DNA of 40,096 bases from Terriglobia bacterium (GTDB lineage Bacteria > Acidobacteriota > Terriglobia > 20CM-2-55-15), in the NCBI GenBank assembly GCA_036496425.1, contig DASXLG010000084.1, positions 1 to 40,096 of the forward strand, given 5' to 3'. Under the pieces are notes generated by a model. That model was not told where the DNA came from. It saw only the letters and a program-made list of their open reading frames with translations, and made no database searches. Position numbers and translations under genes: made by a program. Shown here piece by piece: positions 1-40,096 of the stretch (position 1 is the stretch's first letter; each line of letters starts with the position of its first letter).

Positions 1-495
1 CTCCAGAGTTTTAACTTTGAGAACCTGCCCTCTCGCGAGCCGCGCGTATCCCACCCAGCCCATTGCTGCCAAGGCAAAAATTAAACGATCCAGGCCGGGA
101 CCGAGGAAGGCCACCAGCGCGATCGCCAACAGAATTCCGGGGAAAGCCATCAAAGAGTTGATGACCACCACCGTCACGAATGTATCCAACTTACCGCCGA
201 TGTAGCCGGCACATCCCCCGATTAAAACGCCGGCCGTTACGGAGAGCAGTACAACTGTAGCCCCCACCCGCATACTCACACGGGTGCCTAAAAGGACGCG
301 AGAGAGAATATCACGTCCTAACTCATCGTTTCCAAATGGATGCTTCCAGGACGGACCTTCGAGCCGGTCAACAAGTCTCTGATCCGCCGGATCATACGGC
401 GCCACCCATGGCCCCGCCACAGCCAGGAACGTGAGCACCGTCACAACAATGAAGCCTGCCAGCGCCAGCCTGTTCCGGCGAAAAAACTCAGTCAT
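1..495 (-). CDS. Peptide/nickel ABC transporter permease, DppC/OppC type (partial, runs off the left edge)
   Basis: This is the N-terminal 165 residues of an inner-membrane permease of the dipeptide/oligopeptide ABC importer family. The start MTEFFRRNRLALAGF leads into a first membrane segment. It is followed by the typical motif (HPFGNDELGRDILSR) in which DppC-type proteins read G-T/N-D-x-x-G-R-D, and then by further hydrophobic segments. The start codon lies inside the end of the DppB-like gene with an 8-bp overlap, so the two permeases are translationally coupled. The ATPase and binding-protein genes would be expected to the left, outside the window. Substrate cannot be read from the sequence. 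Confidence 0.88.
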   Translation of the reverse strand, partial: MTEFFRRNRLALAGFIVVTVLTFLAVAGPWVAPYDPADQRLVDRLEGPSWKHPFGNDELGRDILSRVLLGTRVSMRVGATVVLLSVTAGVLIGGCAGYIGGKLDTFVTVVVINSLMAFPGILLAIALVAFLGPGLDRLIFALAAMGWVGYARLARGQVLKVKTLE

Positions 496-1408
496 ACCGG
501 ATTCGCGGATCGACAACGGAATAAATCAGGTCCGTCGCCAGGTTGACCAGGATGTAGGTCGATGCAATGGCCAGAAAACACCCTTGCGCCAGGGGGTAGT
601 CCCGCGCGCTGATAGCCTGATATGTCAGGCGGCCGATACCGGGCCATGAAAATATGATTTCGGTGATCATCGTTCCTGTCAGCAGCATTCCCGCCTGCAG
701 CCCCAACAACGTTACCACCGGAATAAGGCCGTTTCTCAGCGCGTGGCCGAACAGAACAGCACGGGTTCCCAGCCCTTTCGCCCGGGCCGTCCGAACATAG
801 TCCTGCCGGATCTCTTCCAGCATGGATCCGCGCACCATTCGAACGATCGTCGCGGCGGCGCCTCCTCCCAACGTGATCGCCGGCAGAATCAAATGCAGAA
901 GTCCGTCCCGGCCCGATACAGGCAGGAGCCCGAGCGTGATCGAGAAAAGCAGTATCAGCATCGGCCCGAGCGCAAAGTTCGGCAGCGAGAGGCCCAGGAG
1001 ACTGACAAAGCCGATGAAATGATCGACCGCCTTGCCGCGGCGAACGGCCGCAATCACCCCGAGCGGCACAGCCATAAGGATGGAAAAAATAATCGACGCC
1101 ACTGCAAGTTCGATGGTTGCGGGATAACGGCTCATGATCGATTGCGCGACCGTCTCCTGGTTTCGAAACGAAATCCCCAGATCGCCGTGGAGCACGCCTG
1201 CCATATATACGCGGTATTGATCCAGGATCGGGCGGTCCAACCCCAATTCATGCCTCAACCGCTCCACCTGAGTCGTCGATGCGCCTTCACCCAGCATCTG
1301 AACGACGGGATCCCCGGGCACCAGGTGAATCAATCCGAAAACCAGCGTCACGACAATCCAGATGACAGGGATGGTCAGCAACAGACGCCGGACAATGAAC
1401 GCGAGCAT
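488..1408 (-). CDS. Peptide/nickel ABC transporter permease, DppB/OppB type
   Basis: A 306-residue inner-membrane permease that pairs with the DppC-like protein to form the channel of a peptide-type ABC importer. It opens with the family hallmark MLAFIVRRLLLTIPVIW and VPGDPV. It has about six membrane segments and carries the EAA loop that docks the ATPase around residues 200-225 (RTARAKGLG...ALRNGLIPV). It ends with VDPRIRYD, the usual DppB C-terminus. Full family length. It is the upstream gene of the pair and overlaps dppC by 8 bp. Substrate (peptide, nickel, glutathione or sugar) is not resolved. Confidence 0.93.
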   Translation of the reverse strand: MLAFIVRRLLLTIPVIWIVVTLVFGLIHLVPGDPVVQMLGEGASTTQVERLRHELGLDRPILDQYRVYMAGVLHGDLGISFRNQETVAQSIMSRYPATIELAVASIIFSILMAVPLGVIAAVRRGKAVDHFIGFVSLLGLSLPNFALGPMLILLFSITLGLLPVSGRDGLLHLILPAITLGGGAAATIVRMVRGSMLEEIRQDYVRTARAKGLGTRAVLFGHALRNGLIPVVTLLGLQAGMLLTGTMITEIIFSWPGIGRLTYQAISARDYPLAQGCFLAIASTYILVNLATDLIYSVVDPRIRYD

Positions 1409-1444
1409 AAGGGCTTATTCTATTGGAGATTGAAGAGGGAGGAT

Positions 1445-1466
1445 AGGAGCCCCATCTGGGGCTCCT
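1445..1466. repeat. Perfect 10-bp inverted repeat upstream of the DppB-like gene
   Basis: AGGAGCCCCA and TGGGGCTCCT flank a 2-base centre. The hairpin lies 37 bp upstream of the dppB start, on the leader side, between the TolC-like gene and dppB. There is no T-run on either side, so a classical intrinsic terminator is not supported. It may be a leader hairpin, an operator or a dispersed palindrome. Confidence 0.5.
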
Positions 1467-1639
1467 GAGGGGTATTTGAAAGGGAAAATCGAACTAAACT
1501 ACTTGCCTTAGTCTTAGCAATGCTCGTGCCAAACTATCCATTGCTGTAAATTCAACAAGTTAGGTACGACGTCCAGTCGGCCGGTCCATAAACCTGACGG
1601 CTGCTGTTCAACTTCGTATCAATTTTTGACACCGGGTAC

Positions 1640-2944
1640 TCAGCGCAGAAGGCCAGCACTGTACTGAAGCGCGGCATTCTGGATTTGAAACTCGTATTTG
1701 GCGCTGAGGTTCTCGATTTCGGCCTGCGTCACATTTAACTGAGCCTGGGTCAGTTCGACAATCGAGGCAAGCCCGAGGTTGTAGCGTCCCTGCGCGAGAT
1801 CCTGGGCGAGAGTTGCCTGGCGCAGGAACTGCGCCGTAACATCGATGCGCTGAAACGCATTCATGGCACTCGCCCAGGAAACACGCACGTCCCGCGCAAT
1901 TCGCTCCTGCGCATCGCGAAGCCGTTGTTCGGCCGCGTCGGCTTTATAACGTGCCGCTGCCTGACGCGCGGAGAAAGCGTGACCGTTGAATATAGGGAAA
2001 TCGAGATTCAGCGCGACGCCTTCGTATCGATTGGGAATGCCCGTGGTGTCGATGTAGGGCAGAAAGCCGGCGGCGCCAAGCAAGGTCAGGCTTGGCCGGC
2101 TCAAATCTCTCTCAGCCTCGGCGAACTTGGCGGCCGCGTCGCGAGCGTCGCGAAAACTTGCAATTTCCGGCCGATTGCTGATGGCCTGCATGACGAGCAT
2201 ATCCGCAACAGGCGGCGGACCTTGCGGCAACGGTTCGTCCACGAGCTGGTAATTCAGCTGTTGGTCGGCGCCCATGGCGCGAGTCAGGTCCGCCAGCGAA
2301 GACTGCACATCATCCTGAGCTCGAAGCAGCAACAGTTTGGCTTCGGAAACATTCACGTCCGCGAAGCTGACGTCCAGTTGGGATCGAAGATTGTTGTTCG
2401 CCAGTGCTGTAACCTGGTCAAGCAACAACTGCCGGTCGGAAACTGTCGCCTGCGCAACGCGGACGACTCCCTGCGCATGCAGCGTGGCGTAATATGCGCG
2501 GTTCACCTCCAGCAGCACATCATAACGGGCGGCCTGGTAAGTTTGTGCGGACGCATCCGACTGCAATCTTGAACTGGATACCAGATTCTTCGTCCGGCCG
2601 GAATCCGTTACCAGTTGCGAGAAGACGATTCCCTGCCCGAATCGATCGAAGACACGCGTGGCGGACAGGGCGCCCGCGCCTATCCGGGCCGCTGAGTTGC
2701 CCTGTGTGCCGGTGAGGTCGGCAGATACCGTCGGGAAATACGGCGCACGCGCCAGGGCGACTTCCTGCGCAGCGTACGCCGCTTCATTTTGAGCGGCCAG
2801 CACGTTTGGGTGGTTATTGAGCGCCATGGTTTTGGCCTCATCGAGCGTCAGGCGAACGGGGGCTTGAGCGATAAGAGCAGGACCGCACCACAAGAGAGAT
2901 AAGACGGACACAAAAAGCGCAAGAAAACGCCGCGGCCGGATCAT
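1640..2944 (-). CDS. TolC-family outer-membrane efflux channel
   Basis: A 434-residue outer-membrane efflux protein (OEP/TolC family) that should form the exit duct of the RND pump encoded just upstream. A cleavable signal peptide (MIRPRRFLALFVSVLSLLW, ending near LIAQA) is followed by two repeated long helical regions typical of the family (LTLDEAKTMALNNHPNVLAA near the N-terminus and GRYNLGLASIVELTQAQLN near residue 390). I chose the start at 2944 because it gives a clean signal peptide and overlaps the RND stop as ATGA. A longer reading to 3163 would add 73 residues inside the RND gene with no signal-peptide character. Confidence 0.92.
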   Translation of the reverse strand: MIRPRRFLALFVSVLSLLWCGPALIAQAPVRLTLDEAKTMALNNHPNVLAAQNEAAYAAQEVALARAPYFPTVSADLTGTQGNSAARIGAGALSATRVFDRFGQGIVFSQLVTDSGRTKNLVSSSRLQSDASAQTYQAARYDVLLEVNRAYYATLHAQGVVRVAQATVSDRQLLLDQVTALANNNLRSQLDVSFADVNVSEAKLLLLRAQDDVQSSLADLTRAMGADQQLNYQLVDEPLPQGPPPVADMLVMQAISNRPEIASFRDARDAAAKFAEAERDLSRPSLTLLGAAGFLPYIDTTGIPNRYEGVALNLDFPIFNGHAFSARQAAARYKADAAEQRLRDAQERIARDVRVSWASAMNAFQRIDVTAQFLRQATLAQDLAQGRYNLGLASIVELTQAQLNVTQAEIENLSAKYEFQIQNAALQYSAGLLR

Positions 2945-5900
2945 GCTCTCTCCTGTACGTAATGGTCTTTGCCATGAACAATCAAGTACGCGGCCGGGAC
3001 GAGAAAGACGGTCAGCAGAACGGAGACGGCCAATCCACCAAGGAGAGCGCGTGCGAGCGGCGCGTAACTTTCGCTTCCTTCGCCCAATTTCAAAGCCATC
3101 GGCAGGAGACCGATAATGGTGGCAAGCGAGGTCATGAGAACGGGCCGCAGACGGACGCGGCAACCCAGAGCGACCGCCTCGCGGATCGCCATGCCTTGCG
3201 AGATCAGTTCCCGCGTGAATTCGACGATAAGGATGCTGTTAGAAACCGCGATCCCCGTAAGCATCACGACCCCCATGAGTGACATCACGTTCAGTGTCGT
3301 GCCCGTCAACCAGAGCGTGATCAGCACTCCCGTCAAACCCGGTGGAACCGCCAGCAGGATCAGCATCGGATCGACAAAACTCTTGAACTGCGCGACCAGG
3401 ATCAAGTAGAGGAGCACCACCGACAGAATCAACCCGACGGTAAAACTCCGGAACGAAGCGCGCATGCCCTGTACCATTCCGCGCAATGTCACAGTCAGGC
3501 CGTCCGGAACTTTGGTTTTACCAATGATCCCGTCAATCCGGTCGGCGATGCCTCCCAATTCCTCTCCCAATGGCCGCACATAAATATCCATGACCCGGCG
3601 GATCTGGTAATGATCCACTTCGGTCGGAGACTGCACGCGTTTTATGGAAGTGAAGGCGTCGAGGCGCGCCGGCATGGCGCTTCCCGACGCGCGAACCGGA
3701 ATTGCCCGAAGATCCGAAAGCGATTTGATCTGGCCTTCGGTGTATTGCACCGTGAGCATGTAATCCTGTCCCGACTTAGGATCGATCCAGAAGCTCGGGG
3801 CGATCATCTGGTTACTCGTGAGAGCGGTGATCACATTCCCAACGACCTCCTGCTGGTCGAGTCCAAGTTCGCTGGCCCGAGTGCGGTCAACGTTGAGCTG
3901 CAGCGCGGGGTAATCCACGTCCTGAGGAATGTAGACATCAGCCACTCCGGGAATTTTTTGAATTTCGGCTGCGAGATCCACGGCTGTCTTATGAGCGCGG
4001 TCCATGTTCGAACCGGCAACCTGGATGTCGATAGGCGCAGGCAAACCGAGATTGAGGACTGCGTCGACGAGCCCGCCAGACTGGAAATAGGTGGCAAGCT
4101 CGGGCATTTGTTCGGCAAGGGAGCGCTTCACCTTCTCCATGTACTCATAACTTCCGCCTTTGTGGTCATCCGTCAAAGCAACCTGGATGAATGCCGTGTG
4201 TTCCGCGGAATTACTCGTGTAGATCGCCGAAAAATCAGGCGTCATTCCGATGTTGGACAGAATCATTCGGAGATCTTCCTTCGGGATGACCTGCCGGATC
4301 AGGGCTTCGGCCCTTGCCACTTCACTCTCGGTCACAGAAATTCGCGATCCGGACGGAGCCTTCAGGTTGATGACGAACATGCCTGCGTCGGTACGGGGAA
4401 AGAAAGACAAACCGATCAGCGGAAATATGACAAGGCTTGCCAGAAACGAGCCCAGACACAAGCCGACCGTCAGCAATGGACGGCGCAAAGCACGGCCGAC
4501 AATCCGGTCGTAGAGCTGTAAAAACGCCTCAAAGCGATCGTTGAACCAGACATTGAAACGTTCGCCCATCCTCCAACGGTTGTCTCTGCTTTTGAGTTCT
4601 ACCTCAACCGGCTCCTCGGACGCGGGAGTTCCATGATGCGCCGGAGCTTTGATAAACAGCGCGCAGTATAACGGCACGACCGTCATGGCGACGACGAATG
4701 ACGCCGCAAGGGACAGAATTACCGCGAGAGCCAATGCAGAAAATAAAAATTGGCTCACCCCATACAAAAAGGTGACAGGAAAGAACACCACACCGGTGGT
4801 CAAGGTTGCCGACAGCACCGGAAGCGCAACTTCACGGCCGCCATTTTCCGCGGCTACAGCCGGCTTTTCACCCAGTTCAAGATGGCGGTAGATGTTCTCG
4901 AGCACAACGACGGAATTGTCGATCAGCCGTGAGAGCGCGAGCGCAAGTCCGCCGAGCACCATGCTGTTCACCGTGCCACCACCCATCGAAAGGGCCATGA
5001 ACGTCGCGAGAATCGATAAAGGAATCGAGAAGAACACAGCGACCGTCGCCCGCATGCTTCCGAGAAAAATCAGAATCATCAGGGAGGTGAGGAACAGCCC
5101 GATCGCGCCTTCGTGGAGCAGCGTCTGAATAGCGGTCTTCACGAAACGCGACTGATCAAAGAGAACATTCGTCACCAGATTTTTCGGCACGTCTACCAGG
5201 TGCTGGACCGTATTCCGCACGCCATCGACGACAGCGATGGTATTGGTGTCACCGCCCTGTTTCAGAACAGCCGTATAGACCGAGCGTTTGCCGTCGATAC
5301 GGACAACGTTGGTCTGAATCTGCTTCGAATCCTTGGCATAGGCCACGTCCGAAACGCGGACGATGGATCCGTCGACGACCTTCAGCGGGAGCCGGCTGAT
5401 TTCCTCAATAGTCGGAAGCTGGCTGTTGGTGTAGACGCTGTAATCGAGCGGTCCGATCGGGACGTCTCCGGCCGGCAGAATCAAATTCGAGCGATTGACT
5501 GTTCGGACCACGTCCATGAGGCTGAGCTGGTGCGCTTCGAGTTTATACGGATCGGCGTAAACCATGATCTGGCGATAGCCGCCGCCGAACGGCTGCGGCA
5601 CACTCGCGCCGGGAACGGCCGCAATCTGATTTCGGACGACGAATTGCGCGATATCGCGCGATTGCGTTTCGTTGAACCCATCGGCACCGACAGTCACGAG
5701 GCACACCGGAAGACTGGAAGCGTCGGACTTCAGGACTACCGGCGGCAGCGTCCCGGGAGGCAATCGCCGCAATTGCGACATTGCCAGGTTGGAAATCGTG
5801 CCAACATCGGCGTCTGCATTCGTACCGGGTTGAAAGTAAACGCGAATGATACTCGCGCCGGGCAGCGAGCGCGACTCGATGTGATCGATGCCGCTGGCCA

Positions 5901-6111
5901 GAGTGAACTGGCGTTCGAACCGGCTTGTAATGTCCGTCTCGATCTGTTCCGGCGGCATGCCGTTATAGAACGTGGCCACAACCACGACCGGTATATTGAT
6001 GGTCGGAAACATGTCGACCGGCATACGCACAAGCGATGTTCCGCCTAAAACGGCGATGATCAAGCCGACGACGACGATAAAGTAGGGTGTTTGAATTGCA
6101 AATCTCGACAT
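2941..6111 (-). CDS. RND family multidrug-type efflux pump, AcrB/MexB-like permease subunit
   Basis: A 1056-residue inner-membrane RND transporter with the expected layout: TM1 at residues 10-28, a periplasmic porter domain, TM2-6 around 335-490, a second TM7 (about 545-565), a second porter domain, and TM8-12 to the end. N-terminal MPVDMFPTI and late RLRPVLMTSLATIIG are family signatures. The TM4 motif reads RLIDNSVVVLEN (D398, N399), so the second of the two proton-relay aspartates known from AcrB is Asn. The TM10 motif GIAVSNSILIVEF has Ser where AcrB has its relay Lys. It starts 10 bp after the membrane fusion gene and overlaps the TolC-like gene by 4 bp. Substrate and coupling ion are unknown. 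Confidence 0.95.
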   Translation of the reverse strand: MSRFAIQTPYFIVVVGLIIAVLGGTSLVRMPVDMFPTINIPVVVVATFYNGMPPEQIETDITSRFERQFTLASGIDHIESRSLPGASIIRVYFQPGTNADADVGTISNLAMSQLRRLPPGTLPPVVLKSDASSLPVCLVTVGADGFNETQSRDIAQFVVRNQIAAVPGASVPQPFGGGYRQIMVYADPYKLEAHQLSLMDVVRTVNRSNLILPAGDVPIGPLDYSVYTNSQLPTIEEISRLPLKVVDGSIVRVSDVAYAKDSKQIQTNVVRIDGKRSVYTAVLKQGGDTNTIAVVDGVRNTVQHLVDVPKNLVTNVLFDQSRFVKTAIQTLLHEGAIGLFLTSLMILIFLGSMRATVAVFFSIPLSILATFMALSMGGGTVNSMVLGGLALALSRLIDNSVVVLENIYRHLELGEKPAVAAENGGREVALPVLSATLTTGVVFFPVTFLYGVSQFLFSALALAVILSLAASFVVAMTVVPLYCALFIKAPAHHGTPASEEPVEVELKSRDNRWRMGERFNVWFNDRFEAFLQLYDRIVGRALRRPLLTVGLCLGSFLASLVIFPLIGLSFFPRTDAGMFVINLKAPSGSRISVTESEVARAEALIRQVIPKEDLRMILSNIGMTPDFSAIYTSNSAEHTAFIQVALTDDHKGGSYEYMEKVKRSLAEQMPELATYFQSGGLVDAVLNLGLPAPIDIQVAGSNMDRAHKTAVDLAAEIQKIPGVADVYIPQDVDYPALQLNVDRTRASELGLDQQEVVGNVITALTSNQMIAPSFWIDPKSGQDYMLTVQYTEGQIKSLSDLRAIPVRASGSAMPARLDAFTSIKRVQSPTEVDHYQIRRVMDIYVRPLGEELGGIADRIDGIIGKTKVPDGLTVTLRGMVQGMRASFRSFTVGLILSVVLLYLILVAQFKSFVDPMLILLAVPPGLTGVLITLWLTGTTLNVMSLMGVVMLTGIAVSNSILIVEFTRELISQGMAIREAVALGCRVRLRPVLMTSLATIIGLLPMALKLGEGSESYAPLARALLGGLAVSVLLTVFLVPAAYLIVHGKDHYVQERA

Positions 6112-6121
6112 GATCTACTCT

Positions 6122-7366
6122 TTAAGACACCGGCGGCGCAGCACTTTCCGCCAGCTTTGGACGGACCTGCTCGCCCGGCTTGAGGGCGGAGCGATTGCCC
6201 GTCACGACCAGATCGCCTTCGCGCAGGCCTGACCGGACTTCGATCTTGTTTTCCGTCTGTGCGCCGAGCTCGATTTTGTGAACTTCGATTCGGTTCTCCG
6301 GCGTGACAATGGTGACCTGCCCTGATGTCTCATCGCTACCGAGATCCACTGCCGGAATGGGGACCGTCAACACTCCGCTGCGTTGATCGGTGATGAGATC
6401 TGCTTCCGCGTACATTCCAGGAATAAGTACAAGATTCGGATTCGGCACATCGACCTCTGTGTCCATCGTGCGAGTCGCGGTGGCGACCTTGTCTGAAAAT
6501 CGCTTTACCTGTCCTGGAAATGAGCGGCCGAGCGTCGGTACGCGGATTTCGACTTTCTGTCCGATATGCACCGTCGGCACGATCGATTCGGGCACCGGAA
6601 AAATCAGGCGCAACAGGCTGTTTTCCGATATTTTGACCAGCGGCATCGCCTGCGTGCTCGACGAGATTCCGGCCTGGATCATGGCGCCGGTGTCCGCGTA
6701 CCGTTTTGTGATCACTCCTGTAAACGGCGCCGCCACTCGCGTGTAATCCAGTAATGTTTTGACTTTCTGAAGGTCCGCCTGCCCGACCTGTACTTGTTGC
6801 TCGGCGGCGGCAACACTCGATTTTGCCGCGCTGACCTGGGCCTCAGCGACCAGATCTTTGCTCTGCGCGTCATCGATCTCCTGCTGCGCGATGAGTCCCG
6901 CCCTTTGTTTTGCGACCTGGGCCAGCCGCGTGTAAGAAAGGTGCGCAATGTTGTAAGAGGATTCCGCCCGCTTTAATTCGTCCCGGGCCCGTGCCAGCTC
7001 CGCCCCATCACGATTGAATTGAGACTGCGCTCGCGCCTGATCGTCAGCCATCTCGGGAATCTCGATAATGGCAAGGATCTGCCCTTCCTGGACGCGGTCG
7101 CCGACATCGACATTGATTTTTTTCACATATCCCGCGACTTTCGCCATTACTTCGACTTCTTGATACGGCTTGAATTCGGCTGTCAGCACCACCTTGTGCG
7201 ACATGTCGTCGACGGTCGCTTTCGCGACGGCGACCGTCGGTGAGTCGGGAGCTTTCGCCTCTTCGGCCTGCGCTGGAGTTCTCGCGCACGACGAGAGAAG
7301 AAGGGCAGCCAGTCCGATCGCCATAAAATATACAACCTGGATACGACGAGTCCTGTTCAACTCCAT
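6122..7366 (-). CDS. RND efflux membrane fusion lipoprotein (HlyD/AcrA family)
   Basis: A 414-residue periplasmic adaptor that should link the RND permease to the TolC-like channel. The N-terminus MELNRTRRIQ is followed by a hydrophobic segment and a lipobox LLSSC, so it is probably a lipoprotein. A lipoyl/biotinyl half-motif (GDRVQEGQILAIIEIPEM), a long coiled-coil hairpin (about residues 120-200), the second lipoyl half (TRVAAPFTGVITKRYADTGA) and a beta-barrel (VPIPAVD, RSGLREGDLVVTGN) follow in family order. The start at 7366 lies 5 bases from the RraA-like stop. GAGGTG sits very close to it, so the exact start is not certain. Confidence 0.92.
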   Translation of the reverse strand: MELNRTRRIQVVYFMAIGLAALLLSSCARTPAQAEEAKAPDSPTVAVAKATVDDMSHKVVLTAEFKPYQEVEVMAKVAGYVKKINVDVGDRVQEGQILAIIEIPEMADDQARAQSQFNRDGAELARARDELKRAESSYNIAHLSYTRLAQVAKQRAGLIAQQEIDDAQSKDLVAEAQVSAAKSSVAAAEQQVQVGQADLQKVKTLLDYTRVAAPFTGVITKRYADTGAMIQAGISSSTQAMPLVKISENSLLRLIFPVPESIVPTVHIGQKVEIRVPTLGRSFPGQVKRFSDKVATATRTMDTEVDVPNPNLVLIPGMYAEADLITDQRSGVLTVPIPAVDLGSDETSGQVTIVTPENRIEVHKIELGAQTENKIEVRSGLREGDLVVTGNRSALKPGEQVRPKLAESAAPPVS

Positions 7367-7370
7367 CACC

Positions 7371-8102
7371 TCAAATGCTCTGGTTTTTCCGGATTGCATC
7401 CGCGAGTTTATCCGCAGAAAAGTCGGCGGACGTACAGACTTGCACAATCCTCTGATCCTTCACTCGTATCTCCGCTGCAACGGCGGGAATTTCGGCTGCA
7501 AGATCGAGGGGAATCGAAACAACCCCGTGGCAGTCCGCATAGAGCAGGTCACCAGTCCGGATTTCCAGGCCAAGGATGTCCACCGGTTCGCCATAATCTA
7601 TCAAATGCATATAGGAATGTGAGACGGAAACGAAAGGCGCGAACATCGGAAAGCCAAGACGTGTTACGGCCGGCAGATCCCTGACGGCAGCATTTGTAAT
7701 AAGGCCGGAAAAGCGGAATGCCTTGAGGATCGCGGCATGCACTTCTCCAACAGCGGCGCCGCTGCCGGGACCGGGGTCCATATCCTGTATCACCGATATG
7801 CGCGGAATGGGAAGCCGATCCACGGAGCCCCACCAGTCTGTTCGTTCAACATACGGAGCGCCCGTCATCGAAGGATTTGAGAAACGGATCCGGCTGGTGG
7901 CCGCATAGCCCAAGAGACGAGTGTCGCCGCCCGTCATGCATCGCAGCCCGGGACGCGTGAAACCCTCGTTGCGGAGCCGGACCCGGAAATGCTCAATTGC
8001 GTTCGCGATCGTACAGGTGTCGAACTGTTGGATAGCCTCAAATTGCTCAGATGACAAGATCATTACCAGAGCTACGGTAAACGGTGGACCTGCCCCGGCC
8101 AT
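7371..8102 (-). CDS. RraA-like family protein (4-hydroxy-4-methyl-2-oxoglutarate aldolase-like fold)
   Basis: A protein of up to 243 residues of the RraA/HMG-aldolase family. The core has the family pattern FDTCTIANAIEH near the N-terminus, GPGSGAAVGEVHAAILKAF in the middle, then NAAVRDLPAVTRLGFPMFA, where the Arg-Asp pair corresponds to the substrate and metal site, and ADCHGVVSIP near the end. Members include aldolases and decarboxylases as well as RNase E regulators. The old label 'demethylmenaquinone methyltransferase' is a misannotation. The start is ambiguous: MILSSEQFEAI at 8063 fits the family better than 8102. It heads the efflux operon, and its role there is unknown. Confidence 0.85.
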   Translation of the reverse strand: MAGAGPPFTVALVMILSSEQFEAIQQFDTCTIANAIEHFRVRLRNEGFTRPGLRCMTGGDTRLLGYAATSRIRFSNPSMTGAPYVERTDWWGSVDRLPIPRISVIQDMDPGPGSGAAVGEVHAAILKAFRFSGLITNAAVRDLPAVTRLGFPMFAPFVSVSHSYMHLIDYGEPVDILGLEIRTGDLLYADCHGVVSIPLDLAAEIPAVAAEIRVKDQRIVQVCTSADFSADKLADAIRKNQSI

Positions 8103-8181
8103 ATACCAAGTGAGGAGTATTTTTGAGACAATGAACAGGTAGAAGCGTTATTTTGGCCTTTTCCTGCGTTAGCCTGCAAAG

Positions 8182-9633
8182 ATGCACACGATTTCCCGTT
8201 CGGAAGGCCTCCGCTCCACATCCGATATGGGTTTAAATCGCAGATTTGACCGCCTTGTCTTGAGCACCCGCCTTGCGCTCGTGGCGGGTTTCGGCGGGCT
8301 GCTTGTAATCATTACACTGGCCGGTATCGATACGATTCGCGTCCTCGAGGAGATCCGGCATAACGGCGAACAAATCCGGCAGGATTTTCTGGCCCGCAAC
8401 CATGCGCTAAACAATATTCGGTCCGATGTATACCTTTCCGGCACCTATGTGCGGGATTACCTGCTCGAACCGGAAACCGAGCGCGCCGAATCCTACCGCT
8501 CCACCTTGGAACAAGTTCGAACCGGTATCGATTCCGCTCTGGCGGAGTATGGAAACAGGCTCGATCCGCAGGAAAGCAGGGACTATGCGGCACTGAAAGT
8601 CGAACTGGCACGGTACTGGGATGTTCTCGGCCCGGTGTTGAAGCTCAATGCGCGTGAACGCAAGCAACGAGGCTATGCCTTTTTGCGGGATGAAGTCTTC
8701 CCACGCCGCACCGCCATGCTCGATATCGCAAATCGAATCGCATCCATCAACGAACAACAACTGAACTCCGGCAACACGCGGGACGCCGGGCTCCTTTCAA
8801 GTTTTCAAACGCGCCTCACTCTGACGCTTGTTGTTACGCTGGTGTTGGGCCTGGCCCTGGCCATTTTCAGCATGCGCCGGATTCTCAGTCTCGAATCGAA
8901 GGCGCATCGACAGTATCAAGATGTGGCCGAAGCGCGACGGCAGCTTGAAAATCTGTCCGCCAGGCTCGTCCAGGCTCAAGAGACAGAGCGCCGGTCGCTG
9001 TCTCGCGAGTTGCACGATGAAGTGGGCCAGGCGCTCTCTGCCGTGCTGGTGGAATTGCGCAACCTGTCCACAGGACTTGCCACCCAATCTGAAGAGCAAT
9101 TATGCAGACATGTGGAAACGATCAAAGGCCTTGTCGAGAATACCGTCCGTACCGTCCGGAATATGTCGCTGCTTCTCAGGCCGTCGATGCTGGACGATCT
9201 TGGTCTGATTCCCGCGCTCCGGTGGCAGGCGCGTGAGGTCTCGAGGCAGACGTGTATCGATGTAACGGTGTCCACCGATCTCGCCTCGGATAATTTGCCG
9301 GATGAATATAAAACGTGTATCTACCGCGTCGTTCAGGAAGCGCTCCGCAATTCTTCGCGTCATTCACATGCCACCGCAGTGCGCATACAGGTGCGCCAGG
9401 AACCACAACACCTTACGCTCTCCATCAGGGATAACGGCAAGGGTTTCGATATAAAACAATCGAAAGGTCTGGGCCTGCTCGGTATCGGAGAGCGGGTGGC
9501 ACATCTGGGCGGCAGGTGTATGATCAATTCCGAACCCGGCAGCGGCACCGCTATCGCCATCGATCTCCCATTCACACCAAATCATCAGGATGTAAAAGAG
9601 AGTGAAACAAATTCGCATCTTGCTGGCGGATGA
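8182..9633 (+). CDS. NarX/DegS-type membrane sensor histidine kinase
   Basis: A 483-residue kinase. TM1 (about residues 31-48) and TM2 (about 212-230) bracket a roughly 160-residue helical periplasmic sensor region. The cytoplasmic part has a HisKA_3 dimerisation domain with phospho-acceptor H278 in RRSLSRELHDEVGQALS. An HATPase domain follows (N-box VVQEALRNSSRHS, G1 box DNGKGF, G2 box GLGLLGIGER). The gene overlaps the downstream regulator by 32 bp, so they form a pair. It is divergent from the RraA-led efflux operon, with 79 bp between. The signal is unknown. An internal Met at 8230 is a possible alternative start. Confidence 0.93.
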   Translation: MHTISRSEGLRSTSDMGLNRRFDRLVLSTRLALVAGFGGLLVIITLAGIDTIRVLEEIRHNGEQIRQDFLARNHALNNIRSDVYLSGTYVRDYLLEPETERAESYRSTLEQVRTGIDSALAEYGNRLDPQESRDYAALKVELARYWDVLGPVLKLNARERKQRGYAFLRDEVFPRRTAMLDIANRIASINEQQLNSGNTRDAGLLSSFQTRLTLTLVVTLVLGLALAIFSMRRILSLESKAHRQYQDVAEARRQLENLSARLVQAQETERRSLSRELHDEVGQALSAVLVELRNLSTGLATQSEEQLCRHVETIKGLVENTVRTVRNMSLLLRPSMLDDLGLIPALRWQAREVSRQTCIDVTVSTDLASDNLPDEYKTCIYRVVQEALRNSSRHSHATAVRIQVRQEPQHLTLSIRDNGKGFDIKQSKGLGLLGIGERVAHLGGRCMINSEPGSGTAIAIDLPFTPNHQDVKESETNSHLAGG

Positions 9634-10252
9634 CCACAATGTGATGAGGGCTGGCCTGAAACTCCTGCTGGAGAAACAGGCCGGCTTCAAGGTGGTCAGT
9701 GAAGCTTCGGATGGGCATCAGGCGATCGAGAATGCGCTGACCACGCGGCCGGACGTCATCGTACTCGATATCGCCATGCCCAAATTGACCGGTATCGAGG
9801 CCGCGCAGCGGATCAGTGCGCAATTGCCGCAGACGTCCATCATTATCCTGAGCATGCATTCCGACGAAGGATACGTCCTGCGCGCTCTGAAGGCCGGCGC
9901 GCGGGGCTACCTGCTCAAAGATTCGGCGGAAAGCGACCTCATCGAAGCCATCAAAGCCGTCAGCGAAGGGAAGGCCTTCTTCAGCCCCGAAATCAGCAAA
10001 GTCCTGGCCGAGGACTACGTTCGCGAGATCAAAATGCGCGGCGTCGAAGACAGTTATGATCTGCTGACCCCGCGGGAAAAAGACCTCCTGCAACTGCTGG
10101 TCGAGGGACGCTCGAATAAAGATATCGCCGGCATGCTCAATCTTAGCCTTTACACGGTCGAAACCCATCGGCGGAACCTGCAGAACAAACTGAATCTTCA
10201 CAGCTTCCCGGAATTGATCCTTTACGCGGTCCGTAAGGGAATAATCTCCTAG
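9602..10252 (+). CDS. NarL/LuxR-family response regulator
   Basis: A 216-residue regulator with an N-terminal receiver (acidic pair D10-D11, phospho-acceptor D56 in VIVLDIAMP, conserved K106 in LLKDS) and a C-terminal LuxR-type helix-turn-helix (LTPREKDLLQLLVEG...SLYTVETHRRNLQNKL). It starts with GTG inside the kinase gene and has a purine-rich AAAAGAGA just upstream. The partner is almost certainly the kinase at 8182-9633. Its targets may include the outer-membrane protein gene that follows, or the divergent efflux operon, but that is inference. Confidence 0.95.
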   Translation: MKQIRILLADDHNVMRAGLKLLLEKQAGFKVVSEASDGHQAIENALTTRPDVIVLDIAMPKLTGIEAAQRISAQLPQTSIIILSMHSDEGYVLRALKAGARGYLLKDSAESDLIEAIKAVSEGKAFFSPEISKVLAEDYVREIKMRGVEDSYDLLTPREKDLLQLLVEGRSNKDIAGMLNLSLYTVETHRRNLQNKLNLHSFPELILYAVRKGIIS

Positions 10253-10270
10253 CCGCAGATGATGCAGATA
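10252..10270. repeat. Dispersed repeat, copy A (GCCGCAGATxxxGCAGAT type)
   Basis: A short copy of a CGCAGAT-rich element that begins at the last base of the NarL-type regulator's stop codon. Longer copies lie at 30489-30518 and, inverted, at 31204-31232. All three lie between genes, and each contains CCGCAGAT followed by a second GCAGAT or GCGGAT block. Confidence 0.45.
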
Positions 10271-10343
10271 CCTGCCGTTTCGCCCAGGAATACCGTGAAA
10301 TTGGTATAGCAACCGTCCCGCCCTCTTTATACAGTTTTGTGAC

Positions 10344-10964
10344 ATGAGAAAAATAATTCTGCTCACCATTTTCTGCACACTCGTCTCGACGGCGGCGTTC
10401 TCCCAGGACAATGAGATACCGCATAACGATGTGAACTTCTCCGTGGGCGCCGGCGTTCCGACCGGTTCGGATACGAGCTATCTCACCAACGCGCCGATGA
10501 TTGCTCTGATGTACGGCTACCGCTTCAACCGGTTCATTCAGGCCGAAAGCGGATTCCAGATGGCCTTTGGCGCAGCGAACAACCAGAACGCCGAGGAATC
10601 CGAGTTCGGAACCGTTCAGGGCGGTGATCATGAGCTGATGTTTCCGTTCAGCGGCAGATTCTACGTTCCTCTGCCTCTTGAAAAATGGCAGCTTTCGCTA
10701 GGCGGCGGGGGCGCCTATCTCCACTATGCGGAAACTGCCGTCAACGCCCAGGGTAGTCCCTGTTTCACATGCACGACGCGGGGCGGATGGGGCACCCAGG
10801 GGTTTCTCACGATCCGGTACCTCATCGGCGACAACTTCTACGTCGGAACAACGGCGCAAGTTGTTTCGGCCCATATCAACGGCGATGCAGTCGGCAATGT
10901 CCCTGCGATCAGCACGACGGATCAATGGACCAACGTATTGTTCAATCTCGGCTTCAGGTTCTGA
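10344..10964 (+). CDS. Outer-membrane beta-barrel protein, small porin-like
   Basis: A 206-residue exported protein. The signal peptide MRKIILLTIFCTLVSTAAFS is followed by alternating polar/hydrophobic strands: VNFSVGAGVP, MIALMYGYRFNRFIQAESGFQ, KWQLSLGGGGAYLHYAET, GFLTIRYLIGDNFYVGTTAQVV. It ends in LFNLGFRF, with the C-terminal Phe used by the BAM machinery. Two Cys in SPCFTCTT may form a loop disulfide. It resembles eight-stranded OmpW/OmpA-barrel-like proteins in size, but I cannot assign a specific family. It sits 91 bp after the NarL-type regulator. Confidence 0.75.
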   Translation: MRKIILLTIFCTLVSTAAFSQDNEIPHNDVNFSVGAGVPTGSDTSYLTNAPMIALMYGYRFNRFIQAESGFQMAFGAANNQNAEESEFGTVQGGDHELMFPFSGRFYVPLPLEKWQLSLGGGGAYLHYAETAVNAQGSPCFTCTTRGGWGTQGFLTIRYLIGDNFYVGTTAQVVSAHINGDAVGNVPAISTTDQWTNVLFNLGFRF

Positions 10965-10978
10965 TTCCGGCCTGGAAT

Positions 10979-11374
10979 ATGGATATGAGACTGATTTCCA
11001 GTTTGCTGTTGGCGTGCAGCCTGGTCTTGTGGGCTCCGGCGGCCGCACATGGACAGCGGACGGGTTTCTCGATCGGAATGCCGTCCTCGGCGCCTTCCTC
11101 CGGCGCATCCGGATCCGCTCAAGCCCACGCTCCGGCGATGCCTCCACTCCCGGGGCCGCTGCCTTCGGTTTCGACAAACTCGGCGGGACAGATGAAATCC
11201 TTGAATCTGTCTTCGACGCATCTGACGCCGCCGGCCGTGAACTTGTTCGCGCCGGCGGTGGCGGGACGCCCCGGAATTCTGCCGCAAGTGCCGTACGCGA
11301 TGGATCCGATTGCCGGCCGAAGCACGATTTCGATAGCATTGGATAAGCCGGGCATGTGCGCGCAGCGGCCCTGA
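10979..11374 (+). CDS. Small secreted or periplasmic Pro/Ser-rich protein, unknown function
   Basis: A 131-residue protein with a clear signal peptide (MDMRLISSLLLACSLVLW, cleavage near AAAHGQ). The mature part is low-complexity and rich in Pro, Ser and Ala (SSAPSSGASGSAQAHAPAMP), then has a more ordered C-terminal half ending near GMCAQRP. Its start is 14 bp after the stop of the beta-barrel gene, so the two are probably co-transcribed. I do not recognise a domain. A Met at 10985 is an alternative start. Confidence 0.55.
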   Translation: MDMRLISSLLLACSLVLWAPAAAHGQRTGFSIGMPSSAPSSGASGSAQAHAPAMPPLPGPLPSVSTNSAGQMKSLNLSSTHLTPPAVNLFAPAVAGRPGILPQVPYAMDPIAGRSTISIALDKPGMCAQRP

Positions 11375-11625
11375 AGCGCAGGTAGCCGCGGGCTAAAGGC
11401 AGGCTAAAGGCCGGCGCCCGCGTGCCCAACCCTCTCACTCTCCAGCTGAACGCCCCAGGGTTCTTCCTGGCCGGTGTCGTCAAATTGAACAGGCTCATAA
11501 AGGAAACGTCAATGAGACAGGCATGAATTCGGGAGACTCAGACAAAAGCCGACATCAATACCGGACCACTCTGGATAAAATCGCCGTGGTCCCGAGTGTA
11601 AAGGGCCCGCTGAGGTCGTGTGAAA

Positions 11626-12837
11626 ATGTCGCAAGCTTTCGACCTGACCGATCGCAGACAAGCACAGGCGGCGAAGCGTCTTCTCGCATCTGTCGTGGAA
11701 TCCTCCGCCGACGGCATCATCAGCGAGGACCTGAACGGTATCGTGACGAGCTGGAACAGGGGCGCCGAGCGAATGTTCGGCTACTCCGCGGAAGAAATCA
11801 TTGGCCGCACAATTTCTATAATCGTCCCTTCCGGAACCGGGAGTGAGATACCTGGCGTGCTGGAGGCCATAAAACGAGGAGAGGCGATCGAGCAATACGA
11901 AACTGTCCGGATGGCAAAGAACGGGAAGCTGATAAATGTATCCATAACATGGTCGCCGCTCTACGACTCGGAAGGGCGCGTTGCGGGCGCATCCAAGGTG
12001 GTCCGCGACATTAGCGAGCGCAAGCAGATGGAAGAGCAGCGGATGGAATTGATCGCAAAGGAACGGGCGCTTGCCATGGAAAGAGCGCTGCGCGAGACGG
12101 AGGCCGAGCTTGCTCGCGTCGCTCGGGCTTTATCCGTGGGCGAACTGACAACGTCGATTGCTCACGAGATCAATCAGCCGCTCGCCGGCGTGGTCACCAA
12201 TGCGGAAGCGGGACTCCGCTGGCTAAGCCGTGAGACACCGAACATCGAAAAAGCCAAGGCATCGTTGGCGCTGATCGTCAGGGACGGGAACCGGGCCAGC
12301 GCTGTGATCCGGGGGATTCGTGAACTCTTGACAAAGGAACGCCCGCAGACCACATCACTCGACATTAACGAAGTCATCAGGGAAGTGCTTGCACTCGCGC
12401 ACGCCGAATTGACGAAACGAGGAATCACTCCGTATTCCGAACTTGCGCCGGATCTTCCGCCGGTTCTCAGTGATCGAGTCCAACTACAGCAGGTCATCTT
12501 GAACCTGATTATGAACAGTGCTGACGCCATGGCCTCGATAGACAGACCAAAGGAACTCTTCATAACATCACAAAAGCCTATTGACAGCGGCGTTTTGGTA
12601 ACGGTGCGAGACTCCGGCATAGGCATCCATCCCCAGGACGTGGACCTCATCTTCGAACCTTTCTTTACGACCAAGCCGGCGGGAATCGGAATGGGCCTAG
12701 CGTTGAGCCGTTCGATCGTTGAGTCGCATGGCGGCAGAATCTGGCCGCAATTGAACGAAGGTCCCGGCCTGACGGTGCAATTCAGCCTGCCGGCGGCCGC
12801 CGCCGAACAGAAATTCGCTGCTGCGAGCAAACTGTGA
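11626..12837 (+). CDS. Cytoplasmic PAS-domain histidine kinase (FixL-like)
   Basis: A 403-residue soluble kinase with no membrane segment. A PAS domain spans residues 18-130 (SADGIISEDLNGIVTSWNRG, FGYSAEEIIGR, PAC-type VVRDISERK). A coiled-coil linker follows, then a HisKA domain with H180 in TTSIAHEINQPLAGVV and an HATPase domain (NLIMNSADAM, RDSGIGI, GIGMGLALSRSIVESHGG). The HEINQPL form is characteristic of FixL/DctB-like kinases. No clear heme-ligand His is visible in the PAS domain, so oxygen sensing is not supported. GTG at 11620 is a possible start two codons upstream. It overlaps the regulator gene by 4 bp. Confidence 0.92.
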   Translation: MSQAFDLTDRRQAQAAKRLLASVVESSADGIISEDLNGIVTSWNRGAERMFGYSAEEIIGRTISIIVPSGTGSEIPGVLEAIKRGEAIEQYETVRMAKNGKLINVSITWSPLYDSEGRVAGASKVVRDISERKQMEEQRMELIAKERALAMERALRETEAELARVARALSVGELTTSIAHEINQPLAGVVTNAEAGLRWLSRETPNIEKAKASLALIVRDGNRASAVIRGIRELLTKERPQTTSLDINEVIREVLALAHAELTKRGITPYSELAPDLPPVLSDRVQLQQVILNLIMNSADAMASIDRPKELFITSQKPIDSGVLVTVRDSGIGIHPQDVDLIFEPFFTTKPAGIGMGLALSRSIVESHGGRIWPQLNEGPGLTVQFSLPAAAAEQKFAAASKL

Positions 12838-13445
12838 GTCTCGACACCTCCGCAGTTTTTGTGGTCGAAGACGATGTTTCTGTGCGGGAAGCATTGAAAA
12901 ACCTATTCGGCTCGGTCGGGCTGAACGTCAAAACCTTTAGAGCTGCGGACGAGTTTCTGGCTAAGCAGCAGCCGGACGTGCCGGGTTGTCTTGTATTGGA
13001 CGTCCGTCTTCCTGGCGCCAGCGGACTCGATTTGCAGCAAGAACTCGTGAAGGCGAATATCCAGATGCCGATCGTCTTCCTCACTGGATACGGCGACATT
13101 CCAATGTCGGTTCAGGCGATGAAGGCTGGTGCGGTGGACTTTCTCACCAAACCTTTCCGCGACCAGGATTTGCTGGATGCGGTTAAGCAAGCGATCGAGC
13201 GGGATCGCGCGGCGCGGACAGAACAATCCCAACTTATGGAATTACGCGCCCGCTACAAGTCATTGTCACCCCGCGAGCAGGAAGTAATGGCGTTGGTGAT
13301 TCGAGGCCTGCTCAACAAGCAGACCGCCGCTGAGTTGGGTAAAACGGAACAGACCATAAAACTGCATCGAGGCAGGGTGATGCACAAAATGAAAGCGGAA
13401 TCGCTCGCGGATCTCGTCAAGATGGCGCAAAAGCTTGGCGTTTGA
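12834..13445 (+). CDS. FixJ-family response regulator
   Basis: A 203-residue regulator. The receiver has acidic residues E12-D14, phospho-acceptor D56 in LVLDVRLPGASG, and K106 in FLTKPF. The HTH is LuxR type (LSPREQEVMALVIRGLLNKQ and KTEQTIKLHRGRVMHKM). The GTG start overlaps the kinase stop as GTGA, which implies translational coupling to the FixL-like kinase. FixJ-type regulators act as dimers on promoters. A candidate site upstream of the next gene is listed at 13483-13500. Confidence 0.94.
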   Translation: MSLDTSAVFVVEDDVSVREALKNLFGSVGLNVKTFRAADEFLAKQQPDVPGCLVLDVRLPGASGLDLQQELVKANIQMPIVFLTGYGDIPMSVQAMKAGAVDFLTKPFRDQDLLDAVKQAIERDRAARTEQSQLMELRARYKSLSPREQEVMALVIRGLLNKQTAAELGKTEQTIKLHRGRVMHKMKAESLADLVKMAQKLGV

Positions 13446-13482
13446 ACTCCTCTCCCCTGCCACGCGTGGAGCACGGATCCGG

Positions 13483-13500
13483 CTATACGAAAGTCTAGTT
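13483..13500 (+). promoter_or_regulatory. Shared 18-bp upstream motif, copy 1
   Basis: CTATACGAAAGTCTAGTT lies 105 bp before the hybrid kinase start. A copy identical at 16 of 18 positions is found at 18814-18831, before the receiver/ZAS gene. Both are preceded by GG(C). A common promoter element or regulator site is inferred. Confidence 0.45.
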
Positions 13501-13605
13501 TCACTACCCAAAGGCAGAGTCATCATCCATCCCGCTGTGGAGCTAACATGTGTCGAGAATCTGAAGGCAAAGGATCGTAAAACATTGAGACACGGAGTTT
13601 CTTAA

Positions 13606-16600
13606 ATGCCACGATTTGACCGTCGATACGCCGCGGGACTTCAGGTCGCGATTTGGCTCAGCCTGGCTCTCGTCTTCGTGGCGGATCTGGCTACCCCTCT
13701 CGGTATTTCGGTTTGGGTGCTTTACCTCGTCCCGCTGATCGTATGTTTATTCGGATGGCGGCCGGCAATGCCGGTTATTGTTTCCGTACTCACCACGGTC
13801 CTGATCGTCCTTGGATTTTTTCTCAAGCCGCCGGGAATCGCGCCATCGATTGCCATACTCGACCGGGTCTTTGGCGTTACGGTCGTCTGGACGGTCGGCA
13901 TCACGGGGCACCAACTCCTTAAGAACAAGCTGATCGTCAGCGAACAAAACTGGTTGCGTGACGGCCAGAACCGGCTTGGGGCTCACATGCAGGGCGAGCA
14001 GGTCCTGCATGCATTAGGCGATAAAGTGATCCGCTTTCTAAGCGAGTATCTTAACGCTCAGGTTGGCGCGATTTACGTCCGATCGGAAGAGGGTGTGTTT
14101 GAGCGTTTTGCCTCTTATGCGCTAGACCTGGCGCTGGCTCCGGGGAACGAAAGAATTCTGCCGGGTGCAGGCCTGTCCGGACAAGTGATTAAAGACCGCC
14201 GGGCGTTTGTGCTGAAGGAATTACCTGCGGATTACATGCGCATCTCCTCCACTCTGGGCAATTCCAAACCGGCGGCTCTCATCGTGGTTCCTGCGCTCGC
14301 CGAAGGCGAAGTGGAGGCTGTTATCGAGCTCGGTTTTATTACAGAAACCGATGCCTTGGATGTGAACTTCCTGGAACTCGTGGGCGAATCCATCGGTATG
14401 GCAGTTCGGGCATCGAAATATCGCACGCGGCTCGAAGAATTGCTGGAAGAGACGCAGCGTCAGGCTGATGAGCTTCAGGCTCAAAGCGAGGAATTGCGGG
14501 TATCCAACGAAGAACTCGAGTCGCAGAGCCGTGCATTAAGAGAATCTCAGAAGCTCCAGGACTCACAACAATCGGAACTGGAAGCAACGAACACCCAGCT
14601 CGAAGAAACCAACGCGCAACTTGAGGAACAAAAGCGCGTCCTGGAAGCCCAGAAGCTCGAACTCAGCGGCGCCGACGCTGCCCTTCGCGAACGAGCGGAG
14701 GAACTGGCTCGCGCCAGCCAGTATAAGTCCGAATTCCTGGCCAACATGAGCCACGAGTTGCGCACTCCATTAAACAGCTCATTGATCCTTTCGAAACTTC
14801 TCGCGGATAACAAATCGGGCAATCTCACGGACGAACAGGTGAAGTTCGCCAATACGATCTATTCCGCCGGCAACGATCTCTTGAATCTGGTTAACGACAT
14901 TTTGGATCTTTCGAAAATTGAGGCCGGCGGGGTGCAAGTTCAGCCGGATACCGTTTCCATTGCCCGGTTGACGGATAGTCTGGTTCAGACATTCCAACCG
15001 GTGGCCGCAGAACGGAAGTTGTCGTTCACTGTGGAGACCGATAGCAACACGCCGGCGTTCCTGATCACTGATCCGCAGCGTCTCCGGCAGGTTTTGAACA
15101 ACCTGCTCTCCAACGCATTCAAGTTCAGTGAAAAGGGCGGCGTCTCCGTGCGTGTATCCACGGCGCCAAACGACGCTGTTGCCTTTGCCGTGAAGGACAC
15201 CGGCATCGGCATACCTCAGGAACAGCAGCAGGTGATATTCGACGCGTTCCGGCAGGCGGACGGCAGCACTCAGCGCAAATACGGAGGCACCGGTCTTGGG
15301 CTCTCCATTTCGCAGGATCTGGCGACGCTGTTGGGAGGCAAAATCCTTGTCGAAAGCGCCGTCGGCGAGGGAAGCACATTCAGCCTCATCGTGCCCCGCG
15401 AATCTCCTGCACAACCGGCGGACCGGAAAATGGCGGCAAGAGCGGCAACCGCAGTAGTGAACCGGCACGAACCACTCAGGCGGGAACCGCCGGTGGCGCC
15501 AAGCCCCAAGCCGGCTCCCGCTGTTTACGTAGAGGATGACCGGTCGAAGCTCCACACGGGTCAGGGAACGCGAACGCTGCTGGTGATCGAAGACGATGAG
15601 CGTTTCGCCCGTATTCTCTACGATCTCGCGCATGAGGTTGGTTTTCAATGTGTGATTGCGGGCACCGCAGCCGACGGCCTTGCGCTCGTCCGCGAAATTC
15701 AGCCGAGCGCGGTGATTCTGGATATGCGCTTGCCGGATCAATCCGGTCTCTACGTTCTCGATCAACTGAAGCGCACGCCGGCCACCCGCCATATTCCGGT
15801 TCATGTTGTTTCTGTTGCGGATAACACCTGTACGGCGCGGGAACTGGGTGCGGTCGGGTACGCGATCAAACCCGTTAAACGTGAAGAGCTGATTTCCGCG
15901 CTCCGCAAACTGGAATCGAAGCTGGACCAGACTGTCCGCCGCATTTTGATTGTCGAAGACGACGATCGCCAGCGCGAAAGCATTCAACGGCTGCTCGAAA
16001 GCCCCGGCGTGCAGCTTACGGCTGTGGCCTCGGCGGCGGAAACACTCGAACAACTTCGAGCGGCCACCTTCGACTGCGTTGTAATGGATCTCGGCCTGAA
16101 TGACATGACCGGATACGACCTTCTGGATCGAATGGCAAATGAAGAGGCGTATTCATTTCCGCCGGTGATCATATATACAGGCCGTGTACTGGAGCCGTTG
16201 GATGAACAGCGGCTTCGACGCTACTCGCAGTCCATCATTATCAAGGGCGCCCGCTCTCCAGAGAGACTCCTGGATGAGGTTACGCTCTTTCTGCATCAGG
16301 TGGAGTCGAGACTTCCCGCCGACCAGCAGCGGATGCTGCGTCTGGTACGCGACCGCGACAGCGTTCTTGAAGGACGGCGGATACTGGTGGTCGAAGATGA
16401 CGTCCGCAGCATTTTCGCCATTACGAGCATTCTTGAACCTAAGGGAGCGAAGATCGAGATTGCCCGCAACGGAAAAGAAGCGATTGAAATTGTCGAGCGC
16501 GGCCTGAAGCAAAAGCCGATTCCAAGCGCAGGCCTCGCCAGTGAATCAGGCCCGATCGATCTTGTGTTGATGGATATCATGATGCCCGAAATGGATGGGC

Positions 16601-16788
16601 TGACGGCGACCCGGCAAATCCGGAGCAGAGGTGAATTTGCGCGTCTTCCGATTATTGCGCTCACTGCCAAGGCAATGCCGGACGATCGCGAGCAATGCAT
16701 TGCCGCCGGCGCCAACGACTACATCTCAAAACCCCTGGATGTGGATAAGCTCGTCTCGTTAACCCGTGTATGGATGCCCAAGTCATGA
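13606..16788 (+). CDS. Hybrid histidine kinase with membrane sensor, GAF domain and three receivers
   Basis: A 1060-residue phosphorelay hub. Residues 10-103 hold three or four membrane segments without a large periplasmic loop. A GAF-like domain covers about 130-270. A strong coiled coil rich in Glu/Gln/Leu (about 275-370) leads to HisKA with H383 (FLANMSHELRTPLN) and an HATPase domain (NLLSNAFKFSEKGG, DTGIGIP, GGTGLGLSISQDL). Three receivers follow with acceptors D706 (VILDMRLPDQSG), D828 (VVMDLGLNDMTG) and D990 (LVLMDIMMPEMDG). No HPt domain is visible in the protein, so any relay step would need a partner. It overlaps the CheR gene by 4 bp. Confidence 0.95.
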   Translation: MPRFDRRYAAGLQVAIWLSLALVFVADLATPLGISVWVLYLVPLIVCLFGWRPAMPVIVSVLTTVLIVLGFFLKPPGIAPSIAILDRVFGVTVVWTVGITGHQLLKNKLIVSEQNWLRDGQNRLGAHMQGEQVLHALGDKVIRFLSEYLNAQVGAIYVRSEEGVFERFASYALDLALAPGNERILPGAGLSGQVIKDRRAFVLKELPADYMRISSTLGNSKPAALIVVPALAEGEVEAVIELGFITETDALDVNFLELVGESIGMAVRASKYRTRLEELLEETQRQADELQAQSEELRVSNEELESQSRALRESQKLQDSQQSELEATNTQLEETNAQLEEQKRVLEAQKLELSGADAALRERAEELARASQYKSEFLANMSHELRTPLNSSLILSKLLADNKSGNLTDEQVKFANTIYSAGNDLLNLVNDILDLSKIEAGGVQVQPDTVSIARLTDSLVQTFQPVAAERKLSFTVETDSNTPAFLITDPQRLRQVLNNLLSNAFKFSEKGGVSVRVSTAPNDAVAFAVKDTGIGIPQEQQQVIFDAFRQADGSTQRKYGGTGLGLSISQDLATLLGGKILVESAVGEGSTFSLIVPRESPAQPADRKMAARAATAVVNRHEPLRREPPVAPSPKPAPAVYVEDDRSKLHTGQGTRTLLVIEDDERFARILYDLAHEVGFQCVIAGTAADGLALVREIQPSAVILDMRLPDQSGLYVLDQLKRTPATRHIPVHVVSVADNTCTARELGAVGYAIKPVKREELISALRKLESKLDQTVRRILIVEDDDRQRESIQRLLESPGVQLTAVASAAETLEQLRAATFDCVVMDLGLNDMTGYDLLDRMANEEAYSFPPVIIYTGRVLEPLDEQRLRRYSQSIIIKGARSPERLLDEVTLFLHQVESRLPADQQRMLRLVRDRDSVLEGRRILVVEDDVRSIFAITSILEPKGAKIEIARNGKEAIEIVERGLKQKPIPSAGLASESGPIDLVLMDIMMPEMDGLTATRQIRSRGEFARLPIIALTAKAMPDDREQCIAAGANDYISKPLDVDKLVSLTRVWMPKS

Positions 16789-17627
16789 AAGTCAAAACGG
16801 ACGCCCGGCAAGATGCCCGCATCGATATTGAAACAGAACTCCTGCTGGAAGCGATCTACCGGAAATACCACTATGATTTTCGCGGGTATGTGCGGCCGCC
16901 CTTGCAGCGCAGACTTGCAGAAGCGCTTCCAAAGTTCGGCTGTCGTACATTGTCAGCGCTTCAGGACCGGCTCATTCATGACCCGATGGTGTTGTCGGCG
17001 GTGTTGGATCGCCTGACGATACAGTTCAGCGAAATGTTTCGCGATCCTTCTTACTTCCGTTCCCTGAGGGAAGATGTAATGCCGATCCTCCGCACGTATC
17101 CTTCATTGAAGGTCTGGTGTGCAGGCTGCGGTTCCGGTGAAGAGGCTTATTCGCTGGCCATTCTGTTCCGAGAGGAAGGATTACTGGAACGAACCACAAT
17201 CTACGCGACGGACATCAATCGCGACGCTCTGAGAAAGGCCGAAGCTGGTATTTATAATATCGAGCGAATGCCCGCCTTCAGCAGGAATTATCAGCAGACA
17301 GGCGCATCGGGATCGCTCTCTGACTATTACACTGCGGCGTATGGGGCGGTCACATTGGACAAATCATTGCAGCGTCATATTCTTTTCGCGGACCACAGCC
17401 TTGCCACCGATCAGGTATTCTCAGAAGTGCATTTCGTTTCGTGCCGCAATGTCCTCATTTATTTTGACCGGGAGCTTCAATCGCATTGTTTTGGACTGTT
17501 CGACGAATCGCTATGCCACAGAGGGTTCCTCGGTCTTGGAGCCCAGGAAACGTTGCGCTCCGCGAAATGGGCAAATCGTTTTGAACCGGTCGCCGTCAAG
17601 GACCGGATTTTTCGCAAAATACGATGA
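16785..17627 (+). CDS. CheR-type glutamate O-methyltransferase
   Basis: A 280-residue SAM-dependent methyltransferase of the CheR family. An N-terminal helical part (LLLEAIYRKYHYDFRGY, typical of the CheR N-domain) precedes the SAM site VWCAGCGSGEEAYSLA, the acidic ribose-binding loop IYATDINRDAL and HFVSCRNVLIYF, all diagnostic of CheR. I chose the start at 16785 because it overlaps the hybrid-kinase stop as ATGA. A Met at 16770 is possible. There is no CheB esterase or chemoreceptor in the window, and it sits between a hybrid kinase and a receiver-kinase. It therefore probably belongs to a non-chemotaxis signalling pathway, with the methylated protein unknown. Confidence 0.92.
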   Translation: MKVKTDARQDARIDIETELLLEAIYRKYHYDFRGYVRPPLQRRLAEALPKFGCRTLSALQDRLIHDPMVLSAVLDRLTIQFSEMFRDPSYFRSLREDVMPILRTYPSLKVWCAGCGSGEEAYSLAILFREEGLLERTTIYATDINRDALRKAEAGIYNIERMPAFSRNYQQTGASGSLSDYYTAAYGAVTLDKSLQRHILFADHSLATDQVFSEVHFVSCRNVLIYFDRELQSHCFGLFDESLCHRGFLGLGAQETLRSAKWANRFEPVAVKDRIFRKIR

Positions 17628-17648
17628 GGGCTCTCTGAAGGAGTTGTA

Positions 17649-18794
17649 ATGGCAAATACAATCGCGAAAGTGCTTCTGGTAGATGACCACATGGACAATC
17701 TTACCGTTCTTGAAGCCGTGCTGAAGTCAGACGACCTTCAATTGCTGAAAGCGAGATCCGGCCGCGAGGCCCTGGAAATCCTTCTTGCCCATGAAATTGC
17801 GCTTGCGCTGATCGACGTACAGATGCCGGAGATGGACGGGTTGGAGCTTGCGCAGCTCATGCGAGGAACCGAAAGATCAAGGAGGATTCCGATTCTATTC
17901 ATTACCGCTTCGTTGCACAATCCACAGAGGGTTTTCAAAGGATATTCACTCGGCGCCGTCGATTTCATATTCAAACCGGTGGAGCCGCATATCTTGAAAA
18001 CCAAGGTCGACGTGTTTGTCCAGCTTCACCGGCAGAACCGGCAAATCGCCGAACAGCTCGAAGAGCAGCACGAAATACTCAGGCTCAACGAACTGTTATC
18101 CGCAGCAATCGCCCATGATTTGCGAAATCCACTGCAGAGCATCGCCGCTGGAGCGGCAGTGGTTCTTCAGAAATCCAGCGACGAATGCATCGTCCGCTCG
18201 ACCGCCGAGCGCATCCATGCGAGTTGTGTCCGAATGACAAAACTGATTGAGGACCTCCTCGACTTTTCAAACCTTCGATTAACGGGGTCTTTCCCTGTGA
18301 AGCCCGCGGGCACGAGCTTGCTGGAAATCGTGAAGAAGGTCATCGCGGAACACGAGTTGGCCGATGCAACAGCCACTATCAACCTTACTGCGATTGGCGA
18401 CTTGCAGGGGACGTGGGACGAATCGCGCATGTGCCAGGCAGTCTCGAATCTAATTGGCAATGCGCTCAACCACGGTGATCGCAGTGAACCGGTTACTATT
18501 GTGCTGAACGGCGCTCACCCGGATGACATCGTCTGCTCGGTCCACAATAAGGGGCATATTCCGGATTCGGTTTTGCCGTACGTTTTCGACCCGTTCAGGT
18601 CCTCTGCATCAAAGGGCTCTGGTGTGAGCGGGCTCGGCTTAGGTTTGTACATCGTTGCGCAGATTGTGAAGACTCATGGCGGTTCCATTGGCGTAGACTC
18701 CAAACCGGACACGGGAACCGGTTTTACGATAGAGCTGCCGCGGCACGTTCCCGGTGCCCACCAGATGCGAATGGAGCGCTGCCTGGGCGCCTGA
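17649..18794 (+). CDS. Receiver-histidine kinase fusion protein
   Basis: A 381-residue soluble protein with an N-terminal receiver (D12-D13, D56 in ALIDVQMPEMDG, K109 in FIFKPV). A coiled coil leads to HisKA with H156 (SAAIAHDLRNPLQS) and an HATPase domain (VSNLIGNALNHG, GLGLGLYIVAQIVKTHGG). The G1 region reads VHNKGHIP. It lacks the usual DxGxG, a variant seen in a subset of kinases, so catalysis should not be assumed. It starts 21 bp after cheR with GAAGGAG upstream. It likely receives phosphate from, or reports to, the 1060-residue hybrid kinase. Confidence 0.92.
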   Translation: MANTIAKVLLVDDHMDNLTVLEAVLKSDDLQLLKARSGREALEILLAHEIALALIDVQMPEMDGLELAQLMRGTERSRRIPILFITASLHNPQRVFKGYSLGAVDFIFKPVEPHILKTKVDVFVQLHRQNRQIAEQLEEQHEILRLNELLSAAIAHDLRNPLQSIAAGAAVVLQKSSDECIVRSTAERIHASCVRMTKLIEDLLDFSNLRLTGSFPVKPAGTSLLEIVKKVIAEHELADATATINLTAIGDLQGTWDESRMCQAVSNLIGNALNHGDRSEPVTIVLNGAHPDDIVCSVHNKGHIPDSVLPYVFDPFRSSASKGSGVSGLGLGLYIVAQIVKTHGGSIGVDSKPDTGTGFTIELPRHVPGAHQMRMERCLGA

Positions 18795-18813
18795 TCCTGT
18801 TCCTCTTCGCGGC

Positions 18814-18831
18814 CTATACCAAAGTGTAGTT
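18814..18831 (+). promoter_or_regulatory. Shared 18-bp upstream motif, copy 2, overlapping a small palindrome
   Basis: CTATACCAAAGTGTAGTT lies 54 bp before the receiver/ZAS gene. It matches the element at 13483-13500 at 16 of 18 positions. Here it overlaps a palindrome, GTGTAG-TT-CTACAC (18824-18837), which would suit a dimeric regulator such as the FixJ-type protein. Confidence 0.45.
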
Positions 18832-18885
18832 CTACACGCTCTAAGTAGAATAGCTATCCAGCCGCGGCAACCCTACTATCGAACA

Positions 18886-19467
18886 ATGCGATTTCCGGAA
18901 GGTGTGATCTCGGTTGTTGATGACGACGAATCGGTTCGCGCGTCAACCGGGAATCTACTCCGATCCGTTGGCTATCGAGTCGAAACTTTTGCAGCGGCCC
19001 ATGATCTCCTGAATTCAAGAGCGCTCGAAGAAACCGGCTGTCTGCTTCTGGATTTCCGCATGCCGGGCATCGATGGCTTGCAGTTGCAACGGCGCCTGCA
19101 CGACGGCGGCTTCCGTATTCCGATCATCTTCATCACCGCGTTCGATGATAGATTTCTGCGGCAAAGGGCAATGGAGTGCGGCGCAGTAAACGTGCTGCAC
19201 AAGCCATTCGATGCGGCGCTCCTCCTGGAGGCCGTCCGGATCGCGCTGCATCGAAGCCGCTCGGCACACATTCCTCATGCAAAACTCATGGAAGCCGCGG
19301 AGTCTTGTCTCACCGAAACGGCTGAAGTGACCCGCGTTTTATCGGCACGGGAATCCGAACACCTTGGCGAATGTTCCGAGTGCGTTGATGCGCTTGCAAA
19401 TATGGTCCGTGAAATGGTTCGCGGCCGTCACGAAAAGAAAGCTCAGGCAATGGGATCAGACGAGTGA
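18886..19467 (+). CDS. Response-regulator receiver with a ZAS-like (H-x3-C-x2-C) C-terminal tail
   Basis: A 193-residue protein. Residues 5-120 are a FixJ-type receiver (D12-D14, D56 in LLLDFRMPGIDG, K106 in VLHKPFD). Instead of a DNA-binding domain, the tail (about 135-193) contains C141 and then H159-x3-C163-x2-C166 in SEHLGECSECVDAL. That spacing is the zinc-coordinating signature of anti-sigma (zf-HC2) domains, like HLAVCAGC in the anti-sigma protein at 34241-34873. An Arg/Lys-rich end follows. The start at 18886 gives a normal receiver N-terminus. Function is inferred only: phosphorylation may control sequestration of a sigma factor or partner. Confidence 0.8.
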   Translation: MRFPEGVISVVDDDESVRASTGNLLRSVGYRVETFAAAHDLLNSRALEETGCLLLDFRMPGIDGLQLQRRLHDGGFRIPIIFITAFDDRFLRQRAMECGAVNVLHKPFDAALLLEAVRIALHRSRSAHIPHAKLMEAAESCLTETAEVTRVLSARESEHLGECSECVDALANMVREMVRGRHEKKAQAMGSDE

Positions 19468-19513
19468 TTCATCAGCTTCCAGATTCGAATTCCACGATGC
19501 TCAAACGTCCGAA

Positions 19514-19750
19514 CTTGTAAGGCTCCTGATCCAAATCGCGGGCGGGAACCAATCACAACGGTTATCTCAATGAGAATACGAAGTTCTCAGTCTCCTGGCT
19601 TCCGGGCTGTCCCTGTCGGAAATGGCCAACAAGCTCGCATTGAGTCCTAAAACCATAAGCACATATCGCGTGCGCCTGCTGGAAAAGCTGAATTTGCGAA
19701 ACAACGGCGAACTGATGCGTTATGCCTACCAGGAGGGCATCATGCATTGA
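19514..19750 (+). pseudogene. Broken LuxR/NarL-type response regulator, C-terminal HTH remnant
   Basis: One frame encodes LVRLLIQIAGGNQSQRLSQ, then a TGA at 19571-19573, then EYEVLSLLASGLSLSEMANK and the recognition helix SPKTISTYRVRLLEKLNL, ending LMRYAYQEGIMH at 19750. The family normally reads LSxREYEVL, so the TGA replaces an Arg codon (CGA to TGA is one transition). No receiver domain is found upstream in this frame, because the preceding gene is in another frame. I read this as a decayed regulator. A short HTH-only protein from an internal start cannot be excluded. Confidence 0.75.
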
Positions 19751-19867
19751 GATCATACCGGGCGTTGCTGTAACACCTGCTCGACTTGGTAAATACGATC
19801 ACGCAAATCGCCACCGATTTCTCCAGAGGACGCGCTGTGTTCGAGATCTCTGACCAGATCGAGGTGA

Positions 19868-21037
19868 TCAGCGGACGATGCCGAAAGCCGCCTTTTCCTC
19901 GCCTTCCTCCTTCAGTCTTTGCGCGACGCGTACAAGCAGCGGCCCGAGGGCGGTTTGTGACCAGAACCACTCGTAGAGGGCATTGTCCCGGTCATGAGGC
20001 CGCTGTTGCATCCGCGCTTCCAGCATGAATGCCTTCAGGTCGTCGGCAGCACGCCGGATGAACAAGGGAGCCGGGGTGCCGGCCGGCTTTTCCGGATAAG
20101 CCTCAGGCGCGCCTGCCGCGTATGCCTCGAGGAAGCGGACGAGTCCGCGGAATCGGCGCTGGGGTATGCCGGAGTTTCCGACGGCGGTCCGGCCGTCGTG
20201 TTCCTTAAGCCAGCGCTCGTAATAGCCCCGCATGGACGTTAAATCGTCCGCCGGATCGCGCTTCGCAGTGCCCGGTACGATTTCGCTGGCCTGGATCAGC
20301 CGCACCGGCGCGTCTGCAGCCTCCGGGAATTCCGCGAGTACAGGTGCGGACGCGCCAAAGAGATCCAGCGCCGCGCTGAGAACTCTGTGTTGAAACTCCG
20401 CGTCGTCCGGCTTACCCAGAGCATAACCGTAGGGAAAGGGCACAAAGAGAGCGCGCGGCGGCTTGGTACGCCGGGCATGTTCTTTGAGGAGCACCAGACT
20501 GCACGTGGGCAATCCCGCTCCCTCCATCGCGCGGGCGAGCACACTGACCGTGTGCGTGCAATTGGGTCAGGTTGGAGTCAAAAGCGCCGCACCGGCCCCT
20601 TCCGCGAGGAGCAGGCGCGCGACCTCGGGCCCCGTCTCCTCCAGAATCTTTTTAGGGTTTGTCTGGGCCCCCATGAAGGAGTAGTCATGTAAAGTTCTCG
20701 ATCCCAGCGTGCCCCGTTCCACCAACTCCCGAAGCCGGTCGCGGGGGAATGTGACGTTCAGGTCCCGGTATATCGCGGTGCGATCGAAACCGATGCTGTT
20801 ATGGCTCTGAAGGATGTCCCGGGCCGGCGTATCGGAAGGAATCGGACGGTAACTCTGATCGCCGGGAGAAAAGGGATGGTCCCCGCGGCAGTGCAACCCC
20901 GCTGTCGTCACCAATGCCAGCTTGAGTTTCCGGAGCGGCTCGCGCAATGGAACGAATGGAGAGTCATCGTACTCGAAACACGGAAAGTTCAGCACCGCCT
21001 GGCGCTGCGCGGCACTCAGATCTTCGATGTGCGGCAT
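19868..21037 (-). CDS. GrdB-like selenoprotein (glycine/sarcosine/betaine/D-proline reductase selenoprotein B family), UGA read as Sec
   Basis: Two in-frame halves (156 and 232 residues) are separated only by a TGA at 20567-20569. Together they form a 389-residue protein of the orphan GrdB/PrdB-like family. The first half has PFVPLREPLRKLKLALVTTA, then GLHCRGDHPF, and later YSFMGAQTNP. The TGA lies in LLTPT-U-PNCTHTVS, giving Sec157-x2-Cys160, where family members have UxxC or CxxC. A SECIS-like hairpin follows immediately (20539-20555). The protein is probably redox-active; its substrate is unknown. The start at 21037 has AAGGGA upstream; a Met at 21070 is an alternative. It is third in the UspA-ClC operon. 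No selA/B/C genes are in the window. Confidence 0.82.
20539..20555 (-). promoter_or_regulatory. Bacterial SECIS-like stem-loop downstream of the in-frame UGA
   Basis: On the minus strand, a perfect 6-bp stem GCACAC/GTGTGC closes a 5-base loop, GGTCA. A 2x2 internal loop and two more G-C pairs lie below it. The loop begins about 21 bases from the U of the UGA. In E. coli fdhF, SelB binds an apical GGUC loop at almost the same distance (about 22). The match in loop sequence, position and stem supports recoding. It is read by eye, without folding software. Confidence 0.7.
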
Positions 21038-21093
21038 GTCGGTCCGGTTTCCCTTCGCTCCTTTCCACATGAAAATACCATGCGGATTGCAGT

Positions 21094-22917
21094 TCAGTCC
21101 TCGAAGAGTTCCAAACCCTCCGTCAACGCTCTGGCGATCTCCGCCTGTCCGATAACGCCCTTGATATCGAGGCGCCCGGCGAGCCGGCCGGCGCCTTTCG
21201 CCACGCGCGCCGTGACGATCGCAACGGATGCCCGAGCGTGTTGCATCGTGGCAAGCAGCTCGAAAAGGGTGGCCTCTGCTGTGACCGTAACGAAGTCCGG
21301 CCGCACGAGTTGATCGAGCCGCCTCGCGTTGCGTAAGACGTCAGTGTGCGTCAGAGCCCACTCGCGCGAAATGAATCCCGCGATCTGGTCATCCTTGACG
21401 AAGACAAAATAAGCCGCGCCATTCCCATCTTCATCAAACGTCATGCGCGCCGGCGCCGAGCCGGCCGGAAGAACGTCGGCCTTGGAGATGGCGAGACCGG
21501 CCACGTGACGCACAAGATGGGCGTTTGCCTGCAGCGCGTAGGGCATGACATGGCCGCGGCGCACCAGTTTCATGGTGTAAATGCTCTCAGGAAGTATCAG
21601 GCGGCGAAGACCATAGCTGACGGCCACAACAAACGTCATCGGCAGGACGACCGCATAGTTCAGGGTCATCTCAAAAATCATGACGATTGCCGTCAGAGCG
21701 GCGCCGGTCGCTCCTGCGACAAGGCCGGCCATTCCCGCAAGCGCGAATACCGCCGGATGAATTTCGAGCGCGGGAAGGAAGTGCTGAAGAACGCCTGCAT
21801 AGGCGGCTCCCAGCGTGGCGCCCATGAAGAGCGATGGAGAAAAAATACCGCCGGAAGCACCCGAGCCGAGGGTGCAGGATGTCGCCACGAGTTTCAACAG
21901 CCAAAGCAGCAATAAGAACCAGATACTACGCACAGAGCCGGTGAGCACGTCGATAATCGTCGCGTATCCGACACCTTCGATGTAGTAGTGTCCCGTCAGC
22001 CGGAACAGCGTCGTAAACATCACTCCGACGATGAGCATTCCGATGGCGTGGCGGATGTATGGATGCTTCGGAACGAGTTGCTCGAACAGGTCTTCACCGC
22101 CGTAAAGCATGCGGATAAAGACCACCGAAGCCGCGGCCGACACCACACCGAGACAGGCGTATGCCGGTAACAGCGCCGCCGTTTCCGGAATATGCAATGG
22201 CGGCACGGGAAATGCGGGAGCGCTGCCGAACAGATAGCGGGCCACGTAGGTCGCGGTTGTGGTTGCGAGAGCGACCGGTACCAGTGTCCGGGCGCTGACC
22301 TCATGAAGCAGTACTTCGACGGCAAACAGCATCCCGCCGATCGGGGTGTTGAATGTGGCGGCAATGCCGGCGCCGCCTCCCGCCGCAACCAGCGTCGCTC
22401 TCTGCCAACGCGACACCCGGATCATTCGGCCGCTGAAGGACGCAAACGCGGCTCCGATCTGTATGATCGGGCCTTCCCTGCCGACCGATCCTCCCGTTCC
22501 GATCGAGATCGCGGATGCCAACGCTTTGATCGCGGCCACCACGGGACGGATCACGCTGTTTTTGTAATAGATGGCATCCATGACCTCCGGAACGCCGTGC
22601 CCGCTGGCTTCAGGCGCAAAAGTCAGGACGAGAAATATAACGCATATACTGCCGGCGATCGGGACAAATGCCACCGCCGGACCCCAGGGGCCGGCCGGTG
22701 TATGGCGATTGGTGTCGTATACAGTCGAAAGCCGGCCAAGGAACGCCAGGTTGTGGCACAACGCAATCAGAATGCGAAATCCGAATGCGCCCAGACCGGC
22801 GACGAAGCCCAGCACCACCGCGAGAGCGCCAAAGACCGGCGGCGAAAGAGACCGGTGCGTCTCGTCCACGATCTGCCTGTTGAGGGCCGCGGCCGGGGGG
22901 CGAACTTCCGGCGGCAT
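21094..22917 (-). CDS. ClC-family chloride channel/antiporter with C-terminal CBS region
   Basis: A 607-residue inner-membrane protein of the ClC family. The three selectivity motifs are present: GHGVPE (variant of GSGIP) near residue 107, GREGP with the gating Glu at E148, and GSGASGGIFSPSLFMGATLG around residue 350. About ten or more membrane segments are visible. A cytoplasmic tail (about 460-607) looks like a CBS pair (YFVFVKDDQIAGFISREWAL, FVTVTAEATLFELLATMQHA). The start at 22917 shares one base with the UspA stop (TAATG), so the genes are coupled. Channel versus H+/Cl- exchange cannot be decided from the sequence. Confidence 0.94.
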   Translation of the reverse strand: MPPEVRPPAAALNRQIVDETHRSLSPPVFGALAVVLGFVAGLGAFGFRILIALCHNLAFLGRLSTVYDTNRHTPAGPWGPAVAFVPIAGSICVIFLVLTFAPEASGHGVPEVMDAIYYKNSVIRPVVAAIKALASAISIGTGGSVGREGPIIQIGAAFASFSGRMIRVSRWQRATLVAAGGGAGIAATFNTPIGGMLFAVEVLLHEVSARTLVPVALATTTATYVARYLFGSAPAFPVPPLHIPETAALLPAYACLGVVSAAASVVFIRMLYGGEDLFEQLVPKHPYIRHAIGMLIVGVMFTTLFRLTGHYYIEGVGYATIIDVLTGSVRSIWFLLLLWLLKLVATSCTLGSGASGGIFSPSLFMGATLGAAYAGVLQHFLPALEIHPAVFALAGMAGLVAGATGAALTAIVMIFEMTLNYAVVLPMTFVVAVSYGLRRLILPESIYTMKLVRRGHVMPYALQANAHLVRHVAGLAISKADVLPAGSAPARMTFDEDGNGAAYFVFVKDDQIAGFISREWALTHTDVLRNARRLDQLVRPDFVTVTAEATLFELLATMQHARASVAIVTARVAKGAGRLAGRLDIKGVIGQAEIARALTEGLELFED

Positions 22918-23372
22918 TAGTGAGCCGCATGGATGACTCTGACGATCTCGACCGAGCAAGCCGCATGATGGACCACCGCGTCGGAGACGCTGCCGGTAAG
23001 CAATCGCTTCAATCCACTCCGGCCATGCGACCCGAGTACGATCAGATCTGCGCCCCATGCCTGGGCTTCATCGAGAATCTCGCCTCTGGCATCACCCTCA
23101 TGAACGGTCCACTCTGTGCTGAACCCGGCCGCCTCGAGCCTGGCTGCCGCGCTCGTGAGCAGTTGCCGGGCCTCTTCATACTGCTCGTGTCTCGCCGTTT
23201 CGTAGTCGGGATACTCTTTACTGCCCTTGGCCTGGGCGCGCCGGGTGGGAAACGGATCGGCAACATGCAGAAGGCGGAGCGTTGTGTCTGCCGGCCGCAT
23301 CTCGGCGCTCAACATCTGTATGATGGCATCTGAGTAGGGAGAATCATCGACGGCAACCAGAACTTTAAGCAT
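22917..23372 (-). CDS. Universal stress protein, UspA family
   Basis: A 151-residue cytoplasmic protein. It opens with MLKVLVAVDDSPYSDAII and has the ATP-binding signature G-x2-G-x9-G-S as GSHGRSGLKRLLTGSVSDAV, followed by the usual SVEIVRV end. Single-domain, normal length. I placed the start at 23372, since an upstream extension to 23480 lacks family similarity. It is first in an operon with the ClC transporter and the selenoprotein, which suggests an ionic, acid or redox stress context (inference). Confidence 0.94.
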   Translation of the reverse strand: MLKVLVAVDDSPYSDAIIQMLSAEMRPADTTLRLLHVADPFPTRRAQAKGSKEYPDYETARHEQYEEARQLLTSAAARLEAAGFSTEWTVHEGDARGEILDEAQAWGADLIVLGSHGRSGLKRLLTGSVSDAVVHHAACSVEIVRVIHAAH

Positions 23373-23544
23373 CTGATTTGGCCTCCACTCCCGAATATCC
23401 GGAGCCGTCGTGAACCGGAGCCCGGCTTCAGTCCGGACATCGCCGATGTCTGTTCGATAGAAAACAGAAGTGCACGTCACATTCCCGAATACGCTGGCAG
23501 TAATAAATCCGGCAAAAAAGGCGGGACGGCGGGCGCTCTCGGAT

Positions 23545-23575
23545 ATCCTGCGTTCGGTGATGCCGAACGCAGGAT
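23545..23575. terminator. Perfect 13-bp inverted repeat between the DUF4142 and UspA genes
   Basis: ATCCTGCGTTCGG and CCGAACGCAGGAT flank a 5-base loop. The hairpin lies 20 bp past the stop of the DUF4142 gene and 173 bp before uspA. No T-run follows on either strand, so Rho-independent termination is uncertain. It may block 3' decay or be a dispersed palindrome. Confidence 0.45.
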
Positions 23576-23594
23576 TACGTTCGGCTACAACCCC

Positions 23595-24164
23595 TTAAAA
23601 TGTCGACGATTTCGCATGGCGGTTCTTTACAGGCGATTGCAGTTCCTGGGCCTTCTTTAATTCTGTTTCGACGACAGGCATGAGGTTGTTTGCATAGTCG
23701 CGCACATCCGGATCGGCAGGCGAGCTTGCTTCACCCTTGAGCATACCGGCCAGTTGTCCTTCATCCTGTACCGTCAGTTTCAGGAATTCCTTGTCAAGAG
23801 TACGGCGCGAACTCCGCTTGAGCTGCGTTACGTCTTTTGAGTCCTCCGCGGGCGCAGCCGGTTGCTTCAGCTTGTATTTTTGAGCGAGTTGGGACAGTTT
23901 TTGCAGGGATTCGATATCGTCTTTGATCACCATATCGGCGTACGTCTTTATATTCTTATTGGCCGACTTATTGCGCGCAATCACGGCGAGATCTCGCTCA
24001 TTGGCCGCTTCCTGTTGCGCCTGAAACAGAAAATTCTGGCCGGCCGCGCTGAGTACGGGGTCGGGAACAGAAGCCTGTATCGGTTGATTATGGGCGCAAC
24101 CGGCAAGGACCAATATGGCGCCTGCGACGGCTGCATTGATCATTAACGGACGACCGCTTTTCAT
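23595..24164 (-). CDS. DUF4142-domain lipoprotein
   Basis: A 189-residue envelope protein. The signal sequence MKSGRPLMINAAVAGAILVL ends in a lipobox LAGC. The mature part is helical and follows the DUF4142 (ferritin-like, formerly 'putative outer membrane protein') pattern: NFLFQAQQEAANERDLAVIA, then VIKDDIESLQKLSQLAQKY, and DVRDYANNLMPVVETELKKA at the end. The start at 24164 has AGGAGG five bases upstream. Function in the family is unknown, and it is often stress-induced in other bacteria. Confidence 0.85.
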   Translation of the reverse strand: MKSGRPLMINAAVAGAILVLAGCAHNQPIQASVPDPVLSAAGQNFLFQAQQEAANERDLAVIARNKSANKNIKTYADMVIKDDIESLQKLSQLAQKYKLKQPAAPAEDSKDVTQLKRSSRRTLDKEFLKLTVQDEGQLAGMLKGEASSPADPDVRDYANNLMPVVETELKKAQELQSPVKNRHAKSSTF

Positions 24165-24355
24165 GCTTCCTCCTAACAAATTGAAATTGTTTCCGGTGAA
24201 CCTAACGAGGAAAGAAGTCGCGGAGCCGAAAGTGAATGCGCTTGGAGGGCTTTGGCCCCGCGAACCGAGTTCATAGAAGCCTCAACAAAACACGTGATAG
24301 CTTCAGTTATCGTAGCACGATATCCATAGGCTGCAATAGCAGATGCAGGCAGCGC

Positions 24356-25771
24356 TCAGGCAGCGCGTTTTTCATGGTGTGACCGGAGCGGCAACTCGAC
24401 GACAAAGGTGGCGCCTTTACCCTCTCCTGCACTATCTGCACACACGCTTCCCCCGTGTTTTTCCACCAGTTCGCGAACGATCGCAAGGCCGAGACCCGCA
24501 CCAGGCGCGTCTGAAACGCCGCGCTTGAACGGCACGAAGATGTGGGGAAGCAGGTTATGAGGAATTCCGATGCCGCTATCGCTAATTGTGATGCGAAACG
24601 ACGCCGCTGACGTTTGACACGTCACATGTATGCTTCCTCGCGGTGGAGTGAATTTCACGGCATTTTGAAGCAGGTTGGTAAAGATCTGGGTCAGCCACGT
24701 GGGGTTCGCCGTAAGGATTCGGGGCTCGCAGTCGAACAGGTCTATTCGGAGTTTCTTCGATTCCGCGGCCAGTCGAATGGTCTCAACTGCATCATAAATA
24801 ATGGCGGACAAATTGCAGGTTTTGAAATCCGCTTCGGCTTGCCTGGATTTGACCCTATACAGTTCCAGCAATCCTTCCATCAGCTCAAGCTGCTTCTGCG
24901 CGTTGCGTTCGATGACAGTGAAAGCGTGATCGATCTCCGATTCCTTTTTCAACTGCCCGCTTTTTCTGATCGCTGTCCAACCAAGGATTGCAGTAAGCGG
25001 AACCCGTATATCGTGCGCCAGTGTTGCGACCATCTGTTCGAGGACATCATTGGTGTTTTCCAGCTCTTGAAACATAGTGTTTCGCTCGTCCTCAGCTGTC
25101 TTTTGCCGGGTCAAATCGCGGAGAATCTTGACGTATCCTTTAAGGCCGCCGTCATGGTCGCGTAACACCGTCAGAATTCCGTAGCCCCAAAAGCGCGATC
25201 CGTCCTTTCGCAAGTGCCATCGCTCGTCCCGGGTTTCCCCATTTTGTTCTGCGCTCGAAAGCTCTTCCTCAAAGGCGTTACGCTCATCCGGAGGAAATAT
25301 CATTCTGAGGCTTCGTCCGTGGTCTGCCGCATCGAGTCCGATAATCCGTTTTGCTCCAGAGTTGAAATCTAAAATGATCCCATCGGGGGCGGTAACTAAT
25401 ATGGCGTAGTCCGTGACATTGTCCATCAAGAGCCGAAATCGGGAATTCGACAATTCGACTGCGCTTTGCAACCGCTTTTCGCGATACGCCCAGAGCGTCA
25501 GGGCACTGGAGGCGGCGAGAAACAAGACCGTCCGGATTACCAGCTCCTCCGGTGGTCCTTTGAATATTGTGCCGCTCAAAACTGCACCAATGGCAATGGC
25601 AGCGAAAGCCGCCAGAGGGCCGACATACCAAGCTGATACGAAAACTGCCAACATCAGAAGGACATAATTGGGCGCAGCATGAAATGGAATTGCGGCAGTC
25701 GCAAAAATAGCAACAGCAACAGACAGTATAGCCACCGTGTAGGTCTTGATATGAACGGCACCGGGACTCAT
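24356..25771 (-). CDS. Membrane PAS sensor histidine kinase with DUF4118-like N-terminus
   Basis: A protein of about 471 residues. Four tightly packed membrane segments at the N-terminus (VAILSVAVAIFATAAIPFH, YVLLMLAVFVSAWY, and two more) look like the KdpD-type DUF4118 sensor module. A PAS/PAC domain follows (FRLLMDNVTDYAILVTAPDG, FWGYGILTVLRD, KGYVKILRDLTRQK). HisKA has its acceptor His in LAHDIRVPLTAILGW, and the HATPase domain has NLLQNAVKFTPPRG, SDSGIGIP and GAGLGLAIVRELVEKHGG. No regulator gene is adjacent, so its partner is elsewhere. A GTG at 25849 is a possible earlier start. Confidence 0.92.
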   Translation of the reverse strand: MSPGAVHIKTYTVAILSVAVAIFATAAIPFHAAPNYVLLMLAVFVSAWYVGPLAAFAAIAIGAVLSGTIFKGPPEELVIRTVLFLAASSALTLWAYREKRLQSAVELSNSRFRLLMDNVTDYAILVTAPDGIILDFNSGAKRIIGLDAADHGRSLRMIFPPDERNAFEEELSSAEQNGETRDERWHLRKDGSRFWGYGILTVLRDHDGGLKGYVKILRDLTRQKTAEDERNTMFQELENTNDVLEQMVATLAHDIRVPLTAILGWTAIRKSGQLKKESEIDHAFTVIERNAQKQLELMEGLLELYRVKSRQAEADFKTCNLSAIIYDAVETIRLAAESKKLRIDLFDCEPRILTANPTWLTQIFTNLLQNAVKFTPPRGSIHVTCQTSAASFRITISDSGIGIPHNLLPHIFVPFKRGVSDAPGAGLGLAIVRELVEKHGGSVCADSAGEGKGATFVVELPLRSHHEKRAA

Positions 25772-25917
25772 CTTGTGCGCCAGATACCGGATTCGAAACC
25801 GTTGGTTGCGGCTCGATTCAGGATTAAGAGCTGAGCGGACATCAAGCACAACACCCCAGATTTTATCTCTACTTTTAGCCTACACCTTTTACGGAAATTG
25901 TGACGCCGCATCAGCGG

Positions 25918-25947
25918 TTGAATTGTCTGGGAGCAACCGCGTATAGT
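25918..25947 (+). promoter_or_regulatory. Sigma-70-type promoter for the small membrane protein gene
   Basis: TTGAAT and TATAGT are separated by 18 bp, close to the -35/-10 consensus. The -10 box ends 35 bp before the ATG at 25983. A palindrome lies between promoter and gene. Confidence 0.6.
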
Positions 25948-25953
25948 ATGACG

Positions 25954-25974
25954 AGGTATCGCCTCACGATACCT
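25954..25974. promoter_or_regulatory. Palindrome just downstream of the promoter, possible operator
   Basis: AGGTATCG-CCTCA-CGATACCT is a perfect 8-bp inverted repeat at or just after the expected transcription start. It could be the operator of the winged-helix-like regulator encoded second in the unit, giving autoregulation, or a 5' mRNA hairpin. Confidence 0.45.
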
Positions 25975-25982
25975 GCCGTTTG

Positions 25983-26243
25983 ATGAGAGAATTCGTGGGA
26001 TCCAACGCACGCATACTATTACTGATCGCCTGTCTGTTTTTCGTGCTGGACGTGTTGTCGCCGTTGACACCCACACCGATGGCGCAGATTACGAACTTTG
26101 TTGCGATTGCAATTTGCGCGTCCTCCCTTGTTGGCCTGTTCTGGCATTTCCGACTCGCGCTGGGCCGCGACACTCTGACGGCCGTACCTTACTTTCTTCC
26201 CTGCCTGAATCCCGCCGTATCGATTTGCATACTTCTGTGTTAG
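25983..26243 (+). CDS. Small two-segment membrane protein, unknown function
   Basis: An 86-residue hydrophobic protein. Segments NARILLLIACLFFVLDVL and TNFVAIAICASSLVGLFWHF are clear membrane helices, and a third stretch, AVSICILLC, closes the protein. A good promoter and palindrome sit directly upstream, which supports its being real. The downstream regulator gene starts 47 bp after the stop. I recognise no family. Confidence 0.6.
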   Translation: MREFVGSNARILLLIACLFFVLDVLSPLTPTPMAQITNFVAIAICASSLVGLFWHFRLALGRDTLTAVPYFLPCLNPAVSICILLC

Positions 26244-26290
26244 CTCGCATCTCCGAAAGCGGGTCTTCCGTGGAACGAAGGAGATGTGCG

Positions 26291-26665
26291 TTGAAAGTAA
26301 TTCCCGAAACTGTCAGACAATTTCTAGTTAAACATATTCATTCTGTTGATGCCCTCGAAATCCTGCTCCTGCTTCGCCAACAACCCGATAAAGAGTGGGG
26401 CCCACTGGCACTGAGCAGAGAACTGCGGACCGAGCGAACGAGCGCCCTGGCTCGCCTGCAAATGTTGTCAGCCGCCGGAATGCTGTCGTCACGTTATGCA
26501 GGGAGCGAACAGACATTCCGATATCAGCCATCGACGCCTGCACTCGAGCGAACGATAAACGAGTTGGCAAAGTGGTATTCCTCACACCGGGTTGCGGTGA
26601 TTGCGCTGATCTATTCAGACGCCGCGGAAAAGCTTTTCACCGGTTCAGACGGGTCGGCCAGATAG
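26291..26665 (+). CDS. Winged-helix-like transcriptional regulator (small, unassigned family)
   Basis: A protein of about 124 residues. The core, ALEILLLLRQQPDKEWGPLA, then LSRELRTERTSALARLQMLS, then AAGMLSSRYAGSEQTFRY, has the helix-helix-wing pattern of MarR/ArsR-like DNA-binding proteins. I chose the TTG start at 26291 because AAGGAG lies 7 bases upstream. GTG codons at 26267 and 26237 would extend it by 8 and 18 residues. It is in line with the small membrane protein gene and may repress that promoter. Confidence 0.65.
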   Translation: MKVIPETVRQFLVKHIHSVDALEILLLLRQQPDKEWGPLALSRELRTERTSALARLQMLSAAGMLSSRYAGSEQTFRYQPSTPALERTINELAKWYSSHRVAVIALIYSDAAEKLFTGSDGSAR

Positions 26666-26704
26666 AAACGAATCGAATTCCATCGCTGAGGAATGCAGAC
26701 CAGG

Positions 26705-27070
26705 CTAGCTCGAGTGGCTCAAACTGAAGATGAGGATGGTGAGCACGATCAGGCTGACAGCGACGTATAGATTGTCGCGTTCAAAATAGAACCCCACAGC
26801 GGCCAGCGCCACGCGGGCAACCGGTGTGGCAATCAGCACGAGCAGTCCGAACTGGATCAATGCCTCGCTGTTGAGATGGAAGGCGGAACGGACAATCCCG
26901 CCAATCGTTCGCAGATCGGCGCTCTCTGAGGTGAATTTTGCGTAACGCGGCTGCTCCGCATGGTGCTGGACCAGATAGAGCGCGCCCGCCGCGCTGACGA
27001 TGACTGCAGCCGCGAGGACGCCTGTGCGGAGGACGGTCCCGATCATCGATTGAAGTTGCCGGTCCGTCAT
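26705..27070 (-). CDS. DUF1634 membrane protein
   Basis: A 121-residue protein with three membrane segments (VLRTGVLAAAVIVSAAGALY, LIQFGLLVLIATPVARVALA, YVAVSLIVLTILIFSLS). These match the small DUF1634 family, whose members commonly sit next to TauE/SafE exporters. It starts 6 bp after the TauE/SafE gene ends, so the two are one operon. It may be an accessory subunit of the exporter. Confidence 0.87.
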   Translation of the reverse strand: MTDRQLQSMIGTVLRTGVLAAAVIVSAAGALYLVQHHAEQPRYAKFTSESADLRTIGGIVRSAFHLNSEALIQFGLLVLIATPVARVALAAVGFYFERDNLYVAVSLIVLTILIFSLSHSS

Positions 27071-27076
27071 TGCCGT

Positions 27077-27916
27077 TCAGATCCTTCCGGTTATTCCGTT
27101 AAAAATCATCTCCGCCGCCAGCACGAAGATCACTGCCGCGAATACTTTCCTCAAGGCGGGAACGCTTGCGCGAACAAGGATTTTGGTGCCGAGCAATGCG
27201 CCGCAAAGCACGCCAAGCATAACCGGCATCGCAAGGCCCGGATCGATGTAACCGCGGCTGAGGTAAACGCCCGCGCTCGCCGCGGCGGTGACGCCGATCA
27301 TGAAATTGCTCGTCGTGGTCGAGACCTTGAAGGGAATCCGCATCGCCCGATCCATCGCGATCACTTTTACGGCGCCTGAACCGATCCCCAGCAGTCCCGA
27401 CAATGCACCTGCCCCGATCATCAAACCGAACCCGGCTGGAACATTTCGCACGCCGTACGGAATAGGCCCATCGGGCCCGGGATACGTACCGTGCAGCTTG
27501 AATCTCCTGGCCAGCGCGTCTTCGGCTGCAGACTCGCCGCCGGAACGCCTGAAATCAGATACGGACTGGTATGCCGAATAAAGCAGAGTGACGCCGAAGA
27601 CGATTGCAATGGTCCCGGTCGTTACGTAGGTTGCAAGGAAAGCTCCAAATAGAGCCCCGATCGTTGTTGCGATTTCCAGCAGCATTCCGATTCTGATGTT
27701 GGAATAACCTTCCCGGACGTATGCAGACGCGGAACCGGAGGATGTGGCGATGACGGACACCAGAGAGGCGCCGATCGCGTACCGGATATCCACTCCGAAC
27801 GCGAGCGACAGCGCGGGCACGATGACCACACCCCCACCGAGGCCGGTGAGCGCTCCAAGCAATCCTGCGATGAATGCCGTCAACCCAAGAAGTAAAGTGA
27901 ATTCGAGTGTCGTCAC
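27077..27916 (-). CDS. TauE/SafE-family sulfite/anion exporter
   Basis: A membrane protein of about 279 residues with roughly eight segments and the duplicated family motif: AGLLGALTGLGGGVVIVPAL with AIGASLVSVIATSSGS near the N-terminus, and SGLLGIGSGAVKVIAMDRAM with KVSTTTSNFMIGVTAAASAG in the second half. The family exports sulfite, sulfoacetate or related C-S compounds. Substrate here is not resolved. No ATG gives a clean N-terminus. I used GTG at 27916 just before the first helix; a Met at 27979 would add 21 basic residues. Confidence 0.9.
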   Translation of the reverse strand: MTTLEFTLLLGLTAFIAGLLGALTGLGGGVVIVPALSLAFGVDIRYAIGASLVSVIATSSGSASAYVREGYSNIRIGMLLEIATTIGALFGAFLATYVTTGTIAIVFGVTLLYSAYQSVSDFRRSGGESAAEDALARRFKLHGTYPGPDGPIPYGVRNVPAGFGLMIGAGALSGLLGIGSGAVKVIAMDRAMRIPFKVSTTTSNFMIGVTAAASAGVYLSRGYIDPGLAMPVMLGVLCGALLGTKILVRASVPALRKVFAAVIFVLAAEMIFNGITGRI

Positions 27917-27977
27917 AATCCGGCTGAAAAAACATCTTACCGGAGCGCGATGCAACTTACATACTGGGGCTTTGCAC

Positions 27978-28003
27978 AAAAACGCGATTTCAACATGTCG
28001 CGT
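27978..28003 (-). terminator. Probable intrinsic terminator of the ABC exporter operon
   Basis: On the minus strand, a 6-bp stem ACGCGA/TCGCGT with a 10-base loop ends in TTTT. It begins 6 bp after the stop of the permease gene. The stem is short, so efficiency may be low. Confidence 0.4.
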
Positions 28004-28008
28004 GAAAA

Positions 28009-29367
28009 TCAGGCTTCGCGCGCCCAGCGGATCAGGGTCGCGAAGTTCGGCGGCTTGCCGTGCATGAGCAGGCCGATCTTGAAGACCTTACCGGCGAACC
28101 AGACGGTAACACAGGCAGCGCCGATGCCGATCAAAGCGGTCAGCCAGATCTGCCAGGACGGCGGAGGTGAATCGGAAGCCATGCGCGCGATCATCGCGAA
28201 GGTATTCACGGGAGGCACGAAACTGACGGCGACGCTGAACGTGGAGTTGGGTGCGCGGCCGATAATCGGCGCCAGAATATACGGAGCAATCAGCAGGAGC
28301 ATGATGGGTCCCATCAGCGATTGCGCGTCGGACAGTTGATTCACCGCCGCTCCGATCGACATCATCAACGCGCCGTAGACGAGATAGGTAATCAGGAAGA
28401 ACACAATCAGATAAAGCACCAGCTTCGGATCCACCGCACTCAACATTGAGAATGTCGACAGCGCATACAAGCCCAGTCCGATATAGACCAGAAGCACCGA
28501 CAGGCTCACGCCCAGCTGGCCGATCAGCTTGCCGGCCATCAGTTCGATCGGCGACACCGCGCTGAGCAGAATTTCCACCACGCGGCTCGATTTCTCCTCG
28601 ATCGTCGAGGTCATCAGCGTTTGTCCCCCGATCATCACTCCCATAAACAGCATCAAACCGAGGATGAACGGCAGCGCGCGCATGAACCCGCGCTGGGTTT
28701 GCTGCTCGCCGCCTGCGGCGACAAGCACCGAGCGCGGCGGAACAACGAGCATTGCTGCTTCGATCGCAGCCTGATCGACGTTATTTGCGCGCAACCGGAC
28801 GCGCACCAGCGCATCGCGCAGAGCTTCATAGATCACGCCTTCGGTTTCGTCGTTCAGGCTCGGCGAAACATAGAGATCATAGGCGCCGTATCCCCGGCGC
28901 CCGGCGCCGCGAGTGACGGCATCGGGATGAATAACGACTACTGCCAGCCGGCTGGGCGTTGCCGTCTTATCCATCAGCCAGTCTTTCTCTTTCTGGACCG
29001 CCGCGTCCGCCGGCCGCTCGAGAATCTCAAGGACAGGCGGCGCAGCGCCTTGCCCGGAAAGCGGATTGGAACCCGGTCCGCCGGAAGCGGCTCCGGATTC
29101 GCTCATCCCGCGAATCAAGTTCCGCATGCGCTGACCTTTGATATATGCCGGATCGAGCGTTTTATGGAGTTCCGGCATGACCTGTCCGGTGGGATCGATC
29201 ACCACGATGCCGCCATGAATCTCCGGCGACGGCGCGTTCAGAATTCTCGGCGCGACCCGGATGAGCAGAAACATGACGGCCGGCATGATCAACAAACCGA
29301 CGATGAATCCTCTATTTGAAATCGTTGTGACGAATTCCCTGGCCGCCACAAGGCCGATCTTGTTCAT
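28009..29367 (-). CDS. ABC-2 type exporter permease, NatB-like
   Basis: A 452-residue protein with one N-terminal membrane segment (FIVGLLIMPAVMFLLI) and a large periplasmic domain of about 200 residues. A block of five or so segments follows in the C-terminal half, beginning ALPFILGLMLFMGVMIGG and containing TIEEKSSRVVEILLSAVSPI, the NatB/ABC-2 signature. It overlaps the ATPase gene as ATGA. The pair exports an unknown substrate; NatAB of Bacillus extrudes sodium, but that is not shown here. Confidence 0.9.
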   Translation of the reverse strand: MNKIGLVAAREFVTTISNRGFIVGLLIMPAVMFLLIRVAPRILNAPSPEIHGGIVVIDPTGQVMPELHKTLDPAYIKGQRMRNLIRGMSESGAASGGPGSNPLSGQGAAPPVLEILERPADAAVQKEKDWLMDKTATPSRLAVVVIHPDAVTRGAGRRGYGAYDLYVSPSLNDETEGVIYEALRDALVRVRLRANNVDQAAIEAAMLVVPPRSVLVAAGGEQQTQRGFMRALPFILGLMLFMGVMIGGQTLMTSTIEEKSSRVVEILLSAVSPIELMAGKLIGQLGVSLSVLLVYIGLGLYALSTFSMLSAVDPKLVLYLIVFFLITYLVYGALMMSIGAAVNQLSDAQSLMGPIMLLLIAPYILAPIIGRAPNSTFSVAVSFVPPVNTFAMIARMASDSPPPSWQIWLTALIGIGAACVTVWFAGKVFKIGLLMHGKPPNFATLIRWAREA

Positions 29368-30344
29368 AAGCCCACTCCGGCTCCGCTCAATCCGCGCAGG
29401 TGCGCGCGGAGTTCGGTCGCATGTTCATCCGATAATCCGTCTCCCGTGACGATGCGAATAAAAAGGTCTTCGAGCCGGACGCGCTCGAATTCAATGCGGG
29501 CCGGCGGTATGGCGTTTACGATCTCGCGCATCGCGGACGCGGGATCGGATTTCTCGCCGAGCCGGATCGTGTAACCGCCGTTCGATTCTTTCACCGATTC
29601 GACCATCGGCATCGATTCCAGAACGCCGGCCCGCGCCGCGGGATCGAGCGGCTCCAGATAGATCGTGCGTGTATCGAACTGCCGCCGCAGTCCTTCCATG
29701 GGTTCGTCCAGCACTTTCCGGCCCTGATGGATCATGACGATGTGCCTGCACATTTCCTCCGCATGCTCCATCACGTGTGTGGAGAAAAGGATCGTCGCAC
29801 CGCGCTGGTTTTCTTCCGCGATCACTTCCTTCATGAGCCGCACGCTGACAGGGTCGAGGCCGCCGAATGGTTCGTCGAGAATGATCAAGTCGGGTTGATT
29901 GATGATCGAGCCGATAAATTGAATTCGCTGAAGCATCCCCTTCGAGAGATCCTCACATTTTTTCTGGCCGACATCGCCGAGGCCGAGATGCGCCATCAAT
30001 TTCGTTGCCCGTGCCGCCGCGGCAGTTGCGGCAACGCCTTTCAGCTGCGCCAGGAATGTCAGGAACGCGAGCACACGCATCTTCCGGTAAACACCACGCT
30101 CTTCAGGAAGGTAGCCGATGCGATCTTTTGCTTCCGTCGCGGAGGCGCGCCCGAGAACCGACAGCGTTCCGGAGTCCGGGAAAAGGATCGACATGATCAT
30201 GCGAATGGCTGTCGTCTTCCCAGCCCCGCTCGGGCCGATGAATCCATACATCCCGCCCCGCGGCACAACCAGATCGATGTGATCGACAGCCTTGGTTCTG
30301 CCGAATATCTTTGTGACAGCTTTCAGCTCGAGCGCAGTTTCCAA
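29364..30344 (-). CDS. ABC exporter ATPase, NatA-like
   Basis: A 326-residue ATP-binding subunit with Walker A (GPSGAGKTT), Q-loop region (RIGYLPEERGVY), signature LSKGM, Walker B (LIILDEPFGGLDP) and H-loop (FSTHVMEH). The C-terminal DUF4162-like extension is typical of NatA/CcmA-type ATPases. The only start that keeps the N-terminal strand is TTG at 30344, with AGGT about nine bases upstream. It is the first gene of a two-gene operon with the ABC-2 permease. Confidence 0.93.
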   Translation of the reverse strand: METALELKAVTKIFGRTKAVDHIDLVVPRGGMYGFIGPSGAGKTTAIRMIMSILFPDSGTLSVLGRASATEAKDRIGYLPEERGVYRKMRVLAFLTFLAQLKGVAATAAAARATKLMAHLGLGDVGQKKCEDLSKGMLQRIQFIGSIINQPDLIILDEPFGGLDPVSVRLMKEVIAEENQRGATILFSTHVMEHAEEMCRHIVMIHQGRKVLDEPMEGLRRQFDTRTIYLEPLDPAARAGVLESMPMVESVKESNGGYTIRLGEKSDPASAMREIVNAIPPARIEFERVRLEDLFIRIVTGDGLSDEHATELRAHLRGLSGAGVGL

Positions 30345-30488
30345 TGAGGTTTACCTGGATGGCAGTTATACCTTAATTTGTTTGAACCCTGTAGAGTTTT
30401 GAGAAACGAACACATCTTCCGACGGCATCCGGATACCCATTCCATACCAGCGACGTGGCACAGGACCGGATCGCATTGGGAATCATAC

Positions 30489-30518
30489 GGCCGCAGATGA
30501 CGCAGATAGCGCTGATGG
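30489..30518. repeat. Dispersed repeat, copy B
   Basis: A CCGCAGATGACGCAGATAGC element lies in the 239-bp gap between the divergent NatA-like and glycine-zipper genes. It is related to the copies at 10252-10270 and 31204-31232. The rest of the gap shows no gene. Confidence 0.5.
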
Positions 30519-30583
30519 AAAGCAGGAGCACAAAGGCAGCAAAGATGCTCCGCTGATCCGGACGCGTTGTGAGGGTCCGGCGT

Positions 30584-31198
30584 ATGAAGCAGGCCGTTAC
30601 TCTGATCTGTATTTTCGCGTCGATCACCATCGCTGCGATGCTGGTTTCGCATCGTCGTTCCGGCGGCGGGACCGCTCATCTCGATGGACAGCCAGCGGCG
30701 CCGACGCGCTTGATCGTACCGGCCGGAACTTATTTGACCTTAAAAGTAGTGGAGGGCATCTTCGAGAGCAGCAAGCCCGGAGACACCATGCAGGCGATGA
30801 GCGCGGATCCGGTATATGCCGGGCGTCAACTTGCCATTCCTGAAAACACGCGCGTTGGCGTTCACATCGACTCCTTACAAAGACGCAACAGAGATTCCGA
30901 AGACCTGACACTGCGGGTGACGCAGCTGATTTTCAGCGGCCGGACGGTTCCCGTCGAATCCAGCCCCGTTGTCGCGACGATGCGGCCCATGTCGTCTCTC
31001 GATCTGATGGTGCGCTCCGCAGGCGGTATGCTCGGCGCCGCAGTAGGCGCGGCCGGCGGCGCCGTCGTCGATAACGATCCGCTCGGCGCCGGAGCGCTCG
31101 AAGGTCTCGCGACCGGCACCGGTTCCAGGGAAACCGGGACCGACCACATTCGTTTTCAGATTGCCAGTGCCATCGACTTGACGGGAGTACGTTGGTGA
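30584..31198 (+). CDS. Membrane-anchored or exported glycine-zipper protein, unknown function
   Basis: A 204-residue protein. MKQAVTLICIFASITIAAML is a signal anchor or signal peptide. A beta-rich domain follows (VPAGTYLTLKVVEGIFESS, then LAIPENTRVGVHIDSLQ), similar in pattern to VirB10/TrbI-like domains (IPAGT...IPKGS). Residues about 150-190 form a glycine zipper, AGGMLGAAVGAAGGAVV. A GTG at 30569 is an alternative start. The specific function is unknown. Confidence 0.65.
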   Translation: MKQAVTLICIFASITIAAMLVSHRRSGGGTAHLDGQPAAPTRLIVPAGTYLTLKVVEGIFESSKPGDTMQAMSADPVYAGRQLAIPENTRVGVHIDSLQRRNRDSEDLTLRVTQLIFSGRTVPVESSPVVATMRPMSSLDLMVRSAGGMLGAAVGAAGGAVVDNDPLGAGALEGLATGTGSRETGTDHIRFQIASAIDLTGVRW

Positions 31199-31203
31199 TT
31201 GCT

Positions 31204-31232
31204 CCATCTGCGTAATCCGCGTAATCTGCGGC
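31204..31232. repeat. Dispersed repeat, copy C (inverted)
   Basis: CCATCTGCGTAATCCGCGTA and the following ATCTGCGGC form an inverted copy of the element at 30489-30518. It fills the 35-bp gap between the glycine-zipper gene and the MBL gene and ends one base before the ATG, so it supplies the whole leader of that gene. Confidence 0.5.
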
Positions 31233-31233
31233 C

Positions 31234-32616
31234 ATGTATTTTCGTCAGTTCTATCTGGGCTGTCTTGCACACGCTTCGTATCTCATCGGGTCCGGCGCTG
31301 AAGCCGCCGTGGTCGATCCGCAGCGCGACGTCGACATCTATATAGAGGACGCGAAGGCGCAGGGCCTCCAGATCAAACACGTCATCGAGACGCATCTTCA
31401 TGCGGATTTCGTTTCCGGACACCACGAGCTTGCCGCGCGGACCGGAGCACAGATTTATTTCGGCTCGGCGGCAGCGCCGAAGTTTGATTGCGTTCCCGTA
31501 CACGAAGGAGACGAGATCGTGATGGGCGATGTGATCCTCCGGTTTCTTGAAACGCCGGGACACACTCCGGAGTCCATCAGCGTGCTCATTTTCGACCGCG
31601 AAAAATCCGGCACGGTGCCATACGGCGTGCTCACCGGCGACACGCTGTTTATCGGCGATGTCGGGCGTCCGGATCTGCTGGGCTCCCGCATGGCCGCGCC
31701 CGACCTGGCAGGCATGCTTCATGACTCGCTTCATCGCAAGCTGATGCTCTTGCCGGATGAAACCAGAGTCTTCCCGGCGCACGGCGCAGGCTCGATGTGC
31801 GGCCGCCACATTTCCAGCGAAACATCTTCAACGATCGGCGACCAGCGCCGGTTCAACTATGCGTTGCAGCCCATGACGCGCGACCAGTTCATCCAGATGA
31901 TGACCACGGACCTGCCCGAAGCGCCGGCATACTTCAGCCGCGACGCCCGGATCAACCTCGAGGGTCCTGCTCTCATCGAAGAGTTACCGGAGCCGCTGGC
32001 CCTGGCTCCGGAAGCCGTGCAGAAGATGCAGCGCGGCGGACATCTTATTCTCGACACGCGGCCGTCGTCTCAATATGGGGCAAGCCACATCAGAGGTTCG
32101 CTGAACATCGCGCTCGGCGGCCAGTTTGCGTCATGGGCCGGAAGCCTCATCAAACCGGATGTTCCGCTGATCATCATCGCCGAGAACTACGAAGGCGTCC
32201 GCGAAGCCCGAACGCGCTTGGCCCGGGTCGGCCTCGAACAGGTTTCCGGATATCTGAAAGATGGCGTGCTGGCCTGGCACGAGGCCGGTTTACCGCTCGA
32301 TACGGTCGAACAGATTTCGGTCGAAGAGCTCCGGCAAAGAATCGATGAACGCTCCGTGGAGACGGTCATCGACGTCCGGCGGCCTCCGGAGTGGAACAAC
32401 GGCCACGTTGCAGGAGCTGCGCACATGCCGTTGAGTCATCTGACGGCATCGGCCGCCTCGCTGGATCGAAGTACGAAACTTGCGGTCATGTGTGCCGGCG
32501 GCTACCGATCGTCGATCGCGTGCAGTCTGCTCGAACAACTGGGCTTCAGGAATATCGCCAACGTCGGCGGCGGAATCACCGCCTGGACGAATGCCGGACT
32601 GCCGGTTGTGGTATGA
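31234..32616 (+). CDS. MBL-fold hydrolase with two rhodanese domains (persulfide dioxygenase-like)
   Basis: A 460-residue fusion. Residues 1-235 are a glyoxalase-II/ETHE1-like metallo-beta-lactamase domain with ETHLHADFVSGH, TPGHTPES, GDTLFIGDVGRPDL and FPAHGAGSMCGR. Rhodanese domain 1 (about 255-345) lacks a catalytic Cys loop. Domain 2 (about 365-460) has the active Cys in MCAGGYRS. Such fusions act on glutathione persulfide or related sulfane sulfur and release sulfite. Sulfite could leave through the TauE/SafE protein encoded 3.3 kb away, but that link is inference. Confidence 0.92.
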   Translation: MYFRQFYLGCLAHASYLIGSGAEAAVVDPQRDVDIYIEDAKAQGLQIKHVIETHLHADFVSGHHELAARTGAQIYFGSAAAPKFDCVPVHEGDEIVMGDVILRFLETPGHTPESISVLIFDREKSGTVPYGVLTGDTLFIGDVGRPDLLGSRMAAPDLAGMLHDSLHRKLMLLPDETRVFPAHGAGSMCGRHISSETSSTIGDQRRFNYALQPMTRDQFIQMMTTDLPEAPAYFSRDARINLEGPALIEELPEPLALAPEAVQKMQRGGHLILDTRPSSQYGASHIRGSLNIALGGQFASWAGSLIKPDVPLIIIAENYEGVREARTRLARVGLEQVSGYLKDGVLAWHEAGLPLDTVEQISVEELRQRIDERSVETVIDVRRPPEWNNGHVAGAAHMPLSHLTASAASLDRSTKLAVMCAGGYRSSIACSLLEQLGFRNIANVGGGITAWTNAGLPVVV

Positions 32617-32723
32617 GGTGTGTACCCGGGTGGTATCGTTAATTAGTGCGGGCTCTTCACCAACATGTTAATATCGAGCCGTTTTTGGGGAAATTTTCGG
32701 AAAATAACTGAGGACGGCTGATA

Positions 32724-33467
32724 GTGGAACGGATTTCACTGACCGCCTTCTTTCCGGCGTACAACGACCAACACACCATCGAAGGTATCGTGCGCACTGC
32801 CGCGGCAGAAATGCGCAAGGTGACCAGCGATTTTGAAGTGCTCGTCGTCGACGACGGAAGCAAGGACCAGACCGGCGAAATTCTCGACCGGCTTTCAAAA
32901 GAGCTGCCTTTCCTGCGCGTGATCCATCACGCCCGGAATCTGGGCTACGGTGCCGCGCTGATATCCGGCTTCACGAACGCCACAAAAGACGTCATCTTCT
33001 ATACGGACGGCGACGGCCAGTACGACGTGCGCGAAATGCACAATCTGCTCGCGCACCTGAAGCCCAATATCGATCTGGTCAATGGTTTCAAGGTCAAGCG
33101 CGCCGATGCGTGGTATCGCATCTGGATCGGGGCCGCCTACCGCCGCGCGATGCGCCTGGTATTCCGCCTGCAAATCCGCGATGTCGACTGCGATTTCCGC
33201 CTGTTCCGCCGGTACATTTTCGATACGATCACCCTGGAATCCAGAAGCGGCGTCATCTGCGTTGAAATGGCCAAGAAATTCGAACGCGCCGGCTTTCGGA
33301 TGGTCGAAATCCCGGTGAGCCACTATCCCCGGCTGCACGGACGCAGCGAATTCTTTCGCATACGCCATCTTGCATACACATTCCGGGGCCTGCTGCGGGT
33401 GTGGTGGAATCTGGTCATCTCGCACAGACTGCCGGTCCGGATGAACATCGCGCCGAAAAAGTACTGA
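32724..33467 (+). CDS. Glycosyltransferase family 2 (dolichol/polyprenyl-phosphate sugar transferase-like)
   Basis: A 247-residue GT-A fold enzyme. It starts with GTG (ERISLTAFFPAYNDQ) and has VLVVDDGSKDQTGEIL and the metal-binding DxD as YTDGDGQYD. The acceptor region includes DVDCDFRLFRRYIF and EIPVSHYPRLHGRS. There is no C-terminal membrane domain, so it is a DPM1-type soluble or peripheral enzyme. The methyltransferase gene begins 9 bp after its stop, so the pair may act in one glycan or lipid pathway. Confidence 0.92.
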   Translation: MERISLTAFFPAYNDQHTIEGIVRTAAAEMRKVTSDFEVLVVDDGSKDQTGEILDRLSKELPFLRVIHHARNLGYGAALISGFTNATKDVIFYTDGDGQYDVREMHNLLAHLKPNIDLVNGFKVKRADAWYRIWIGAAYRRAMRLVFRLQIRDVDCDFRLFRRYIFDTITLESRSGVICVEMAKKFERAGFRMVEIPVSHYPRLHGRSEFFRIRHLAYTFRGLLRVWWNLVISHRLPVRMNIAPKKY

Positions 33468-33476
33468 CTCCGCCAC

Positions 33477-34226
33477 ATGCACGCGCAGGATTTCGAGCTG
33501 CTGTATCGACTCGAAGAGAAATACTGGTGGTTCGCCGCGATGCGCCAGATCACCGATACCATTGCCGCGCGTGAACTGGCCCGGCCGGGGCTCCGGATAC
33601 TCGACGCGGGTTGCGGCACAGGCTTCAACCTGGGTTATTACGCGGCCGAAGGCGAACGGGAAGTCTACGGGCTCGATCTTGCCGACGACGCTTTACGCCA
33701 TGTCCGCCAGAGAGGCTTCCGGAGGATCGCGCAGGCTTCCATTACGGAGATTCCATTCGCATCCGGAACGTTCGATCTCGTCTTTTCCTTTGAAGTCGTC
33801 ACCCAGACGCCGGTAACCATGCACGATGCGGAACTGCGCGAAATGCATCGCGTCCTGAAGCCGGGCGGACATCTCTTCATTCGCGTGCCCGCGTTCATGT
33901 GGCTGTGGTCGTCGCATGACGACGAGCTTGAAGTGCGGTATCGCTATCAGCGGGATGAGCTCGCGAAAAAGCTGGCCGCGGCGGGTTTCATGGTCGAATG
34001 GAGCAGCTATGCGAACGGCTTCCTGTTCCCGATCATTCTCGTTCGCCGTTTCCTGAAACACGCGGGCATTGGCGGCGGAACGGACGTGAAACCGCTCCCC
34101 CGCGGCCTCGGCTGGCTCGACGCCATATTCCGCAACGCGCTGGCGAGCGAAGCCGCCTGGTTCAAAAGCGGACGGCGCCTGCCGTTCGGCCTGTCGTTGA
34201 TCTGCTACGCGCGGAAGGCATATTGA
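33477..34226 (+). CDS. Class I SAM-dependent methyltransferase
   Basis: A 249-residue methyltransferase. The N-terminal LEEKYWWFAAMRQI is typical of methyltransferases in polysaccharide clusters. The SAM site is ILDAGCGTGFNLGYY, with the acidic VYGLDLADDALRH and motif IV/post-I FDLVFSFEVV. VLKPGGHLFIRVPAFMWLWS is the usual motif after the active site. It is probably co-transcribed with the GT2 gene. The substrate is unknown. It converges on the anti-sigma gene with only 14 bp between stops. Confidence 0.92.
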   Translation: MHAQDFELLYRLEEKYWWFAAMRQITDTIAARELARPGLRILDAGCGTGFNLGYYAAEGEREVYGLDLADDALRHVRQRGFRRIAQASITEIPFASGTFDLVFSFEVVTQTPVTMHDAELREMHRVLKPGGHLFIRVPAFMWLWSSHDDELEVRYRYQRDELAKKLAAAGFMVEWSSYANGFLFPIILVRRFLKHAGIGGGTDVKPLPRGLGWLDAIFRNALASEAAWFKSGRRLPFGLSLICYARKAY

Positions 34227-34240
34227 ACCTTTCCTTTTTG

Positions 34241-34873
34241 CTATTGCTCGCGGGAATTCCTGGGATGGACGCTCAAAATCCGGACCTGGTCTTCAGGCAG
34301 GTCAATCAAGAGATGGTAGGTATCTGCCGGCACGTCGAACGAGAATTCGCCGGTTTCATTCGTACGCGTCTGGTAACGGAGGATGCCGCCGGACTCGAGC
34401 GCGACGTTGGTGTTGTCGAGAAAGTGCGCGACGCCGGAAAAGAGCTGACCGGCAATAGTGATTCGTTCGTTGGCTTCCGTGACCTCGATCTTCACGTCCA
34501 AACCGGCGGCGCCGGCGCGGTACATGGAGGGGCGGAGCGCGCCTCCATGGCTGCGCACCCCGGCGAGCAGGGGCTGATCGAAGGTGTCAAAAACCAGGGA
34601 AGCGATAATCTGCCGCAGCGGAGACTTCGGCTTCTGGAGCGGACCAGGGAATAAATCGATCCAGGCCTGCACCGCGTCCGCCGGAGGCTCAAACCGGGGT
34701 TCCTGGCGCAGCCGGAATTCCAGAGCCTGGAACTGCTTCTTCTCTTCCGCACACCCGGCGCAGACGGCCAGATGGGCTTCGAGCGCCGATTGCCGGGCAT
34801 CCGATGCCTTGCCATCCAGGTAAGTCAATATGTCGTCGGCACTTACGTGCTGCATATCGCCTTCATCGCTCAT
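34241..34873 (-). CDS. Soluble zinc-finger anti-sigma factor (zf-HC2 type)
   Basis: A 210-residue protein. The N-terminal ZAS domain has H34-x3-C38-x2-C41 in LEAHLAVCAGC, plus an earlier His (MQHVSADDILTYLDGKA). No membrane helix follows, so this is a cytoplasmic anti-sigma. The C-terminal half has beta-rich sequence (RITIAGQLFSGVAHFLDNT and TGEFSFDVPADTYHLLIDLP), similar in style to carboxypeptidase-regulatory-like folds. It lies 64 bp after the ECF sigma gene and should control it. Confidence 0.87.
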   Translation of the reverse strand: MSDEGDMQHVSADDILTYLDGKASDARQSALEAHLAVCAGCAEEKKQFQALEFRLRQEPRFEPPADAVQAWIDLFPGPLQKPKSPLRQIIASLVFDTFDQPLLAGVRSHGGALRPSMYRAGAAGLDVKIEVTEANERITIAGQLFSGVAHFLDNTNVALESGGILRYQTRTNETGEFSFDVPADTYHLLIDLPEDQVRILSVHPRNSREQ

Positions 34874-34937
34874 CCGGCAATACTCTCCTGTCTAATAGAG
34901 GTCCGCAGCCACCGCAAAAGTACAAAATATTTTCGCC

Positions 34938-35531
34938 TCAGCATATATCGGTGACGCCCCGATCAGCGAGCATTCGCCGTAACCATTGGAGACATCGGGT
35001 GCGCCGGGCGCCGATCCCCTCCGGGGACACGCCAAGAAGCTGGGCCGCTTCTTCGTACCTTCGCTCTTCGAAAAAGAGAGCCTGGATCAGCCGGCTGCAG
35101 GGATCGCGCCATATCTCCAGTATCCCGCGGAGCACCTGCTGCTTTTGAGTCCATGACAGGACTTCTTCTTGAGTTCTCGCCGGATCCCGTGGCTCTTCGA
35201 TCTGGTGTTCCACGACGCGTTGTGGTCTTCGAGCCGCGAGCGCCTGGCACCGCCGATCCGTCGTTGTCATCAGCCAGGAATAAACCTTCGCGGGGTCCCT
35301 CAAGTCGTGAATTCCCTTTAGAAGCGTGGCCCAGACCTCCTGTGCGACATCCTTGATTTCGTCTTCGTCGAAACCGTATTCCGCGGGAATCGACCACACC
35401 AGCCGCTTGTAGCGGTGAATCAGCTGCTCCCATGCCGAGGGATCGCCCTCGCAGCAAAGCCCCACCAGCTCTGCGTCGCTGGGCAAATCATGACCTTCAA
35501 CCCTCGCTCCGGAACCCGACGCGGAAAACAT
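34938..35531 (-). CDS. ECF-type RNA polymerase sigma factor
   Basis: A protein of about 197 residues. Region 2 is visible as SAWEQLIHRYKRLVWSIPAE and DEIKDVAQEVWATLLKGIHD. Region 4 is the helix-turn-helix RRYEEAAQLLGVSPEGIGAR. I chose the start at 35531; a Met at 35552 would add seven residues. It is followed by its likely anti-sigma. Target promoters are unknown. Confidence 0.9.
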   Translation of the reverse strand: MFSASGSGARVEGHDLPSDAELVGLCCEGDPSAWEQLIHRYKRLVWSIPAEYGFDEDEIKDVAQEVWATLLKGIHDLRDPAKVYSWLMTTTDRRCQALAARRPQRVVEHQIEEPRDPARTQEEVLSWTQKQQVLRGILEIWRDPCSRLIQALFFEERRYEEAAQLLGVSPEGIGARRTRCLQWLRRMLADRGVTDIC

Positions 35532-35577
35532 TTGCGCGGGAGGATACCACAAAGATGCGCACGTGAAAACTAATGCC

Positions 35578-36855
35578 CTATGCCCTCACCCGGAATGCAG
35601 ACTCCATGCGATCGATCTCGCGATGGGCCAGGCCATTCTGTTGTGCGATCTGGTGCCAATCACCCACAGACTTCAAGACCTCAGCGATAATGTTTTCCGC
35701 CCTGCCGCCTTTGACACGAAAGAACGGCGCCACGCTCCGGACGAGATCCAGGTTCTGCGCGTTATCGTCCTTCGAAATATTGAGTAACAGCCCGTCACCG
35801 GTTGGAGAAGGGTTCATGTCGAATGCGGGCGACAATACCCACCCTCCCTTATGGAGCAGAAAACCCTGATTGCGTAAATGGTCGTCAACGTTAGATACGC
35901 AAATATTGAAGACGATTCGCCGCCACAGCTGTTCGAGATCTTTGTTCACCTGCGCTCCGTTCCTGATCAGGAACCCGGCGATATCGAGATAGCTGACGCC
36001 GGTATCACCGCTATCGCCGTCTTTCTTCCCGAGCAATGTCATCGCGGAGGCAAAATGGATGCGTTCTCCGGTATCCGAGCGGTCGAACCGTTTGGTCAGA
36101 AAGGTGTCGAAGTCTCCGGAGAACTTTTGAACTCTGGCGGTTCCGGCTTGCACGCCCGCATTCAGAGCGAGTTGATGGACGACGTATTCCCAGCCGCCGA
36201 TATTGATGTCATCCCGGCGGCTGGGGAATTTGGCGATCCAGAAATGACCGTTTTGATCGACCACTCCGGCTTTCGGCCGCGCCCCGCCAAGGGAACCGCC
36301 GGGCGCGATCAGGAGTTTCAGCCACTTCATGTAGTCCTTGTCGCTCTCCGCGTCCTCGCGTTCCAGCTGCAGGCTGGCATATTCGAGATCCCGCAGCCGC
36401 GCCCATGGGGGCGAAGCAATTTCAATGTTGCTATCGAGAAACGGGCCGCGCGAAGAGAGCCGGAATCTCAGCGCGCCCATGCGATGCCCGTCGTAGACGC
36501 CCAGCAGATAGTCCGACTCCAGAAGCGTTCGCACGCTGCGTTCTTCCTGCCGTGCGCGTTGAGCTTCCCGGCGCTGCATCAACAGTCGTCCCCAGCGGTC
36601 CGGTGAAGAGTCCAGGAACACGCCGAAATTCGCATGGTCTTCACGCGCGTACTGCGGCCCGGTGAACAGACCCAGGTTGGGGTCGAGAATTTGCGCCTGC
36701 GGCAATTTCAACCACTCGGGATCGTATTCGAATGAGAAGATTTCCTTGCCGCGCGCCAGAGACACGAAAAGTGTACCCATGGAGACCGGCTCCGGCAGTC
36801 CTTGCCAGTGGGCGCAAACCTGGATCGCCCGTTGCTGTTGCCCGGCTTTACTCAT
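35578..36855 (-). CDS. HipA-like serine/threonine kinase toxin
   Basis: A 425-residue HipA-family kinase. It has the ATP-loop-like GGSLGGARPKAGVVD, FDTFLTKRFDR, the catalytic motif NVDDHLRNQGFL (N-x-D-D-H-x2-N) and the metal-binding SPAFDMNPSP. Length is normal for HipA. The start at 36855 overlaps the antitoxin gene by 8 bp, as expected for a co-translated toxin-antitoxin pair. In known HipA proteins the target is a tRNA synthetase; the target here is not known. Confidence 0.9.
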   Translation of the reverse strand: MSKAGQQQRAIQVCAHWQGLPEPVSMGTLFVSLARGKEIFSFEYDPEWLKLPQAQILDPNLGLFTGPQYAREDHANFGVFLDSSPDRWGRLLMQRREAQRARQEERSVRTLLESDYLLGVYDGHRMGALRFRLSSRGPFLDSNIEIASPPWARLRDLEYASLQLEREDAESDKDYMKWLKLLIAPGGSLGGARPKAGVVDQNGHFWIAKFPSRRDDINIGGWEYVVHQLALNAGVQAGTARVQKFSGDFDTFLTKRFDRSDTGERIHFASAMTLLGKKDGDSGDTGVSYLDIAGFLIRNGAQVNKDLEQLWRRIVFNICVSNVDDHLRNQGFLLHKGGWVLSPAFDMNPSPTGDGLLLNISKDDNAQNLDLVRSVAPFFRVKGGRAENIIAEVLKSVGDWHQIAQQNGLAHREIDRMESAFRVRA

Positions 36856-37174
36856 CCTCGTTGGGTTTGGAAATACGCTTTCGGCCGTAGGTGATGCCGG
36901 CATCCTGAAGCTTGCGTCCGAGCGGGTCTTCCTTTCCGATCAGGAGAAGATCGTTTTCAAGCCCGAGGCAAAAAAGCACGCTCGCGTAGGCGCCGATGGT
37001 AACACCGCTTTCCCCCCGCTCTACCGCGCGTAAAGTGTTTCGTGTCATGCCCGCGCGCTCCGCCATCATCGTCGTTGAAATCTTCCGGCGCAGCCTCGCC
37101 AAACGGATATTTTCGCCCAGCGCCTTAAGTGCATCCTCGGTTGCGGGTGTGAGTTGCGCGGTTTTGTTACCCAT
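36848..37174 (-). CDS. HipB-like XRE-family antitoxin/repressor
   Basis: A 108-residue DNA-binding protein. The XRE helix-turn-helix is IRLARLRRKISTTMMAERAG plus MTRNTLRAVERGESGV. The C-terminal extension includes LGRKLQDAGITYGRKRISKP. It precedes and overlaps hipA. An 11-bp inverted repeat directly before the ATG suggests autoregulation. There is no visible Shine-Dalgarno, so translation may be leaderless or weak. Confidence 0.9.
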   Translation of the reverse strand: MGNKTAQLTPATEDALKALGENIRLARLRRKISTTMMAERAGMTRNTLRAVERGESGVTIGAYASVLFCLGLENDLLLIGKEDPLGRKLQDAGITYGRKRISKPNEDE

Positions 37175-37223
37175 TGATCATTATTTTAATCATAAAAGCA
37201 TCTGCTGACAATAATAATGATCA
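37175..37223. promoter_or_regulatory. Inverted repeat operator candidate upstream of hipBA
   Basis: TGATCATTATT (37175-37185) and AATAATGATCA (37213-37223) are perfect 11-bp complements separated by 27 bp of AT-rich sequence. The left arm touches the start codon of the HipB-like gene. A repressor dimer-of-dimers site is inferred. Confidence 0.55.
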
Positions 37224-37248
37224 TTGATGGTTATTCTGTCCGATTGTA

Positions 37249-37299
37249 ATGCTCAATAACTGAACCATATAACGCTTATTTGGTCATGATATTGAGCAT
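37249..37299. promoter_or_regulatory. Second inverted repeat in the hipBA upstream region
   Basis: ATGCTCAATA (37249-37258) and TATTGAGCAT (37290-37299) are perfect 10-bp complements, 31 bp apart. The arms differ from the proximal repeat. It could be a second operator or a recombination-related palindrome. From here to about 37580 no gene can be supported. Confidence 0.45.
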
Positions 37300-37581
37300 C
37301 TAAAGGGCTGATAACTCACGGACTCACGGCTGAAGTTCGTTCAGCAACGGCGAAGGGGTGGCCACCGGGCCATCTGCCTTTCCACCATCATTTCTTTTGG
37401 GAAATCGATCCTCTTAACAGAATGTCGAGGGCGATTTGCGAAATCCAATCCGAATAATGCTCCAAAAGGCTGTTTAGCCCTTCGTAAACTTCCCCGGCAT
37501 TCTCGATCGTCCAACACCACATCACTGGAGGAGATTCCATTCAATTTGTTCGCGTGGGCGGTTGCCAATTGATGCCACCGG

Positions 37582-37791
37582 CAGATCGATAAGGTCATCG
37601 TCGTGGACAATTCCCGGGTCTTCATCAGCTCCGCCAATTTCACCGAAGCGGCTCAACAGCGGAATATCGAAGTTGGTCTTGTGATCCGTTCAAAGGCGCT
37701 CGCGGCCCAGTTAATGCAACATTTCTCATCAATGGTCGCCGAAGGTACCCTGAGGACCGTTTTTGATTCAGCCATTCGTGAAAGAGCATGA
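37582..37791 (+). pseudogene. Truncated phospholipase-D-like (HKD) gene, C-terminal fragment
   Basis: The frame reads KVIVVDNSRVFISSANFTEA, then AQQRNIEVGLVI, and runs 60 or so more residues to a stop at 37789-37791. This is the end of a PLD catalytic domain (K-x4-D, then SANFT and RNIEVG), as in PLD nucleases such as DrmC of DISARM. The His of the HxK motif is replaced (IDK), an in-frame TGA lies just upstream at about 37571, and no N-terminal half is found. The rest of the gene has therefore been deleted. Confidence 0.7.
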
Positions 37792-38001
37792 CGCATCGAT
37801 TGTGCATAACGCCGGGACATTTCGCCGATGTGAGTGAAACTGGCCCTAACCGTCGGGTGTTGCCGCAGTTCGGACTTTTAGAAATCGGCAAAGTCGCGAC
37901 AAAGCTGTTTTTTTGAAGCTACTGCGTTGAAAACAAACACTCCAGTCTGGAATTGTATTTGCTCGGGAAACCCCTGATTATGGTTGTCGGAAGGAAGAGG
38001 C

Positions 38002-38790
38002 GTGGCAAGTAGCGTGAAGAAGCCGAAGAATAAACCACGTAGGCAGAAATCAACGGCACCTGGCCCGCGGATTGTTCGAGCGTGGTTCGACTCCGTTATT
38101 AACCCGCTCCTCAAGGCGCTTGAGACCGAAAATTCGCGATTACTCCGGTTTAACTGGACGTGGCGGTTTCGGCCCGGCGTCTTGGAGTGGATCAGAGTAG
38201 TTGCGCAGTATCTGTCGCCGGAATATCGGGATAATCTCGAACAGTTTCTAAAGTTCCATCCGGCTATAAATGCCAACATTGCCGAGCACGACGAAGGCGT
38301 ACAGACGCTTACAGATGCCTGCCGCAAGCTTCATACTGCGCTCGTTACGAAGTCCGAATTACCGCGATTGTACGAGGAACTGTCGACGCCGGAGGGATTA
38401 CGATCGGTTTGGGAACAATCCCGCTTTCGGCATCTGCCGCTCGAGAATACTTCGCCCGACCGGATGTTGTCTGAGTTTTTCGGCGGATTCGATAAATCCG
38501 AGCATGTATCGGTCTTAGCCGAATATATCATCAACAACACCGGCGATCTACCGGATCATTACACGACGGCGCCTTTTTGGAATGCGTATAGAGAACGGCT
38601 GGTTCAGCTGCTCAAAGCACCAGACGTCCGGAAAGAGTCGCGCGAAGTGAACTCAGCTGGCGCCAATTTGCGAGAGGCTTCGAGCAGATTGAGCCAGAGT
38701 CTGCAAGAAATTCGGCTGGACCTATCCATTAAACACGACGTGCCCTATGTGGATCCCATGTCGGTTCCGAAATCGGAACCCTCATGGTAG
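38002..38790 (+). CDS. Unknown helical protein coupled to a PIN nuclease
   Basis: A protein of about 262 residues. I chose GTG at 38002, with GGAAGGAAGAGG just upstream; TTG at 37984 is an alternative. The first 20 residues are very basic (VKKPKNKPRRQKS). The rest is predicted to be mostly helical, with EWIRVVAQYLSPEYRDNLEQ and a coiled C-terminal stretch (REASSRLSQSLQEIRLDLS). No signal peptide or membrane segment is visible and I recognise no family. Its stop overlaps the PIN gene by 7 bp, so the two are co-translated. Confidence 0.7.
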   Translation: MASSVKKPKNKPRRQKSTAPGPRIVRAWFDSVINPLLKALETENSRLLRFNWTWRFRPGVLEWIRVVAQYLSPEYRDNLEQFLKFHPAINANIAEHDEGVQTLTDACRKLHTALVTKSELPRLYEELSTPEGLRSVWEQSRFRHLPLENTSPDRMLSEFFGGFDKSEHVSVLAEYIINNTGDLPDHYTTAPFWNAYRERLVQLLKAPDVRKESREVNSAGANLREASSRLSQSLQEIRLDLSIKHDVPYVDPMSVPKSEPSW

Positions 38791-39335
38791 GAGTCTCTGA
38801 ACGACAGGGCCTGTCTGATCTCGTCAGCTACGAGAAAGTAGTTGTCGATGCCGGTCCGCTGATGTCCATTCTCGTTCTCAAATATGCTTTTACCCTCGAA
38901 CCAGGTGCCGCAATGGCCAAGATCGCTCAAAGCAGGGTCGCTTCATACCTGCGCGACGATTCCGCGCAAAGGGCGATGGTTCGGTTGTTCGATCATGTCC
39001 GCTCGATCGCGACTACCTCGCACGTCATAGGTGAATTGCAAGGTTTGCAACAACTCAAAGGCGACTCGCAAACGACCTTCTGGGAGGCATCCATGAATTG
39101 GCTTGCATCGAAGGGCCTCGAGGAGACCCTAATCTCACTGATGGAATTGCACTCGCACCCTGGCAGACGGGGCTGGGTTTGCGAGATCGGTCCAACCGAT
39201 TCCGGACTCATTGAACTAGCCGTCCGTCATCGCACCGTCCTCCTGACAGATGATCGTCGAACTATGCTTGCCAGAGCCCGCCAGAATGGCGTCGACTGCA
39301 GAGTCGTGCACGACGAACTTCACTTTTACTGCTGA
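38784..39335 (+). CDS. PIN-domain ribonuclease-like protein
   Basis: A 183-residue protein with the acidic residues of a PIN active site. These are an N-terminal Asp in KVVVDAGPLMSILVL, Glu in TSHVIGELQGL, Asp in IGPTDSGLIELAVRH, and a late TDDRRTMLARARQNGVDC with a further Asp. It is longer than VapC toxins (about 130 residues) because of an insert around residues 40-75. The overlap with the unknown upstream gene suggests a two-protein system, either toxin-antitoxin-like or defence-like. Biochemical activity is inferred from the fold only. Confidence 0.8.
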   Translation: MVGVSERQGLSDLVSYEKVVVDAGPLMSILVLKYAFTLEPGAAMAKIAQSRVASYLRDDSAQRAMVRLFDHVRSIATTSHVIGELQGLQQLKGDSQTTFWEASMNWLASKGLEETLISLMELHSHPGRRGWVCEIGPTDSGLIELAVRHRTVLLTDDRRTMLARARQNGVDCRVVHDELHFYC

Positions 39336-39479
39336 GACGTCCATTTTAAGTTGACGGGCTACTGTAGACGATCGCTGCCGGCTCCGCGCCATAAGAATTT
39401 CGCCCATCCGCGCCTTGAGGTACGATTAGCCGCAAATTACGCCAATTCAGGAAATCATTTTCTGAAGTTGAATGCGGCG

Positions 39480-40062
39480 TACGGGACTTTGGTTTTGCGG
39501 GACGTTGAATTGGATTGCCGGCATGTTGAATTGGAACCGGGCAACTCCGGCTTCGGTGTGCGGCATCCATCTTTGGATGCCGGGGATGCCGCCTTGAATC
39601 CCTGAGACGCTGACTTGGATGTGCCGCATGCGGACTTGGATCTGTGCCATCCATTCCTGGATGCCGGGGATGCTGTTTTGAATCGGCGATGCGTTGGCTT
39701 GAATGTGCGGCATGCCGGTTTGGATGTGCGACATCCTTCTTTAGATGCCGGGGACGCTGGTTTGAATTCGTCACACCCTGACTTGGAAATGCGACACTCC
39801 GGCTTGGATGTGTGACACCCTTCTTTGGATGGCGGGGACGCTGGCTTGAATCCGCGACACCCTGACTAGGAAATGCGGCATGCCGGCTTGGATGTGCGAC
39901 ATCCTTTTTTGGATGCCCGGGACGCTGGCTTGGCTCCGCGACACCCTGACTTGGAATGCGGCATGTTGACCTGGATGCGTGACACCCTTCTTTAGATGCC
40001 GGGGACGCTGGTTTGAATCCGCCACACCCTGTCTTGGATGTGCGGGATGCTTCTTTGGATAC
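39480..40062. repeat. Tandem array: 21-bp unit in 84-bp higher-order repeats
   Basis: Units such as TCTTTGGATGCCGGGGACGC recur at 39570, 39654, 39738, 39822, 39906 and 39989, spaced 84, 84, 84, 84 and 83 bp. Each 84-bp block holds four related 21-bp units (roughly xxCTTGGATGTGCGxCAxCC). The first part (39480-39570) is more degenerate. There are no spacers, so it is not CRISPR. In the plus strand the units would read as heptapeptides like GLDVRHP/SLDAGDA, but every frame is broken by stops. The flank to 40096 shows no gene. Confidence 0.85.
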
Positions 40063-40096
40063 TTCACTGTGGACTCCGAAAAACTATTTTTCGCCT

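What the first reader, a model, noticed from the sequence alone, without database searches (positions are those of the whole stretch)
19868..21037. A GrdB-like gene with an in-frame UGA at the UxxC position and a SECIS-like hairpin
Seen: two adjacent in-frame coding halves are split only by a TGA, and the family homology runs straight through it (LLTPT-U-PNCTHT). A 6-bp stem with a GGTCA loop starts 12 bases after the TGA, and its loop lies at nearly the same distance from the UGA as the GGUC loop of E. coli fdhF. Known: family members carry Sec or Cys here. Inferred: it is a selenoprotein, so the host should have SelA/B/C/D. Automated annotation would split it into two genes or call it a pseudogene. 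Its operon with UspA and ClC is an unusual setting.
Basis: partly seen in the sequence, partly recalled or inferred. Interest (0 to 1): 0.85.

Follow-up and report, generated by a model that had tools for sequence, protein, structure and literature searches.

The report
Selenoprotein with an unnamed helical tail
This bacterial gene really is read through an internal stop codon to insert the rare amino acid selenocysteine; it belongs to a known family of selenium-dependent reductase proteins, but carries an extra, unnamed helical domain shared by a small clade of relatives, and its chemistry is unknown.

Summary
On the minus strand (21037 to 19868) two coding halves are joined by an in-frame TGA (20569-20567) in a UPNC motif. 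It is a genuine selenocysteine codon: a 73%-identical orthologue in another genome has the same TGA, both halves are under purifying selection, 55 distinct homologous sites have TGA there, and the genome holds selA, selB, selC and selD (selD itself has a Sec codon). The hairpin is real by covariation, not by folding energy: 4 of 6 stem pairs have two-sided changes, 99.4% of cells pair, covariation score 0.654 against 0.197 shuffled and at most 0.094 slid; the loop GU is invariant; non-Sec homologues lose the stem.

It is PrdB-like rather than GrdB (NCBIfam PrdB 145 bits, below cut-off). The host draft lacks the PrdA/GrdE partner and GrdA, so D-proline or glycine reductase is unlikely. The UspA-ClC setting is not conserved.

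What is new is modest: a ~150-residue all-helical C-terminal domain, without Pfam, NCBIfam or PDB match, defines one clade of long PrdB-like selenoproteins in two phyla. Sec PrdB-like proteins themselves are well known (235 in the Global Ocean Sampling data).

The parts
19868..21037 (-). Complete Sec-containing gene, about 388 residues, Sec at residue 157; TGA stop at 19870-19868 (alternative ATG at 21070)
   Evidence: Open frame with TGA read as Sec; orthologue L025 73% identical over the length with the same start, Sec codon and end
20567..20569 (-). Selenocysteine UGA codon, U of the UPNC motif
   Evidence: TGA at the same codon in 55 distinct homologous sequences; selA, selB, selC, selD in the genome
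20539..20555 (-). Bacterial SECIS hairpin: 6-bp stem 20555-20550 / 20544-20539, loop GGUCA 20549-20545
   Evidence: Covariation score 0.654 against 0.197 shuffled and at most 0.094 slid; invariant GU in the loop; stem lost in non-Sec homologues
20326..21037 (-). PrdB/GrdB-like alpha/beta domain with the UxxC motif (about residues 1-237)
   Evidence: TIGR04483 E 2.1e-42, 145 bits; Pfam GRDB 25.7 bits; AlphaFold model pLDDT mostly above 90
19871..20325 (-). C-terminal all-helical extension of about 150 residues with a conserved DDL...EA...WFW.ETA pattern
   Evidence: Found only in the long forms; no Pfam or NCBIfam match; model pLDDT 78.6, no PDB fold match; dN/dS 0.16 against the orthologue
21094..22917 (-). 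ClC-type chloride channel gene, stop 23 bases before ATG 21070 of the selenoprotein frame; neighbour, not part of a conserved unit
   Evidence: Pfam Voltage_CLC 305 bits; absent from the other long-form loci
22917..23480 (-). Universal stress protein (UspA) gene, overlapping the ClC start (TAATG); neighbour only
   Evidence: Pfam Usp 119.8 bits; overlap read

Best explanation
It is a functional selenoprotein of the PrdB/GrdB-like family. Shown: the UGA is conserved as a Sec codon, a conserved hairpin follows it, and the host has the whole Sec pathway. From established knowledge: SelB-GTP with Sec-tRNA(Sec) binds the hairpin loop and decodes the UGA, giving one protein of about 388 residues. 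Inferred: the UPNC selenol/thiol pair is a redox or nucleophilic centre (selenenylsulfide with Cys160) that cleaves or reduces a small electrophilic or disulfide substrate without a pyruvoyl partner subunit. The C-terminal helical domain probably supplies part of the substrate pocket or a partner or oligomer interface. The substrate is unknown.
For: Same TGA in a 73% orthologue and in 55 distinct homologous sites. Purifying selection before the UGA (dN/dS 0.11), after it (0.04) and in the extension (0.16). SECIS covariation: 32 cells with two-sided change against 8.1 shuffled, 99.4% paired; Cys or Ser homologues form only 2-4 of the 6 pairs. selC 68.5 bits, called tRNA-SeC with anticodon tca by ARAGORN; selB 378, selA 527, selD 364 bits with its own Sec codon in GUAGKL. 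PrdA/GrdE family absent from the genome, with a working positive control on a Terrisporobacter prd plasmid. Confident two-domain model, pLDDT 87.4, pTM 0.85.
Against: No protein-level evidence. The hairpin is not unusually stable for its composition (z -0.39). The genome is a draft in 407 contigs, so absence of partner genes is provisional, and the GrdA search had no positive control. The reaction is inferred from the motif only.
Confidence: 0.93

Rival explanations
1. Pseudogene or sequencing error: the TGA is a nonsense change in a former Cys gene.
For: A standard ORF caller sees two pieces.
Against: The same TGA in an independent 73%-identical orthologue and dozens of homologues, purifying selection on both sides, hairpin covariation, full Sec machinery.
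Confidence: 0.01
2. It is the PrdB subunit of a D-proline reductase, or the GrdB subunit of glycine/betaine/sarcosine reductase.
For: Best family model is PrdB; UxxC motif shared.
Against: 145 bits against a PrdB cut-off of 300; no PrdA/GrdE or GrdA found in the genome; an extra C-terminal domain that PrdB lacks; no such partner gene beside it.
Confidence: 0.04
3. A selenium-dependent reductive dehalogenase working with the adjacent ClC channel, which would export the halide.
For: GrdB-like selenoproteins are proposed to cleave C-F in fluoroacetate (PMC10838667); the ClC gene ends 23 bases upstream in this genome.
Against: ClC is absent from the other long-form loci, including that of the 73% orthologue. 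A Cys homologue in Roseomonas lies about 2 kb from a ClC gene, but opposite-strand genes intervene. The published operon has a GrdE-type partner.
Confidence: 0.04
4. UGA is read only sometimes, the truncated 156-residue product being the main one and readthrough regulatory.
For: Sec insertion is generally inefficient and selenium-dependent (general knowledge).
Against: The part of the domain just after the UGA is the best conserved segment (dN/dS 0.04) and holds the presumed resolving Cys.
Confidence: 0.03

Closest known systems
D-proline reductase subunit PrdB (TIGR04483)
   Same: Homologous alpha/beta domain, UxxC Sec motif, in-frame UGA
   Different: Score less than half the family cut-off; no PrdA partner found in the genome; about 150 extra C-terminal residues; about 36% identity
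Glycine/betaine/sarcosine reductase selenoprotein B, GrdB (PF07355)
   Same: Matches the last 136 positions of the profile; UxxC motif
   Different: Lacks the rest of the GrdB profile; no GrdE/GrdA found
'PrdB' (UxxC) selenoproteins of marine metagenomes, PMC1088965 and PMC2398784
   Same: UxxC PrdB-like selenoproteins, already one of the most abundant marine selenoprotein families; the short forms fetched here probably belong with them
   Different: The short forms fetched here lack the C-terminal helical domain; the passages read in those papers do not mention a long form (whole texts not read)

Membership tests
Bacterial selenoprotein gene | In-frame UGA aligned with Sec or Cys in homologues | tested here: met
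   55 distinct UGA sites; Cys or Ser in others
Bacterial selenoprotein gene | SECIS hairpin just downstream with conserved loop G/U | tested here: met
   Covariation 0.654, loop GU invariant
Bacterial selenoprotein gene | Host SelA, SelB, SelC, SelD | tested here: met
   All four over family cut-offs
Bacterial selenoprotein gene | Selenium in the protein | not testable with these tools
   Needs 75Se labelling or mass spectrometry
D-proline reductase PrdB (TIGR04483) | Score over the equivalog cut-off of 300 bits | tested here: not met
   145.2 bits
D-proline reductase PrdB (TIGR04483) | PrdA pyruvoyl subunit in the genome | tested here: not met
   PF09338 finds none in G000 but finds PrdA in the control plasmid; draft genome
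Pfam GRDB superfamily (PF07355) | Score over the gathering cut-off | tested here: met
   25.7 against 22 bits
Glycine reductase GrdB proper | Full-length profile match (TIGR01917) and GrdA/GrdE partners | tested here: not met
   28.2 against 602 bits; GrdE family not found, with positive control; GrdA not found, no control

The most novel reading that the evidence does not exclude
The long PrdB-like selenoproteins are a self-contained selenoenzyme class in which the C-terminal helical domain replaces the pyruvoyl subunit of proline/glycine reductases, giving a new single-subunit selenium-dependent reduction of an unknown substrate.
Probability: 0.25. Interest if true: 0.65.

Novelty: new variant of a known kind. 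Interest (0 to 1): 0.4.

Why it matters
It documents, by covariation inside coding sequence, a Sec insertion element in a gene that ordinary gene calling cuts in two, and it separates a two-domain clade from the PrdB label that annotation would give it. That label implies D-proline reduction, which the genome does not support. Stand-alone PrdB-like selenoproteins are abundant in nature but their reaction is unassigned; a conserved fused domain gives a handle for finding it.

Tried and rejected
Rfam on the locus: no relevant match. Folding energy as evidence for the hairpin: not significant, rejected as support. PDB by sequence profile: only spurious matches to designed or repetitive proteins and the like. 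Foldseek against PDB for the whole model and for the C-terminal domain: nothing at E <= 0.001. Operon function through ClC or UspA: rejected, neighbours not conserved.

Full report
Observation. The gene lies on the minus strand. With TGA read as a residue the frame is open from ATG 21070 (or 21037) to the stop at 19870-19868, with Sec in ALLTPT-U-PNCTHT. Ordinary ORF calling gives two pieces. The orthologue L025 in a same-family genome starts at the Met corresponding to 21037, has the same UGA, and ends at the same point with a stop other than TGA. So the internal TGA is a Sec codon and the last TGA a true stop.

Sec machinery. The window's own genome (6.16 Mb, 407 contigs, 95% complete) has tRNA-Sec (68.5 bits, over the gathering score; ARAGORN calls tRNA-SeC with anticodon tca), SelB (378 bits), SelA (527 bits) and SelD (364 bits). 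SelD itself carries an in-frame TGA in the motif GUAGKL.

Conservation of the codon. Homologues occur in 19 of 61 relatives and 102 of 396 genomes of the phylum. Of the loci read in detail, 55 distinct sequences have TGA followed by P-x-C. Among seven homologues without TGA, four have Ser (SRLC) and three Cys; one of the Cys forms has an extra residue in the motif. Against the 73% orthologue, dN/dS is 0.11 before the UGA, 0.04 after it and 0.16 in the C-terminal extension; synonymous change is close to saturation, so these are rough.

SECIS. The 6-bp stem sits in the same register in all non-bulged sequences. On 26 distinct sequences, 99.4% of cells pair; four pairs have two-sided changes; covariation is 0.654 against 0.197 for shuffles (0 of 500) and at most 0.094 for slid partners. 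The loop G22-U23 is invariant. A telling case is pair 19-27: the first base of a Thr/Ser/Ala codon changes together with the silent third base of the Gly codon (ACC-GGT, TCC-GGA, GCC-GGC). Ten short paralogues use a stem shifted by one with a bulge. Non-Sec homologues form only 2-4 of the 6 pairs. Folding energy alone would not have shown this. Caveats: the stem was chosen from the window's sequence, the ten bulged paralogues were left out of the count, and related sequences inflate the shuffle test; the slide test keeps relatedness.

Family. Pfam GRDB matches at 25.7 bits (cut-off 22), on the last 136 positions only. The best NCBIfam model is PrdB, 145 bits against a cut-off of 300. PrdA/GrdE (PF09338) is not found in the genome; the same search finds PrdA on a Terrisporobacter plasmid that carries prdA-prdB, so the search works. 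GrdA is not found either, without a positive control. Hence it is a PrdB/GrdB-superfamily protein but not a demonstrated member of either reductase. Sec PrdB-like proteins are known: 42 in the Sargasso Sea set (PMC1088965) and 235 with 110 Cys homologues in the Global Ocean Sampling set (PMC2398784). D-proline reductase and GrdB are listed as known UxxC selenoprotein families in PMC13188914.

The difference. Most homologues end at about residue 240. The window protein, its orthologue, seven genomes of one distant genus and a gammaproteobacterial MAG (L050) continue for about 150 residues. All ten carry Sec. In a tree of the shared domain the long forms are one side of a branch (SH-aLRT 93, short search; L050 is a long branch). 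A profile of the extension finds no stand-alone copy in 396 genomes of the phylum, and in the window's family it is present in only 2 of 11 genomes. It has no Pfam or NCBIfam match. AlphaFold gives a confident two-domain model (pLDDT 87.4, pTM 0.85), the extension being all-helical (predicted alone, only two of its five models were confident). Neither model has a PDB match at E <= 0.001.

Setting. Upstream lie UspA and ClC on the same strand, tightly packed. Neither is found near the 73% orthologue or the other long-form loci; in the distant genus the neighbours are MmgE/PrpD and a branched-chain-type ABC system. Co-transcription here is plausible, a conserved functional unit is not supported.

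Verdict. The selenoprotein reading is about as secure as sequence can make it. The reaction is unknown. The family is known; the two-domain clade appears unnamed in the libraries searched.

Noticed in passing
L033-L041, L044: Same-genus and same-family genomes carry a different short PrdB-like selenoprotein (TGGUPLCHRT) whose SECIS stem is shifted by one base with a bulged A, yet keeps the GGUC loop.
   Followed up: partly
L094, L095, L096, L098: Homologues in one family of the phylum have Ser, not Sec or Cys, at the catalytic column (SRLCHQ), while the second Cys is kept; suggests loss of the selenol chemistry or a changed function.
   Followed up: partly
L056 (G046:C24 304370-306490): Two convergent Sec PrdB-like genes lie next to each other in a genome with four copies.
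   Followed up: no
L108 (NZ_CP154621.1): A 21-kb Terrisporobacter plasmid carries prdA, prdB and selD: a possibly portable selenium-dependent proline reductase module.
   Followed up: no
L020 (G000:C219): SelD of the host is itself a predicted selenoprotein (GUAGKL), so the gene of this window is not the only Sec gene in the genome.
   Followed up: yes
window 13606-19467: A run of hybrid histidine kinases and response regulators on the opposite strand.
   Followed up: no
window 26705-27979: DUF1634 gene next to a TauE/SafE sulfite-exporter-family gene.
   Followed up: no
L109 (Roseomonas plasmid): A Cys homologue lies beside SelO and about 2 kb from a ClC gene, but opposite-strand genes intervene; probably coincidence.
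   Followed up: partly
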